Source: an uncultured Flavobacteriales bacterium
Lineage (GTDB): Bacteria; Bacteroidota; Bacteroidia; Flavobacteriales_E; Vicingaceae
DNA length: 64,000 nucleotides
Reading direction: 5' to 3'
Assembly: GCA_905479995.1 (NCBI GenBank)
Contig: CAJQON010000040.1
Location: forward strand, 1-64,000
Each line of letters opens with the position of its first letter. Positions within the stretch are counted from its first letter, which is position 1. The notes beneath the pieces are model-generated. The model did no database searches and was not told the DNA's origin. It was given only the letters and a program-made list of their open reading frames with translations. A program made the position numbers and the translations under genes. This document shows, in pieces, positions 1 to 64,000 of this stretch.

Positions 1-2
1 TA

Positions 3-824
3 AATGTTAAAACTAAAAATGACTCTTCAAAAATTGTGAAACTTGTAATTGATGAAAATAATAAGAAAATAAAATTATTAAGAGATTCTATTAATAGGTT
101 AAGAGAGAATAATATTAGCTTGTTAAAAGATACTTTTAATGTGGTAAAATTGGAGGTTAAAAAAAATAGAGCGCTCTCGAATAAAATTATAGATACATGT
201 TTGAACACGATTCAATTGTCGTGCGAAATGCGGCATTTATTTTTGTTTAATTGGTACAATGATCCATTAATAGATAGTATTGAGACTTCTCTTTTTCCTA
301 GATTTAAATTGAAGGATTCTGCTCAAAGTGAGTTGTATGCTAATTATGATAAATATTTAATCATGTCTAATCAAGTCATTAGAAACAACAAAAAGGCTTC
401 AAAGTTTTACAAGCGAGTTCTTAAATTAATAAAGGCAAATAAAAAGAATAATGTTTATAATCAATCAGTAGAGGATGAGTTTGATGAGGTAAAGAGTGAT
501 TGGGTAAAGTTTACAATACAATCAAACGTTGCAGGATCTATAGGTTTTAAAGCGACTAAAAAACAGTTGATATCTGATAAGAAAAAGATAAAAAAGGAGC
601 TAAAGAAACTTGGTAGAGAAAAAACTGTAGAACGACAAAGACAAGCTTATTGGAGTAAATATTATATTTTAAATAAAGTTAGGTGGACAAAAAAAGCAAT
701 ACTTACAGATAAGGATGTGAGAGAATGTATTCAAAATAATAGAGCTTACATTCAAAAAGCAAAAAATGAGATAAAGAAAGAAGAAGAGCTTCAAAAGAGA
801 AGAGAGGCTAAGCTGAATTATTGA
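3..824 (+). CDS. Lys/Glu-rich hypothetical protein, 5'-truncated by window edge
   Basis: Frame stays open to the window start upstream of the GTG at 36, so the true start probably lies outside; charged, helical/coiled-coil-like composition; no family recognised. Confidence 0.55.
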   Translation, partial: NVKTKNDSSKIVKLVIDENNKKIKLLRDSINRLRENNISLLKDTFNVVKLEVKKNRALSNKIIDTCLNTIQLSCEMRHLFLFNWYNDPLIDSIETSLFPRFKLKDSAQSELYANYDKYLIMSNQVIRNNKKASKFYKRVLKLIKANKKNNVYNQSVEDEFDEVKSDWVKFTIQSNVAGSIGFKATKKQLISDKKKIKKELKKLGREKTVERQRQAYWSKYYILNKVRWTKKAILTDKDVRECIQNNRAYIQKAKNEIKKEEELQKRREAKLNY

Positions 825-826
825 AA

Positions 827-1480
827 TTAATCAACAATTAACCCGTCCTTCATGGTTAGTTTACGGTCGGCCATGTTGGCAAGTTCTTCATTGTGGGTAA
901 CAATTACAAAAGTTTGATTAAACTCATCACGCAATTTAAAAAACAAACTATGCAGTTCTTTTGCCGATGCCGAATCTAAATTACCCGAAGGTTCATCGGC
1001 CAAAATTACGGCAGGATTATTAATTAACGCTCTACAAACGGCCACTCGTTGTTGTTCACCACCACTTAATTCGGATGGTTTATGACTGGCTCTTTCAGCT
1101 ACTCCAAGTGCAGATAATAATTCTAGAGCTCTTTTTTCGGCCTCTACTTTATTTGTTTTATGAATGTAAGCCGGTATACATACATTTTCTAAAGCTGTAA
1201 ACTCAGGCAATAAATGATGAAACTGAAATACAAAACCAATGTTTTTATTTCTAAATAAAGAAAGTTCTTTGTCTTTAAAGCTAGAGATGTTTTGATCATG
1301 AATGGTAACTTCGCCTTCATCTGGTTTGTCGAGCGTTCCAATAATTTGCAATAAAGTAGATTTTCCTGCACCAGAAGCGCCAACAATAGAAATGACTTCT
1401 CCTTTTTTAATGTTTACATCTACACCTTTTAAAACGTGTAAATCGCCATAAGACTTTTGTATGTTTTGAGCTTTTATCAT
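827..1480 (-). CDS. lolD: ABC transporter ATP-binding protein, LolD-like (lipoprotein release)
   Basis: Walker [10 protein letters not shown], signature LSGGEQQR, Walker B VILADEP; overall LolD/MacB-type sequence. Confidence 0.85.
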
Positions 1481-1530
1481 GCCTAAAAATTAAAAAGCTA
1501 AGGTACTTAATTATTTGTTGAAAAGTTGGT

Positions 1531-1561
1531 ATTGAAATCCCAATTAAAACAGTTACTTTTG
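1531..1561 (+). promoter_or_regulatory. Bacteroidota-type promoter candidate for sucC (ATTG-N19-TACTTTTG)
   Basis: Close to the Bacteroidota -33/-7 consensus TTTG-N19-TANNTTTG, 27 nt before the sucC ATG. Confidence 0.5.
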
Positions 1562-1587
1562 GTAGCGAATTCATAAAAATACAATCA

Positions 1588-2799
1588 ATGAACTTACACG
1601 AATATCAAGGAAAAGGATTATTAAAAAGCTACGGAGTAGCAATACAAGAAGGGTTAGTTGCAGATTCTCCAGAAGGAGCTGTTGAAGCTGCAAAGCAATT
1701 AACTGCTGAAACTGGAACGGAATGGTTTGTTGTAAAAGCACAAATTCATGCTGGTGGTAGAGGGAAAGGAACGGTAACAGAAACTGGTTCTCATGGTGTT
1801 GTTTTAGCCAAAGGATTGGATAAGGTTGCTGATATTGCTAACGGTATTTTGGGAGGTCATTTAGTTACTGCTCAAACTAGCGATACAGGAAAGAAAGTAA
1901 ATAAGGTATTGGTTGCTCAGGATGTATACTATCCTGGAGATGCTGAACCAGAAGAATATTACATGTCTGTTTTAATGAACAGAGAAACAGGTAGAAACAT
2001 TATTATGTATTCTACAGAAGGAGGAATGGATATTGAAGCAGTAGCTGAAAATACTCCTCACCTTATTTTTAAAGAAGAAATTGACCCTAAAGTAGGTTTA
2101 CAAGGTTTTCAAGCAAGAAAGATTGCTTTTAACTTAGGCTTATCAGGTCAGGCATTTAAAGAAATGACAAAATTTGTTTTTGCTTTATATGCTGCTTACG
2201 ATGGTATTGATGCTGCAATGTTTGAAATTAACCCTGTGTTGAAAACTTCTGACAGCAAAATTATTGCTGTAGATGCTAAGGTAAGTGTTGATGAAAGTGC
2301 ATTGTACCGTCACAAGGACATTGCTGAAATGAGAGATACTTCAGAAGAAGATCCAGTTGAGTTAGAAGCTTCGGAAGCAGGATTGAACTATGTAAACTTA
2401 GACGGAAACGTTGGTTGTATGGTAAATGGTGCTGGTTTAGCAATGGCTACAATGGATATAATTAAATTATCTGGTGGAGAACCAGCTAACTTTTTAGATG
2501 TTGGTGGTACTGCAGATGCAGAAAGAGTTGAAAAAGCATTTAGAATGATCTTGAAAGATCCGAATGTAAAAGCAATTTTAATTAATATATTTGGTGGTAT
2601 AGTAAGGTGTGATAGAGTGGCTCAAGGAGTTGTTGATGCTTACAAAAACATTGGTGAAATACCAGTTCCAATTATTGTTAGATTGCAAGGAACAAACGCT
2701 GTTGAAGCAAAAGAAATTATTGATGCTTCAGGTTTAAATGTACACTCAGCAGTATTGTTAAAAGAAGCTGCAGCTATAGTAAGTGAAGTTTTAGCTTAA
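1588..2799 (+). CDS. sucC: Succinyl-CoA ligase (ADP-forming) subunit beta
   Basis: [17 protein letters not shown] start, [20 protein letters not shown] motifs; full length 403 aa. Confidence 0.97.
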
Positions 2800-2820
2800 T
2801 AAATAGTTTATATAACGTAT

Positions 2821-2852
2821 AAAAAATCCCTGCAATTTGCAGGGATTTTTTT
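2821..2852. terminator. Intrinsic terminator, probably bidirectional, between convergent genes
   Basis: AAAAAATCCCTGCAATTTGCAGGGATTTTTT: stem TCCCTGCA/TGCAGGGA with A and T tracts on both sides. Confidence 0.85.
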
Positions 2853-2854
2853 GT

Positions 2855-4321
2855 TTAATTTGTTTTAGAAAATGTTTTTTTGATAACCTCCTCTAAGTTA
2901 ATTACAACAGTACTATCTGTATCGCCAATAAACTCCTCTTGAGTTACAGAAACTACATTTAATAACGTGTAATTGTTTTGGTGTTGCTCCAGCATTATTT
3001 GGTGAAATAAGGGAACAGGAACCCAATCTCTTTCAGAAGAAAGTTGTCCAAACTCATCTACATACTTTCGTTTGTAAAAGCCAGCATTTTGTAAATATTC
3101 TTCAGTTGGTCGTACCAATAGTATTTTCTTGTTGGGAGTATGCAGCACTTTAATAAAAGCAGCCTTTAGTGCATTATGTTCTTTGACTGCAATGCTGGTA
3201 AAGTAGTTGTTTACATTAAGGCTGTTTCCAATTATAAATACGAGGGCTAATGCTAAGGATATATACTTTACAATAGCTTTGTTTTGGCTTAATGAACGCA
3301 ATAAGTAAAACTGATAAAACAAAACTATTATAGCGGTTACCCCAATTGTTCTAGATGATTTCCAAGTGTCGGGAGATATTAAGTTGGGAGTGTAAGTAAT
3401 GGGTAACACAATAAGAAGGAAAAGCAATAGCAATAAAAAGTTTTTATTGAACTTGTTCTTCTTAATGAGCAGTATAAAAAAGCCTAGAAATAAACTGGTT
3501 CCTACAAACAGTAATAAGTATGAACGCAATAGAATAGCACTACCATAAAAGGTGTTTTTTAATTCGTTGAGGTAAAAATTAAAAAAGCGGTAGGGCAAAT
3601 TTGCATATTCAATATCAGCTCGGTCTAAAGCAGGAATATTATAGAGGTATAGGGATAGTTTAAAAATCAAAAAATACACTCCAAACGAAACGGCAAAGAA
3701 AACTCCAAAACGAAGCGCTAATTTAAAAAGAGTAGTTTGGTTTGTAATTAGTGTAAACACCAAAGGGATTAAAAAAGCCGTTGCTGCTGATTGGTACAAG
3801 CTTAAAGCAACAATATTTAAACTTAAGGCTAATACATACTTTGGAATGCTTTGTTTGTTTTTTAACAGTAAAACACCTGAGTAAAAAGAGATGTTTAAAG
3901 CCCACGGTATTTCATAAATTGCACTCCAACTCACATATATTCCCACCGATGGAATGGCCAACATTAACAAAGAGAATAGACCAGCTTCAATTTTTTTAAA
4001 ATTTAATTGCAGCAATAAGTGAAAAATTTGCGTAGACAATAATATACAGCCGATTAAAGCAGCTAGTCGGATCCATTTTAAATCAGAAACAGTATTACAA
4101 AGTGTACCATATATTAACTGGTTTAATTCGCCATATAAAGGTCTACCAGTTTGTATAAAAACATGTTTAAAAATGGGGTTTTTATCGGCCGACCATAAAA
4201 ATTCATAGGCATCTGTAAATCCATAATCGCTAAAAATACCAGCATACAGCAATGCAAAAGTTACCAGAGCAGTTACGGCATATAATAATAACGTTTTATT
4301 GTGTTGAGTTAGTAGTTTCAC
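2855..4321 (-). CDS. Polytopic membrane protein, possibly GtrII/GT-C-like glucosyltransferase
   Basis: Many hydrophobic segments and a luminal N-terminal loop with acidic residues; family assignment tentative. Confidence 0.5.
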   Translation of the reverse strand: MKLLTQHNKTLLLYAVTALVTFALLYAGIFSDYGFTDAYEFLWSADKNPIFKHVFIQTGRPLYGELNQLIYGTLCNTVSDLKWIRLAALIGCILLSTQIFHLLLQLNFKKIEAGLFSLLMLAIPSVGIYVSWSAIYEIPWALNISFYSGVLLLKNKQSIPKYVLALSLNIVALSLYQSAATAFLIPLVFTLITNQTTLFKLALRFGVFFAVSFGVYFLIFKLSLYLYNIPALDRADIEYANLPYRFFNFYLNELKNTFYGSAILLRSYLLLFVGTSLFLGFFILLIKKNKFNKNFLLLLLFLLIVLPITYTPNLISPDTWKSSRTIGVTAIIVLFYQFYLLRSLSQNKAIVKYISLALALVFIIGNSLNVNNYFTSIAVKEHNALKAAFIKVLHTPNKKILLVRPTEEYLQNAGFYKRKYVDEFGQLSSERDWVPVPLFHQIMLEQHQNNYTLLNVVSVTQEEFIGDTDSTVVINLEEVIKKTFSKTN

Positions 4322-4493
4322 CTTTTTTCAAAAAATAAATATAGGAGTATTTATAGAATATGAGTTGCCTAAACCATAATAGTTGAACGCATTAAATTTT
4401 GGGGCATTAATCTTTAAGTAAAATTGAGTAGTACATGTCATTTAGAAATTCGCTTATAAATCGTAAATTCGCAATTCTAAAAAAGAACAAAGA

Positions 4494-5822
4494 ATGTTTG
4501 ATAGTTTAAGTGATAAGTTAGATAGAGCCTTTAAGGTATTAAAAGGGCAGGGACAAGTAACGGAAATTAACGTTGCCGAAACCATTAAAGAAATTAGACG
4601 TGCATTATTAGATGCCGATGTTAGCTATAAAGTAGCCAAGCAGTTTACCGATACTGTTAAGGAAAAAGCTTTAGGAGAAAATGTAATTAATGCAGTTTCG
4701 CCTAACCAGTTAATGGTAAAAATTACTCACGATGAGTTAGCCAAGTTAATGGGTGGCGGAATGACTGATATTAATATATCTGGTAGTCCTGCTGTAATCT
4801 TAATTTCTGGTTTGCAAGGTTCGGGTAAAACAACTTTTTCTGGAAAACTGGCCTTACACTTAAAAACAAAAAAAGGGAAAAATCCATTATTGGTTGCAGG
4901 AGATGTTTATCGTCCGGCAGCAATAGATCAATTGCACGTTTTAGGAGAGCAAGTTGGTGTTGATGTGTGGAGCGATAAAGAAAATAAAAGTCCGGTTGAT
5001 ATTGCCAAGAAAGCAATTGCTCATGCAAAAAGCAATGGGCACAATGTAGTTATTGTAGATACTGCCGGTCGTTTGGCTGTAGATGAGAAAATGATGACAG
5101 AGATTGCTGAAGTTAAAAAAGCAGTTAATCCTCAAGAAACATTATTTGTAGTAGATTCTATGACTGGGCAAGATGCGGTGAATACTGCAAAAGCCTTTAA
5201 CGATAGGTTAGATTTTGATGGAGTTGTATTAACCAAATTAGATGGTGATACACGTGGTGGAGCAGCCTTATCGATAAGAAACATAGTTGATAAACCGATT
5301 AAGTTTGTTGGTACTGGAGAAAAAATGGAAGCCTTGGATGTTTTCTATCCAGAAAGAATGGCCGACAGAATTTTAGGAATGGGTGATGTTGTGAGTTTAG
5401 TTGAAAGAGCTCAAGAACAATATGATGAGGAAGAAGCAAGAAAACTCCAAAAGAAGATTGCCAAAAATCAATTTGATTTTAACGACTTTATGAGCCAAAT
5501 AGGACAGATAAAGAAAATGGGTAACGTGAAGGATTTGATGGGAATGATACCAGGTGTTGGTAAAGCCATGAAAGATGTTGATGTTGATGATGATGCGTTT
5601 AAAGGAATAGAAGCAATTATACAATCTATGACTCCTTACGAAAGAGCTAATCCAAAAGCATTAAACGGAAGTAGAAGAAAACGATTAGCCAACGGAAGTG
5701 GTACATCTATACAGGAAGTAAACAGATTAATTAAACAGTTTGATCAGACGAGCAAAATGATGCGAATGATGGGAGATAAAGGGAAGATGGCTAAGATGAT
5801 GAAAAATATGCCTAAACGATAA
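4494..5822 (+). CDS. ffh: Signal recognition particle protein Ffh
   Basis: GLQGSGKTT, DTAGRLAVDEKMM, TKLDGDTRGGAALS, methionine-rich C-terminal M domain. Confidence 0.97.
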   Translation: MFDSLSDKLDRAFKVLKGQGQVTEINVAETIKEIRRALLDADVSYKVAKQFTDTVKEKALGENVINAVSPNQLMVKITHDELAKLMGGGMTDINISGSPAVILISGLQGSGKTTFSGKLALHLKTKKGKNPLLVAGDVYRPAAIDQLHVLGEQVGVDVWSDKENKSPVDIAKKAIAHAKSNGHNVVIVDTAGRLAVDEKMMTEIAEVKKAVNPQETLFVVDSMTGQDAVNTAKAFNDRLDFDGVVLTKLDGDTRGGAALSIRNIVDKPIKFVGTGEKMEALDVFYPERMADRILGMGDVVSLVERAQEQYDEEEARKLQKKIAKNQFDFNDFMSQIGQIKKMGNVKDLMGMIPGVGKAMKDVDVDDDAFKGIEAIIQSMTPYERANPKALNGSRRKRLANGSGTSIQEVNRLIKQFDQTSKMMRMMGDKGKMAKMMKNMPKR

Positions 5823-5825
5823 AAT

Positions 5826-6710
5826 ATGAGCAATCCAACTATAGTTAGCGGAAAAGAAGTTTCTAATAAGGTTAAAGATGATATAGCTTTAGCAGTAGAA
5901 AAATTAAAAGCTGATGGCGGTAAAATACCCCATTTAGCAGCCGTACTAGTTGGAGAAGATGGCGCAAGTAGAACTTATGTAAATGCCAAAGTTAAAGCTT
6001 GCGAAAGAGTTGGTTTTGAATCGACCTTGGTAAAGTTGGATGCCGATATTAGTGAAGCAGATTTATTGGCTGAAGTAGCTAAACTTAATGCCAATGATTC
6101 AATTGATGGGTACATTGTTCAGTTGCCATTGCCAAAACATATAGATGAACAAAAAGTTACAGAAGCAATTGCTCCAGAAAAAGATGTAGATGGGTTTCAT
6201 CCCGTAAGTTTAGGGAAAATGTTGTTGGATATACCAAGCTTTTTACCCGCAACTCCTTATGGAATTACCGAAATGCTTAAGCATTATAATATCCCTACAG
6301 AAGGGAAACATTGTGTAGTAATTGGTCGTTCACATATAGTAGGATCGCCAATGAGTGTTTTGATGGCACGTAATGCTTATCCTGGAAACTGTACCGTTAC
6401 AATTACACACAGTAGAACACAAAATTTAAAAGCAATAACCAACCAAGCAGATATTTTAATTGTGGCTTTAGGTAAACCTGAATTTTTAACTGCCGATATG
6501 GTTAAAGAAGGAGCAACGGTAATTGATGTTGGAATTCATAGAATAGAAGATAGTTCTAAAAAATCTGGATTTAGGTTATTGGGTGATGTTAAGTTTGATG
6601 AGGTAGCTCCAAAATGTGCATTTATCTCTCCAGTTCCAGGAGGAGTAGGGCCTATGACGATAGTTAGTTTGCTTAAAAATACCTTGCTGGCTGTTCAACT
6701 TAAGTCTTAA
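5826..6710 (+). CDS. folD: Bifunctional methylenetetrahydrofolate dehydrogenase / methenyltetrahydrofolate cyclohydrolase
   Basis: [39 protein letters not shown] motifs. Confidence 0.97.
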
Positions 6711-6727
6711 TACGTAGTTTTTTTTCG

Positions 6728-6748
6728 CAAATTACTTAGTGTAATTTG
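6728..6748. promoter_or_regulatory. Perfect 8-bp inverted repeat upstream of histidine kinase
   Basis: CAAATTAC-TTAGT-GTAATTTG; no T-tract follows. Confidence 0.35.
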
Positions 6749-6812
6749 AGTATTTCCCGAAGTATTTCGTTCGTGAATTTGGGTTAACTTTAAACCGTTA
6801 ACCTAACACAAT

Positions 6813-8609
6813 TTGTCTTTTTTAAATAAATCCATATTAGATTCTTTAAGCGCACAAATCGCTGTGCTAAATAATGAAGGTGTTATATTGGTTACTAACC
6901 GATCTTGGGGAAATTTTTATAAAAAGAATAAGGTTGGATTAATAACAGTAGGATCAGGAGTTGGCGTAAATTATTTAGAACATTGTTTAAACTTACCTCA
7001 ATTAAGAAAGAAAGCACTAGAGTTGAACCAAGGAATCAACTCTTTACTGGAAGGAGAGGGTGACTCATTTCAGCTAACGTATGCTGTAGATGATATAAAA
7101 TGGTATTCTCTAAAGGTTAATTTACTTAAAGAGGAAGGGAGGGTTATTGTGATTCATGAAGATGTTACTGAGAAAATAACTGACAAGAATTTGTTGTTAA
7201 TGGAGCATATGAAATTTCAGAATCTATTTTCAGAATCTCCTGTTGGCATTTTAATTATTGATGATTTTTTTAAAATTGTGCAAGCAAACAAAAGTTTTTG
7301 TCAATTTGTGGGTTATACAGCAGAAGAACTTAAGGAATTAACACCATCTGATATTACTTTTCCAGCTGATATAAAGAAGACTGAAAGTATGATTAGAAAA
7401 ATGGTTTCGGGTAAAATTAATAGAGATAAAGTAGAGAAAAGATACATAAAAAAAGATGGTAAAATAATATGGGGAGAGGTGATCAACAGAGATATAAAGC
7501 TCTTATCAGGAAAGAAGTTGATTTATACTACCATTGTTGATATAACAGAAAAAAAAGAAAGAGAAGAAGCTTTGTTGATTAGCCAAGAGCGTTTAATATT
7601 GGCTACCTCTCAAAAAAATATTGGTATTTGGGATTGGAATATAAAGGAGAATAATTTAATATGGGATGATTCCATGTTTGATTTATATGGATTATCTAAA
7701 GAAGATTTTGACGGTTCTTTTCAAGCATGGGAAAAATCAGTTTATGAAGATGATTTAGATGCAGTTTATAAAGAAGTGGAATTGGCATTATTAGGAAAAA
7801 AAAGGTTAAATACTGAATTTAGAATAGTAACAAATAAGGGAATAATAAAATATATTAGGGCTCAAGCTATTGTTCAGTTTAATGAAGATAATGAAGCTGT
7901 TAGGATGGCTGGAATTAATACAGATGTGACAGAAAGGTTGGAGTTGGAAAGAGAAAAACACATTATAATTGGTAGGGCAGAGGAAGCAGAAAGACAACGC
8001 ATTTCCCACGACTTACATGATGGTTTAGGTCAAAAAATTGCTGCAGCCAATATTTATATGAATGTATTGGATGGGCTAGTTAAAGATCAACTGGATGAAG
8101 AAACACTTGCTATATTTAATGTTGGTAGAAAACTGGTAACTGAAGCTGCTCGAGAAACCCGATTAGTAAGTCAAAATATTACGCCACGCTCCATAAAACA
8201 GTTTGGATTGGAAAAGTCTGGGGAAGAAATGGTGTCGAATTATCAAAAAAGACACACTGAAATCTCAATTAAATTAGATTCAAATTTAGGTGATATACGA
8301 TTTAATGAAGAGGTTGAGTTAGCAGTGTTTAGAATATTACAAGAATTGGTAAGTAATGGGCTAAAACACTCCGGAGCAAGTAAAATTGATGTGGTTCTGA
8401 GCTTTGATAAAATTCATTTATTTGTTGAAGTGAATGACAATGGAAAAGGGTTTAATGTTGATGATGTTAAAACAAGAAAAAATACAGGTATTGGTTTTGT
8501 AAGTTTAAAACATAGGGTTGAGTTGTTAAAAGGCAAACTAACCATTAATAGCAGGCTTAAAAGAGGGGTTAAAGTGGGTGTTAAAATACCTATTTCTAGA
8601 ATTTTATAA
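6813..8609 (+). CDS. PAS-domain sensor histidine kinase (HisKA_3/NarL-type)
   Basis: PAS-like repeats (FSESPVGILIID..., FRIVTNKGIIKYI...), HDLHDGLGQKIAAANIYM H-box, HATPase C-terminus (NDNGKGF, GIGFVSLKHRVELLKGKL); TTG start. Confidence 0.9.
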   Translation: MSFLNKSILDSLSAQIAVLNNEGVILVTNRSWGNFYKKNKVGLITVGSGVGVNYLEHCLNLPQLRKKALELNQGINSLLEGEGDSFQLTYAVDDIKWYSLKVNLLKEEGRVIVIHEDVTEKITDKNLLLMEHMKFQNLFSESPVGILIIDDFFKIVQANKSFCQFVGYTAEELKELTPSDITFPADIKKTESMIRKMVSGKINRDKVEKRYIKKDGKIIWGEVINRDIKLLSGKKLIYTTIVDITEKKEREEALLISQERLILATSQKNIGIWDWNIKENNLIWDDSMFDLYGLSKEDFDGSFQAWEKSVYEDDLDAVYKEVELALLGKKRLNTEFRIVTNKGIIKYIRAQAIVQFNEDNEAVRMAGINTDVTERLELEREKHIIIGRAEEAERQRISHDLHDGLGQKIAAANIYMNVLDGLVKDQLDEETLAIFNVGRKLVTEAARETRLVSQNITPRSIKQFGLEKSGEEMVSNYQKRHTEISIKLDSNLGDIRFNEEVELAVFRILQELVSNGLKHSGASKIDVVLSFDKIHLFVEVNDNGKGFNVDDVKTRKNTGIGFVSLKHRVELLKGKLTINSRLKRGVKVGVKIPISRIL

Positions 8610-8792
8610 ATAGGGTTCATTTAGTATTCTTAGTTCCAATCAATTTTTCATCATCTTAATTTAATCCGTACAAATGGGTTTGTAAAAAATCTATAGAACT
8701 AATCTGTTCTAATTGCAATAAATAATTGAGTCATATTTTGGTAAAAAAGAAGTCTTAACTGGGTGTTATTCATTTGTGAGAGCCTTTCTTTA

Positions 8793-8963
8793 TCATTTTT
8801 TTTCATTGTATACTTCTTGCCGTTCAATTGCATCAAAAAGCGTAAGCATGTTATTGTCTTCTTTTTGATGTTGGGTTAGGTTAAGTTTAATGTAGCGCTT
8901 TTCAGACTTGCTTAATTCCTTAATTAGCTGAAATAAATGATGACCATGTTTTACTTTACTCAT
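8793..8963 (-). CDS. 56-aa ORF homologous to N-terminus of the 511-aa protein at 38296 (truncated paralog or microprotein)
   Basis: Translated by eye: MSKVKHGHHLFQLIKELSKSEKRYIKLNLTQHQKEDNNMLTLFDAIERQEVYNEKKK*; compare MKPSAELFQLIRSLSKSEKRYFKLSSSLQSGEKNYMKLFDAVELQDSYDED; below ORF-track length cutoff. Confidence 0.65.
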   Translation of the reverse strand: MSKVKHGHHLFQLIKELSKSEKRYIKLNLTQHQKEDNNMLTLFDAIERQEVYNEKK

Positions 8964-8967
8964 AGTG

Positions 8968-10248
8968 CTAATAGCCGTATTTATCTTTCCAATTGTCTTT
9001 TAAAAACTTTCTAAAGCTTGCTTCTTTTGGGTTGTTGCCTGGCTCGTAAAACTTTGTTCCAGCAATTTCATCTGGTAAATATTCTTGGGCCTTAAAATTC
9101 CCTTCATACCCATGCGAGTATGTGTAGTCATTTCCGTAACCTAAATCTTTCATTAAGTTGGTTGGTGCATTTCTAATATGCAATGGTACCGATAAATTTC
9201 CTGTTTTTTTAACCAAAGCCTGTGCTTGGTTAATGGCTTCATAAGAAGCATTGCTCTTTGGAGAATTGGCCAAATAAACGGCCGTTTGGGATAAAATAAG
9301 TCTTCCTTCAGGAAAGCCAATAACATTTACCGCTTGAAAACAATTGTTGGCAATTACTAAAGCTGTTGGGTTGGCATTACCAATGTCTTCAGAAGCAGAA
9401 ATTAATAAGCGCCTGGCTATAAACTTCATGTCTTCTCCACCTTCTAACATTCTAGCTAGCCAGTAAACTGCTCCATTTGGATCGCTTCCTCTTATTGATT
9501 TAATAAATGCAGAAATAATATCATAATGCTGATCTCCAGCTTTATCGTAACGTACAATGTTTTGCTGAACAATGTTAACCACTGCATCATTGGTAATTAC
9601 TATTTTATCACTATCAAAACTGTTTACTACAATTTCTAATGTATTTAGCAATTTTCTTGCATCACCACCAGATAGTTGAAGCAAAGATTCGTATTCTTTT
9701 ATTTTAATTTTTTTGGCACTTAAGGTTTCGTCTTGAGTTAAGGCAATGTCTATTAATTTTAATAAGTCTTCCTTGCTTTGTTCTTTTAAAACATAAACCT
9801 GACAACGAGAGAGTAGTGCTGATATTACTTCAAATGAAGGGTTTTCTGTGGTTGCTCCAATTAAAGTTATTATCCCTTTTTCTACTGCTCCTAAAAGCGA
9901 ATCTTGTTGTGATTTACTAAAACGATGAATCTCATCTATAAATAGCACAGGATTATTGGTTCCAAAAAATTGTTGAGATTTTGCTTTTTCAATAACCTCT
10001 CTCACATCTTTAACGCCAGAGTTTATAGCACTCAATGTATAAAATGGTCTATCTAAATGGTTGGCAATAATGTTGGCTAAGGTTGTTTTTCCAACACCAG
10101 GAGGACCCCAAAATATCATAGAAGGAATAATTCCTTTTTCTATAAAGCTTCTAAGGGTAGAACCTTTGCCCACCAAATGTTCTTGTCCAATATAAGTATC
10201 GAAAGTATCGGGCCTAAGTCGTTCGGCTAATGGAGTTAAATTTTGCAA
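8968..10248 (-). CDS. rarA: Replication-associated recombination protein A (RarA/MgsA AAA+ ATPase)
   Basis: [58 protein letters not shown]. Confidence 0.95.
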
Positions 10249-10256
10249 GAGTATTG

Positions 10257-10652
10257 TTATTTTATAATGTCAATAATTAAAGATCTGGCTCTAATGGTTT
10301 TACCATCAGGATTAATTAAAACAACTTTTTCTATCCAAATTTTATTAGGGTTGTATCGTTTAATTTGAGAAATCATTTTCTCTGTAAACTTACTTCCTTT
10401 TGCTTTTATTTCGGGAACCAAAGTTTTGTAAGGAGTTTGAAATGAAAACTCGTATGACTGAATTATGTAATCTTTATCGCTAACTTTTAGTTCCTTGCAT
10501 TTTAGTATTTCTTCTTTAGTTAGTTCACAAGAAACTGTTTTTAGGTCGTTGGTAGATACTTCATTGTTGCACAATTTAACATGAACTTTACTCTGTGCCA
10601 ATAAAGCACTTAAACTAAAAAGTAGGATAAAGGATGTGATGATAAAGCGCAT
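10257..10652 (-). CDS. Secreted hypothetical protein, possibly GldM C-terminal-domain-like
   Basis: N-terminal signal peptide (MRFIITSFILLFSLSALLAQS); short beta-rich sequence; family call tentative. Confidence 0.6.
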   Translation of the reverse strand: MRFIITSFILLFSLSALLAQSKVHVKLCNNEVSTNDLKTVSCELTKEEILKCKELKVSDKDYIIQSYEFSFQTPYKTLVPEIKAKGSKFTEKMISQIKRYNPNKIWIEKVVLINPDGKTIRARSLIIDIIK

Positions 10653-10664
10653 ATTATAGCTTGT

Positions 10665-11201
10665 TTAAGGTTGAGTAAATTTAGTCATTTCTAATAACTT
10701 TTTAGTAGTATTTAAATTACGAGAAGTTGCCATAACTTTTAGTTTGTTTTCAAAAAAGTTATTGCTCATTTTGGCTCTTCCAGCACCATTTGGACAGTAA
10801 AAATAAATTACTTTTTCTTTAAGTTCATAAAACTCATCTTCAAAACTATAAGTATATAATTTGTCTATATTTTCTTTGGTGGGAAGCTCTGCTAAAAAAG
10901 TAAAATACATTTTTTCAATTCCAATAAATGGATTGTTTACTAATGCATCTTCAATCTCCTGAGGCGTTAAAATAATGTTAGGAACATCAAATTCGTAGTG
11001 TTGTTGAATAGCGTTAAAAACGAGCTCTTGTAATTTTTTGGTAGCAGTTTCTTTAGTCTCAAAAACAACATTTCCGCTTTGAATGTAAGTTTGCACATTT
11101 TTAAAACCTAAGCCTTCATACAATGTTTTGAGGGCGGCCATTTTAATTTTCTTTTGACCGCTAACGTTTATGCCTCGTAGAATGGAGATATAGGTTTTCA
11201 T
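10665..11201 (-). CDS. DUF1697 domain-containing protein
   Basis: YISILRGINVSGQKKIKMAALKTLYEGLGFKNVQTYIQSGNVVFE is typical of the family. Confidence 0.9.
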   Translation of the reverse strand: MKTYISILRGINVSGQKKIKMAALKTLYEGLGFKNVQTYIQSGNVVFETKETATKKLQELVFNAIQQHYEFDVPNIILTPQEIEDALVNNPFIGIEKMYFTFLAELPTKENIDKLYTYSFEDEFYELKEKVIYFYCPNGAGRAKMSNNFFENKLKVMATSRNLNTTKKLLEMTKFTQP

Positions 11202-12166
11202 TAGTAATACTGTTGTCCTATCAAATGGTTTTTCACATAATCTTCAACACCTTCTTCTAGTGTGTGAAATGGTTTGTCATATCCAATCGCTTTCAACTTA
11301 TTCATGTTAGCTTCGGTAAAGTATTGGTACTTGTCTCTTATGTCTTCAGGTGTAGGAATAAAATCAATTTTAGGTTCTTTGTCCAATGCCTTAAATGTGT
11401 TGCTTACTAAATCTAAAAATGTTCTGGCTTTACCAGAACCTAAGTTGTATAGGCCGGAATCTTTTCGGTGCTGTAATAAAAATGAACAAACCTCTACCAC
11501 ATCTTTTACATAAACAAAGTCTCGCAATTGCTCCCCATCTTTGTAATCAGGATTGTGAGACGCAAAAAGGTTCATTGCACCAGTTTTGTTGATTTGATTA
11601 AAGGCATGGAAAATGACAGATGCCATTCTTCCTTTATGGAATTCATTTGGACCGTAAACATTAAAAAACTTGAGACCAGCCCAAAAATAAGGTTGCTTGT
11701 CTTGGGCTAAAGCCCATTTGTCAAAATCGTTTTTAGAATCGCCATAAGGATTTAATGGTTTTAGTTTTTCTACTACTTCATGGTTGTCTTCATAACCAAA
11801 TTCTCCTAATCCATAAGTAGCGGCAGAAGAAGCATAAACCAATGGTATTCCACTTTCAACACAAATATTCCAAATGTCTTTGGTGTAGTTTAAATTAAGT
11901 TTATCAAAAATTTCGGTATCAAATTCGGTGGTATCAGTTCTTGCTCCAATGTGAAAGATAAACTGAACAAAATGTTCGTTTTCTTTTAACCAATCAATAA
12001 AGTTTTCACGATCAATTTGGTGTGTAAATGTTTTTCCTTCAAAATTTTTATTGCTTTCAGGTCTAGAAAAATCATCCACTAAAACGATGTCTTTAAAACC
12101 TTCTTTATTTAGTTTGCTTACCAAACAACTGCCAATAAAACCTGCTGCTCCTGTTACTATAATCAT
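11201..12166 (-). CDS. hldD: ADP-L-glycero-D-manno-heptose-6-epimerase
   Basis: IIVTGAAGFIGSCL Rossmann start, YASSAATYG, LKFFNVYGPNEFHKGRMASV. Confidence 0.95.
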   Translation of the reverse strand: MIIVTGAAGFIGSCLVSKLNKEGFKDIVLVDDFSRPESNKNFEGKTFTHQIDRENFIDWLKENEHFVQFIFHIGARTDTTEFDTEIFDKLNLNYTKDIWNICVESGIPLVYASSAATYGLGEFGYEDNHEVVEKLKPLNPYGDSKNDFDKWALAQDKQPYFWAGLKFFNVYGPNEFHKGRMASVIFHAFNQINKTGAMNLFASHNPDYKDGEQLRDFVYVKDVVEVCSFLLQHRKDSGLYNLGSGKARTFLDLVSNTFKALDKEPKIDFIPTPEDIRDKYQYFTEANMNKLKAIGYDKPFHTLEEGVEDYVKNHLIGQQYY

Positions 12167-12180
12167 GTTTTTATTTTGAT

Positions 12181-12257
12181 GTCATACTGAGCTTGTCGAA
12201 GTATCTTTTAAATTGAGACTTCATTTTGAAGAGCTCCTCGAGTTAGTTCAGAATGAC
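12181..12257. repeat. Dispersed imperfect inverted-repeat element, family A
   Basis: GTCATACTGAGCTTGTCGAAGTATC...GAGCTCCTCGAGTTAGTTCAGAATGAC; ends GTCATaCTGA / TCAGaATGAC are inverted. Confidence 0.75.
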
Positions 12258-12260
12258 GTT

Positions 12261-13103
12261 TTATTCTATAAATAACGAATTTTTAATATCCGGAATAATT
12301 CCTTTTTGCTGTGCTAAGTTAAACATTTGAGTAATGGCATCTTTGCCTTCAACTCCTAAATCAATAGAATATTTATTTACGTACAATTCTACATGTTGTC
12401 GCATTACACTTTCATCCATTTCTTGAGAATGTTGTTGCATGTAATTCAATGGTTCATTAGGGTATTCAAAAGCAAACTCTATGCTTTTTCTAATTAAACG
12501 ATTTACTTTTTGGATGATCTCTTCGGGTAACTCCCTTTTAATAATTATTCCTCCCAAAGGGATTAAGGCACCTGTTGTGTTTTCCCAATACTCGCCTAAA
12601 TCGATTATTTTTTCAAGTCCTTTTTCTTGGTAAGTAAAACGGTTTTCATGAATAATTAAACCAGCATCTACTTCATTATTCAATACTGTATTTTCAATGT
12701 CAGAAAACAATACCTCTTCTTTATTGGTAGCTTCAGGATGAGCGATACTTAATAAAAAATTGGCGGTAGTGTTTTTTCCGGGAATAGCAATTTTAGCTGT
12801 TTTTAAATCAAGCTTTTGAGTTGAAGGTTTGGTAATTAAAAGAGGTCCGCAGCCTTTGCCTAAAGCACTACCTGAATTTAAGAGTACATACTCATTGGTT
12901 AAATTTCCAAAGGCATGGTAGCTTATTTTTGTAATGTCTAATTCTTGGTTAAAAGCTTTACTGTTCAAGTCTTCTACATCACCCAAGTAAACGTCAAAAT
13001 CCAACCCTTCACAATCAATTTTGCCGTGTACCATTGCATCAAAAATAAAAGTATCATTAGGGCAGGGAGAAAAGCCGAGTGAAAGTTTGGTTGATTTTGT
13101 CAT
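12261..13103 (-). CDS. mqnD: 1,4-dihydroxy-6-naphthoate synthase (futalosine menaquinone pathway)
   Basis: LSLGFSPCPNDTFIFDAMVHGKID, HENRFTYQEKGL, LPLGGI typical of MqnD. Confidence 0.93.
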   Translation of the reverse strand: MTKSTKLSLGFSPCPNDTFIFDAMVHGKIDCEGLDFDVYLGDVEDLNSKAFNQELDITKISYHAFGNLTNEYVLLNSGSALGKGCGPLLITKPSTQKLDLKTAKIAIPGKNTTANFLLSIAHPEATNKEEVLFSDIENTVLNNEVDAGLIIHENRFTYQEKGLEKIIDLGEYWENTTGALIPLGGIIIKRELPEEIIQKVNRLIRKSIEFAFEYPNEPLNYMQQHSQEMDESVMRQHVELYVNKYSIDLGVEGKDAITQMFNLAQQKGIIPDIKNSLFIE

Positions 13104-13132
13104 GCCGAGCGAAGTCGAGGTATCTTTTTAAT
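13099..13132. repeat. Family A repeat overlapping the mqnD start codon
   Basis: GTCATGCCGAGCGAAGTCGAGGTATCTTTTTAAT, related to 12181 copy (GTCATACTGAGCTTGTCGAAGTATCTTTTAAAT). Confidence 0.65.
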
Positions 13133-13213
13133 TAATAACGCAAATGTAAGCAGATTCTTTACGCCAATTTGCAAACACGTAAATTCGAGAATAAATTTTA
13201 GTTCTATATGATA

Positions 13214-13894
13214 TTATAAAGTATTAATTATTTGTAAACCGGCAGTGCATAGATTTTTTACTGCTAAAGGAATGTCCCAATTGTCTTTATTTCTTCGCTC
13301 CACTTTATTGGAGATGGATCTTATTTGAGAACAGGTAATTCCTTCTAATAAACAGGCGTAAAAAAAAGCAGCACCTTCCATGCTTTCTACTTCAGGGTTA
13401 AATAAATTCATCACTTTAGTAATGGATTCTTCTTCTCCATGAGCAGTATTAACCGTTATGGCTTTTACTTTAGGTAGAAAATTAATGGTATCATTTTGTA
13501 TGGGAATCGTATTTTTTATTTCACCATTTTGAAGGGTGAAATCTTCATCCATAATCAAATCCATGTCAACTAAAGATAAGAATGATTCTCCGTCTTCGGC
13601 TCCTAATTCTGCAATTTGATCTGAGGTAATGTTCACTACATCACCCAGTTTATAATTATTGGTAAAACTGCCAGCCAAACCAAGGTTAATGGCAGTGTCG
13701 TATAGTTTTGATGAGAGCGTTTTTCCTAACCAATAGGCTGTGCAAGTCATTCCTACACCAGGAATGAGTACATCTATTTGGTGGTTTTTGTAAGTATAGC
13801 TTCTTAGTTTTTGATTGATTTCTTTATCCAGTTTAAATTGCAGCAATAAAGGCTCAATTTCTATATAGGTGGCAGAAACAATTAAAATATTCAT
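13214..13894 (-). CDS. mqnB: Futalosine hydrolase
   Basis: Nucleoside phosphorylase-like fold (VLIPGVGMTCTAYWLGK, NLGLAGSF, ESMEGAAFFYACLLEGI, SNKVERR); next to mqnD. Confidence 0.88.
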   Translation of the reverse strand: MNILIVSATYIEIEPLLLQFKLDKEINQKLRSYTYKNHQIDVLIPGVGMTCTAYWLGKTLSSKLYDTAINLGLAGSFTNNYKLGDVVNITSDQIAELGAEDGESFLSLVDMDLIMDEDFTLQNGEIKNTIPIQNDTINFLPKVKAITVNTAHGEEESITKVMNLFNPEVESMEGAAFFYACLLEGITCSQIRSISNKVERRNKDNWDIPLAVKNLCTAGLQIINTL

Positions 13895-13900
13895 TGAAAA

Positions 13901-15247
13901 TTAGTAAAAGGTTGGTTCAACTTCTTTTTCGATAAAGTTAATCCCATAATTTTCTAATTCATCTAAAATAGGTGTGTAAATTTCTTTTAAGATAGGTACA
14001 TGCACTCCAGGCGTTTTAATTGTACCATTTAAAATCATTTTAGTTGCAATGGCTACAGGTAAACCTACCGTTTTAGCCATGGCAGTATATCGTTGGTCAT
14101 CACCCTTTACAACCATAGAAGAGTGGATTTCTTTGTTTTTCCCATTCTCAACAAATCGGAACCGGTGCCACATCACTATCATGTCTTTATCTTCAGGAGC
14201 TAATGTCCATTTTTGTTCTAAAATGTGTTGTAAAATTTGTGCAGGAGTTGCTCCCTTAAGACCAATTTTAGTGTCTTCAAAAATTCCTAACCAAACAAAT
14301 TTTTCAAACATTTCAATGTCATCTTGACGAATATTAAAGTAGTGTTTGAATTTTAATTCTACAGAATCACTAGGGTTGTATGGAAGAAATGAATTGATGA
14401 ATTCTCTGTTGGTCATGTTTTCAGAATCATCAATTACGTAAGAATCATCTGTAGCTCCTAATTTTACAAAGTAGTGCCAAGCCTTACAAAATCCTGGTTT
14501 ACGCAATGTTCCTCTAAACATTGTTGGGATATCTTGTAAACCGTAAATTTCTCTGTATTGTAAGGAATCTCTATTGGCATAACCTTCAAACTTTCCGTAT
14601 CCGTCAACCTCAATAATTTCTGTACGTCTAAACAACTTGTGGTAAGGAATGTATTTGTATCGTTTGTTTTGTATGAATTTACAGGTTCCTTGTCCTGCTA
14701 AAACTACATTTCTTGGATTCCAAGTGAATTTATAATTCCAAGGATTGTTGTCGCTTTCCGGGGCAACTAAACCACCTGTAAAAGTTTCAAATGCTTGTAA
14801 ATCGCCATTGTTTTCTTTTATCTGATCGATAACACGCATGGCAGAAAGATGATCAATCCCAGGATCAACACCAATTTCATTCATAATGATTATTCCAGCA
14901 TCTTTAGCAGCAGAATTAAGTGCTTTCATTTCGTTAGAAACATAAGATGCTGTTACCATATGTTTGCCAAATTTTATACAATCTTCGGCAACACAAATGT
15001 GCATGTGTGCAGGTAACATAGAAATAACTAAGTCTGATTCATCAATTAATCGAGTTCTTTCTTCTTCGTTATTTACATCAAAAGCGATGGCTTTTGCCAA
15101 TTTATGATCATTTGCAGCTTCTGTAGCTAATTCTTTAGATTGATCCGCAATGGTGATGAACCAATTTTCTTTTTCAGCATTAAACAATAAATATTGTGTT
15201 AATGATGATGTTGACCTTCCTGCTCCTATTATTAAAATCTTTTTCAT
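13901..15247 (-). CDS. Saccharopine dehydrogenase family protein (LYS9-like)
   Basis: ILIIGAGRSTSSL, MNEIGVDPGIDHLSAM, TFTGGLVAPESDNNPWNYKFTWNPRNVVLAGQG. Confidence 0.93.
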   Translation of the reverse strand: MKKILIIGAGRSTSSLTQYLLFNAEKENWFITIADQSKELATEAANDHKLAKAIAFDVNNEEERTRLIDESDLVISMLPAHMHICVAEDCIKFGKHMVTASYVSNEMKALNSAAKDAGIIIMNEIGVDPGIDHLSAMRVIDQIKENNGDLQAFETFTGGLVAPESDNNPWNYKFTWNPRNVVLAGQGTCKFIQNKRYKYIPYHKLFRRTEIIEVDGYGKFEGYANRDSLQYREIYGLQDIPTMFRGTLRKPGFCKAWHYFVKLGATDDSYVIDDSENMTNREFINSFLPYNPSDSVELKFKHYFNIRQDDIEMFEKFVWLGIFEDTKIGLKGATPAQILQHILEQKWTLAPEDKDMIVMWHRFRFVENGKNKEIHSSMVVKGDDQRYTAMAKTVGLPVAIATKMILNGTIKTPGVHVPILKEIYTPILDELENYGINFIEKEVEPTFY

Positions 15248-15367
15248 ATCAATCTAGTAAATTATGAAAGTGAAATTCGTTAATTATTTAACCTTTTCAG
15301 GCCAATAATGTTAAATTTTACTAACAATTCATTATTTATAATTTTGCTAAATGCTTAATTTTAAAAC

Positions 15368-15763
15368 ATGAAAAATACATTAATAATTAAGGCAGGCGTT
15401 TTAGGTTGTATTGCAGTTTTAGGTGGTGCTTTTGGCGCACATGCACTCAAAGAAATTCTTTCAGCAGAGCATTTGGCAAGTTTCAATACTGGGGTAAGGT
15501 ATCAATTAATTCATGCTATCGTTTTATTGCTTTTGTTTATGTTGATCGAAAAGTATAAATCCAAACAATTTTTAATAGCAAGCAAGCTCATTTTTTTTGG
15601 AACAATATTGTTTTCGGGTTCCATTTATTTACTCACATTAAAAAATATAATAGGTGCAGATTGGCTAAAATTTGCAGGACCAATTACTCCTATAGGAGGA
15701 TTGCTCATAATTATTGGTTGGATATTCTTAATAATAGGAGGAAGTAAGCTTAAAGCTAATTAA
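15368..15763 (+). CDS. DUF423 family membrane protein
   Basis: LGGAFGAHALKEILS, GVRYQLIHAIVLLLL, LFSGSIYLL, ITPIGGL. Confidence 0.92.
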   Translation: MKNTLIIKAGVLGCIAVLGGAFGAHALKEILSAEHLASFNTGVRYQLIHAIVLLLLFMLIEKYKSKQFLIASKLIFFGTILFSGSIYLLTLKNIIGADWLKFAGPITPIGGLLIIIGWIFLIIGGSKLKAN

Positions 15764-16559
15764 AATATCCTTTTTGATACAATGCTGCTAAGTCCATGGT
15801 GATGGCTACAGAATAGTGGATTAATACGCCTAACCAAATCGATTTACTTTTTAAGCTTAATGTTCCTAAAACGAGTCCTGCAATAATTGCTGCGATGGTT
15901 TCGGGCATTGGTTTTTCAAAATGTATCATGCAGTAGGGAATCATCATGATGAAAATGGAGTAAAACCCAAATTTATTTTTGGTGCCATGAAGCATAAAGC
16001 CCCTAAAAAAGAACTCTAACGCAAAGAACTGAACAAAGTAAAGGCATTGCCAAATGAAAAAGTTAGGCCAAAGCGATTCTCCACTTGGATTGTAAAAAGG
16101 GTATTTTAATTGAAAACTTTCTGAAAATGATACCAATATGACTAGTGGAAGCATGAAAAGGAAGAAAATAATGTATAGTTTGTAGCTCTTAAAAATCCCT
16201 TTAAAAGAAAGGCCGTAGTTACTAAGCTGTTCCTTAAAAAACAACTTTATTAATAGAACTGGAAAAATGAAATAACAGGAAAATACCACAGCAACCCAAT
16301 AACCCAGATAAAACAATTGATTGTTGTTTAGACTTGTTTTTATTTCAACTAATAAGTTGGTAATACCATCTAAACCTAGGTTATTTAAAAATAGACTTAG
16401 AAACGAAAAGCTTCCAAAATATTCTATAAATATTAAAGATAAAGCAACACAGATAAAAAGTAGTCCTACTTTTTTGTTAAAAGAGGAAGATGCTTCTTTT
16501 TCACTTTCAATTTTTTGAAAAGTATCTACAACAATGCTATTCCAGAGCTTTAATAACAT
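15756..16559 (-). CDS. CPBP family intramembrane metalloprotease
   Basis: Multi-TM; FFALEFFFRGFMLHG (E..FRG), PYCMIHFEKPMPE, LVLGTLSLKSKSIWLGVLIH. Confidence 0.85.
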   Translation of the reverse strand: MLLKLWNSIVVDTFQKIESEKEASSSFNKKVGLLFICVALSLIFIEYFGSFSFLSLFLNNLGLDGITNLLVEIKTSLNNNQLFYLGYWVAVVFSCYFIFPVLLIKLFFKEQLSNYGLSFKGIFKSYKLYIIFFLFMLPLVILVSFSESFQLKYPFYNPSGESLWPNFFIWQCLYFVQFFALEFFFRGFMLHGTKNKFGFYSIFIMMIPYCMIHFEKPMPETIAAIIAGLVLGTLSLKSKSIWLGVLIHYSVAITMDLAALYQKGYFN

Positions 16560-16981
16560 TAGCTAGTATGGTCAATTGTTATCACCCAATTGCTATTTAT
16601 TTTTTTCCAATACAAGGTAAAATATCCTCCAGGATTGTCTTCCTCTCGCATCAAGCTCCATTTTCCTAGCATGTAAGCAGTATTTTCTGTTGCTTCTAGT
16701 TTAAGTACTTTAAAGGTTAATTTGCCCATGGTGGCTTTATCTGGATAAGAAATTTTGTAATTATCAAGTGTGGTTTGCCAACCGTATTTTATACCATTTT
16801 TTCCTATAAACATTAATGAGTCTGACTTCCAGTAGCCTTCCATAAAACCTTCAATGTTGCCATTGTTCCAATCGACTTCTTGTTGGTTCATTACCTTTAA
16901 AATTGCTTCATTTTCATTTTGGCTAGTTGAGCAGGAGGTCATCGCAATAACAGTTAATATTAGTATAGAAAGTTTCTTCAT
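16559..16981 (-). CDS. Lipoprotein with DUF4440/SnoaL-like (NTF2-fold) domain
   Basis: Start re-placed at Met12 of the track ORF (MKKLSILILTVIAMTSCSTSQNE, lipobox MTSC) because the upstream part runs through a terminator palindrome. Confidence 0.8.
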   Translation of the reverse strand: MKKLSILILTVIAMTSCSTSQNENEAILKVMNQQEVDWNNGNIEGFMEGYWKSDSLMFIGKNGIKYGWQTTLDNYKISYPDKATMGKLTFKVLKLEATENTAYMLGKWSLMREEDNPGGYFTLYWKKINSNWVITIDHTS

Positions 16982-16987
16982 GAGTGG

Positions 16988-17024
16988 AAATAAAAATCCC
17001 GTATTTGATATCAAATACGGGATT
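16988..17024 (-). terminator. Intrinsic terminator of the 17047-20253 gene
   Basis: 30-bp perfect palindrome AATCCCGTATTTGATATCAAATACGGGATT followed on the minus strand by TTTTATTTCC. Confidence 0.85.
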
Positions 17025-17046
17025 AAAATTATCGATTATAGTTGAG

Positions 17047-20000
17047 TTATCTTACAACTAATTTTTTGGTCATTTTTTGTGTTCCAGAAACGACAGTAAT
17101 CATATAGAAACCAGCATTTAATTTTTCGTTAAATCTAAGTGTTCCATTGTAGTTTCCATAATCAGCCTCTAATTGTTGTTGGTGAACAGTTTTACCTGAA
17201 ATGTCATTAACATATAATTCAGCATTGGCTTGTAAGCCTTTTAAATCCATATAGATAAAATTACCCTGATTTGGATTAGGATAAATAACCATATCTAAAT
17301 TAGTAGCAATTTTTTCGTCTTCAGAAATTACTTCTTCTTCAGGGTTAACATTTCCTAGTCTAGCGGTTGCTGGAGTAGTTATTTGGCAAATCGTTCCATA
17401 ATCAGTCCATTGTCCTGAAACATACCCTCTAACTCTAACATCATATGAGGTGCTTAATTGTATTCCAGGTACCTGATTTACAAAAAGACTCCGAGTTGAT
17501 GATGATACAACTTGATTAAAGCTTAAAGAAGTATTTGTGAATTCAAACTCGAAAGAAGTTGCTCCAGGTAAAATATCGCATAAAATATAATGACGATAAT
17601 TACTTATAACTTTTCCACAATCACTATTTCTTAATTTTATAGTAATAGGGCTTGTGGGAGTAGTAATTTGACAAATCGAACCATAATTACCCCAAACACC
17701 ATTTATTTTCACTTTTACTCTAACGTCATAAACTGTATTGTTTTGTAATCCAGGAACAGTGTATAGGTATATATTTCTCCATTTGTATGGTTTAGAAACA
17801 GTTTGTAAATATCCAAGGCCAGTATTAGAAAACTCATACTCAACGTCTGATGCTCCTGGAACTATATCGCACATGACATACTCAATGTAATCTGTTAATG
17901 TAGTACCACAGTCATTTGATCGAAGTTGAGTTGTAATAGAGTTGGCAGGTGTAGTAATTTGACACGTAGTACCATAGTTTGACCAAAGCCCATTTTTCTT
18001 AGATCTAACTCTTACATCGTAGGTGGTGTTGTTCTGAATTCCAGGAACTAAGTACATGTAAACATTTCTCCATTTATACCGTTTTGAAATAGTTTGTAAA
18101 TACCCAAGTCCAGCGTTTGAGAATTCATATTCAATATCGGTTGCTCCTGGATCTGGTTCACACATAATAAAATTAGCGTAATCTGACATGACGATACCGC
18201 AATCAATTGCTCTAAGTTTATTGTTTATACAAGTATTTGCAGTAATATAAGAACTCTTTACTTCTGTATCAAAGCCAAATGCATTTGTAGCAACTAAAGT
18301 TACGCTATAATTTCCTGCGCCATTAAATTGAACCTCTGGATTTTGTGATGAAGCTGAGGTTGAATTTAAATACGTTACTGTAGTCGGTGAAAATGACCAA
18401 GCCCATGAAGTAGGAGTATTCGTTGATGCATCTGTAAAGTTTAAAGAATTACCATCACAAACTGTTGTAGCATTTGCACTAAAATCTGCAACAGGCGTAA
18501 CCGCACAAGAGTTAACAGTAATGTAGCCTGTTTTAGTTTCGCCATCACTACCTGATGAATTTGTAGCTGTTAATGTAACTGCGTAGGTTCCTGCAGAGCT
18601 ATAGGTAATGGTTGGGTTTTGAGATGTTGAAGTAGAAGGTGTTCCGCCTGTAAATGACCAGCTCCAACCAGTTGGTGTGTTTGTGCTTAAATCGGTAAAT
18701 GATACAGTAGCACCTTCACACAATGATGTTGGTGTACCACTAAAATCTGCAACAGGTGCTACAGCACAAGATAAAGCAGTCATTGTTGATTGACTACAAA
18801 CTGTTGAACCAGTACTTCTTGACATTACGTCATTACCTGCAGCTAAGTCATTAGTACTTGGTGTTCTGTTTTGAGTTCCATTAGTTATTGAGTAATGCAT
18901 AATGGCACCAGGTGAAATAACATGACCTAATTGATGACCATGGCCTAGTTCATGTACGGCAACTGTTTCGAAATCATACTCAGACCCTCCTGGAGCTGAA
19001 GTGGTGTAATTCCAATTTGTTCCATCATCAAATACAATATCTAATTCAGAAACATACCAATCTATAGAAGAGCCATTAATACATCCGCTATATCTACTTG
19101 TACATCTTCCTAAGGTTCCATTTGGTAATTCTGATCCATTGTCATCTCTAATAACGTTAATTCCATCGCTTGCAATTACATCAGTAGTTGTTGTAGACCC
19201 AATTGTCCAATTTATTTTTGTTCCAGAACATGAGGTCCAAGATTCAAATGCTCTTACAAACGCAGCATTTCCAGCACCAGAAGCAAAATCAGTAAACATT
19301 TGCCAAGTATATCCACCACTTCCATTTTCATCTATATGTTGTGTTGGGTAGGCAACATCAATTCCTGAAGATATAGCATCAGATTCAACATTTAATTCTG
19401 CATAAGTAATCGTTAAAGAGGATCCACTTGTTATTGAAGCGGGATCTGTATTTGTTACTCGAATATTTCCTGTTCCAGCTCTATCAGGAACTTCTACAAC
19501 AATCTGCGTGTTAGACCAAGAAATTATTTGAGTACTAAGTGCATCATAAAATCCAGAACCACCATCGTTGGCATCTGCAAAACTTACTGTTCCTTCTGTA
19601 GCACCAAAATTACTTCCGTTAATTGTTAGTTGTGTAGCGGTTCCAGCTGTAACTGTTGTTGGAGTGAAATTAGTAATACTTGGAGTAGCTTTGTTGGATG
19701 GAGTTTTGAATTGCTTAACAGAGAAAGGTTTAACTACCATATAGCCAGTATTGGTTAAACCTGAAACGGTATTGTATAATTGTTGATCGATATTATTAAA
19801 GCTATCAAAAACACCAGAAGCTTTGTTTTCAGCTAAATGATACTCTATAAACCCTTGCTCACTTGCATAGGCTTGGAAAATAGGTAGTGTTGGACTGTTT
19901 GGAGTCTGAACAGTGTTGGTGGTTAACATGAAAATACCTATATCATCATGGTCTAATTCAAGGCTAGGATGCACAACTTCTTTCTGCGTACCAACGATAC

Positions 20001-20253
20001 CACCAGGAGAAATTACTTCAATAAAGCTAGTACTTACAAATCCTTTAAAGACTTTGTAAACTTCTATTTTACTTGCTGTATAGATGTTGTGATAATTATC
20101 ATCCCAAAAGGATCTTTTACTAATTACTTTTCCTTCTACTATTAGTTGTGATTGATTGATTCTTGTATTAAAATTAACTTCTCTCATTTCTTGAGAAAAA
20201 GTTGATATTGAAAATAAGAATAAAGAAAGTACTAGTGTAAATATTTTTTTCAT
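17047..20253 (-). CDS. Secreted metzincin-like metalloprotease with IPT/TIG, two PKD domains, three ~95-aa repeats and T9SS C-terminal sorting domain
   Basis: Signal peptide; TIG-like ITNFTPTTVTAGTATQLTINGSNFG; AVHELGHGHQLGHV...AIMHYS; PKD motifs PADFSGTPTSLCEGATVSFTDLSTNTPTGWSWSFTGG and VADFSANATTVCDGNSLNFTDASTNTPTSWAWSF; C-term VIYPNPNQGNF...KKLVVR. Confidence 0.88.
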   Translation of the reverse strand: MKKIFTLVLSLFLFSISTFSQEMREVNFNTRINQSQLIVEGKVISKRSFWDDNYHNIYTASKIEVYKVFKGFVSTSFIEVISPGGIVGTQKEVVHPSLELDHDDIGIFMLTTNTVQTPNSPTLPIFQAYASEQGFIEYHLAENKASGVFDSFNNIDQQLYNTVSGLTNTGYMVVKPFSVKQFKTPSNKATPSITNFTPTTVTAGTATQLTINGSNFGATEGTVSFADANDGGSGFYDALSTQIISWSNTQIVVEVPDRAGTGNIRVTNTDPASITSGSSLTITYAELNVESDAISSGIDVAYPTQHIDENGSGGYTWQMFTDFASGAGNAAFVRAFESWTSCSGTKINWTIGSTTTTDVIASDGINVIRDDNGSELPNGTLGRCTSRYSGCINGSSIDWYVSELDIVFDDGTNWNYTTSAPGGSEYDFETVAVHELGHGHQLGHVISPGAIMHYSITNGTQNRTPSTNDLAAGNDVMSRSTGSTVCSQSTMTALSCAVAPVADFSGTPTSLCEGATVSFTDLSTNTPTGWSWSFTGGTPSTSTSQNPTITYSSAGTYAVTLTATNSSGSDGETKTGYITVNSCAVTPVADFSANATTVCDGNSLNFTDASTNTPTSWAWSFSPTTVTYLNSTSASSQNPEVQFNGAGNYSVTLVATNAFGFDTEVKSSYITANTCINNKLRAIDCGIVMSDYANFIMCEPDPGATDIEYEFSNAGLGYLQTISKRYKWRNVYMYLVPGIQNNTTYDVRVRSKKNGLWSNYGTTCQITTPANSITTQLRSNDCGTTLTDYIEYVMCDIVPGASDVEYEFSNTGLGYLQTVSKPYKWRNIYLYTVPGLQNNTVYDVRVKVKINGVWGNYGSICQITTPTSPITIKLRNSDCGKVISNYRHYILCDILPGATSFEFEFTNTSLSFNQVVSSSTRSLFVNQVPGIQLSTSYDVRVRGYVSGQWTDYGTICQITTPATARLGNVNPEEEVISEDEKIATNLDMVIYPNPNQGNFIYMDLKGLQANAELYVNDISGKTVHQQQLEADYGNYNGTLRFNEKLNAGFYMITVVSGTQKMTKKLVVR
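17365..18232 (-). repeat. Three tandem ~285-bp coding repeats (R..DCG...CxITTP modules)
   Basis: LRAIDCG...YGTTCQITTPA / LRSNDCG...YGSICQITTPT / LRNSDCG...YGTICQITTPA. Confidence 0.85.
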
Positions 20254-20361
20254 GAATATATTTTATATGTGTACATTGACTGCAAATTACATATATACTA
20301 CGAAAAACCCAAAAGATTGGTTGTCTTATTTTATTAAAAAAAAACTAGAAATAGTAATGCT

Positions 20362-21873
20362 TTAAATAAAGGTTTTAGCAGAAAGAATAGATGAATAATT
20401 TCGAATAAAGGTTATGCTCTTTGCCATCAAAGGTTGCATTTCAACATCATCTTCAACATAAGGAACATTTTTTCTGTACTCCGAAATGAAATTTTCAATA
20501 AATGGAGAAGATTTTAATGGTTTTCTGAATGATAAACCTTGAGCTGAATTCATAACTTCTACGCCTAAAATTTTCTCTAAGTTGTCTACCATTCGATACA
20601 CTTTAGTAGCAGCGTTGGCGCCCATACTTACGTGATCTTCTTGGCCGTTAGAAGAGTCTATCGTATCTACCGAACAAGGAGTAGCCAATTGTTTGTTTTG
20701 ACTAACTACTGAGGCTGCAGCGTATTGCGGAATCATAAAACCACTGTTTAAGCCTGGATTGGCTACCAAAAATGCTGGCAAACCTCGTTCTCCACCAATT
20801 AGTTTGTAGGTTCTTCGTTCAGAAATACTGCCCAACTCTGCTATGGCTAATCCTAAATAATCTAACGCCATTGCTAAAGGTTGACCGTGAAAGTTTCCTG
20901 CTGAAATAATTTCATCTTCATCAGGAAATATAGTTGGGTTATCAGTTACTGAATTAATTTCTTTTTCAAAAACAGTTTGTACGTGGCTAATTGTGTCTTT
21001 GCAAGCTCCATGAACCTGTGGAGAACACCTAAAAGAATAAGGGTCTTGCACATGCGCTTTTTCTTGCTCAATTATTTCACTTCCTTTTAAGGCTTTTTTA
21101 ATGTTTTGTGCAGTTATAAATTGTCCGTCATGAGGCCTTACTTTATGCACTAAATCATTAAATGGAGAAATTCTTCCATCATAGGCATCTATAGAGACTG
21201 CCGTTACAATATCGGCCATTACGCTTAGTTTTGTAGCTCTTAATAAGGAATGAATTCCGTAGGCACTCATAAATTGAGTTCCATTTAATAAGGCTAATCC
21301 TTCTTTAGATTTTAAGTTAATTGCATCCCAACCAAATTGCTTGTTAATGGCTTCAGCTGATGTTTTTTTACCTTGATAATTTACTTCACCTAAACCTAAT
21401 AAAGCGAGCGACATGTGTGCTAGTGGAGCTAAATCACCAGAGGCTCCTAAGGAACCTTGTTGGTAAATAACAGGAAAAATGTCGTTGTTGTAAAAATCTA
21501 CCAAACGTTGAATGGTTATCAATTGAACGCCAGAATGCCCATAGCTTAATCCTTGAATTTTAAGCAATAAAATGAGTTTAACAATCTCTTGAGGTACTTC
21601 TTCTCCTAATCCGCAAGCATGCGACATAACGAGGTTACGCTGTAGTTTTTCTAAGTCGTTAGATGATATTTCAGTGTCGCACAAAGAACCAAAACCAGTG
21701 TTGATTCCATAAATAGGTTTGTCGTGGGTGGCGAGTTTGTTGTCGAGGTAAGTTCTACATTTAACTATCAGTTCAGTTGCTTCTTCCGATAGTTCAATTT
21801 TTGTATTGTTGGATACTATGTTATTTATAGTTTCTAACGTTAACCAGTTTTTGTTAATTAAGTGTGTTCCCAT
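20362..21873 (-). CDS. hutH: Histidine ammonia-lyase
   Basis: YGINTGFGSLCDTEI, GSLGASGDLAPLAHMSLALLGLGEV (ASG MIO motif), QDPYSFRCSPQVHGA, NFHGQPLA. Confidence 0.95.
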   Translation of the reverse strand: MGTHLINKNWLTLETINNIVSNNTKIELSEEATELIVKCRTYLDNKLATHDKPIYGINTGFGSLCDTEISSNDLEKLQRNLVMSHACGLGEEVPQEIVKLILLLKIQGLSYGHSGVQLITIQRLVDFYNNDIFPVIYQQGSLGASGDLAPLAHMSLALLGLGEVNYQGKKTSAEAINKQFGWDAINLKSKEGLALLNGTQFMSAYGIHSLLRATKLSVMADIVTAVSIDAYDGRISPFNDLVHKVRPHDGQFITAQNIKKALKGSEIIEQEKAHVQDPYSFRCSPQVHGACKDTISHVQTVFEKEINSVTDNPTIFPDEDEIISAGNFHGQPLAMALDYLGLAIAELGSISERRTYKLIGGERGLPAFLVANPGLNSGFMIPQYAAASVVSQNKQLATPCSVDTIDSSNGQEDHVSMGANAATKVYRMVDNLEKILGVEVMNSAQGLSFRKPLKSSPFIENFISEYRKNVPYVEDDVEMQPLMAKSITFIRNYSSILSAKTFI

Positions 21874-21960
21874 AATTTTTTAAGTTTATGCATTGTAGGA
21901 ACGAATCAATTTATCAATTGTAAGCTAGATTTTAGCGTTACAATCAATTCACAATGGCGG

Positions 21961-23355
21961 TTATTTATTTTTTATAATTTCAATTAATTCGTCTGTAGTT
22001 GAAAATTTATGTTTTTCGTTTTCTGTTGCTTTTTTAACAAACAGTTCCCTATCTTGATTGGAAGAAACTACAAATTCTATGTTTTTTCTATCCACAAAAG
22101 TCATTTGTTTTTTCCATTTAGCTGCTTCCGGATAAATTTCAGCATTAATTTCAGCTTCTCTTAATGCAAAAAGCATTGGTAAAAAACATTCTTCATCTTT
22201 TGGATCTTGATTGGTAAACAATACTTGAGTAGAATCGCCTTCAAATTTTGGATACAACTCATTGTCTAATAATACATCGTAAATACGATCTGCACCAAAA
22301 GAAATTCCAACACCAGAGACATCTTTTAATCCAAATTTTCCGGTTAAGTCATCATATCTTCCACCACCACATATACTAGGAAAATTATCAACTTTAACTT
22401 CTATAATGGTTCCGGTATAATAACCTAAACCACGCGCTAAAGTTGGATCGAATTCGAGGTTAGCAGTTTTAATGCCTAAAGTTTTTAGTTTTTCAAAAAC
22501 AAAATTTAGTTCTTCAATTCCTTTCTGGCCATTAGCGGTATCTCCAATTTCAGACGATAAGTGTTTTAAGCCTTCTAGCATTGTTTCAAAATTAGAATCT
22601 AATTTGCTATTTACGCTTTTAATGCTGCATAAAACCATCAAATCTTCACAAGCTTTTTCCTTTATTCCTAATTCAATTAGTTCGGTTATTACTTTATCAA
22701 TTCCAATCTTATCTAGTTTATCTATTGCAACAACAATTTGTTCAAACTTGTCAGTTTCTCCAACAGATTCAACAATTCCTTGTAGTATTTTTCTGTTGTT
22801 AATAGATATAGTATAATTCAGTTTGTCTTGAAATAACTCACTAAAAACAGCATCAATAATTTTTATTAAATCCACTTCATTTAACAAAGAGTCAGAACCA
22901 ATAATGTCTGCATCGCATTGGTAAAATTCTCTATATCGTCCTTTTTGTGGTCTATCCGCTCTCCAAACGGGTTGAATCTGAAATCTTCTAAAAGGAAAAG
23001 TAATATCGTTTTGGTTTTGTACCACATAACGTGCAAAAGGAACAGTTAAGTCGTAGTGCAATGCTTTTTCTGCTATGGATCGAGTTAATCCATTGGAGTT
23101 TTTAGTAGCTAATGCATTTTCATCTGCTTTATTCAAATAATCTCCACTATTCAGAATTTTAAAAATGAGGTTATCACTTTCGTCTCCACCTGTACCAATT
23201 AGAGTAGATAGGTTTTCCATTGCAGGAGTTTCAATCTGCTCAAAACCGTATTTTTTGTACACGGCCTTAATGGTATCAAAGATGTAGTTCCTTCTGGCCA
23301 TTTGCGTTGGCGAAAAATCACGTGTTCCTTTTGGTATGCTCGGTTTATTACTCAT
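21961..23355 (-). CDS. hisS: Histidine--tRNA ligase
   Basis: PKGTRDFSP, YEQIETPA-like motif, LTVPFARYV, RPQKGRYREFYQCDADIIG, ARGLGYYTGTIIEV. Confidence 0.97.
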   Translation of the reverse strand: MSNKPSIPKGTRDFSPTQMARRNYIFDTIKAVYKKYGFEQIETPAMENLSTLIGTGGDESDNLIFKILNSGDYLNKADENALATKNSNGLTRSIAEKALHYDLTVPFARYVVQNQNDITFPFRRFQIQPVWRADRPQKGRYREFYQCDADIIGSDSLLNEVDLIKIIDAVFSELFQDKLNYTISINNRKILQGIVESVGETDKFEQIVVAIDKLDKIGIDKVITELIELGIKEKACEDLMVLCSIKSVNSKLDSNFETMLEGLKHLSSEIGDTANGQKGIEELNFVFEKLKTLGIKTANLEFDPTLARGLGYYTGTIIEVKVDNFPSICGGGRYDDLTGKFGLKDVSGVGISFGADRIYDVLLDNELYPKFEGDSTQVLFTNQDPKDEECFLPMLFALREAEINAEIYPEAAKWKKQMTFVDRKNIEFVVSSNQDRELFVKKATENEKHKFSTTDELIEIIKNK

Positions 23356-23435
23356 TCTTAATTATTGAGATGCTAAATTAATAATCTAATGTTTTACCTC
23401 ATATTATATGTGAATTAATCTTAACTTTAATTTTA

Positions 23436-24014
23436 ATGGATTTTAAAGGTGCAAAAAAATATATTTTAGATCGGTTGGAGTCGGAGTTAAACCCAAATTT
23501 ACATTATCATGGTGTACATCATACTATAGACGTATATGAGGCATCCATCCGTATTTCTGAAATGGAAGACTTGTCTCAAGAAGAAAAGGTAATTGTAAAT
23601 ACTGCAGCTTTATATCATGATGCTGGATTCCTTTGTGAGTTTAAAAACAATGAAGCTGTAGGTGCAAGATTAGCTAGATTTGTTTTGGCTAAGTATGGTT
23701 ATAATAGTATTCAGATTGAAAATATTGTGGATATTATTTTGTCAACAAAAAGTACAATACTACCTACTACAAAGTATGAAAAGATAATGAGCGATGCTGA
23801 TTATGATTATTTAGGAAGAAATGATGTGAACGAAATTGCAGATACCTTGAGACGAGAATTGTATGAATACGGCTTTAAATATTCAGCTGAAGCGTGGAAC
23901 GAAAAGCAGCTAAATTTTTTAGCTAAACACAGTTATTATACAGCTTCTTCATTGGAGTTAAGACGGCCAAAAAAACTAGCTTATTATGAGCAGTTAAAAG
24001 GCTTGAAGTTTTAA
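23436..24014 (+). CDS. HD domain phosphohydrolase
   Basis: YHGVHHTIDVYEAS...TAALYHDAGFL; HD motif. Confidence 0.85.
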   Translation: MDFKGAKKYILDRLESELNPNLHYHGVHHTIDVYEASIRISEMEDLSQEEKVIVNTAALYHDAGFLCEFKNNEAVGARLARFVLAKYGYNSIQIENIVDIILSTKSTILPTTKYEKIMSDADYDYLGRNDVNEIADTLRRELYEYGFKYSAEAWNEKQLNFLAKHSYYTASSLELRRPKKLAYYEQLKGLKF

Positions 24015-24028
24015 CTCCAAGCCTTCTT
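23998..24028. terminator. Hairpin terminator between convergent HD gene and ettA
   Basis: AAGGCTTG...CAAGCCTT followed by CTTTT; A-rich on the other side. Confidence 0.65.
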
Positions 24029-24031
24029 TTA

Positions 24032-25723
24032 CTAATTTTTTACTAATTTTTTGTATTTGAATCGAGTAGGTTCGGTTCCTAAACGTTTTCTTCTGTTTTC
24101 TTCATAATCAGAATAAGAACCTTCAAAATAAACCACTTCTGAGTTACCTTCAAATGCTAAAATGTGCGTACAAATACGATCTAAAAACCACCTGTCGTGA
24201 GAAATTACAACTGCACAACCAGCAAAATGTTCTAGACCTTCTTCTAAGGCTCTAATGGCATTTACATCCAAATCGTTGGTAGGCTCATCCAGTAATAAAA
24301 CATTGGCTTCTTGTTTAATGGCCATGGCCAAATGTAAACGGTTTCTTTCTCCACCAGATAAAATACCTACTTTTTTATTTTGATCTGATCCTTGAAAGTT
24401 AAATCGTGATAAATAAGCTCTAGAGTTAATCGTTTTCCCACCAAACTCCATCATTTCTGTTCCTCCAGAAAATACTTCGAAAATGGTTTTGTCGTCATCT
24501 AAATCTTCATGCGATTGATCTACATAGCCTAATTCAACAGTTTCTCCAACTTTAAATGTTCCGATATCTGGTGTTTCTTCACCCATTATCATTCTAAATA
24601 GGGTTGTTTTACCGGCACCGTTAGGTCCAATAATTCCAACAATACCAGCTGGAGGTAATTTAAATGTTAAGTTGTCATACAATAGTTTTTCATCATAAGC
24701 TTTGGAAATATCGGTAGCGTCCAACACTTCATTTCCTAAACGAGGACCGTTAGGTATGAATAACTCTAATTTAGCTTCTTTTTCATTGGCACTTTCGCTT
24801 AATAATTTGTCGTAATTGGCCAAACGTGCCTTGGATTTCGATTGTCTTCCTTTGGCATTCATCTGCGTCCATTCTAACTCTCGTTTTAATATTTTTCTTC
24901 GTTTACTTTCTGTTTTTTCTTCTTGTTCTAAACGTTTTGATTTTTGATCTAACCAAGAAGAATAATTTCCTTTCCAAGGAATACCATGACCTCTGTCCAA
25001 TTCTAAAATCCAACCTGCCACGTTATCTAAAAAGTATCTATCGTGGGTAATAGCGATTACCGTTCCAGCATATTGTTGTAAATGTTGTTCCAACCAAAAA
25101 ACAGATTCGGTATCCAAGTGATTGGTAGGCTCATCTAACAATAAAATGTCTGGTTGTTTTAACAATAAACGACAGAGAGCAACTCTTCTTAATTCACCAC
25201 CAGATAAATTTTTGACTAGAGCATCTTCTGGTGGACAGTTTAACGCATCCATTGCTCTAGAAAGTTGAGTGTCTAGTTCCCAGGCATTTAATGCATCAAT
25301 TCTATCTTGTAATTCTGCTTGACGCTTCATTACTTCTTCCATTTTATCTGGGTTATCTAAAACTTCTGGATCTCCAAAACTGTTGTTTACAGCTTCATAT
25401 TCAGCTAAAACATCAATGGTTTCTTGCGCTCCTTCTTGTACTATTTCTTTTACTGTTTTGGTTTCATCCAATTTTGGTTCTTGCTCCAAGTAACCAACAG
25501 AATAACCATTTGCAAAAGTTACATCTCCTTGGTATTGCTCTTCAACACCAGCAATAATTTTCATTACGGTAGACTTACCCGATCCGTTTAATCCTATTAT
25601 TCCAATTTTAGCACCATAATAGAAAGACAAGTAAATGTCTTTTAAAATTACATTGCCATTTGGTAGGGTTTTCCCTACTTTATCCATCGAAAAAATTACT
25701 TTCTTGTCATCACTCATATTCAA
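24032..25723 (-). CDS. ettA: Energy-dependent translational throttle protein EttA (ABC-F ATPase)
   Basis: Two ABC domains (GLNGSGKST, GPNGAGKTT; LSGGELRRVALC, LSGGERNRLHLA), ABC-F linker, 563 aa. Confidence 0.95.
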   Translation of the reverse strand: MNMSDDKKVIFSMDKVGKTLPNGNVILKDIYLSFYYGAKIGIIGLNGSGKSTVMKIIAGVEEQYQGDVTFANGYSVGYLEQEPKLDETKTVKEIVQEGAQETIDVLAEYEAVNNSFGDPEVLDNPDKMEEVMKRQAELQDRIDALNAWELDTQLSRAMDALNCPPEDALVKNLSGGELRRVALCRLLLKQPDILLLDEPTNHLDTESVFWLEQHLQQYAGTVIAITHDRYFLDNVAGWILELDRGHGIPWKGNYSSWLDQKSKRLEQEEKTESKRRKILKRELEWTQMNAKGRQSKSKARLANYDKLLSESANEKEAKLELFIPNGPRLGNEVLDATDISKAYDEKLLYDNLTFKLPPAGIVGIIGPNGAGKTTLFRMIMGEETPDIGTFKVGETVELGYVDQSHEDLDDDKTIFEVFSGGTEMMEFGGKTINSRAYLSRFNFQGSDQNKKVGILSGGERNRLHLAMAIKQEANVLLLDEPTNDLDVNAIRALEEGLEHFAGCAVVISHDRWFLDRICTHILAFEGNSEVVYFEGSYSDYEENRRKRLGTEPTRFKYKKLVKN

Positions 25724-25833
25724 TCAAAAGTTAAATGTTTGAATTCCAAAGATAATTAAAAGTATGTCTTAAGATTCATCTTAAAATATATTTTATTCAC
25801 GTTGAGTATTGGTACTTTTGAGTTTATTGTAAA

Positions 25834-26379
25834 ATGGAAAATTTAGAACTAATAGTTGATGAAAATACCTCCTTGTCTCTTTACCAAGAAAAAGATGCAA
25901 AAGAACTGTTTACATTAATTAATAGTAACCATACTCATTTTAAAGAATGGTTGCCCTGGTTAGATTACAATACTAAAGTTGAAGATACACAGAAATTTAT
26001 TTTGGAATGTAATGCCAACTATAAAAAAGGAGTTAATTTAACGTTAGGAATTCATTACGAGGGTAAAATTGTTGGTTCGGTTAGTTTTAATACCATAAGC
26101 CCCATTCATAAAAAAGCGGAAATAGGCTATATGCTTAGTGAGGATTATACTGGTAAAGGCATAATGATAAAATGTTGTAAGGCGCTGATTAATTTTGGAT
26201 TTGAAAAACTAAAATTAAATAGAGTTGCCATTTTATGTGCTACAGAAAACATTAAAAGTAGAGCAGTACCTGAAAAACTAGGGTTTAAATTAGAAGGAAT
26301 TCTAGAACAAAACGAATGGTTACTGGACCGTTTTGTTGATCATGCCCATTATGGAATGTTAAATGAAAATTGGAAATGA
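25834..26379 (+). CDS. GNAT family N-acetyltransferase (RimL-like)
   Basis: HIHFKEWLPWLDY-type N-term, AEIGYMLSEDYTGKGIMIKCCKALINFGF, NRVAILCATENIKSRAVPEKLGF. Confidence 0.9.
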   Translation: MENLELIVDENTSLSLYQEKDAKELFTLINSNHTHFKEWLPWLDYNTKVEDTQKFILECNANYKKGVNLTLGIHYEGKIVGSVSFNTISPIHKKAEIGYMLSEDYTGKGIMIKCCKALINFGFEKLKLNRVAILCATENIKSRAVPEKLGFKLEGILEQNEWLLDRFVDHAHYGMLNENWK

Positions 26380-27230
26380 AAAATTATCTCTCGCTCATAA
26401 AATTTAGCCACACTATTTTTGCTTTACCTTTTGCATTAATTGGTTTCTTTTTGGCCATAAATAGTACTGGGTTTGAAACCAATTGGATGACTTTAATCTA
26501 TGTGGTATTGTGTATGGTTTTTGCCCGAAGTGCAGCTATGGCATTTAACCGCTACATAGATCGTGAAATCGATTTGGCCAATCCAAGAACAGCAGAGGTA
26601 AGAGAAATTCCTAACGGAACAATTACAGCAAAAAATGCACTCGTATTTGTGCTCATTAATTGTGCTCTCTTTATTGGAACCACCTATTTAATTAATCCAC
26701 TTTGTTTTTACTTATCGCCAGTTGCTTTAGCAGTTGTATTAGGTTATAGCTTAACCAAACGATTTACAGCTTTGTGCCATTTGGTATTAGGAATAGGATT
26801 GTCGTTAGCGCCTATAGGAGCTTATTTGGCGGTAACAGGTCAGTTCGATTGGTTGCCACTTTTCTTTTCTTTTGCTGTATTGTTTTGGGTAAGTGGTTTC
26901 GATATTATTTATGCCTTACAAGATGAAGAATTTGATAAGAAGCAAAAGTTGCATTCTATTCCAGTGTTGTTAGGAAAGAAAAAGGCATTGATGCTTTCTA
27001 ACGTTTTACACCTATTTACAGCTGCCTTTATTTTGTATGCAGGTTATTATGCCAATTTAGGTTTGTTTTATTGGATAGGAAGTGGCCTGTTTATTGCATT
27101 GTTAATATATCAGCATTTAATTGTAAAGCCGAACGATTTAAGTAAAGTAAACCTGGCTTTTTTTACTACCAACGGTATTGCCAGTGCGCTTTTTGCAGCT
27201 TTCGTTTTGCTTGAATTATATTTAAAGTAA
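26370..27230 (+). CDS. UbiA family prenyltransferase; MqnP-like candidate
   Basis: MAFNRYIDREIDLANPRTAEREIP-type motif and second Asp-rich motif DIIYALQDEEFDKKQ; MqnP role inferred from co-occurrence with mqnB/mqnD. Confidence 0.88.
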   Translation: MEMKNYLSLIKFSHTIFALPFALIGFFLAINSTGFETNWMTLIYVVLCMVFARSAAMAFNRYIDREIDLANPRTAEVREIPNGTITAKNALVFVLINCALFIGTTYLINPLCFYLSPVALAVVLGYSLTKRFTALCHLVLGIGLSLAPIGAYLAVTGQFDWLPLFFSFAVLFWVSGFDIIYALQDEEFDKKQKLHSIPVLLGKKKALMLSNVLHLFTAAFILYAGYYANLGLFYWIGSGLFIALLIYQHLIVKPNDLSKVNLAFFTTNGIASALFAAFVLLELYLK

Positions 27231-27895
27231 TGAAGCGGATTTTAACAAGCATTAAAAAAATAATCTTTAACAAATGGCTACTGCTGTTTGTTGGGTGCTT
27301 GTTTTTATTTGTGTTTTTATCCAATCTTATTATCATAAAGTCTACTCAAGATGACATTTATGAAACTGTAGCTAGTACGCCTGTAAAAGAGGTAGGATTA
27401 ATTTTAGGTACGAGTAGGTATACTTCATGGGGAGGAACCAATTTATATTTTAAATACAGAATTAATGCAGCAGCAGCACTTTACAAAAGCGGTAAAATAA
27501 AACACATTATTGTAAGTGGTGATAATAGTTTAAAATCTTACAATGAACCTCGAGAAATGTTAAACGCTTTAATGGCTAAAGGAATTCCAGAGGATGCTAT
27601 TACGTTAGATTTTGCCGGATTTAGAACTTTAGACTCCGTAGTAAGATGTAAAGAAGTTTTTGGTCAGAGTGACATAATTATTATTTCACAACGGTTTCAT
27701 GTAGAGCGGGCGCTCTTTATTGCTAATAAATATAGCATGAAAGCAATTGGCTTTGCAGCAAAAGATGTTCCCGATCAATACTCATATAAAACAAAATATC
27801 GCGAATATTTGGCCAAAACCAAGGCGGTAATCGACCTTTATTTAATCAACAAAAAACCTAAATTCTTAGGTAAAGCAGAAAAAATAAACGTATAA
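27230..27895 (+). CDS. SanA/YdcF (DUF218) family membrane protein
   Basis: LILGTSRYTSWGGTNLYFKYRINAAAALYKSGKIKHIIVSGDN; TM N-term. Confidence 0.9.
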   Translation: MKRILTSIKKIIFNKWLLLFVGCLFLFVFLSNLIIIKSTQDDIYETVASTPVKEVGLILGTSRYTSWGGTNLYFKYRINAAAALYKSGKIKHIIVSGDNSLKSYNEPREMLNALMAKGIPEDAITLDFAGFRTLDSVVRCKEVFGQSDIIIISQRFHVERALFIANKYSMKAIGFAAKDVPDQYSYKTKYREYLAKTKAVIDLYLINKKPKFLGKAEKINV

Positions 27896-27907
27896 GCTTA
27901 AATTATT

Positions 27908-27926
27908 CTAACTGACAGTCAGTTAG
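27908..27926. promoter_or_regulatory. Perfect 19-bp palindrome, candidate operator
   Basis: CTAACTGAC-A-GTCAGTTAG upstream of padR. Confidence 0.5.
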
Positions 27927-27947
27927 TTGTGATTTATTTTAGTACTA

Positions 27948-27983
27948 TGTATTGCATAATACAATTTAAAACCTATATCTTTG
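27948..27983 (+). promoter_or_regulatory. Promoter candidate with overlapping palindrome for padR-pspC
   Basis: TGTATTGCATAATACA palindrome overlaps -33 TTG; -7 TATCTTTG at 27976-27983 (spacing slightly long). Confidence 0.45.
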
Positions 27984-28007
27984 CATTGTAATTTAACGAG
28001 AGTAGAA

Positions 28008-28331
28008 ATGAAAATTGAAAATACTAAAGCACAAATGCGGAAAGGAGTTTTAGAATATTGTATTCTATCCATTCTAAAAAGTGGTGAAGCTTATCCATCT
28101 GAAATAATTGATAAATTAAAAGAAGCAAAATTAATTGTTGTCGAAGGCACGCTTTATCCCTTACTAACCAGATTAAAAAATGCAGGGATTTTGACTTACC
28201 GTTGGGAAGAATCAAAATCTGGACCTCCAAGAAAATACTATCAACTCACCAAAATAGGAGAGGAGTTTTTAAAAGAACTCGAAACCACATGGAATGAATT
28301 GGTTAAAGCGGTAAAGTTAACAAGTAAATAA
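28008..28331 (+). CDS. PadR family transcriptional regulator
   Basis: QMRKGVLEYCILSILKSGEAYPSEIIDKLKEAKLIVVEGTLYPLLTRLKNAGIL...SGPPRKYYQLT; start moved to ATG 28008 because the TTG at 27981 is part of the -7 box. Confidence 0.93.
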   Translation: MKIENTKAQMRKGVLEYCILSILKSGEAYPSEIIDKLKEAKLIVVEGTLYPLLTRLKNAGILTYRWEESKSGPPRKYYQLTKIGEEFLKELETTWNELVKAVKLTSK

Positions 28332-28374
28332 AAGCATCAACAACAGAAAAGGCAATAGACTAAATTATATTAAA

Positions 28375-30012
28375 ATGAATCAAACAGTAACAATAAACAT
28401 AAGCGGGATAGTATTTCACATTGAGTTGGACGCTTATGAAGATTTGAAAAACTACTTAAACAAGATTAAAAGTTATTTCAAAAACTCGGAAGAGTGCGAA
28501 GACATTATGTCCGATATAGAGGCAAGAATTGCTGAATTGTTTAGTGAAAAGATGTCGGATCTAAACCAAGTTATACTTAGGAAAGATGTTGATGAGGTAA
28601 TTACCATTATGGGTAAACCCGAACAATATATTGATGAAGATTCTGAAGAACAACACGAAGCACCTCGAGCTGAAAAGAGAACCAATAGCACTGAAAAGAA
28701 ATTTTTTAGAAACCCTGACGAGCGAGTTTTGGGTGGAGTTGCTTCTGGTATAGCTTCATATTTTGGTTTCGATACCATTTGGGCAAGGTTGTTTTTTGTA
28801 TTGACAACGTTGTTTGTCGGTTTTGGACCTTTGTTGTATATCATTCTTTGGATTGTAATACCAGAGGCTAAAACGGCTTCAGATAGATTGCAAATGAAAG
28901 GTGATCCGATTAATATTGATAACATTGGAAAAACGGTTCAGGATGAGGCAGGAAAAGTAAATGAAAAATTAAAAAACGTTAATGGCAGTAAGATTGGACA
29001 TATTTTGGAACGTATTTTTAATGGAATAATAGCAGTAATTAAAACCATTTTTAAAGCTGCAGGTAAATTAATAGGTGCAATTTGCTTACTATTTGGCTTG
29101 TTATTTGCCGTTTGGTTTATTATGGGTTTGGTAGATGATAGTGTTATTTTTTCCTATACTTCTGAAGGGATAACAGGGATTGAATCATCAGAATTGTTTG
29201 AATTAATGTTTGCTACAGCAGATCAATTTTACCTCTTTTTAATTTGCTTGATAGTAGTAATAGTTATACCTATAATAGGGTTAATGTTTGCAGGTGTTAA
29301 GTTATTGTTTGGTGTTAAAGGAAATGGAGCCATAACAATTTCGTTGTCAATACTTTGGTTTATTGGGTTGTTTGCTGCAATAACATTAGGTTTAAAAACA
29401 GCTAGTGATCAAAAATCTAGTCAAAAAGAAATTTCCTCTACCTACTTATCAAGTACAACAGATGTAATTTATTTAAAGGCAAGCGAAAAAACGATTCCTG
29501 GTGAAGTTATGTTGGAACTAGATGATTTTAGTTTGGCCTTGGACGAAAAATACTTGTATTCGAATGAGATAGAATTAACGATAAAAGAGAGTCAAACAGA
29601 TAGTGTTGAAATGATAATAGAGACTCGATCCAATGGGAAAAATAGAAAAAAAGCGTTAGAAAATGTAAGGTCTATTAACTATGATTTTGAAGTAGCAGAC
29701 AGCCTCATTAAGTTCGATGAATTCTTAACTACACCTAGAGCACAGCGTATGCGGAATCAAAGTATTAGAATTACGCTAAAATTACCATTAGGTAAAGCGG
29801 TTTATTTAGATGAATCATTAAATGGATTAATATATGATATTGATAACGTTACGGATACTTGGGATAGAAAAATGATAGGGGAAAAGTGGGTAATGTTACC
29901 AAACGGATTAACCTGTTTAGATTGTAGTGAAATTGATGGTATAAAAACAGAAGATATAACCGCTAAAATTGAAAAAGAAAAAGATGAGTTAGAGTCAGCT
30001 GAAAATGAATAG
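28375..30012 (+). CDS. PspC domain-containing membrane protein
   Basis: KKFFRNPDERVLGGVASGIASYFGFDTIWARLFFVLTTLFVGFGPLLYIILWIVIPEA. Confidence 0.93.
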   Translation: MNQTVTINISGIVFHIELDAYEDLKNYLNKIKSYFKNSEECEDIMSDIEARIAELFSEKMSDLNQVILRKDVDEVITIMGKPEQYIDEDSEEQHEAPRAEKRTNSTEKKFFRNPDERVLGGVASGIASYFGFDTIWARLFFVLTTLFVGFGPLLYIILWIVIPEAKTASDRLQMKGDPINIDNIGKTVQDEAGKVNEKLKNVNGSKIGHILERIFNGIIAVIKTIFKAAGKLIGAICLLFGLLFAVWFIMGLVDDSVIFSYTSEGITGIESSELFELMFATADQFYLFLICLIVVIVIPIIGLMFAGVKLLFGVKGNGAITISLSILWFIGLFAAITLGLKTASDQKSSQKEISSTYLSSTTDVIYLKASEKTIPGEVMLELDDFSLALDEKYLYSNEIELTIKESQTDSVEMIIETRSNGKNRKKALENVRSINYDFEVADSLIKFDEFLTTPRAQRMRNQSIRITLKLPLGKAVYLDESLNGLIYDIDNVTDTWDRKMIGEKWVMLPNGLTCLDCSEIDGIKTEDITAKIEKEKDELESAENE

Positions 30013-30141
30013 TATGAACGGTAACCAATTATCATTTTATCTTGCCATTAGTGTAAAAGCGGAAGATAATGGGCCAATAGTTGGTTACTTTTAACAATAG
30101 TAAATTTCCCTCCATAAACATCCCTCCTGTTTAGTTAGTGC

Positions 30142-30172
30142 AAAAGCCCTCTGGTAGTTCGGAGGGCTTTAA
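30142..30172 (+). terminator. Intrinsic terminator-like hairpin
   Basis: AAAAGCCCTC-TGGTAGTTCG-GAGGGCTTTAA. Confidence 0.6.
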
Positions 30173-30224
30173 AATTGTATAAAGTTTATTTTAATCTTAA
30201 TTTTGAATTCTAAATGGTTTTAAT

Positions 30225-30431
30225 ATGAAATTAGTTTTATTGGCACTGGGTTTATTAGGAATTGGCGTTTTTGGAATGGCTGTTAAAATTATTTTTAAGA
30301 AAGGTGGGACCTTTGATAAAACCTGTGCAAGTTCGAGCAGAATTTTAGGTGAAAGCGATGAAGCTTGTGGTTTTTGTGGTGCTAAACCAGAAGAGAAATG
30401 CAAGAATGACGAAGTAGAAACTGCTGCTTAA
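30225..30431 (+). CDS. Small membrane protein with [12 protein letters not shown] cysteine motif
   Basis: 68 aa, N-terminal TM helix, four Cys; short reading frame. Confidence 0.6.
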
Positions 30432-31102
30432 TCCAATAAATCAGGCCTTCTTTGGGTAGTGCGTTCAATCGCTTTTTCTTCTCGCCATTTATCTATGGCT
30501 TTATGATCTCCAGAAAGTAATATTTCAGGAACCTTACTTCCTTTATAGTCTTCAGGGCGCGTATAAACCGGTGGAGCCAATAGATTATCTTGAAAACTAT
30601 CTGTTAAGGCAGAAGTTTCATCACTAATTACACCCGGAATTAATCGAATAATGGCATCGCATAAAATAGCTGCAGGCAATTCGCCTCCAGTTAAAACAAA
30701 ATCGCCAATAGAAATTTCTTTTGTAACAAATAGTTCTCTAATACGCTCATCAATACCTTTATAATGACCAGCCAAAACAATTAAATTTTCTTTTAAGGAA
30801 AGTTGATTGGCCATACCTTGCTTTAAGGTTTCACCATCAGGAGTCATAAAAATAACTTCATCATAACTTCTTTCTGCTTGTAATTTTTCTATGCAAGCGG
30901 CAATTGGCTCTATTTGCATTACCATTCCGGCACCGCCTCCAAACGCATAATCATCTATGCTGTTTTGTTTGTTAGTAGCGTAATCTCTAAGGTTATGAAT
31001 CTCAATTTCAACCAAGCCTTTATCTTGAGCTCGCTTTAAAATTGAGGCACTAAAAGGACTTTCAAGTAAGTCAGGTAAAACAGTTATAATGTCAATGCGC
31101 AT
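30428..31102 (-). CDS. trmD: tRNA (guanine37-N1)-methyltransferase
   Basis: [55 protein letters not shown]. Confidence 0.97.
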
Positions 31103-31192
31103 GCTGGCAAAATTACAGCTAATTAATTAATGAGAAAAACTTGTTTTAAGCTTAGATTTAATAATTAAATTTGTTGCTCAAATCGAAGGAAT

Positions 31193-32308
31193 ATGACTGA
31201 AATAAGAAATAACTGGACAAAGGAAGAGATTAAGGCAATTTATGATAGACCATTAATGGAGTTGCTCTACGATGCAGCAACAACTCATCGTGAAAATCAT
31301 AACCCAAATGAGGTGCAAGTAAGTTCGTTAATTTCTATAAAAACAGGAGGATGTTCTGAAGATTGTGGGTATTGTCCGCAAGCGGCACGTTACCATACCG
31401 ATATTGAAAAGAATGATTTAATGACAGTAGATACAGTTAAAGAAATGGCTGTTAACGCAAAAGAAGGCGGAGCATCTAGAGTTTGTTTGGGTGCAGCTTG
31501 GCGTAATGTTACCAATAACGAAGATTTTGATAACGTATTGGAAATGGTAAAAGAAGTGAACGAAATGAACATGGAAGTTTGCTGTACTTTAGGAATGTTA
31601 TCGCAAGATCAAGCAAGAAGATTAAAAGAAGCAGGCCTATATGCTTACAACCATAACTTAGATTCATCCGAAGATTTTTACAAAGAAATTATTTCTACTA
31701 GAGGTTATGACGATAGATTAAGAACAATTGAGCATGCTCAAAATGAAGGGATTCATGTTTGTTCTGGAGGAATAATTGGAATGGGAGAAAGTGATGAAGA
31801 TAGAGTAGGGATGTTATATACTTTATCAACGTTAACTCCTCATCCAGGATCAGTACCAATTAATGGATTAGTTCCAGTTCCAGGAACTCCTTTAGAAGAG
31901 CAACAACCGGTTTCTATTTTTGAAATGGTACGAATGATTGCTACAGCAAGAATTGTAATGCCAAAAGCACAAGTAAGGTTGTCGGCAGGAAGAACTGAAA
32001 TGAGTAGAGAAGGACAAGCTTTGTGTTTCTTTGCTGGAGCAAGTTCTATTTTTGCAGGAGATAAATTATTAACTACTCCAAATCCAGAATACAATGAAGA
32101 CATGGAGTTGTTTAAGCTATTGGGTATTTCACCTAAAGAAGCCTTTGTGGATGGTGAAAAACCAGAATCTAAAGATACTTACAAAGAAGTAAGAGAAACA
32201 GAACGAGCAGAGTGGAGTAGACCAGCTCATGAAATTAAAGGGAATGTTGAAGCAACTGAAAAAGGAAAAGCAGCAAGAAGAGCTTTGAAAGAAGAGGTGT
32301 CTAAATAA
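31193..32308 (+). CDS. bioB: Biotin synthase
   Basis: [18 protein letters not shown] radical-SAM cluster, [30 protein letters not shown]. Confidence 0.97.
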
Positions 32309-32314
32309 CCTAAG

Positions 32315-33436
32315 GTGGAAACTCACCACAAACATATTCAAGAGAAACTTACTAACCGTAAGGCTGATAATGCTTTGCGTACACTAAAAATTAACGAAAA
32401 TCTAATTGACTTTTGTTCTAATGATTATCTAGGTTTTGCTAAAGAAAAAGCCATTCATCAGGTTGAAAACGAATTGGAAACTTTTGGTGCTACAGGCTCT
32501 CGATTGATATCTGGAAATCATAAAATTACAGAAGTAGTTGAGCAGGAACTGGCTAATTTTTATTCTAGCCAAAGTGCACTCATTTTTAACTCTGGTTACA
32601 ATGCCAACTTGGGCTTTTTCTCCTGCGTTCCACAACGAGGTGATACCGTTATTTATGATGAACTGATTCATGCTTCCATAAGAGATGGAATTAAATTAGG
32701 CAACGCCAATGCATTTTCTTTTTCACACAATAGTTTAGCTGCTTTAGAAGAAAAATTAACAAAAGCACAAGGAAAAATATATGTAGTAGTAGAGTCTATT
32801 TATTCTATGGATGGTGATGCGGCTCCATTAACAGCAATTTTAGAAAAATGCAAAAAATACCAAGCTGCTTTAATTGTAGATGAAGCACATGCTGTTGGAG
32901 TTTTTGGAAATGGAAAAGGATGTTGTGTGGAGTTGGGCATAGAACAAGCTATTTTCGCTAGAGTTATCACTTTTGGAAAAGCCTATGGAGCTCATGGCGC
33001 TGCTGTTTTGGGAAGTAATGATTTAAGGGATTACTTGATTAATTTTTCTCGACCTTTTATTTATACTACCGCATTGCCTTTGCAAAGTATTGTATCTATT
33101 AAAAAAGCACATGAATTTTTGCTTAAAAATATAGAAAGAATTGAACAATTAAAATCGAACATTGAATTTTTCAAATCATCTTTTAATAATTGTCATCCTG
33201 AGCTTGTCGAAGGATTAATCATTAACTCACAAAGTCCAATACAATGTTTAATTGTACCTGGAAATAAAGAGGTAAAACAATTGGCCCAAAATATTCAAGA
33301 ACAAGGATTTGATGTTCGTCCAATATTAAGTCCAACTGTACCAAAAGGGCAAGAGCGTTTAAGAATATGTTTACACAGTTTTAATACTGAGAATGAAATA
33401 GGGCAATTGGTTAAATTATTGGAGGAGCAGTCATGA
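32315..33436 (+). CDS. bioF: 8-amino-7-oxononanoate synthase, with in-frame repeat insertion
   Basis: NDYLGFA, GATGSRLISGNHKITEVVEQELA, IVDEAHAVGVFG, TFGKAYGAHGAAV; GTG start. Confidence 0.92.
   Translation: METHHKHIQEKLTNRKADNALRTLKINENLIDFCSNDYLGFAKEKAIHQVENELETFGATGSRLISGNHKITEVVEQELANFYSSQSALIFNSGYNANLGFFSCVPQRGDTVIYDELIHASIRDGIKLGNANAFSFSHNSLAALEEKLTKAQGKIYVVVESIYSMDGDAAPLTAILEKCKKYQAALIVDEAHAVGVFGNGKGCCVELGIEQAIFARVITFGKAYGAHGAAVLGSNDLRDYLINFSRPFIYTTALPLQSIVSIKKAHEFLLKNIERIEQLKSNIEFFKSSFNNCHPELVEGLIINSQSPIQCLIVPGNKEVKQLAQNIQEQGFDVRPILSPTVPKGQERLRICLHSFNTENEIGQLVKLLEEQS
33191..33216. repeat. Family A repeat inside bioF coding sequence
   Basis: TGTCATCCTGAGCTTGTCGAAGGATT encodes (N)CHPELVEG(L); compare 12181 GTCATACTGAGCTTGTCGAAGTATC. 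Confidence 0.75.
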
Positions 33437-34044
33437 AAAAATACTTTGTTACAGGAATAGGAACTGATGTTGGCAAAACAGTAATTTCAGCAATTTTAAC
33501 AGAAGCACTTGAAGCAGATTACTGGAAACCAATTCAGGCTGGAGATTTAAATCAATCAGATTCAATAACCGTAAAAGGATTGGTTAGTAATGTTAATTCT
33601 GTTTTTCATACTGAAGCATATCAATTGACTCAACCTATGTCGCCTCATGCTGCAGCAGAGATTGACAACATTGAAATTGATGTTGCTGCAATTGAATTAC
33701 CACAGACAAACAACAATTTAATTGTTGAAGGTGCGGGTGGTTTAATGGTTCCATTAAACGATAAAATGTTAATTATAGATTTAGTTAAAGCCCTAAATAT
33801 TGAGGTTGTTCTAGTTTCTCAAAACTATTTAGGAAGCATTAATCACACTATTTTAAGTATAGAAGCATTAAAAAGTAGAGGAATAAAAGTTGCTGGAATT
33901 ATTTTTAACGGAGCATCAAATAGTGTTTCCGAAAAATACATTTTAGATTATTCAGGGCTGCCTTGTTTGGGAAGAATAAAACAGCATGATCAAGTTAATA
34001 AGCAAGTTATATTGAGTTATAAAAAGGAATTTGAAAACGTATGA
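33433..34044 (+). CDS. bioD: Dethiobiotin synthase
   Basis: KYFVTGIGTDVGKTVISAIL, KPIQAGD, VEGAGGLMVPLN; 4-nt overlap with bioF. Confidence 0.96.
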   Translation: MKKYFVTGIGTDVGKTVISAILTEALEADYWKPIQAGDLNQSDSITVKGLVSNVNSVFHTEAYQLTQPMSPHAAAEIDNIEIDVAAIELPQTNNNLIVEGAGGLMVPLNDKMLIIDLVKALNIEVVLVSQNYLGSINHTILSIEALKSRGIKVAGIIFNGASNSVSEKYILDYSGLPCLGRIKQHDQVNKQVILSYKKEFENV

Positions 34045-35315
34045 GTTTAAAACAAAAAGATAAGCAGTACATCTGGCATCCTTTCGATCAGATGAAAGGA
34101 GCAGAGATAATTCCTATTGTTAAAGGTGAAGGAGCTTTTGTTTATGATGAAGATGGAAAGAAATACATAGATGGATTTTCCAGTTGGTGGGTGAACGTTC
34201 ATGGACATTCACATCCATACATAGCGCAAAAAATTGCCGATCAAGCCAAGGAATTAGAGCACGTTGCTTTTGGTGGATTTACACATCCTCAGGCAGTTAA
34301 ATTGTCTGAACGATTGGTAAACCTTTTACCTCATAATATTGAAAAATTGTTCTTTTCAGACAATGGTTCTACGGCCAATGAAGTAGCCTTAAAAATGGCT
34401 ATTCAATACTGGTTTAATCAGGGTGAAAAACGAAATACATTTCTTTCATTAGAGGGAGATTATCATGGAGACACTTTTGGTAGCATGAGCTTAACTGCTC
34501 GTGGTGGCTTTAATGAACCTTTTGAACGGTTTATGTTTGATGTCAATTTTATTGAGCCACCAACCGAAGAAAATGGAGCAGAAGTGCTAGCAAAAGTGGA
34601 AAACTATTTAAAAACTGGAACAGTTGCCGCGTTTATATTTGAGCCAATAGTTCAGGGCGCAGGAGGAATGCTGATGCATTCTCCAGCAATACTATCTAAA
34701 GTGATTGGGCTTTGTCAGCAATATGGGGTTTTAACGATTGCCGATGAGGTTTTTACTGGATTTGGAAGAACGGGTAAGCTTTTTGCAAGCGATTATTTTG
34801 AGCATAAACCCGACATCATGTGCTTGTCTAAAGGATTGACTGGTGGTTTTTTGCCTTTAGGCATAACTGCTGTGGCGGATAAAGTGTATCAAGCTTTTTA
34901 TTCTGATGATGCCAAAAACACTTTTTTACATGGACATTCTTATACTGGGAATCCTATTTCGTGTGCAGCGGCAAATGCTTCTTTAGATTTGTTTGAGCAA
35001 GAAAATACCATGCAAAATGTAGCGCACATTACAGAAAAATTAGCTGCTTTTGTTGCGCAAATTAAAAGGAATAAAAATGTGAGAACTGCTCGAGGTTTTG
35101 GTGCTATAGCTGCTGTTGAGATAGAAACCCAAGGAGAAAGCTCGTATTTTAATAATGCAGGAAAAGAAGCATATAACTTTTTATTAAGCAAAGGCGTTAT
35201 TTTAAGGCCGTTGGGAAATGTGCTTGTAATTGTGCCGCCTTATTGTATTTCAGATGAAGCTTTAGAGCAAGTATTTGAAAGTGTATTGGAGTATTTTGAA
35301 GGAACCAAAAGTTAA
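34041..35315 (+). CDS. bioA: Adenosylmethionine-8-amino-7-oxononanoate aminotransferase
   Basis: IWHPFDQMKGAEIIPIVKGEGA, DGFSSWWVNVHGHSHP, DEVFTGFGRTG, CLSKGLTGGFLPLG; 4-nt overlap with bioD. Confidence 0.97.
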   Translation: MSLKQKDKQYIWHPFDQMKGAEIIPIVKGEGAFVYDEDGKKYIDGFSSWWVNVHGHSHPYIAQKIADQAKELEHVAFGGFTHPQAVKLSERLVNLLPHNIEKLFFSDNGSTANEVALKMAIQYWFNQGEKRNTFLSLEGDYHGDTFGSMSLTARGGFNEPFERFMFDVNFIEPPTEENGAEVLAKVENYLKTGTVAAFIFEPIVQGAGGMLMHSPAILSKVIGLCQQYGVLTIADEVFTGFGRTGKLFASDYFEHKPDIMCLSKGLTGGFLPLGITAVADKVYQAFYSDDAKNTFLHGHSYTGNPISCAAANASLDLFEQENTMQNVAHITEKLAAFVAQIKRNKNVRTARGFGAIAAVEIETQGESSYFNNAGKEAYNFLLSKGVILRPLGNVLVIVPPYCISDEALEQVFESVLEYFEGTKS

Positions 35316-35641
35316 TTTCCCTTACTTTTTTCAATTAGTTCTGTGCTAACTCTCTTATAGATATTCTCTTTGTCAAATCTATTGATGAATAACTTATAGC
35401 ACCTAATGTAAGCCATTAAGCTGGAAAGGATAATGCAACATATTGCAGCATAAACGGCACACATGGGCCAGTTTGCTATGTCTAGCGTTTTAATTATTTT
35501 AAACGATCCAAAAAAAGTAATCAATATAGTAGCAAATAGTTCAAACCAATTAAAAATTACCTTCACTTTAAATTCTGTGTAGTACTTTTTAAAAAGCTGA
35601 TTCCTTTCTCTTTGTCCTAATTTTATATTATTTGATTCCAT
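35312..35641 (-). CDS. Hypothetical protein with two TM segments
   Basis: 109 aa, two hydrophobic helices; convergent overlap with bioA end. Confidence 0.6.
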   Translation of the reverse strand: MESNNIKLGQRERNQLFKKYYTEFKVKVIFNWFELFATILITFFGSFKIIKTLDIANWPMCAVYAAICCIILSSLMAYIRCYKLFINRFDKENIYKRVSTELIEKSKGN

Positions 35642-35750
35642 TCTTATTTTAGCAGTAGGAATTCGAAGTTAAAAATAATCTTTAGTTATAGTATAAACAT
35701 CGTACAATAATTATTAACAATTAATAGGTTTTACTAGGCTTGAGGATCTG

Positions 35751-38126
35751 TTACTTCACAATAATTTGGTGTGATTCTAGCAACGTCTTATTGTTGGAAA
35801 TAGTGATAACATAGATTCCGGCTTTCCAATTGGATGAATCAATTTTTTTCTTTTTATCGAATGTGTCAGAATAGATTAGTTTTCCATCTGTTGAAAAAAC
35901 AACTAAATCAAAATCCTTTATTCCTTTTTTTACTTTTGGTTGAATCCAAATAAAAGAATCTGAAGGATTTGGAAAAACGTTAAATTGAGTTTCTTGTTGA
36001 AAAGATTCTGTAATACCTACTGTTGATTTTCCAGTAGCAAAGGTGTATTCACCTAATAGTATAGTATCTAATGTCATCCATCCGAGAGGAAGGTTGGGGA
36101 TTATGTTGAATTTGGTGTAATTTCTATATTCCGACCAATCCGATTTAGGACTTTCTCTGTACAATAAAATAACACTATCTGCATTAAGCGGAATAATATC
36201 TGTATCTAAATATCCCGCACTGGTTCGTCCATCAAAATTTAATTCCAACTTAGCTTGAAAACCGTTGGGTAAAATACCATCAATACTCCAATATCTACTA
36301 GTAGATATATTGTAGTTATTACTATTGTTTTTGATGGAGTCAGGAGCAACCCAGTGGTGTTCTATTTGAATCATTGCAGAATCTGTAACAGCATTAACAG
36401 TAAGTGAGCGTACCATTGATAAGTCCATATCATTTGTGCTGTATGTTGCAGGTGTATTAATAATCAAAGTGTTGTCTGTTCGGGCTTGGTTTAAACGATT
36501 TCCTTCATTAAGTATTACCACGGTTGGGTTAAAAGGAACACTAACGCTAATTAAGCTATTTAATCCAGAAACTGTAATAGTATCTTGGTGTTTGTTCCAG
36601 TTGTTGTCGTAAAAAGTAACCTCTAAAGGAGTGTTTGTGTGTAATACTGTTGCGCCCCTTAGTTTCTGTTTAATCTGTATGTCAATGTCAAAATTAGGTC
36701 CATTTGGTGTCGCAACAGTAGAGTCAATGTCAAAATGAGAGAAGCCTGGAGCAAAAACCCAATCCTTAAAAAAGTTAGTCATATTAATACCTGTTGCGCT
36801 CGTTAATTCATCTCTAAATTGTATAGAGTTTATACTTTTAAATTGGTAAGTGTTAATAACGCTTTGTAACCCAACAAAAAATAAGGAGTCACCTAAATAA
36901 GCTCTCATGTTGTGGGCAACTACAGCACCTTTTTTGTAAACATGATCGCCATAAGTGTATTGGTGTGGAATACCAGAAATGGCCCTGTAACCTCCTTCAT
37001 TAATGTGAGCAAACCTAACCACCTCTTTATGGTTTGTTTTTATAGCATTAAGGGAAGTGGTGTAATCATAAATGTTTTCTAAAAATAAATGTTCAGAATA
37101 AACGGCCATACCTTCATTTATCCACATATCTTCCGCAGTTTCGCATGTAACTAAGTCTCCCCACCAGTGGTGTGCAAACTCATGAGCCATTAATGTTTCG
37201 CTTTGTAAGGTGCCATCTATAGAGCTTGTAGGGTAGGCAATATTGGTGGCATGTTCCATTGCTCCGCTACCAAAAGGGACTGCAGAAAAGCCAATTTTAC
37301 TCCATAAGTAAGGTCCGTAAGATTGTTCATATGCATCAAATGCACCGTGTAAGTTTAAAAAGGAGTTTTTCATGTTGGTAGTATCTGCAGCTTGAGCAAC
37401 TAGCTCTACGGGTATAATGTTGTTAATACCGTTAAATGTTGTTTTGGCTGTTTCATAATCTGAAACAGCAACACAGGCTAAGTAGGTAGGAATTTCTTCA
37501 TTCATTACCCATTTTCTTGTAATCGTATCTCCTGTAATAATGCTTTCACTCATTAATAAGCCATTACAATGTGCTTTGTTTCCGCCTCCAGTAATAATGT
37601 TGAATTCATAAGTAGATCTTTCCACAAAATTATCAAAACAAGGAAACCAAATTCTACCATAATTGTGCGGATTTCCTTGAAAACCTACTCCTAAATTAAA
37701 TGTATAGCCGCTGCTAAAATAAAACCCTCCCCAACCAGATGCATCTTGTATTGGTGACCCATTGTAATAAACAGTTACTTCAGCTGTGTCTGAAGTGTTT
37801 AGTGCTGTTGGGAGTGTTATGGTTATTAGTGGACTGGCATGATTAAAAACGATTGGAGTTCCTAATAGGGTGATTGAATCAACAGTTAAGCCTTCTAAAT
37901 CTAATTTTAAAATAGAGGTGTTATTTATTTTTGGAGTAAACTTAACTTTGCAATTGCCGTTAATTAATTGATTTCCAACATTTGTCATGTCTAAATTAAT
38001 CTCGTAATTTAAAATATCTACCGTGTCACTTCTAGAGTTTAGCGCTTTGTTGGTGGGTTGTTTTTTTTGACCGTAACTTAAAGAGTAAGAGCTGACAATA
38101 AGAATGATGAGAAGAATATTTTTCAT
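35751..38126 (-). CDS. Secreted M1 family metallopeptidase with T9SS C-terminal sorting domain
   Basis: GAMEHATNIAYP, HEFAHHWWGDLVTCETAEDMWINEG zinc site, C-term FNVFPNPSDSFIW...HQIIVK. Confidence 0.93.
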   Translation of the reverse strand: MKNILLIILIVSSYSLSYGQKKQPTNKALNSRSDTVDILNYEINLDMTNVGNQLINGNCKVKFTPKINNTSILKLDLEGLTVDSITLLGTPIVFNHASPLITITLPTALNTSDTAEVTVYYNGSPIQDASGWGGFYFSSGYTFNLGVGFQGNPHNYGRIWFPCFDNFVERSTYEFNIITGGGNKAHCNGLLMSESIITGDTITRKWVMNEEIPTYLACVAVSDYETAKTTFNGINNIIPVELVAQAADTTNMKNSFLNLHGAFDAYEQSYGPYLWSKIGFSAVPFGSGAMEHATNIAYPTSSIDGTLQSETLMAHEFAHHWWGDLVTCETAEDMWINEGMAVYSEHLFLENIYDYTTSLNAIKTNHKEVVRFAHINEGGYRAISGIPHQYTYGDHVYKKGAVVAHNMRAYLGDSLFFVGLQSVINTYQFKSINSIQFRDELTSATGINMTNFFKDWVFAPGFSHFDIDSTVATPNGPNFDIDIQIKQKLRGATVLHTNTPLEVTFYDNNWNKHQDTITVSGLNSLISVSVPFNPTVVILNEGNRLNQARTDNTLIINTPATYSTNDMDLSMVRSLTVNAVTDSAMIQIEHHWVAPDSIKNNSNNYNISTSRYWSIDGILPNGFQAKLELNFDGRTSAGYLDTDIIPLNADSVILLYRESPKSDWSEYRNYTKFNIIPNLPLGWMTLDTILLGEYTFATGKSTVGITESFQQETQFNVFPNPSDSFIWIQPKVKKGIKDFDLVVFSTDGKLIYSDTFDKKKKIDSSNWKAGIYVITISNNKTLLESHQIIVK

Positions 38127-38295
38127 GTTGATGATTTAGGATGGTTAAAGTTACTGAAAAGATAATAAGTACCGATAATTGGGTGAAATGTACCATTTTT
38201 CTATAATTGTATTCCTAAAGTTGAATTAAGTGCTGTTTGCCATTTTTTTTAAATATCTTTACTTCGCTACTACTCACTAATACTATCGTAATCCT

Positions 38296-39831
38296 ATGAA
38301 GCCATCTGCGGAGCTATTTCAACTGATTAGATCATTGTCTAAATCTGAAAAACGCTACTTCAAACTTTCGTCTTCATTACAGTCTGGAGAAAAAAACTAC
38401 ATGAAACTCTTTGATGCCGTTGAGTTGCAGGATAGTTATGATGAGGATGCGATTAAAGAAAAGTTTAAAGGGGAAACATTTATTAAACACCTTCCTTCCG
38501 AAAAAAATCACTTATATAGTTTAATTCTTAAAAGCCTAAGAGGGTTTTATTCTGATAAATCGGCTGCGGCAATTTTACAAGAACAGATTCGTAACATTGA
38601 ATTGCTATTTAATAAAGCATTGTATAAAGAGTGTGGTAAATTGATACGTAAAGCTAAGAAAATGGCTTATGATTTTGAGAAATACTACTTTTTATTGGAT
38701 TTAATTGATTGGGAAAAAACACTTATTGAAGAAGAGTATTTGAGAGGTCAGTTTGATAAGGATTTAAATAAATTGGTTGAAGAAGAAACAGAATGTTTAG
38801 AGAAGCTGCGGAATTTAGCAGAATATCAGATGCTTTATTCTAAAATTAACTATGTAATTAGAAGGGGTGGTTATTCTAGAAATGAGGAAGAACAGGTATT
38901 GGTAGATGAGATTGCTAATTACCATTTAATTAAAGGAAAAAATACCGCATTGTCAACCAAAGCGGCTACTGCATGTTATTCTATAAAAGGGCTTTGTGCT
39001 ATTACTGAACGAAATTTAGATGATTCTTACGTTAACTTTAAAAAGGTGATAAAAATAATGGAAGATAATCCTATGATTATGAAGGAACTTCCTAAAAGGT
39101 ATGTTAAAGCATTAAATAATGTGATGTTTGCCTATATGGATTATGAAAGATGGGATGAATGTTTGGGAATGATTAATAAGCTTAAAGGGTTGATTAAAAA
39201 GAGTGGTTTTGAGAGTATGGATGTACAACTCAAAATATTTACATCTTCATATAGTGCAGAGCTATCTATGTGTATTCATCGTGGAGAATTTGATAGAGCG
39301 ATGGAATCCGTTATTCCAAATACATTAACTGAACTAAAAAAATATGAAGGAAAAATAAACACTGAAGAAGAAATGTTGTTTTACTATAATATTTCAACTG
39401 CTTATTTTGGAGGAGGAGATTATAAGAGCGCTTTAAAATACATTAACTTGGTTTTAAACAATAGTGAAACAGGTTTAAGACAAGATGTTTATACTTTTGC
39501 TAGATTGTTTAATTTAATTATTCACTATGAGTTGGGGAATTACGATTTACTGGATTATACCATTAAATCTACTAAACGATTTGTAGCAAAGAGCCAACGA
39601 AACTATAAGTTTGAGACTGAATTTTTAAAGGATTTTAAAAAGTTACTTAAAGTAAGAAATGTTAGTGATACCAAACAGTTGTTTGTGTCTTTTAAGACTT
39701 CGCTTACAAATGTTTTGAAAGATCCTTATGAGCAGGCTGCAGATGAATATTTTGATTTCTTATCGTGGTTGGATTGTAAAATTGAAGGAAAAACCTACCA
39801 AGAAATTATTGTCAAAAAAGTAAGTAAATAA
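38296..39831 (+). CDS. Conserved helical-repeat (TPR-like) hypothetical protein
   Basis: 511 aa all-helical repeats; N-term LFQLIRSLSKSEKRYFKL shared with 8793 ORF. Confidence 0.75.
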   Translation: MKPSAELFQLIRSLSKSEKRYFKLSSSLQSGEKNYMKLFDAVELQDSYDEDAIKEKFKGETFIKHLPSEKNHLYSLILKSLRGFYSDKSAAAILQEQIRNIELLFNKALYKECGKLIRKAKKMAYDFEKYYFLLDLIDWEKTLIEEEYLRGQFDKDLNKLVEEETECLEKLRNLAEYQMLYSKINYVIRRGGYSRNEEEQVLVDEIANYHLIKGKNTALSTKAATACYSIKGLCAITERNLDDSYVNFKKVIKIMEDNPMIMKELPKRYVKALNNVMFAYMDYERWDECLGMINKLKGLIKKSGFESMDVQLKIFTSSYSAELSMCIHRGEFDRAMESVIPNTLTELKKYEGKINTEEEMLFYYNISTAYFGGGDYKSALKYINLVLNNSETGLRQDVYTFARLFNLIIHYELGNYDLLDYTIKSTKRFVAKSQRNYKFETEFLKDFKKLLKVRNVSDTKQLFVSFKTSLTNVLKDPYEQAADEYFDFLSWLDCKIEGKTYQEIIVKKVSK

Positions 39832-39834
39832 TGT

Positions 39835-40572
39835 TTATCTTCTTTGTTTAATAGCTTCGTAAGCTATTATGCCAGCAGCTACCGAAACATTAAGGGAGCC
39901 AATTTCACCAAACAATGGAATTTTACCTTTGGTATCGGCAATTTTTAAAATTTGATTAGATACGCCTCTTTCTTCGTTTCCCATAACAATTGCAGTAGGG
40001 TCGGTATAGTTGGTATCGTAAATAGAATCATCTGTTTTTTCGGTACAAGCCACTATTTTTATTCCACTTGCTTGTAAAAACATTACTGCATCGGTAAGGT
40101 TGTTTACTTTGCATACTGGAATTTGATTTAGTGCTCCGGCCGAAGTTTTAATAGCATCACCGTTAATTTGTGCCGATTCTCTTTTAGGAACAATCAAGGC
40201 ATCAACTCCTGCGCATTCTGCAGTTCGAGCAATTGCACCAAAATTTCTTACATCAGTAATTTTATCTAATACCATCAATAAAGGTACCTTTCCAGCCTCA
40301 AATAAACCGGGCACTAATGTCTCCATATCGTGCAATTCTATAGGTGAAATCAATCCAATAACTCCCTGGTGATTACTAGAGGTCATTTTATTTAACTTCT
40401 GAATAGGTACGTGAGAAAAGGGAAGTTTAGCTTTTTTTATAGCATTTCTTAATTCAGAAAGTCCAGATCCAGAAATGTCTCTCTGAATATAAAGTTTGTC
40501 AATTTCTTTGCCAGCATTAATGGCTTCAATAACCGGTTTAACGCCAAAAATTAAGTTGTTCTCATTTTCCAT
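39835..40572 (-). CDS. rlmB: 23S rRNA (guanosine-2'-O)-methyltransferase RlmB / SpoU family
   Basis: IFGVKPVIEAI, LDKITDVRNFGAIARTAECAGVDALIVP, VMGNEERGVS; start re-placed at MENENNLIFG. Confidence 0.93.
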   Translation of the reverse strand: MENENNLIFGVKPVIEAINAGKEIDKLYIQRDISGSGLSELRNAIKKAKLPFSHVPIQKLNKMTSSNHQGVIGLISPIELHDMETLVPGLFEAGKVPLLMVLDKITDVRNFGAIARTAECAGVDALIVPKRESAQINGDAIKTSAGALNQIPVCKVNNLTDAVMFLQASGIKIVACTEKTDDSIYDTNYTDPTAIVMGNEERGVSNQILKIADTKGKIPLFGEIGSLNVSVAAGIIAYEAIKQRR

Positions 40573-40630
40573 GGTGCGAAGGTAGGTAAAATGGTTTTTG
40601 TTGAGCAAAGCCTAACGAAATTAGTTTAAT

Positions 40631-41593
40631 TTATAGCTCAAATACCTCGTTTGGTTTGCCCAATCGAAAGCCTTCACTAATTACTTGTTTAGCTTCGGTA
40701 CTGTTGGTATCTATTACTGGGTTGGTATGGTTGAAGTGTATAAAAACTATTTTGCTTTTTTCTTGTTTATTTAGTGCTTTAAATGTTTCAAAACTTTCTA
40801 CAATAAATGGATGAGGAATTTCAGAAATATCCCTATTGTTAATTTCCTTTCCGCTAAAAAAGGTTGCATCTAAAAAAGCATAGTCCACTTTTTTAATTTC
40901 TTCAACGATATCTTTGTCCCACTTTTCCCACTTATCAATATCCGGAATAAATAAGGCTGTTTTATTTGGACCTTTAATGCTGTACCCAACAGTTTCAGAA
41001 TATTCATCTCTGTGTGGAACTAAAAAAGGTGTTACTCGAATATGTTCAGAAAGTTGAATCTCAGTTTCATTTTTCATTTCCTGGAGCGTAATATTGTTTT
41101 TGGTAACTAACTGACTCCATGGACCGCTTTCTGAAAGGAATTTTTTCATTCTTGGCATTGCAAAAACGGGAACGTTTTGCGCATTCATGGCCTCTTTACC
41201 TAAATACATTAAGCCGGTATAATGTCCAATGTGGGCATGAGTTAAAAATATACCATCGGCAATTTCTTTATCATTATGTCTCGTTAATTTTTTCATTTGC
41301 TTAACCATATTAGGACTGGCTTCAAATAAATAGGTGTTGTTGTTGTTGGCATCAATTAAACCTAATGATGTAACTTCTCTTACCGTTTTTGAGTTATTAA
41401 ACACGTCTGAGCAACATTCTTTTTTACACCCAATTTGAGGGTATCCTGCATCTTGAATAGTTCCCAGTATAACCAATGAAGTTTTAGTAATTACAGGTTC
41501 TGCTTTTGCTTCTATTGGGGCAGCTTCTTGGTTGGAACAAGAAAAAGTAAGAATGCAAATTAATATAGTGAAATATTTTTTCAAGTCATTCAT
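40631..41593 (-). CDS. MBL-fold hydrolase, PqqB-like, lipoprotein
   Basis: Lipobox TFSCSNQE; VILGTIQDAGYPQIGCKKECC; FLTHAHIGHYTGLMYLG. Confidence 0.85.
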   Translation of the reverse strand: MNDLKKYFTILICILTFSCSNQEAAPIEAKAEPVITKTSLVILGTIQDAGYPQIGCKKECCSDVFNNSKTVREVTSLGLIDANNNNTYLFEASPNMVKQMKKLTRHNDKEIADGIFLTHAHIGHYTGLMYLGKEAMNAQNVPVFAMPRMKKFLSESGPWSQLVTKNNITLQEMKNETEIQLSEHIRVTPFLVPHRDEYSETVGYSIKGPNKTALFIPDIDKWEKWDKDIVEEIKKVDYAFLDATFFSGKEINNRDISEIPHPFIVESFETFKALNKQEKSKIVFIHFNHTNPVIDTNSTEAKQVISEGFRLGKPNEVFEL

Positions 41594-41642
41594 GTAGCTT
41601 GGCTCAAATAAGTTTTATACAGTTTAAGTTTTATTGTGGTAG

Positions 41643-42341
41643 TTAATTGAAATCGTAGGAAAATATATTCAAGTCCTTCTTATAAATCTCACTAACTTTC
41701 GTTTTCATCTTTTCATCGTAGTATTCCCTAAAATCTTTTTTCTTATTTGTAGAGTTCATTCTTTTAATTGGCTGATTATTAATGCTTAACAAACCCATAA
41801 TATGAGAAAGATCATTTTCAAAATTTTCAAACTTACCGATGTAGTCAATTGAATTTAAGTCAATTAGTTTTGATTGTAAACGAATATGCGGGTCACAATT
41901 ATCTATATCTTGGCTTGCTACAAAATCAATAAAATTTTCAAACTTTCGCATTTCTATCAATTCTTTGTATGAGAACTTAAAATAATTGTTTTGAACTACT
42001 TTATTCATCCAACATGATACGAGCCTGTCGTATGGGTTTCTAATAAATGCAAATTTGAAATAGTCCTTATAAATCCCAGTAGAGTAATGACAATCATATG
42101 GATGTTCCGCATCTAAATGGGTGTTTGATTCTTTTAAAATTTTAAGAATTGTTCTTGTTCCAACTTTAGCAACCCGGAACCAAATGAACTTTTTTTCATG
42201 ACAAACCGTCAAGTTGTATTTGTCTCGAGAAGGAAGCTGAGGAATCGTTTTTAGTACAATTCGACTTACAGTTTGGTATAACTTGCTGCCACGTGTTAGT
42301 TGAGTTGATAGGCCGCTTTTGTTTTTGATTGTTTTAAGCAT
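41643..42341 (-). CDS. Sulfotransferase family protein
   Basis: FIWFRVAKVGTRTILKIL (PAPS-loop-like) and FKFAFIRNPYDRLVSCW. Confidence 0.85.
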   Translation of the reverse strand: MLKTIKNKSGLSTQLTRGSKLYQTVSRIVLKTIPQLPSRDKYNLTVCHEKKFIWFRVAKVGTRTILKILKESNTHLDAEHPYDCHYSTGIYKDYFKFAFIRNPYDRLVSCWMNKVVQNNYFKFSYKELIEMRKFENFIDFVASQDIDNCDPHIRLQSKLIDLNSIDYIGKFENFENDLSHIMGLLSINNQPIKRMNSTNKKKDFREYYDEKMKTKVSEIYKKDLNIFSYDFN

Positions 42342-42347
42342 ATAGTT

Positions 42348-43616
42348 TTAATAAATCCGTCCACTCCTCCAGCTGTCAACAGCTCTAAACCATGTGTTTT
42401 TAAAAATAGGGGAGCGGCTTAGTGTAAAGTCGTTGTTACTCACAGGGTTGTCAACCTTGTTAAAAACAAAGCTAATGGACATCATATTGTTTTCTTCGCC
42501 ATAAATCCAGTTTTCGTAAGTTTTGTTCTTGTATACTACGTTGGGCGATCCAAATATTACGTAAATAATACCTCTATCTGTTTTCCAACCTTCTAGGTAA
42601 GAAGTGAAGTATTTGTTGGCGTTCTCTACTCGTGTATAATATGCTCTAATTAATGTTTTTGCTCGGTCGGTACTTCCTGCAATATTAAGCCAAAACTTAT
42701 CTATTGCTAATTTTTTGTTTTTGCTTTCGTTTAATTCGGCAAACTCTTTTTTAGTAGAAATGTAACGCATTGGCGGAATCATGTTTTCCGGGTTTTTTAT
42801 TTTCGGAAAATTTTCTTGAAAGTTAAATAAAGTGGGACCTAACTTATTGGTTTCTGAATTTTGAAAATGGAACAAGCCTGTTTTTTCTATGGTATAAAGT
42901 AGTGCATTAGAATCATTAAACTCTAAATAAATGGAACTGCTAGGTTTAAATACCAGTGGCTCTTCGGGTTCTATTGGAATCGAAAACGGTGGTTTTGCTA
43001 TAGGCAAATTAGAATCGTAATGTTTTAATAAAATTCTATTGGCTTGGTTTTGTCTGTTTTTTATAATTTTTATGCTAGTATTGCTGGTAAAATAATTATT
43101 AAACAACACATTATTGTTAGAGTCGAGCATAATGTAGTTTTGGTTAGAGTACATGTTGGATCTGTTAATCGGTACCCTCTTTCGAGCATAATGGTCTCTT
43201 GTTAAATCGTTAAAAGTAATTAGTAAATCGTAGGTTTTTCCAGCTTCTGTTTTTAGTTTTAAAAGGCCATCCAAGTGTCTTTTTTCTTTATTGTTTCCAT
43301 AATCTTTAAAATAAATGGAAGTACTGTCTACAATACTTTCATCGGCCTTGTTTATTAATTGGTAATTAATAAGGAGGTTGGCGCTAAATGTGGTGTCATT
43401 TCTCTTTTTGGTATATAAAATGTTTGCAGAATTCAGTCTAAAATGTACCTCTGTTAAGGTATCGTTTTTATGAAAAACTTTATATACAGGATTAATTAAA
43501 TTTAAACCTGGCATGTAAATTCCGGCAACATTGCTGCTGCTTGCCGTTTTTTTAGAAGGCTTACAGGCGTACAAGGCTAGTGCTGCAATTAATATGATGA
43601 TGAGTTTACGCATCAA
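42348..43616 (-). CDS. GWxTD domain-containing lipoprotein
   Basis: Lipobox ALYACKPS; YYTRVENANKYFTSYLEGWKTDRGIIYVIFGSP. Confidence 0.9.
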   Translation of the reverse strand: MMRKLIIILIAALALYACKPSKKTASSSNVAGIYMPGLNLINPVYKVFHKNDTLTEVHFRLNSANILYTKKRNDTTFSANLLINYQLINKADESIVDSTSIYFKDYGNNKEKRHLDGLLKLKTEAGKTYDLLITFNDLTRDHYARKRVPINRSNMYSNQNYIMLDSNNNVLFNNYFTSNTSIKIIKNRQNQANRILLKHYDSNLPIAKPPFSIPIEPEEPLVFKPSSSIYLEFNDSNALLYTIEKTGLFHFQNSETNKLGPTLFNFQENFPKIKNPENMIPPMRYISTKKEFAELNESKNKKLAIDKFWLNIAGSTDRAKTLIRAYYTRVENANKYFTSYLEGWKTDRGIIYVIFGSPNVVYKNKTYENWIYGEENNMMSISFVFNKVDNPVSNNDFTLSRSPIFKNTWFRAVDSWRSGRIY

Positions 43617-44967
43617 GTTGGTTGGTGTTGTCAGTTAAAAAATCTGTTGCAATGTTCTTTTTTGTTTTAGCACCTAAAGTTCTAATCTTTTCTGCTCTGC
43701 CAATTAAATTACCCGAACCTGTTTTCAATTTGTTTATCGCTCCGTTGTAAGCTTCTTGAGATGATTTTAATCCTTTATCTATTTTTTCTAAATCTTCTAA
43801 AAAGCCAACAAACTTATCGTAAAGCCTACCGCTTTGCTCGGCAATTTCTAAAGCATTTTTGGTTTGTTTCTCATTGTTCCAAACCGATTTTATGGTTTTT
43901 AAAGTAGCCAGTAAAGTAGATGGTGTAACTATTACTACTTTTTTATCCCAAGCATATTGGTACAACTGATTGTCGGTTTGCATAGCAATACCAAAAGACG
44001 ATTCTATGGGCATAAACAACAATACAAAGTCTGGCGAATCTATGCCTTTACCCGAAGTGTAATGTTTTTCGCTTAAGCCTTTAATATGAGCCTTAACCGA
44101 AACCAAGTGATTTTTTAAGAAGCTTTCTTGTTCATCAACATCTTCAGAGCTAATGTAGTCTTGGTAAGCATTTAACGAAACCTTAGCATCTACAATAATG
44201 TGTTTATTGTCGGGTAGTTTAATTAAAACATCTGGCTGAATTCTAGATCCTTCATCATTGGTGGTGCTGTGTTGTGTTTCAAATTCTTCGCCCTCAACCA
44301 ATCCAGAACTTTCTAATACCTTCTCTAAAATTAACTCGCCCCAATTTCCTTGTGCTTTATTGTCGCCTTTTAGTGCTTTGGTTAAGTTGTGTGCATCTTC
44401 ACTCATTTGTGTGTTTAACTTCTCCAACGATTTAATTTGTTCAATTAACGAAGTTCTGTCTTTTAGTTCTTTCTCATATTTGTCTTCAACCTTTTGCTCA
44501 AAGCTTTTAATATTTTCTTTTAAGGGATTTAAAATTTCACCCAATCGTTTTTGATTGGCTTCTGCAAAGTCGGATGTATTTTGTTTTAATAGTTTGTTAG
44601 CAATGTTTTCAAACTCAGTACTAAACTTTTTTTGTAGCTGTTCTACTTCTGTTTTTTGGTGGGCCAATTTTTCTTCTACATTGAGTTGGGCTTCTTTCAG
44701 CTTTGAATTCTCTGTTAGTAAGGTGTTTTTTTCATTCAACAGTTTTTCAAAACTATCTTTTTGTTCTTTAAACACTTCTCTAGAAGTCGTTATTTTACCA
44801 GAAAGTTCTCCTTTTTCTAAAGAAAGTTCATTGATCCTTTTGTTTAGTTCTTCAGCATTAAAAGTGGTGTTGGCAGTTGTATTAGCTTTACCTTTTTTAA
44901 GCAGCCAGCCCAGCGCAAATCCAACAATAATTCCAATAATTAAAAGTAAAACAGGTATCATATCCAT
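43606..44967 (-). CDS. rmuC: DNA recombination protein RmuC
   Basis: Coiled-coil N-term; QGNWGELILEKVLESSGL, DAKVSLNAYQDY, LFMPIESSFGIA. Confidence 0.95.
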   Translation of the reverse strand: MDMIPVLLLIIGIIVGFALGWLLKKGKANTTANTTFNAEELNKRINELSLEKGELSGKITTSREVFKEQKDSFEKLLNEKNTLLTENSKLKEAQLNVEEKLAHQKTEVEQLQKKFSTEFENIANKLLKQNTSDFAEANQKRLGEILNPLKENIKSFEQKVEDKYEKELKDRTSLIEQIKSLEKLNTQMSEDAHNLTKALKGDNKAQGNWGELILEKVLESSGLVEGEEFETQHSTTNDEGSRIQPDVLIKLPDNKHIIVDAKVSLNAYQDYISSEDVDEQESFLKNHLVSVKAHIKGLSEKHYTSGKGIDSPDFVLLFMPIESSFGIAMQTDNQLYQYAWDKKVVIVTPSTLLATLKTIKSVWNNEKQTKNALEIAEQSGRLYDKFVGFLEDLEKIDKGLKSSQEAYNGAINKLKTGSGNLIGRAEKIRTLGAKTKKNIATDFLTDNTNQLDA

Positions 44968-45004
44968 TCAAAAAATCTTAGGGAATAAAATTAAGCTAAT
45001 TTTC

Positions 45005-45691
45005 TTAATATTTTAGAATGAGAATAGGAGTTCCTTCATCTACCATATCGTATAACTCCACCACATCAGAATTTTTCATCCTAATGCAGCCATGTGAGGC
45101 TGGTTGGCCTAAAAAACCTTCTTCGGCAGTACCATGTATATATATGTATCTATTGTAAGAATCTATGTTTCTACCTTTATTAATTCCAGGCTCTTCACCT
45201 TGCAACCACATAATTCGAGAAGTAACATAATCGCCCTTCGCTTTTTCCTTTTCAGTAATAATTTTCACCTTTTTACCACAATACACCCGCGAAATAAACA
45301 GGCCTCCCTCTGGCACATTATCGCCAATTTTCTTTTTTATAGAGTGTAAACCTGGTGGTGTTTTATAGCTGTTACTCTTATTCCCTATTCCTTTTGCTGC
45401 CGTAGAAATGGTGTACTTTCTGATTGTAGAATCGTTTTCAATTAAGTACAAACGTTGGTGCTTTACCGAAATGTACATGTATTTTTCAAAAGACTTGTCC
45501 TTATACTTTAAGTTAAGGTATTCCGATAAAAAATTGGCAATTGTTTCAGGAGATGGTTCAGGCCCGGGATCTTCAATAACCGCAGGAATTTCTATTACAG
45601 GTTTTTCTAATACTTGAGTAGGCTTACACGAAAATAGTAAGCCAACCAACGCCAATAGAGCTAATATATAGTTAAACCGTTTTAAATGCAT
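45005..45691 (-). CDS. L,D-transpeptidase (YkuD), lipoprotein
   Basis: IYIHGTAEEGFLGQPASHGCIRMKNSDVVELYDMV catalytic motif. Confidence 0.93.
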   Translation of the reverse strand: MHLKRFNYILALLALVGLLFSCKPTQVLEKPVIEIPAVIEDPGPEPSPETIANFLSEYLNLKYKDKSFEKYMYISVKHQRLYLIENDSTIRKYTISTAAKGIGNKSNSYKTPPGLHSIKKKIGDNVPEGGLFISRVYCGKKVKIITEKEKAKGDYVTSRIMWLQGEEPGINKGRNIDSYNRYIYIHGTAEEGFLGQPASHGCIRMKNSDVVELYDMVDEGTPILILKY

Positions 45692-46494
45692 TATCCATTT
45701 TTTTTCTTACTCATCTTATGCATTAAGTTGTAAAAGGTATTGGGGAAAAATGTTTTAAACGGAACGGTAAGTAATTCTTTGCTGCCTATATATTTATGGT
45801 TTTTGTTAGATTTTATAGCGTTCACAAACTTTTTAGCAAAAACAGTAGTGTCCATTCCATTCTCTTGGGCAGGACTATTTTTGTTGTAAGCACTGCCATC
45901 ACCAGTAACAGCATTTAGTGTTACATTTGTATTTACAAAACCTGGAGATACTATTAATACAGCTACATTATCGTCTTTTAATTCCATTCTAAATGAATCG
46001 TAAAAGCCATACAGCGCATGTTTTGATGCAGCGTAAGTACTCAGGTTAGCTAACCCAAACTTGCCAATAATACTCGTTACCACAGCAATTTTACCGCTTT
46101 TTTGTTGTTGCATTATTGGAGCAACAGCTTTACTTAAAGCAACATTTCCAAAATAATTAATGTTCATTATTTTTTGTTCCACAGCAGCACTGGTTTCCAT
46201 AGCATAACCTTCCTGACTTATTCCGCCATTGTTTATTAATACATCTATTCGGTTAAACTTAGCAATAACTTGTTGAGTCCATTCAACAGTCAATTGGTAT
46301 TGTTCTAAATCTATTGGTAGAATTAAAACATTGTCATCACTCAATCCAGTTTCTTTTTTTACCCGTTCCAACTCTTCAGTCCTTCTGGCCGAAAGCACCA
46401 ATTTACATTGCTCTTTAGCGAGTAATTTAGCGAGAGCTTCACCAATTCCAGACGAAGCTCCAGTAATCCATATCACCTTATTTGTTAAATTCAT
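45691..46494 (-). CDS. SDR family oxidoreductase
   Basis: VIWITGASSGIGEALA, NNGGIS, YAASKHALYGF. Confidence 0.93.
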   Translation of the reverse strand: MNLTNKVIWITGASSGIGEALAKLLAKEQCKLVLSARRTEELERVKKETGLSDDNVLILPIDLEQYQLTVEWTQQVIAKFNRIDVLINNGGISQEGYAMETSAAVEQKIMNINYFGNVALSKAVAPIMQQQKSGKIAVVTSIIGKFGLANLSTYAASKHALYGFYDSFRMELKDDNVAVLIVSPGFVNTNVTLNAVTGDGSAYNKNSPAQENGMDTTVFAKKFVNAIKSNKNHKYIGSKELLTVPFKTFFPNTFYNLMHKMSKKKNG

Positions 46495-46617
46495 AGTGCT
46501 AATATAGATATTAAGGAATTACAACCTATAAGTGCTGAAATTTACTTTTTAACGGAACAATCTTAAAAACCTTAAAAGAGATTTAGTTTAAAATAATTAA
46601 TTTATTTTTGAAGAATG

Positions 46618-46648
46618 TTTGTAGATGTATTAAAAAAGTCTATTTTTG
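46618..46648 (+). promoter_or_regulatory. Consensus Bacteroidota promoter for rpmH (TTTG-N19-TATTTTTG)
   Basis: Exact match to TTTG-N19-TANNTTTG, 37 nt upstream of rpmH ATG. Confidence 0.75.
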
Positions 46649-46685
46649 CAGTCCAAAATTAAGAACAAAGTAAAACAATATAGCG

Positions 46686-46844
46686 ATGAAACGTACATTT
46701 CAACCATCAAATAGAAAAAGAAGAAACAAGCACGGTTTCAGAAGTAGAATGGAATCAGTTAACGGTAGAAAAGTTATCGCTAGCAGAAGAGCAAAAGGAA
46801 GAAAGAAATTAACAGTTTCTGACGAACCAAGACACAAGAGATAG
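46686..46844 (+). CDS. rpmH: 50S ribosomal protein L34
   Basis: Translated by eye: [52 protein letters not shown]; absent from ORF track because 52 aa. Confidence 0.98.
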
Positions 46845-46865
46845 TGATATCTAAATAATATATTT

Positions 46866-46896
46866 TAAGGGATGCAATTTGCATCCCTTTTTTTTG
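46866..46896 (+). terminator. Intrinsic terminator of rpmH
   Basis: AAGGGATGCAATTTGCATCCCTTTTTTTT. Confidence 0.9.
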
Positions 46897-46992
46897 AACA
46901 ATTTTTATAATAATGTTGAAAAGTTACTTTAAAAATTTAATGGATTTGAAGTACTTTCGTAAAGATATTTAAGACAAAAAAAACCATCATTT

Positions 46993-49812
46993 ATGCCAAG
47001 AGATCATAGCATTAAGCACGTACTAATTATTGGAAGTGGGCCTATCGTAATAGGACAAGCCTGTGAGTTTGATTATTCAGGTTCTCAAGCCTCACGATCA
47101 TTAAGAGAAGAAGGAATAATAGTTTCGTTAATTAACTCAAATCCGGCAACCATTATGACGGATAAGGTTACTGCGGATAATGTTTATTTGTTACCGTTAG
47201 AACCAGCCTCTATTTCACAAATTTTAGAAGAGCATCCAGACATTGATGCTGTATTGCCATCTATGGGTGGTCAAACAGCATTAAACCTTTCTATAGAGTG
47301 TGAAAACATGGGTATTTGGGAAGATAACAATGTTAAAATGATTGGTGTTGATACCAAAGCAATTGAAATTACTGAAGATAGAGAGTTGTTCCGTCAAAAA
47401 ATGGAAGAGATAGGAGTAGGAATGGCTCCATCAGAAACAGCTAAATCATATTTAGAAGGAAAAGAAATTGCACAAAAAATCGGTTTTCCCTTAGTAATTC
47501 GTCCTTCATTTACCTTAGGTGGTACAGGTGGAGCGGTTATATATGATCCAGAAAAGTATGAAGATGCTTTACATGTTGGATTAAATGCTTCACCAATAAA
47601 AGAGGTAATGATAGATAAAGCCGTTATTGGCTGGAAAGAATACGAGTTAGAATTATTGAGAGATGCCAATGATAACGTGGTTATTATTTGTTCTATTGAG
47701 AATTTTGATCCAATGGGAATTCATACTGGAGATTCAATTACGGTTGCTCCAGCAATGACTTTATCGGATACTACTTTCCAAAAAATGAGAGATTTATCCA
47801 TTAAGATGATTCGATCTATTGGAAATTTCTCTGGAGGGTGTAACGTTCAATTCTCGGTAAGTAATGATGAAAGAGAGGAAATTATAGCCATAGAAATTAA
47901 CCCAAGAGTTTCTAGATCTTCGGCATTAGCTTCTAAAGCGACTGGTTATCCAATTGCAAAAATATCGGCTAAATTGGCCATAGGGTTTACTTTAGATGAA
48001 TTAAAAAATCCAATTACTGGAAATACTTCAGCATTATTTGAGCCAACATTGGATTATGTAATTGTAAAAGTTCCTCGTTTTAACTTCGATAAATTTAAAG
48101 GTTCCGAAAGAAGATTAGGATTTTCTATGAAATCGGTTGGAGAAACAATGGGAATTGGAAGATGTTTCCAAGAAGCCCTACAAAAAGCTTGTCAGAGTTT
48201 AGAAATAAATAGAAACGGTTTAGGAGCTGATGGAAAAGAATTAACCGATCAAGATGCTATTTTACACAGTTTAGAAAACCCAAGTTGGGACAGACTATTC
48301 CATGTTTACGATGCCATTAAAATAGGTATACCGTTTAAAAAGATACACGACAAAACAAAAATTGACCACTGGTTCTTACGTCAAATAGAAAACTCTGTAA
48401 AACTCGAAAGAAAAATTGAGGAGTATACGATTGATACATTACCGAAAGAATTAATGAATGAAGCCAAACAAAAAGGGTTGGCTGATAGACAAGTGGCACA
48501 CTTACTAAAGTGTTTAGAAAGTGAAGTGTATGCCAAGCGTACCGAGATGAACATTAACCGTGTTTTCAAATTGGTTGATACATGTGCAGCAGAATTTCCA
48601 GCAGAAACACCTTATTACTACTCTACTTTTGAAGAAGAAAATGAATCGGTTAGAACAGACAAAAAATCTATTGTTGTATTAGGGTCTGGACCAAATAGAA
48701 TTGGGCAAGGAATTGAGTTTGATTACAGTTGTGTGCATGGAATTATGGCTGCTAAAGAAGCAGGTTATGAGACCATTATGATTAATTGTAATCCTGAAAC
48801 AGTTTCTACCGATTCTGATACGGCAGACAAGTTATATTTTGAACCTGTATTTTGGGAGCACATTTACGACATTATTAAGCACGAAAAGCCAGAAGGTGTA
48901 ATTGTTCAGTTAGGTGGACAAACGGCATTGAAGTTAGCAGAGAAATTAGAGAAATACGGAATTAAAGTAATGGGAACTTCATTTGAAGCACTAGACATTG
49001 CTGAAGATAGAGGTCGTTTTTCTAAAGCATTAGAAAAATTAAATGTTCCTTTCCCAAAATATGGAATAGTTGAAAGTGCTGAACAAGCTATTGAACTTTC
49101 AAAAGATTTAGGTTTTCCATTGTTGGTGCGTCCATCTTATGTCTTGGGTGGTCAAAAAATGAAAATCGTAATTAACGAAGAAGAGTTAGAACATCATGTA
49201 GTTGACATTCTAAAATCTATGCCGAACAATCAAATATTATTGGATCACTTTTTGGGAGGGGCAATAGAAGCAGAAGCAGATGCCATTTGTGATGGTGAGG
49301 ATACTTACATAATAGGTGTAATGCAACACATTGAACCTGCTGGAATTCACTCAGGTGATTCTTATGCTGTATTACCACCTTACAACTTAGGTGATATGGT
49401 AATGGCTCAAATAGAAGACATCACTAAAAAGGTAGCCGTAGAGTTAAAAACGGTAGGTTTAATTAATATGCAGTTTGCAATTAAGGATGATGTTGTTTAT
49501 GTAATTGAAGCTAACCCTAGAGCTTCGAGAACTGTTCCTTTTATAGCTAAAGCTTACGATGAACCTTATGTAAAATATGCTACCAAAGTAATGTTGGGAG
49601 ATAAGAAGGTGAAAGATTTTAATTTCAATCCGAAGAAAAATGGATATGCTATTAAGATTCCAGTATTTTCTTTCAGTAAATTCCCTAATGTTGACAAGGA
49701 GTTAGGACCAGAAATGAAATCTACAGGTGAAGCTATTTACTTTATTGACAGCCTAAAGGATAAGTTTTTTAGAGATATTTATGCCGAAAGAAACCTATAT
49801 TTGAGTAGATAA
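46993..49812 (+). CDS. carB: Carbamoyl-phosphate synthase large subunit
   Basis: Duplicated ATP-grasp; LIIGSGPIVIGQACEFDYSGSQA and VLGSGPNRIGQGIEFDYSCVH. Confidence 0.97.
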   Translation: MPRDHSIKHVLIIGSGPIVIGQACEFDYSGSQASRSLREEGIIVSLINSNPATIMTDKVTADNVYLLPLEPASISQILEEHPDIDAVLPSMGGQTALNLSIECENMGIWEDNNVKMIGVDTKAIEITEDRELFRQKMEEIGVGMAPSETAKSYLEGKEIAQKIGFPLVIRPSFTLGGTGGAVIYDPEKYEDALHVGLNASPIKEVMIDKAVIGWKEYELELLRDANDNVVIICSIENFDPMGIHTGDSITVAPAMTLSDTTFQKMRDLSIKMIRSIGNFSGGCNVQFSVSNDEREEIIAIEINPRVSRSSALASKATGYPIAKISAKLAIGFTLDELKNPITGNTSALFEPTLDYVIVKVPRFNFDKFKGSERRLGFSMKSVGETMGIGRCFQEALQKACQSLEINRNGLGADGKELTDQDAILHSLENPSWDRLFHVYDAIKIGIPFKKIHDKTKIDHWFLRQIENSVKLERKIEEYTIDTLPKELMNEAKQKGLADRQVAHLLKCLESEVYAKRTEMNINRVFKLVDTCAAEFPAETPYYYSTFEEENESVRTDKKSIVVLGSGPNRIGQGIEFDYSCVHGIMAAKEAGYETIMINCNPETVSTDSDTADKLYFEPVFWEHIYDIIKHEKPEGVIVQLGGQTALKLAEKLEKYGIKVMGTSFEALDIAEDRGRFSKALEKLNVPFPKYGIVESAEQAIELSKDLGFPLLVRPSYVLGGQKMKIVINEEELEHHVVDILKSMPNNQILLDHFLGGAIEAEADAICDGEDTYIIGVMQHIEPAGIHSGDSYAVLPPYNLGDMVMAQIEDITKKVAVELKTVGLINMQFAIKDDVVYVIEANPRASRTVPFIAKAYDEPYVKYATKVMLGDKKVKDFNFNPKKNGYAIKIPVFSFSKFPNVDKELGPEMKSTGEAIYFIDSLKDKFFRDIYAERNLYLSR

Positions 49813-49879
49813 ATGACAATTTGGCTGGATTTTTAAATTGGTAAGAAAATTGCAAAAATCTATAGCTAAACAATAAACT

Positions 49880-50155
49880 ATGCAGTTATTAAGAACAATA
49901 GCAATACTTTTTATCGTCTATTACGGCTTTAAATTGTTGGCTAAATATGTTTTTCCATTTTTTTTGAAACGTTGGTTGAACAAAAAAATGGGTCAATTTC
50001 AGAATCAAGGGAATAGCCGTTTTAACGATCAGCAGAAAGCTGAGCAATTTGCCAAAGAGCATGAGGGCGAAGTGAAAATTAAGGCTCAGCCTAAAAACAA
50101 TAAACCTGAATCTGATGGATTAGGAGATTTTGTTGATTATGAAGAAGTAGACTAA
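49880..50155 (+). CDS. DUF4834-like small membrane protein
   Basis: N-terminal TM, Gln/Lys-rich linker, acidic DFVDYEEVD tail. Confidence 0.75.
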   Translation: MQLLRTIAILFIVYYGFKLLAKYVFPFFLKRWLNKKMGQFQNQGNSRFNDQQKAEQFAKEHEGEVKIKAQPKNNKPESDGLGDFVDYEEVD

Positions 50156-50172
50156 TTTAAAACAAATATACC

Positions 50173-50790
50173 ATGAACGAACCAACTACGAATACCGAAT
50201 TAAACTCAAACGAATTAACACCTTTATCAAAAGAAGATAGGGTAGATTTTTGGACCAGATTAGGCGCCTATTTAATCGATTTTTTATTTATTATCATTTT
50301 AGGGCTTGCCATTGGATTAACAATAGGTGATTTATTAGCCCCAGTTCTTTTTGGTGGTCAGATGGCTGACATGAATGTTCAAATGGATCAAATGAGTCAG
50401 TTATCTCCTGAAGTTGAACGCATGTTCCCGAATTTTATGGGATTAATGATGAAGATGATGGCTTTTGGTGCTGGAACATCTATTGCTGGATTAATATTAT
50501 TGGTAATGGAAGCATCAGTTGGGCAATCAGTTGGTAAAATGTTGCTAAAAATTAGAATTTCTAATGTTTATGGTTATCCCGCAACTCCTAAAGAATTATG
50601 GAGTAGAGCTTTATTTAAATATGGATCTACAGTTTTAAGCTTATTGGGTGGAATAACCGGTTTAATGATTTTAAGTACTTTGGGAAGTATCTTAGGACTA
50701 GTTGTCTTTGTTGGTTTCTTTTTGGTTTTTATGGACAACCGTCAAACCATTCATGATATGGTTGCTAAGACAATTGTAGCAAGAAAATAG
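50173..50790 (+). CDS. RDD family membrane protein
   Basis: DFWTRLGAYLIDFLFIIILG, SVGQSVGKMLLKIRI, DNRQTIHDMVAKTIV. Confidence 0.92.
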   Translation: MNEPTTNTELNSNELTPLSKEDRVDFWTRLGAYLIDFLFIIILGLAIGLTIGDLLAPVLFGGQMADMNVQMDQMSQLSPEVERMFPNFMGLMMKMMAFGAGTSIAGLILLVMEASVGQSVGKMLLKIRISNVYGYPATPKELWSRALFKYGSTVLSLLGGITGLMILSTLGSILGLVVFVGFFLVFMDNRQTIHDMVAKTIVARK

Positions 50791-50791
50791 C

Positions 50792-51403
50792 TTAGATATT
50801 AAACGTTATTTCTCCTAACATCTCTCCAGCACTATTTTCAAAATTAATGATGCGACATTCTCCGGCATTTTTGGCTTGTACATCATGAGGAATTCTGTCA
50901 TCTCCTAAAAAATAACTTTGTGTAATTAACTCTTTTTTATCTGAAGTAGTTATCTTATAATGAATGTGTCTGGCTCTACTACCATAATAACCTGGATAAA
51001 TGCTTTTAATAACAAAACGGCCATTATCATCTGTAATTACAAAACCTCTTAAATTAATTTCGTTGGGCTTATAATCTGTAACGCTCCCTGCTCCGTTAGG
51101 GTGATAAAGGCCAACGTTGTCCGAATGCCAAATGTCTATTTTAACTTGCTTAGCAGGAGTTTCTTTTCCCTTTCCATTATAAACAGTTCCTTTTAAAATC
51201 ATTGGTGTTCCTGATAGTTTTTGAGTATTTAGGTTAACTACTTCGGTGGTTCCTTCTAGATAAAATGGCCCCATGTAGTCTCTGCTGGTTAACTCACAGT
51301 CTTCTATATCGGTTAATATTTTTGTACTAGAACAAGAAGTTAAAATTGCTCCTCCAGCTAAGGCGCCTAAACCTAGTTTTTGTAAAAAATCAATTCGTTT
51401 CAT
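50792..51403 (-). CDS. Exported intradiol ring-cleavage dioxygenase-like protein
   Basis: Lipobox LTSCSS; MGPFYLEG, IDIWHSDNVGLYHP, GYYGSRARHIHYKI. Confidence 0.85.
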   Translation of the reverse strand: MKRIDFLQKLGLGALAGGAILTSCSSTKILTDIEDCELTSRDYMGPFYLEGTTEVVNLNTQKLSGTPMILKGTVYNGKGKETPAKQVKIDIWHSDNVGLYHPNGAGSVTDYKPNEINLRGFVITDDNGRFVIKSIYPGYYGSRARHIHYKITTSDKKELITQSYFLGDDRIPHDVQAKNAGECRIINFENSAGEMLGEITFNI

Positions 51404-51405
51404 GC

Positions 51406-52038
51406 TTACTTATCACTTAAGTATATATCAAATATAACGGACAAGTTGCCTTTAACATCTTCTAAACTAATGGGTAAAACCCTTAGTTCTGCTTTGCTTT
51501 GGCTTGCCCAAGGGTCTTCAGTAATGTGAGGATCACCTTTAAAATAAATTTGAGATATCAACTCTTTACTGTTTTCCTGATTTACTCTGAAATGAATGTG
51601 AGCTGGTCTAAACAATTTTCCATTTAAATATTTACCAGGTAAAATGGTAGTAAAAGAATATTCTCCTTCATCATTGGTAACCCATTTTGCACGTTGGTCA
51701 AATTTATTGGTTTCGTTATCGTATTCGCCTTTAGTGTTGCAATGCCAAATTTCTACCAAAGCATTTTTTAGTGGAGTTACACAATCAGCTTTAAATACTT
51801 TACCTTTTAAGGTAACTACAGTTCCGCTAATTCCGTTTGTTATTAGGTTGGATCGAGTAGGAGCATTTGGTCGGTAGAATGGCCCTAAAATATCATTGGT
51901 AGTATTGCAATCGCCTACAAATTTAGATCCTGCTGGTGCATTGGTTTTGCTTTCTGCACTAATTGGTTTAACGCTTCCGCATGCTGATAGGGCGAAAGCA
52001 GCAAGTCCAGCGGTCGTCAAAAATTTTTTTCGGTCCAT
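51406..52038 (-). CDS. Exported intradiol ring-cleavage dioxygenase-like protein (paralog)
   Basis: Start re-placed at MDRKKFLTTAGLAAFALSACG; ILGPFYRPNAP, VEIWHCNTKGEYDN, PAHIHFRV. Confidence 0.87.
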   Translation of the reverse strand: MDRKKFLTTAGLAAFALSACGSVKPISAESKTNAPAGSKFVGDCNTTNDILGPFYRPNAPTRSNLITNGISGTVVTLKGKVFKADCVTPLKNALVEIWHCNTKGEYDNETNKFDQRAKWVTNDEGEYSFTTILPGKYLNGKLFRPAHIHFRVNQENSKELISQIYFKGDPHITEDPWASQSKAELRVLPISLEDVKGNLSVIFDIYLSDK

Positions 52039-52099
52039 GTCTTTAGTTTTAATAGGTAGTTTGGTGCTGAAGAACCAAACATGATGCCAATAATTTAGC

Positions 52100-53122
52100 T
52101 TAGATCTTTCCTTTTTCAGAAAGCATAATGGCAATACTTTTTGTTGGGTTAAAATGAGCAAAAATGATAACCATTACCACGGTAATAGGAACACTTAACA
52201 ACATGCCTGTTATTCCCCAAAGTGCTCCCCAAATGGAAAGTGCAAATATGGCTACCAAAGGACTAATATTTAATGAATTTCCCATTAGTTTAGGCTCTAA
52301 AATATTTCCTACAATAACCTGAATGGTTCCTACAAATCCTAAAACCATTAAGCATGCGTTAAAATCGCCAAATTGAAGTAAACAAAACACAGCAGGAAAA
52401 AGTGTACCTATTAATGAACCAATGGTAGGAATGTAGTTCAGTAAGAAAATAAGAAATGCCCAAAATAATGGAGCATCAATACCTATGAATAACAATGCGA
52501 TATAACTTGCTGCACCTGTAATAACACTTACTAATGTTTTTAAACCAATGTATTGCGAAACAGATTTTTCTATTTTCTCTAATATACCATTGATCTCTTT
52601 GTACTTATCATTGTTCGAAAAAACCAGTTTTAATTTGTTGTGAAAATTGGCTTCTTCTAAGAAAATAAATAAAGCATAAATAATAATGATAAAAGCATTG
52701 CTTAATAAATCGGTTAAGGATTTAAATATTTCTTTTAATACAGAACCAAAATCAAACTCACCAACATGTGCTTTTAAGTATTCGGCCAAGTTAATTTGAA
52801 ATAGTTCATTTATTTGAGCAATCATTATACTAATGTTAGCTTCATAAGTAGGGTACGATTTGCTTAAAGCATTGATGTTGGTAGAGAGTAATTTGGAGAT
52901 TAACCCAAAAACAGAAATGATGATGACGGAAGTAATTAAGTTTTTTATCCAAGAAGGAAAAGTGTTTTTAATGAACTTAATCCGATTTAAGGTTTGCCTG
53001 ATTTTTCTTACTAAAAACCAAAGTAATAAAGCAAATACAAAAGGAATTAACAAAAACTTGCCGTAAATCAGAGTAACAACTATCGCAATTATGCTAATAA
53101 AAAAGTAGGCAGTGTTTTTCAT
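52100..53122 (-). CDS. AI-2E family transporter
   Basis: Multi-TM with LLNYIPTIGSLIGTLFPAV, VGNILEPKLMGNSLNISPL, LWGITGMLLSVPI. Confidence 0.93.
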   Translation of the reverse strand: MKNTAYFFISIIAIVVTLIYGKFLLIPFVFALLLWFLVRKIRQTLNRIKFIKNTFPSWIKNLITSVIIISVFGLISKLLSTNINALSKSYPTYEANISIMIAQINELFQINLAEYLKAHVGEFDFGSVLKEIFKSLTDLLSNAFIIIIYALFIFLEEANFHNKLKLVFSNNDKYKEINGILEKIEKSVSQYIGLKTLVSVITGAASYIALLFIGIDAPLFWAFLIFLLNYIPTIGSLIGTLFPAVFCLLQFGDFNACLMVLGFVGTIQVIVGNILEPKLMGNSLNISPLVAIFALSIWGALWGITGMLLSVPITVVMVIIFAHFNPTKSIAIMLSEKGKI

Positions 53123-53176
53123 AGTTGTTTTTTAGAACTGTTAAATTAAATAAAAACAACCAAATTCTGTTTGTTA

Positions 53177-54103
53177 TTAATCGTAATATTTAAACCTAAA
53201 TATTTTTAAAAAGTCTTCAGGAACCTTCGTTTCAAAAGTCATTTCATCCTGTGTTTTTGGATGTAAAAAGGTGAGTTTTCGGAGGTGTAAAGCTGTTCTG
53301 TTTAGTGGGTTCTGAGTACTTCCGTATTTTTTATCGCCAACTATTGGGTGTTTCATGTCTTGCAAATGAACCCTCAATTGGTTTTTACGTTCTGTGTGTA
53401 ACCACGCTTCCAATAAAGTAAAAAAATCGTTTTTCTTTACCACCTCATATTTACTAATGCCCTCTTTTCCATCTTTTGGGTTTTTGCTGGAGTGAACAAT
53501 TAATGCTTTACTTTCTTTTAAGTAAGATTTAATGGTTGCGTTGTCTTCCTCAATTGTTCCTTCGGCAACAACTAAATACATGTTTTTAGCAAAAGTTCGT
53601 TCCCAGTTTTCTTGCAATTCTAATTGAGCAGTTCTGTTTTTTGCAAATACCATTAAACCAGAAGCTTCACGATCTAATCGATGTACCACAAAAAGCTTGG
53701 CAACAGGATTTTCTAATTGAATATGGTTGGTAACAATTCTGTAAGCTGTTTGTCTTTTTTCTTTAGAAGAACCGATGGATAATAAACCACTTCGTTTATT
53801 AATTACGATAACATCATCATCTTCAAAAATAATTTTAACACCTTCATAGTTTTGTTTACGGTGAGCAGTGTCCCAGTTTACAATTACCTGATCGTCCTTT
53901 TTAAGCGGATGATTGTGCTTGGTAATAATATCTTTATTAACCTTAAACTGCTTATGGGTTAGCATTCCCTTAATTTTGTTTTTGGTTTTATCTTTTACAT
54001 TTAAAAGTAAAAAAGGCAAGAGTTCCATTTCTTGTTCAACAACAAAAGTGCTGTGTCTATTTTTTTTATTCTTACTTGTATACTTGCTGTTCTTTTTACT
54101 CAT
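53177..54103 (-). CDS. RluA family pseudouridine synthase
   Basis: S4-like N-term; FVVHRLDREASGLMVFAKN; NQLRVHLQDMKHPIVGDKKYG. Confidence 0.93.
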   Translation of the reverse strand: MSKKNSKYTSKNKKNRHSTFVVEQEMELLPFLLLNVKDKTKNKIKGMLTHKQFKVNKDIITKHNHPLKKDDQVIVNWDTAHRKQNYEGVKIIFEDDDVIVINKRSGLLSIGSSKEKRQTAYRIVTNHIQLENPVAKLFVVHRLDREASGLMVFAKNRTAQLELQENWERTFAKNMYLVVAEGTIEEDNATIKSYLKESKALIVHSSKNPKDGKEGISKYEVVKKNDFFTLLEAWLHTERKNQLRVHLQDMKHPIVGDKKYGSTQNPLNRTALHLRKLTFLHPKTQDEMTFETKVPEDFLKIFRFKYYD

Positions 54104-54204
54104 TGTTGAAAAGCTCTTAATTACTTTATTGAAGCTGCGAAGTTAGTGATTTAGAATGAAGTGTTAACAATTCTTAATGTTTGATAATTTCCGTTGGTAA
54201 ATAG

Positions 54205-54235
54205 TTTAAATACCTTATTCTTCTTAGTAACTTTG
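54205..54235 (+). promoter_or_regulatory. Bacteroidota-type promoter candidate for mutL (TTTA-N19-TAACTTTG)
   Basis: Near-consensus spacing and -7 box, 26 nt upstream of mutL ATG. Confidence 0.45.
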
Positions 54236-54260
54236 AGGCTTAGAAATTTCGAAAAAATAA

Positions 54261-56099
54261 ATGGCAGATATCATTCAATTATTACCAGATGCAGTAGCAA
54301 ATCAAATTGCTGCAGGTGAAGTAATTCAGCGGCCAGCAAGTGCGGTGAAGGAATTATTGGAAAATGCAATTGATGCTGGTGCTGATACCATTTCGTTGGT
54401 AATAAAAGATGCCGGAAAAACACTGATTCAGGTAAATGATAATGGTAGTGGAATGTCTGAAACTGATGCTCGATTGAGTTTTGAGCGTCATGCAACATCA
54501 AAAATTAAACATGCTGCCGATTTGTTTAATTTAAATACTAAAGGATTTAGAGGTGAGGCTTTGGCATCTATTGCAGCAATTGCTCATGCAGAGTTAAAGA
54601 CAAGAAAAGAGGGGAATGAGTTAGGAACTCGACTTATTGTTGAAGGAAGTGAAGTAAAGGAACAAGAAGTTTGTTCTACCAGTATAGGGACATCTTTTTC
54701 TATCAAAAATTTGTTTTACAATGTACCTGCCAGAAGAAACTTTTTAAAATCTAACCCTGTTGAAGTGAAACACATTATTGATGAGTTTCAACGCGTAGCA
54801 TTGGTTCATGCCGACATAAACTTTAGCATGCATAACAATGGGAACGAAGTGCTTAACTTAAAAAAAGGAAGTTTCCGTCAGCGTATTGTTGGCATATTTG
54901 GAGATAAGTACAACCAAAAGTTAGTGCCTATTGCAGAAGAAACAGACCTGGTAGTAATAGAAGGTTTTGCTAGTAAGCCAGAGTTTGCTAAAAAAACTAG
55001 AGGTGAGCAATACTTTTTTGTGAACGATAGATTTATAAAAAGCAATTATTTGAACCACGCAGTTCAAAATGCGTTTGATCAGTTGTTGAGTAAGGATCAA
55101 TTTCCGTCTTACTTTTTAAAATTATCAATAGATCCTACAAAAATTGACATCAATATTCATCCAACAAAAACAGAAATTAAGTTTGAAGATGAACGTGCCA
55201 TTTATGCCATTATAAGAACAGCAGTGAAACAAGCATTGGGTAAATTTAACATTGCTCCAACTTTAGATTTTGAACAAGAAAATAGCTTTAACGTTCCGTT
55301 GAAAAGAGAAAACGAACCAGTTAAAGCTCCAACCATAAAAGTAAATCCCAACTACAATCCTTTCGAAACAAAGACTGTTGCATCACCTAAAAAACCTAGA
55401 ACGGAAAATTGGGAATCGCTGTACAATTCTTTCGAAAAGGATACTAAAGACATTGTTGAACACCTAGAAGTTGAGGAGCATAAAGAAGAACAGCAAGTAA
55501 TTGCAACTAACTGGGATGATACAGAAGAGGAAGAGCAAAAAGCTTTACTTCAGTTGCACAATAAATACATTTTAACTCAGTTAAAATCGGGTTTTTTAAT
55601 TGTAGACCAACAACGAGCGCATGAACGTATTTTGTTTGAACAATACATTAGTCATTTGGCTTTAGGAAAAGGGGTGAGCCAACAATTGTTGTTTCCAGAA
55701 ACGGTAGATTTTACTCCAGCTGATGCTGAATTATTAAATGAATTGGCAAAGGAAATTGAAACGCTAGGCTTTAATATGGACAAGGTTGGCAGAAATGGTT
55801 TTATTGTAAATGGTGTGCCCGCTGAATTAACTGACCAGAACATAAAAAAAGTAATGGAAGGTTTGCTAGAACAATTTAAAATGAACGAAAGTGAGTTGAA
55901 ATTGAAAAAACACGAAAACCTAGCCATATCCATGGCAAGAAGTGCAGCAATAAAATCGGGTAAAAAATTGAGTGCTGAGGAAATGAATAAATTAGTAGAT
56001 GAATTATTTGCTTGTGAAATGCCTTATACTTTACCCAATGGGAAACCAACCATTGTGTCTTTAAACGTTGACGACTTAAACCAACAATTTGATTACTAA
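54261..56099 (+). CDS. mutL: DNA mismatch repair endonuclease MutL
   Basis: IAAGEVIQRPASAVKELLENAIDAGA, DNGSGM, TKGFRGEALASI; Q(R)AHERILFE C-terminal region. Confidence 0.97.
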   Translation: MADIIQLLPDAVANQIAAGEVIQRPASAVKELLENAIDAGADTISLVIKDAGKTLIQVNDNGSGMSETDARLSFERHATSKIKHAADLFNLNTKGFRGEALASIAAIAHAELKTRKEGNELGTRLIVEGSEVKEQEVCSTSIGTSFSIKNLFYNVPARRNFLKSNPVEVKHIIDEFQRVALVHADINFSMHNNGNEVLNLKKGSFRQRIVGIFGDKYNQKLVPIAEETDLVVIEGFASKPEFAKKTRGEQYFFVNDRFIKSNYLNHAVQNAFDQLLSKDQFPSYFLKLSIDPTKIDINIHPTKTEIKFEDERAIYAIIRTAVKQALGKFNIAPTLDFEQENSFNVPLKRENEPVKAPTIKVNPNYNPFETKTVASPKKPRTENWESLYNSFEKDTKDIVEHLEVEEHKEEQQVIATNWDDTEEEEQKALLQLHNKYILTQLKSGFLIVDQQRAHERILFEQYISHLALGKGVSQQLLFPETVDFTPADAELLNELAKEIETLGFNMDKVGRNGFIVNGVPAELTDQNIKKVMEGLLEQFKMNESELKLKKHENLAISMARSAAIKSGKKLSAEEMNKLVDELFACEMPYTLPNGKPTIVSLNVDDLNQQFDY

Positions 56100-56101
56100 T
56101 T

Positions 56102-56836
56102 ATGAATTTTAAAAACATACCACCAGTTGTAAAAAACCTGTTAATTATTAATGGGCTATTTTATTTGGCTACCATCATGCTTAAAAATCAAGGAATTGAT
56201 TTAAATGAGTTGTTGGGATTGCACTACTGGAAAAGCGAAGGTTTTTATCCGCACCAAATAGTAACTTACATGTTTATGCACAGTTCGGTAGATTTTACTC
56301 ATGTGCTCTTTAACATGTTTGCAGTTTTTATGTTTGGTAGAACCTTAGAACAAGTATGGGGATCGAAGCGATTTTTAATTTATTACATGATTACTGGAGT
56401 TGGTGCAGGAATAATACAATTGCTGGTGACTCACTTTAGGTTAGAGATGTTATATAGTGCTATTCCAGCTGAGGCTTTGGAATTAATTATAAAAGAAGGA
56501 TATGATGTTATTGCCAATGGACAAAACTATAGTGATGCTACTATGGGATCAATTAATGGCATGTTAAATGGCGCAACAGTTGGGGCTTCAGGTGCTGTTT
56601 TTGGAATTTTATTGGCTTTTGGAGTCTTGTTTCCCAATACCGAGTTAATGTTAATGTTTCCTCCAATACCAATTAAAGCCAAGTGGTTTGTTTTGGGATA
56701 TGGAGCAATAGAATTATACATGGGTTTTGCCAATAATCCTAATGATAATGTAGCACATTTTGCTCACTTAGGAGGAATGCTTTTTGGGTTTATTTTATTA
56801 CAAAAATGGAAAAAAGACAGAGGTAATTTTTATTAG
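56102..56836 (+). CDS. Rhomboid family intramembrane serine protease
   Basis: FMHSSVDFTHVLFNMFAVFMFGRTLE, GASGAVFGIL, FAHLGGMLFG. Confidence 0.93.
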   Translation: MNFKNIPPVVKNLLIINGLFYLATIMLKNQGIDLNELLGLHYWKSEGFYPHQIVTYMFMHSSVDFTHVLFNMFAVFMFGRTLEQVWGSKRFLIYYMITGVGAGIIQLLVTHFRLEMLYSAIPAEALELIIKEGYDVIANGQNYSDATMGSINGMLNGATVGASGAVFGILLAFGVLFPNTELMLMFPPIPIKAKWFVLGYGAIELYMGFANNPNDNVAHFAHLGGMLFGFILLQKWKKDRGNFY

Positions 56837-56846
56837 GTAATTTGTT

Positions 56847-56889
56847 GTCAGTTCGAGTGATTCGACTTTAGGAGAATTGTATGGAGAAC
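56847..56889 (+). repeat. Family B hairpin repeat, copy U1 (degenerate)
   Basis: GTCAGTTCGAGTGATTCGACTTTAGGAGAATTGTATGGAGAAC. Confidence 0.7.
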
Positions 56890-56914
56890 TAACCTTAACT
56901 GAAGCATTAAACAA

Positions 56915-56975
56915 AACCTGTTGAGTTCTCGATACATTTTGAATGAAGGATTCAAAATACTCGAACAGACAGGTT
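56915..56975 (-). repeat. Family B hairpin repeat, copy U2, inverted relative to U1
   Basis: AACCTGTTGAGTTCTCGATACATTTTGAATGAAGGATTCAAAATACTCGAACAGACAGGTT; outer arms AACCTGT/ACAGGTT, inner ATTTTGAAT/ATTCAAAAT. Confidence 0.88.
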
Positions 56976-57030
56976 GAAGAAATGTAAAGTGAATAATTTG
57001 ACTTTAATGAGATAATGTAGATAGAATTGA

Positions 57031-57088
57031 CTTGTTGTCAGTTCGAGTGATCCCGATTTTCTCGGGATTGTATCGAGAACAAAACAAG
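57031..57088 (+). repeat. Family B hairpin repeat, copy U3, 2 nt before GIY-YIG ATG
   Basis: CTTGTTGTCAGTTCGAGTGATCCCGATTTTCTCGGGATTGTATCGAGAACAAAACAAG; outer CTTGTT/AACAAG, inner ATCCCGA/TCGGGAT. Confidence 0.9.
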
Positions 57089-57090
57089 AA

Positions 57091-57390
57091 ATGAATAAAC
57101 ACCACATATATTATGTTTATATTTTACAATGTAATGATTCTACATATTATACAGGAGTTACCAATAATGTAGAAAGAAGATTACTAGAGCATCAAACAGG
57201 AGTGGATAAAACTTCTTATACGTTTAAAAGAAGGCCTGTTGAATTGGTTTTTTACGCTGAGTACTCTAATGTTGAAGTAGCCATTGAAAAAGAAAAACAG
57301 TTAAAGAAGTGGGGTAAGAAAAAGAAAGAGGCATTAATTAATGGGGAGTATGATTTGTTGCCCAATTTGGCTAAAAAGAAATTTAAGTAG
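57091..57390 (+). CDS. Single-domain GIY-YIG endonuclease
   Basis: YYVYILQCNDSTYYTGVTNNVERRLLEHQTG ... VAIEKEKQLKKW; catalytic Tyr, Arg, Glu positions intact. Confidence 0.93.
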   Translation: MNKHHIYYVYILQCNDSTYYTGVTNNVERRLLEHQTGVDKTSYTFKRRPVELVFYAEYSNVEVAIEKEKQLKKWGKKKKEALINGEYDLLPNLAKKKFK

Positions 57391-57392
57391 TG

Positions 57393-57453
57393 AATTTGTT
57401 GAGTTCTCGATACATTTTGAATGAAAAATTCAAAACACTCGAACAGACAAATT
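57393..57453 (-). repeat. Family B hairpin repeat, copy U4, 2 nt after GIY-YIG stop
   Basis: AATTTGTTGAGTTCTCGATACATTTTGAATGAAAAATTCAAAACACTCGAACAGACAAATT; outer AATTTGT/ACAAATT, inner TTTTGAAT/ATTCAAAA. Confidence 0.9.
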
Positions 57454-57501
57454 TTAAAAAGGAGTATAGAATAAATAAAAGCGTATATTTTGTTGTCAGT
57501 T
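57450..57501 (+). repeat. 52-bp direct repeat, copy 1 (partner 57538-57589)
   Basis: AATTTTAAAAAGGAGTATAGAATAAATAAAAGCGTATATTTTGTTGTCAGTT; one mismatch to partner. Confidence 0.9.
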
Positions 57502-57537
57502 TGGATGTTCTAAAAAATTCAAAATACTCGAACGGGC
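57495..57537. repeat. Chimeric/degenerate family B unit U5
   Basis: GTCAGTTTGGATGTTCTAAAAAATTCAAAATACTCGAACGGGC: left end of plus-type, right end of minus-type. Confidence 0.6.
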
Positions 57538-57589
57538 AATTTTAAAAAGAAGTATAGAATAAATAAAAGCGTATATTTTGTTGTCAGTT
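57538..57589 (+). repeat. 52-bp direct repeat, copy 2
   Basis: AATTTTAAAAAGAAGTATAGAATAAATAAAAGCGTATATTTTGTTGTCAGTT, offset 88 bp from copy 1. Confidence 0.9.
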
Positions 57590-57633
57590 CGAGTATTCCG
57601 AAGAATTCGGAATGTATCGAGAACAAAACAAAA
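57576..57633 (+). repeat. Family B hairpin repeat, copy U6
   Basis: TTTTGTTGTCAGTTCGAGTATTCCGAAGAATTCGGAATGTATCGAGAACAAAACAAAA; inner ATTCCGAA/TTCGGAAT, outer TTTTGTT/AACAAAA. Confidence 0.88.
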
Positions 57634-57646
57634 CATTAATAAAAAT

Positions 57647-58573
57647 ATGAGTAGCAATCCTTTCATAGCAGATATTAAAAACCAATACAAAAATGGTTCA
57701 GCATTAATTAAGCTAATTATAGTGAATGTGGCCGTGTTTCTTGTTATTAATATACTTCACATCTTATTTCTGTTTTTAGATGTAAAAGAGATGTTTGTAT
57801 TTTTCCCTGATGGTCAACGCTTATTTAAACCAGCCTTGTGGCTTTCAGCTACTTCCGATTTTGGGGAGATAATATACAAGCCATGGTCAATATTGACCTA
57901 CATGTTTTTACATGAAGATCTTTTTCACATATTTTTTAATATGTTAATGTTGTATTTTTCTACAAAACTATTTGTCCAATATTTAAATGAAAAGAAATTA
58001 GTAGCACTTTACTTTCTTGGAGGACTAGCTGGATTAATCTTTTACATGATTGTGTTTAACCTGTTTCCCTATTTTAATGCTTCGGTTGGCAGCCCAATCA
58101 TGGGCGCATCAGCTGCCGTTACATGTATTCTTGTTGCTGTGGCTACATATGTTCCAAATGTGTTGGTTAGACTTATTTTGATTGGGGAAGTGAAACTTAA
58201 ATATATTGTTATTTGCTTAATCCTTATGGATATAATTGGTTTAAGGCAAGGAGTAAATGAAGGTGGTTATTTGGCTCATCTTGGTGGTGCATTGTTTGGG
58301 TTCTTGTACATTCAACAACTTAAAAAAGGAAGAGATTTTTCGGTAAGCTTTATTCGTTTTTTAGCCATGCTAAAATCAATGTTTAAACCTAAAAAGAAGA
58401 TGAAAGTGGTCTATAAAAAAACCGCAAAAACCAAATCAGACTATGTTTATAATGAACAAAAAAAGGCCAATCAACAACAGGTAGATGCCATCTTAGATAA
58501 AATTTCTAAATCAGGTTACGATAGTTTGTCAGGTGATGAAAAGGCTATATTGTTTGATGCCAGCAAAAAGTAA
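57647..58573 (+). CDS. Rhomboid family intramembrane serine protease (second)
   Basis: MFLHEDLFHIFFNMLMLYFSTKL, PIMGASAAVTC, YLAHLGGALFGF; start re-placed at ATG 57647 because the first 23 codons of the track ORF read through repeat U6. Confidence 0.9.
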   Translation: MSSNPFIADIKNQYKNGSALIKLIIVNVAVFLVINILHILFLFLDVKEMFVFFPDGQRLFKPALWLSATSDFGEIIYKPWSILTYMFLHEDLFHIFFNMLMLYFSTKLFVQYLNEKKLVALYFLGGLAGLIFYMIVFNLFPYFNASVGSPIMGASAAVTCILVAVATYVPNVLVRLILIGEVKLKYIVICLILMDIIGLRQGVNEGGYLAHLGGALFGFLYIQQLKKGRDFSVSFIRFLAMLKSMFKPKKKMKVVYKKTAKTKSDYVYNEQKKANQQQVDAILDKISKSGYDSLSGDEKAILFDASKK

Positions 58574-60587
58574 TTAAGGACTCATCAATTTTCCTAAACC
58601 TAACATCTCGTCTCTTAAGCGAGCAGCTTCAATAAAATCTTCATCTTTAGCAGCTTGCCTCATTTTCTTTTTCGTTTCATCCAGCAGTTTTTGGAGCTCA
58701 TCTTTTTTCATATACTGAACCTTTGGATCTGCAGCAATGTTAATCTGTTCAGTAATTTGTTGGTCTATATCGTAAGCATCATCTACCACTTTCGACTGTC
58801 CTAATATTTGGTTCTTAGACTTTACAATTGCGGCAGGTGATAACCCATGTTCAGTATTGTATGCGATTTGTTTAATTCTTTTTCGATCTGTTTCATCTAT
58901 GGTATTTTGCATGGACTTTGTAATCTTATCGGCATACATAATTACCAAGCCATTTACGTTTCTGGCAGCTCTCCCCGAAGTTTGGGTAAGCGAACGTTGT
59001 GATCTTAAAAACCCTTCCTTATCTGCATCTAAAATAGCTACTAATGATACTTCAGGTAAATCCAAGCCTTCTCGTAAAAGGTTTACCCCAATTAATACAT
59101 CGAATAAACCTAAACGTAAATCGCGCAATATCTCTACTCGTTCTAGTGTAACTACTTCGGAGTGAATGTATCGACAACGAATACCATTGTTTTCAAAGTA
59201 CTTGTCTAGCTCTTCGGCCATCCTTTTTGTTAGCGTAGTTACCAAAACGCGTTCATCCTTCTCTGCTCGTTTGGCAATTTCCTCCATCAAATTGTCAATT
59301 TGATTTAAGCTTGGTCTAATTTCTATAATGGGCTCCAATAAACCAGTAGGTCTAATAATTTGTTCTACAATTACACCTTCAGATTGCTCCAATTCGTAAT
59401 CGGCTGGAGTAGCACTAACGTAAACTGTTTGATCAATAATTGAAGCAAATTCCTCAAACTTTAGCGGACGGTTATCCATAGCCGAAGGCAATCTAAAACC
59501 ATATTCTACCAAATTTTGTTTCCGCGATCTATCGCCACCAAACATAGCACCAATTTGCGATACAGTAACATGGCTTTCATCAATTACCGTTAAAAAATCT
59601 TTAGGAAAATAATCCAACAAACAGAACGGACGAGAACCTTCGGTTCTTCTGTCAAAATACCTAGAATAGTTTTCTATACCAGAACAATACCCCAACTCTC
59701 GCATCATCTCTAAATCGTAAGTTACTCTATCTTCAATTCGTTTGGCTTCCAAATGCTTGCCAATTTCCTTGTAATATTCTACCTGCTTCACCATGTCATC
59801 TTGTATTAAATGAATGGCATCTTGCATGCGTTCTTTGGTTGTATTAAAAATATTAGCTGGGTAAATATTTAAGTAATCAAACTCTTCCAGTACATTTCCA
59901 TTAATTGGGTCGAAAGATTCTATTTCTTCAATTTCATCCCCAAAAAAGTAAACGCGGTAAGCTATTTCGGCATAAGCCGGATAAATGTCAACGGTGTCTC
60001 CTTTTACCCTAAAATTTCCACGTTGAAAATCGGCTTCTGTTCTAGAGTATAAACTTTGTACCAATCGCAATAAAAACTTATTTCGGCTAATTACATCACC
60101 TGTTTTTATTTTTACAATGTTCTCCTGAAAATCTTCAGGATTACCAATTCCATAAATACAAGAAACCGAAGCAATTACAATTACATCTTGTCGGCCAGAT
60201 AGAAGAGAAGTGGTGGTACTTAACCTCAACTTTTCAATTTCATCGTTAATAGACATGTCTTTTTCAATGTACGTATCCGTTACTGGAAGGTAGGCTTCTG
60301 GCTGATAATAGTCATAATAAGACACAAAATACTCTACAGCATTATCTGGAAAAAAACTGTTTAAACTCTCCGTATAATTGTGCCGCTAAGGTTTTGTTGT
60401 GGCTCAAAATTAGGGTAGGTCGTTGCACTTTTTCAATGACATTGGCAATGGTAAAAGTTTTACCAGAACCAGTTACACCAAGTAAAGTTTGAGCAGAAGT
60501 TCCATTGCTTATTCCTTCACTCAATTGATCAATTGCCGCAGGTTGATCTCCAGTAGGTTTAAAGTCGGATACAATTTTAAATGGCAT
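58574..60587 (-). pseudogene. uvrB: Excinuclease ABC subunit UvrB, apparently frameshifted at a 7-nt homopolymer (60350-60356)
   Basis: 60342-60587 encodes UvrB N-term ([46 protein letters not shown]); 58574-60325 encodes the rest; removing one T restores [23 protein letters not shown]. Confidence 0.93.
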
Positions 60588-60644
60588 AGTGTAAAGGTAT
60601 TAGAAAAGCTTTAAATATATTTGTTAAACATACATTTAGTTTTA

Positions 60645-62225
60645 ATGAGATACCTTCTCTTATTTAGTTTTATTGCTTGTTGCCTATCGGCTTATTCCCA
60701 GTTGCCTGGAGATATTACGGGTGATGATATTGTGGATGCTAATGATTACCTTTTTTTAAAGGAAAACTTAAGTACAGATGCTCCTTACCAGTTTATTGAA
60801 GATTTTGATAAGGATGGTTACCGAACGGTAAGAGATTTGGTGTTGCTGCATAACTACCTTTATGCCAATGGCGTTGGGTTAGATGCCCTAAATATTAATC
60901 AAAACAATGATATTGCTAGAGCTTCATTTGGGCAATTTAATGCCAAGAAAAACAATTTAAAATTGGTGGTCAGTTCCAATTCAAAACCCTTAAGAGCTTT
61001 TCAATTTGAGGTTTCTAACATGAAGAAAATAGAGCTTCAAAAAAAGTACCCCAGTATAGTTGTTGTAAACAATAAAATAATTGGCTTACCCCTTAAAAAT
61101 GGTCAATATGATTCAGAAATTATTTTGAGCATTAAGTTAAGTGCAGGTATTAGTGCAGAATATTGTATAGAAAATGCGCTTTTTGTTGACGAATTGGGAA
61201 ACAATTTTGGACGTGAATTGGGCGATTGCGCTAATCCTTTATGGAGTGCAGAAGGCTTGGAACAAATAAAAGTGGATGTAAAAAACAACAGTTTTAATGG
61301 AGCTACCGATATGGATAGGAATGGAGAGGTAGATATGAAAGATTATGCTTTATTGTTTGATTATTTATATGCCAAAGGTCCGCCACCTCCAGGAGAACAT
61401 TCTGAAACTAAGAAAAGGGTTAGGGTTGAAATGGCTCGTTCTAAAAAAGAAGGAGATTATTTTGAGTTGTTAATTGCTGGGAGTGATGCTATTTATGCGT
61501 TTGATTTAAGTTTTTATGGCATTTCGAAAGTAGTGAACATTACAAATTTAGATGCTAAACTATCTAATTTTGAGTATGATGAGACTCGACTGTTGTGGTT
61601 TGGATCAAAAGATGAATCGTATAGGGAGATAAGATTATTGGTGCAATTTGAGAAACCAGTTGATAGTAAGAAAGCTTGTATGAGAGCACCAGTTTTTATA
61701 GATGATGAGGGACACTATTTTGGAGTGAAATTAGGAAAATGCTTAGACCTTAATTTTGATGAGGAAGGAGAACATGTTTTAGCCGAGCAGTTTAGTAAGT
61801 GGAAAGATAAACTGACCACTCATAAGGAGAAAAATCCGAAAACGCCCAAAGAAAAAAAACAGAAGAAGGAGAAAAAAGTAGTAGAGGCTAAGTCAAAAAC
61901 TAAAGACAAAGAGAAGCAACCAAAACAGAATAATAAAGAAGTTACCGACTTAAAAGAAAAGATTACCGATTTAGAAAATGAATTGAATGAGTTGAAAAAC
62001 AAAATTGACCAAAATGAAAAGAGTTCAATTGATGAGAATGAAGATAATGGGAAGGAGGACTCTAATAAAACAGTGAAAATTTTGAGCCTAACCAATGCTC
62101 AAATTTCCAAACTGAAACCGAAAAAAGGGCAGTTAGTTTATAACAGTGAAGAAGCTATTTTTATGCTGTATAATGGTACTAAATGGGAGGCTACTAAGGT
62201 TGCTCCTGGTGTTACGGTTAAGTAG
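60645..62225 (+). CDS. Secreted protein with two dockerin/EF-hand plus cohesin-like modules, Lys/Glu coiled coil and fibre-tail-like C-terminus
   Basis: Signal peptide MRYLLLFSFIACCLSAYS; GDITGDDIVDANDYLFLKENL and DFDKDGYRTVRDLVLLHNYL; second GATDMDRNGEVDMKDYALLFDYLYAKG; duplicated LFVDELGNNFGRELGDC / VFIDDEGHYFGVKLGKC. Confidence 0.75.
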   Translation: MRYLLLFSFIACCLSAYSQLPGDITGDDIVDANDYLFLKENLSTDAPYQFIEDFDKDGYRTVRDLVLLHNYLYANGVGLDALNINQNNDIARASFGQFNAKKNNLKLVVSSNSKPLRAFQFEVSNMKKIELQKKYPSIVVVNNKIIGLPLKNGQYDSEIILSIKLSAGISAEYCIENALFVDELGNNFGRELGDCANPLWSAEGLEQIKVDVKNNSFNGATDMDRNGEVDMKDYALLFDYLYAKGPPPPGEHSETKKRVRVEMARSKKEGDYFELLIAGSDAIYAFDLSFYGISKVVNITNLDAKLSNFEYDETRLLWFGSKDESYREIRLLVQFEKPVDSKKACMRAPVFIDDEGHYFGVKLGKCLDLNFDEEGEHVLAEQFSKWKDKLTTHKEKNPKTPKEKKQKKEKKVVEAKSKTKDKEKQPKQNNKEVTDLKEKITDLENELNELKNKIDQNEKSSIDENEDNGKEDSNKTVKILSLTNAQISKLKPKKGQLVYNSEEAIFMLYNGTKWEATKVAPGVTVK

Positions 62226-62504
62226 TTGTGCTTGAGTGGAATTAAACTAATCTCTTTTGTCATCCTACTTTCAAATCTTCTTTCTTGTCCTTTTTGTCTT
62301 GACACAAAAAGAACGAAAAAAGTCAAGGCTTACAATCATACCATAACCTGCGTTTTGTATTGCCTAAGTTCAGTTGGCTGATTACTGAGACAAGCTCAGC
62401 ACTTGCCAATTTCACTATGGCACTACTTCTCTCAGAACATGTTATTCTTGAATGCCGTTTGGCCTGCACGCTTTTGCCTGTCAACACCAAATGCAAAAGG
62501 AATT

Positions 62505-62565
62505 GTCATTCAGAACGAAAGTTTGCCGGAAACTGGTTTTCGCTACAAACTGAAGTGTGGAATCT
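62505..62565. repeat. Degenerate family A-like repeat
   Basis: GTCATTCAGAACGAAAGTTTGCCGG...CTGAAGTGTGGAATCT. Confidence 0.4.
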
Positions 62566-62598
62566 ATTTAATAAAGAATTGAGAAAGTTCATTGTGCG

Positions 62599-62642
62599 GT
62601 CAGTTCGAGTGATTTCGTTTTTCTCGGGATTGTATCGAGAAC
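62599..62642 (+). repeat. Family B hairpin repeat, copy U7
   Basis: GTCAGTTCGAGTGATTTCGTTTTTCTCGGGATTGTATCGAGAAC. Confidence 0.85.
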
Positions 62643-62724
62643 TTGTTGAAAGTAAGCAAAATGTTGTTTACCCGTTGCTTTTAATTATATGTATTTCAGA
62701 TAGAATTGGTGAATATTACAATAG

Positions 62725-62781
62725 AACCTGTTGAGTTCTCGATACATTCCGAATTCTTCGAAATACTCGAACGGACAGATT
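62725..62781 (-). repeat. Family B hairpin repeat, copy U8, inverted relative to U7
   Basis: AACCTGTTGAGTTCTCGATACATTCCGAATTCTTCGAAATACTCGAACGGACAGATT. Confidence 0.85.
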
Positions 62782-62951
62782 CTATTTTATCCAAAAAGTA
62801 TTTTTTGTACTCTTTTCTTGATTTAACAGCCAATAATATTGTTTTGTGCAAGTTTTGTGCAAGTGGTTTTTTTTGGGTGTTAGTGGCTTTCCTTTAGTTT
62901 TGGAGCGTATTATTTCAATACACTATTATAAATCATAAATAATTAACTATA

Positions 62952-64000
62952 ATGAAAAGTTTAAACTCAATTAAGTATTCTATGCTCATAGCAATTTATT
63001 CTTTGCTAAGTTTTGTAAATATAAACAGAGCCAATGCCCAAGATTTTAATTTAGTTAATAAAGTAGTGGCTTCTGATAGGGGGGGAGATGACCAATTTGG
63101 TGTAGCTGTTGCCATATCCGACAATTATGCCATAGTGGGTGCATATAATGAAGATGGCATTGGTTTGGATTCTATTCATAATGCTGGTGCAGCATACATT
63201 TATACTAAAAGTGCTAGTGGTGCTTGGGTTGAAATGCAAAAACTAGTGGCATCTGATAGAGATTCTATTGATGCATATTTTGGAGCTGCTGTTGCAATTT
63301 CTGGTAATTATGCCATTGTAGGGTCTTACGGAGATGGGGATACTATTGGAGCTAGTAATACAACTTATTTACAACATGCTGGTTCTGCTTATATCTTTGA
63401 AAGAAATACAGCTACTGGGATATGGGAAGAAAAACAAAAGATAGTAGCCATTGATAGACAGTTTAGAGCACGTTTTGGATATGCTGTTGCAATTTCTAAA
63501 AACTTTGCTGTTGTTGGTGCGAAAGATTTTGGACCGGGAGGTGCTGCATATGTATTTGAAAGAGGGTCATCTGGCTGGGGGAATACTCAAAAAATAACAT
63601 CGAACTCAAGCCAATCAGGTGACCTATTTGGTACTTCGGTAGCAATATATGGCAACCATATAGCTGTAGGATCTCCTGAGGATGATATCTTATTAAAGGA
63701 TAGGGCTGGTTCTGCATACGTTTTTGAACAAGATGGAAGCGGAATATGGAATGAAACTCAAAAAATAGTCCCTTCAGATAGTGATACAAATAGCTATTTT
63801 GGCTTTTCAGTATCAATTTCCGATAGTTCGCTTTTGGTAGGAGCGTATAACGAAGATTTTGCGGATACTTCAGGAAATAATTACATAGAAAATGCTGGTG
63901 CTGCTTATGTATTTGAGAAGACAAATGGTATTTGGCAACAACAGCAAAAAATAGTGGCCTCTGATCGATTAAAAGATGATCATTTTGGTTGGTCAGTTTC
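62952..64000 (+). CDS. Secreted FG-GAP repeat (integrin-alpha-like beta-propeller) protein, 3'-truncated by window end
   Basis: Translated by eye from ATG 62952: signal peptide then repeats such as KVVASDRGGDDQFGVAVAISDNYAIVGAYNEDG...AGAAYIYTKSASGAWVEMQKLVASDR; open to window end, hence absent from ORF track. Confidence 0.9.
   Translation, partial: MKSLNSIKYSMLIAIYSLLSFVNINRANAQDFNLVNKVVASDRGGDDQFGVAVAISDNYAIVGAYNEDGIGLDSIHNAGAAYIYTKSASGAWVEMQKLVASDRDSIDAYFGAAVAISGNYAIVGSYGDGDTIGASNTTYLQHAGSAYIFERNTATGIWEEKQKIVAIDRQFRARFGYAVAISKNFAVVGAKDFGPGGAAYVFERGSSGWGNTQKITSNSSQSGDLFGTSVAIYGNHIAVGSPEDDILLKDRAGSAYVFEQDGSGIWNETQKIVPSDSDTNSYFGFSVSISDSSLLVGAYNEDFADTSGNNYIENAGAAYVFEKTNGIWQQQQKIVASDRLKDDHFGWSV

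Follow-up and report, generated by a model that had tools for sequence, protein, structure and literature searches.

The window, that is, the whole stretch of DNA analysed (64,000 nucleotides; G000:C40:1-64000), belongs to a 3.10-Mb source genome that is 98% complete. Between two rhomboid genes it carries a cassette in which a small GIY-YIG nuclease gene is enclosed by two hairpins, U3 and U4, with further hairpin copies on either side (table 1), matched at 56847(+), 56925(-), 57582(+), 62599(+) and 62735(-). Gaps of 2 nt separate the end of U3 from the ATG and the stop codon from the start of U4, and the TGTC tags of the two hairpins both point outward, giving a head-to-head pair. The coordinates, gaps and opposite orientation given in the original prediction were all correct on checking against the sequence, and the catalytic positions that it described as kept (Y10, Y20, R30 and E68) were present in the alignment. 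The nearest solved structures were those of the UPF0213 proteins 1zg2 and 1ywl, both spanning the GIY-YIG domain of the window protein, followed by SLX1. U3 and U4 had folding energies of −10.5 kcal/mol (z −2.6 versus shuffles) and −10.0 kcal/mol (z −2.9), respectively. U5 had no good hairpin fold and appears to be a scar-like remnant of a collapsed hairpin pair. The window hairpin had no match in Rfam, the PADLOC search returned no defence family, and the window protein was without a model in NCBIfam. Elsewhere in the window (63090-63841), a 50-nt coding repeat occurs five times at a spacing of 153-195 nt, probably within a repeat-domain protein.

Table 1. Positions of genes and hairpin copies in the window.
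Feature	Position	Strand	Evidence or remark
Rhomboid gene 1, left flank of insertion region	56102..56836	+	
U1, degenerate hairpin copy; gene-less inverted pair together with U2	56847..56889	+	
U2, hairpin copy	56915..56972	-	fold z −3.9
U3, upstream hairpin: TGTCAGTTCGAG - apical stem - TATCGAGAAC	57031..57088	+	sequence, fold, repeat family D8
GIY-YIG nuclease gene, 99 aa, single domain (ATG at 57091, stop codon 57388-57390)	57091..57390	+	PF01541 match, E 3e-17
U4, downstream hairpin, inverted relative to U3	57393..57453	-	sequence, fold, repeat family D8
U5, composite of a + hairpin (left half) and a - hairpin (right half)	57488..57545	.	alignments to U6 and U4
U6, hairpin copy	57576..57632	+	fold z −4.2
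Rhomboid gene 2, right flank	57648..58573	+	start = first ATG of frame 57578-58573
Gene-less head-to-head pair, left arm	62593..62650	+	
Gene-less head-to-head pair, right arm	62725..62785	-	

With a relaxed pattern of the window hairpin (TTCGAGN{4,36}TCGAGAAC), about 24 places were matched in the source genome and none with the reversed pattern. These copies are mostly gene-less and several form head-to-head pairs, including pairs on contig C1 with a 23-nt gap and tags pointing outward; the spacer of gene-less head-to-head pairs is 20-24 nt, and the only gene found between the arms of any hairpin pair was the GIY-YIG gene. Close hairpin pairs in relatives were head-to-head (+-) in 9 of 13 cases. 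One region of contig C1 (L218, G000:C1:34900-37600) contains two near-identical head-to-head pairs approximately 1 kb apart, the right flanking sequence being duplicated as well. Across genomes, at least five window-type hairpins were present in all seven genomes with a close homologue of the protein (at least 140 bits) and in 5 of the 52 others (Fisher p 2e-6), a correlation between hairpin number and nuclease gene that had been anticipated. The generic pattern TGTCA...GAG...TCGA occurred 1052 times, against 57 for the reversed control, and its count tracked the number of GIY genes (rho 0.37, p 0.004; rho 0.83 within genus), with G005, G033, G035, G045 and G056 as exceptions to the trend of abundance. 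G056 also contains a tandem hairpin array (C20:3249-3770), in which five TGTCACTTCGAG hairpins follow one another in one orientation at 120-nt spacing.

For comparison across loci, GIY-YIG genes were collected from 60 relatives, from a scan of GTDB contigs (mainly Bacteroidota, and also Caldithrix, Nitrospinota, Nitrospirota, Brocadia and Peribacteria) and from further sites in relatives. A strict motif (stem4-GAG-N-CGA-stem4′, counted within 200 nt of the gene) was found near 119 of 175 distinct GIY genes (68%), and on both sides of 69 (39%). The same motif stood at 3.4% per flank and on both sides in 0.46% of 862 control ORFs from the same contigs; for shuffled flanks, the values were 1.4% and 0. 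An independent inverted-repeat score calculated for 78 genes agreed with this result (median 19 versus 10.5, p 3e-18). The link between GIY-YIG genes and palindromes is thus confirmed, and it reaches far beyond the window, to relatives of the enzyme in many bacterial phyla. Tag orientation around the genes was mixed, with 29% outward (up+/down-) and 14% inward (up-/down+). Homologues without a recognisable palindrome, whose routine occurrence the original prediction had named as evidence against itself, made up about 26-32% (a quarter to a third) of those sampled, and are otherwise routine only in other clades, for example operonic YazA/UPF0213. On the protein tree the palindrome trait required 17 changes, compared with 48 for shuffled labels, and is therefore clade-bound; palindromes were absent at operonic YazA genes (L214, L215) and at the loci of Cupriavidus (L153) and Sphingomonas paeninsulae (L217).

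Palindromes moved by RAYTs or other transposases could also come to lie near small intergenic genes by chance, a reading favoured by the abundance and intergenic position of REPs and by the Y1_Tnp genes carried by several relatives. It is considered highly improbable and is already largely refuted, given flanking on both sides of 0.46% of same-contig control ORFs against 39% of GIY genes, the presence of the strict motif at 0 of 19 IS200-like (Y1) transposase genes of relatives, stems that are specific to each paralogue (see below), and hairpins in the source genome, G004 and G009, in all of which Y1_Tnp was not detected. With no match to PF01797 (Y1_Tnp/RAYT) detected in the source genome, RAYTs are not needed there, and a RAYT was rejected as the mobiliser for this genome.

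Window-type palindromes combine a constant foot (GTTCGAGT...TATCGAGAAC) with an apical stem that is hypervariable but paired. Over 74 distinct copies, taken from the source genome and from relatives, apical arms had 6.77 of 8 matches with their own partner and 4.39 (sd 0.13) with swapped arms; structure rather than apical sequence is therefore conserved. The internal loop was analysed by counting all 256 dinucleotide combinations in stem4-d1-Y...Y′-d2-stem4′ elements in the flanks of the 175 GIY genes. GA/GA was the most enriched of these (280/700 versus 500/11006) and, taken with TC/TC, which is the same element read from the other strand, was the sole non-Watson-Crick type among the top 14. 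The palindrome families share a strict architecture, stem-GAG...CGA-stem′, with a conserved tandem G·A mismatch, and the retention of this mismatch across families points to recognition of a folded single strand. In most of 130 elements the 5′ foot consisted of GTCA followed by a family-specific stem, the types including GTCAGTTC, GTCAGGCT, GTCACTTC, GTCAGTCT, GTCACCCT, GTCATCCT, GTCATTCC and others.

The stem sequence follows the protein. GIY-YIG paralogues had been expected to be flanked by the window hairpins; they are flanked by palindromes, but each by its own type, and the proposal that all of them carry the window's hairpin was rejected. Over 8158 pairs, after removal of those that were flank-similar or syntenic and with the host tree not modelled, protein distance was correlated with foot distance (Mantel rho 0.34, 0/500 permutations); when the 4-nt stem was taken by itself, rho was 0.22, against a null maximum of 0.09. 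Elements with a GTCA-like tag were preferred when one was picked for each gene, to the same degree in the real and the permuted data. Repeat families driven by the host would give paralogues of the same genome one palindrome type, whereas the type differed in 32 of 33 same-genome pairs, which argues that the stem follows the protein and not the host. Epilithonimonas bovis and Epilithonimonas caeni show the same pairing, GTCAGTCT going with one clade of nucleases and GTCAGGCT with the other.

Co-variation of stem and protein is also what would be expected of a nuclease and its target, and the GIY-YIG gene might accordingly be a homing-type parasite that cuts between head-to-head arms and has its own gene copied into the gap, the palindromes being spread by another agent. 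The position of the gene inside an inverted pair is in keeping with this, as are the weak scores against group I intron endonucleases of two paralogues, L002 and L004, and GIY-YIG homing endonucleases share with the window system the catalytic domain and a mobile gene with a cognate DNA site. They differ in that the system described here has no intron and no separate DNA-binding domain, and in that its bracketing repeats also exist gene-less in many copies. A parasite of this kind is judged unlikely, because hairpin number tracks the gene, because no RAYT that might spread the repeats was detected in the source genome, and because the cassette of Aeromonas caviae KAM479 stands alone, the only two matches to the repeat pattern in 4.94 Mb both flanking its GIY gene and leaving no other exact copies to home into.

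Filled and empty orthologous sites, the latter looked for in relatives as originally proposed, were found at three loci, in the rhomboid, sufB-sufC and fnrL regions. The rhomboid genes adjoin directly without a cassette in G003 and are separated by a few to about 30 nt in G013, G001 and G016; at this position G008 carries a GIY cassette of 72% identity, complete with hairpins, and G012 and G002 carry pairs that are gene-less and belong to other palindrome types. In Azospirillum strain 4B, the gap between sufB and sufC is occupied by a REP dimer, a GIY gene and a second REP dimer, and the site is empty of REP and GIY in A. ramasamyi (96.5% identical flanks), A. oryzae and B510. At a Sphingobium site, REP-GIY-REP was present in seven strains, a single palindrome in TomTYG64 and TomTYG74, and none in TomTYG72. 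In the TomTYG64 palindrome, the left half matches that of the left-hand repeat and the right half that of the right-hand repeat, which is what a deletion between the repeats would leave, and U5 is built alike. Such single half-half palindromes (L265 in TomTYG74, L267 in TomTYG64, and U5), of which the Sphingobium ones lie where relatives hold the full cassette, are possible excision scars, judging from their composition. No target-site duplication was found.

The cassettes between murG and murC are vertically retained in Chryseobacterium, where this one orthologue set is under purifying selection (median dN/dS 0.09) with both hairpins kept, indicating that selection acts on some activity of the enzyme, be it the enzyme's own spread or a domesticated function; the vertical retention looks like maintained function more than active spread. 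A local service of the hairpins to the host or gene (terminator, mRNA stability, autoregulation, or cruciform resolution by the nuclease in genome maintenance), with spread as an incidental effect, would be in keeping with this set. It is nevertheless regarded as improbable in view of the dozens of gene-less copies, the pairs of fixed spacing and the empty orthologous sites, all of them features of mobile DNA. By eye, genes like those of the murG-murC site were also read around GIY-YIG genes with palindromes at L067, L070-L077, L081, L093 and L016, in Chryseobacterium, Epilithonimonas and G057, which belongs to another family; the recurrence may reflect either old vertical retention or a recurrent site.

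The system was compared with REP/RAYT elements (REPtrons) and REPINs. RAYTs bind single-stranded REPs and cleave at GTAG (PMC3733652). As in a REPtron, a small enzyme gene is flanked by inverted tagged palindromes, many copies are gene-less, head-to-head pairs have the make-up of non-autonomous units, enzyme and repeat families co-vary, and the hairpin has a conserved non-Watson-Crick site. The enzyme is, however, a 99-aa GIY-YIG nuclease instead of a HUH Y1 tyrosine transposase, and the tag is TGTC, CGTC or CCTC instead of GTAG. The RAYT parallel drawn in the original prediction thus holds for layout, cognacy, gene-less pairs and polymorphism and fails for homology (PF01541, not PF01797) and tag; the GIY-YIG system works like REP/RAYT and is not a member of that family.

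CGTC REPs, which include Neisseria dRS3 and Rickettsia RPE-4/RPE-6, were published in 2013 as repeats without a dedicated transposase, the survey having found no enzyme for them and suggested its possible loss; they carry the tag CGTC, TGTC or CCTC, form mainly head-to-head dimers, and range over taxa that include Alphaproteobacteria and Bacteroidetes (Di Nocera et al., PMC3733652). That paper does not mention GIY-YIG, and no paper joining GIY-YIG with REP, RAYT or CGTC repeats was found in the open-licence literature. A tblastn search with the L004 protein gave matches in species on the Di Nocera list. Repeats with CGTC, TGTC or CCTC tags lie on both sides of GIY genes in Sinorhizobium, Shinella, Azospirillum lipoferum, Novosphingobium aromaticivorans, Sphingobium, Rhizobium CIAT894, Aeromonas and Neisseria (where the repeat is dRS3), so that GIY-flanking CGTC REPs are present in Alpha-, Beta- and Gammaproteobacteria; CCTC-type repeats are on both sides of a Methylobacterium GIY gene, TGTC-type repeats flank GIY genes in Planktothrix and Spirosoma, and Rhizobium K1/93 and Photobacterium are exceptions. 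The published form, with an 8-9 bp stem beginning with AT pairs, a 4-5 nt loop and a CCA tail (PMC3733652), was seen at the Azospirillum, Shinella, Neisseria and Aeromonas loci. The window family shares with it the tag class (TGTC in the window, CGTC and CCTC in proteobacterial loci) and the predominance of head-to-head pairs, both among close pairs and around genes, and differs in its GTTC/GAAC foot, its longer, variable apical stem and the lack of a CCA tail. Alphaproteobacteria were sampled through plasmid records, and a tag-hairpin scan of plasmid loci also gave hits (18/84) in windows more than 250 nt away; under stricter settings, hairpins were found on both sides in only 8 of 16 loci. 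Both figures are put down to the clustering of REPs in the plasmid loci and to types that fall outside the scan, and the case for Proteobacteria therefore rests on the inverted pairs and the empty sites, not on the scan count. On Planktothrix agardhii plasmid p1 (L259), a GIY-YIG gene with TGTCATTCTGAG palindromes lies between the gene for an MmeI-type restriction enzyme and drmA of a DISARM system.

The genomic tests were mostly favourable to the original reading and support it, with binding and nicking of the hairpin as its hypothetical chemistry. What the data establish is that gene and palindrome are associated and cognate in sequence, that hairpin structure is conserved, that cassettes are polymorphic for presence, and that one orthologue set is under purifying selection. 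It is likely that the 423-bp unit is an autonomous REP-like mobile element composed of a small GIY-YIG nuclease and its own cognate palindrome. Such a palindrome is made up of one of the tags TGTC, CGTC and CCTC, a short stem specific to its family, in most cases a tandem G·A mismatch, and an apical stem that varies. It may fold out where the DNA is single-stranded, the lagging-strand template being one example. We infer that the nuclease would recognise the stem and mismatch of the folded palindrome and, by analogy with RAYTs, nick head-to-head pairs at their outer ends, close to the tag, after which host replication and repair could copy the freed segment or rejoin it at another site. GIY-YIG enzymes hydrolyse DNA without a covalent intermediate and leave a 3′-OH, so that strand transfer and joining would have to fall to the host. 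Pairs enclosing the gene would be autonomous and gene-less head-to-head pairs non-autonomous, the counterpart of REPINs, and the superfamily would take in the proteobacterial CGTC REPs.

On the best reading of these data, REPs with CGTC/TGTC tags are mobilised by GIY-YIG nucleases cognate to them. Bacterial palindromic repeats fall into two large classes, and the GIY-YIG nuclease would then probably be the enzyme, missing for so long, by which one of these is spread. With somewhat less assurance than for the window unit itself, we favour the wider view that two unrelated enzyme classes create REP-type palindromes and spread them among Bacteria, and that GIY-YIG nucleases are the second of these and account for the CGTC/TGTC half including dRS3, through recognition of hairpins with a tandem G·A mismatch and copying by the host. 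Counted against the explanation given for the window unit were the need for strand transfer by the host, the palindrome-free homologues, the 5 of 52 genomes that are rich in hairpins but have no close homologue, the mixed orientation, the lack of a target-site duplication and the murG-murC retention. Palindromic repeats are among the commonest repeats of bacterial genomes, and their GTAG half has a known enzyme, the RAYT, while the CGTC half had none in the 2013 survey; there is a fair chance that the present system is this missing half of the REP field. If so, dRS3 of Neisseria, the rickettsial and alphaproteobacterial REPs and the common TGTCA...TCGA repeats of Bacteroidota would share one cause, REP-type elements would have arisen twice with unrelated enzymes, a 99-aa nuclease without transposase chemistry could sustain a mobile element, and enzyme/substrate pairs would be testable in laboratory strains.

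Single-domain GIY-YIG proteins of the UPF0213/YazA type (1zg2, 1ywl) have the same domain and size as the window protein. YazA differs in being encoded in an operon with overlapping genes and without palindromes, whereas the window cassette is polymorphic at the rhomboid locus and flanked by repeats. A GIY-YIG gene of a different clade occurs at L212 (G023:C9:905000-911500) in a ten-copy tandem array with a 457-bp period and copies 99% alike, each unit comprising the gene and a repeated tRNA 3′ end and the array adjoining a tRNA-like sequence; the arrangement resembles that of a tRNA-targeted GIY-YIG element which amplifies by a route of its own.
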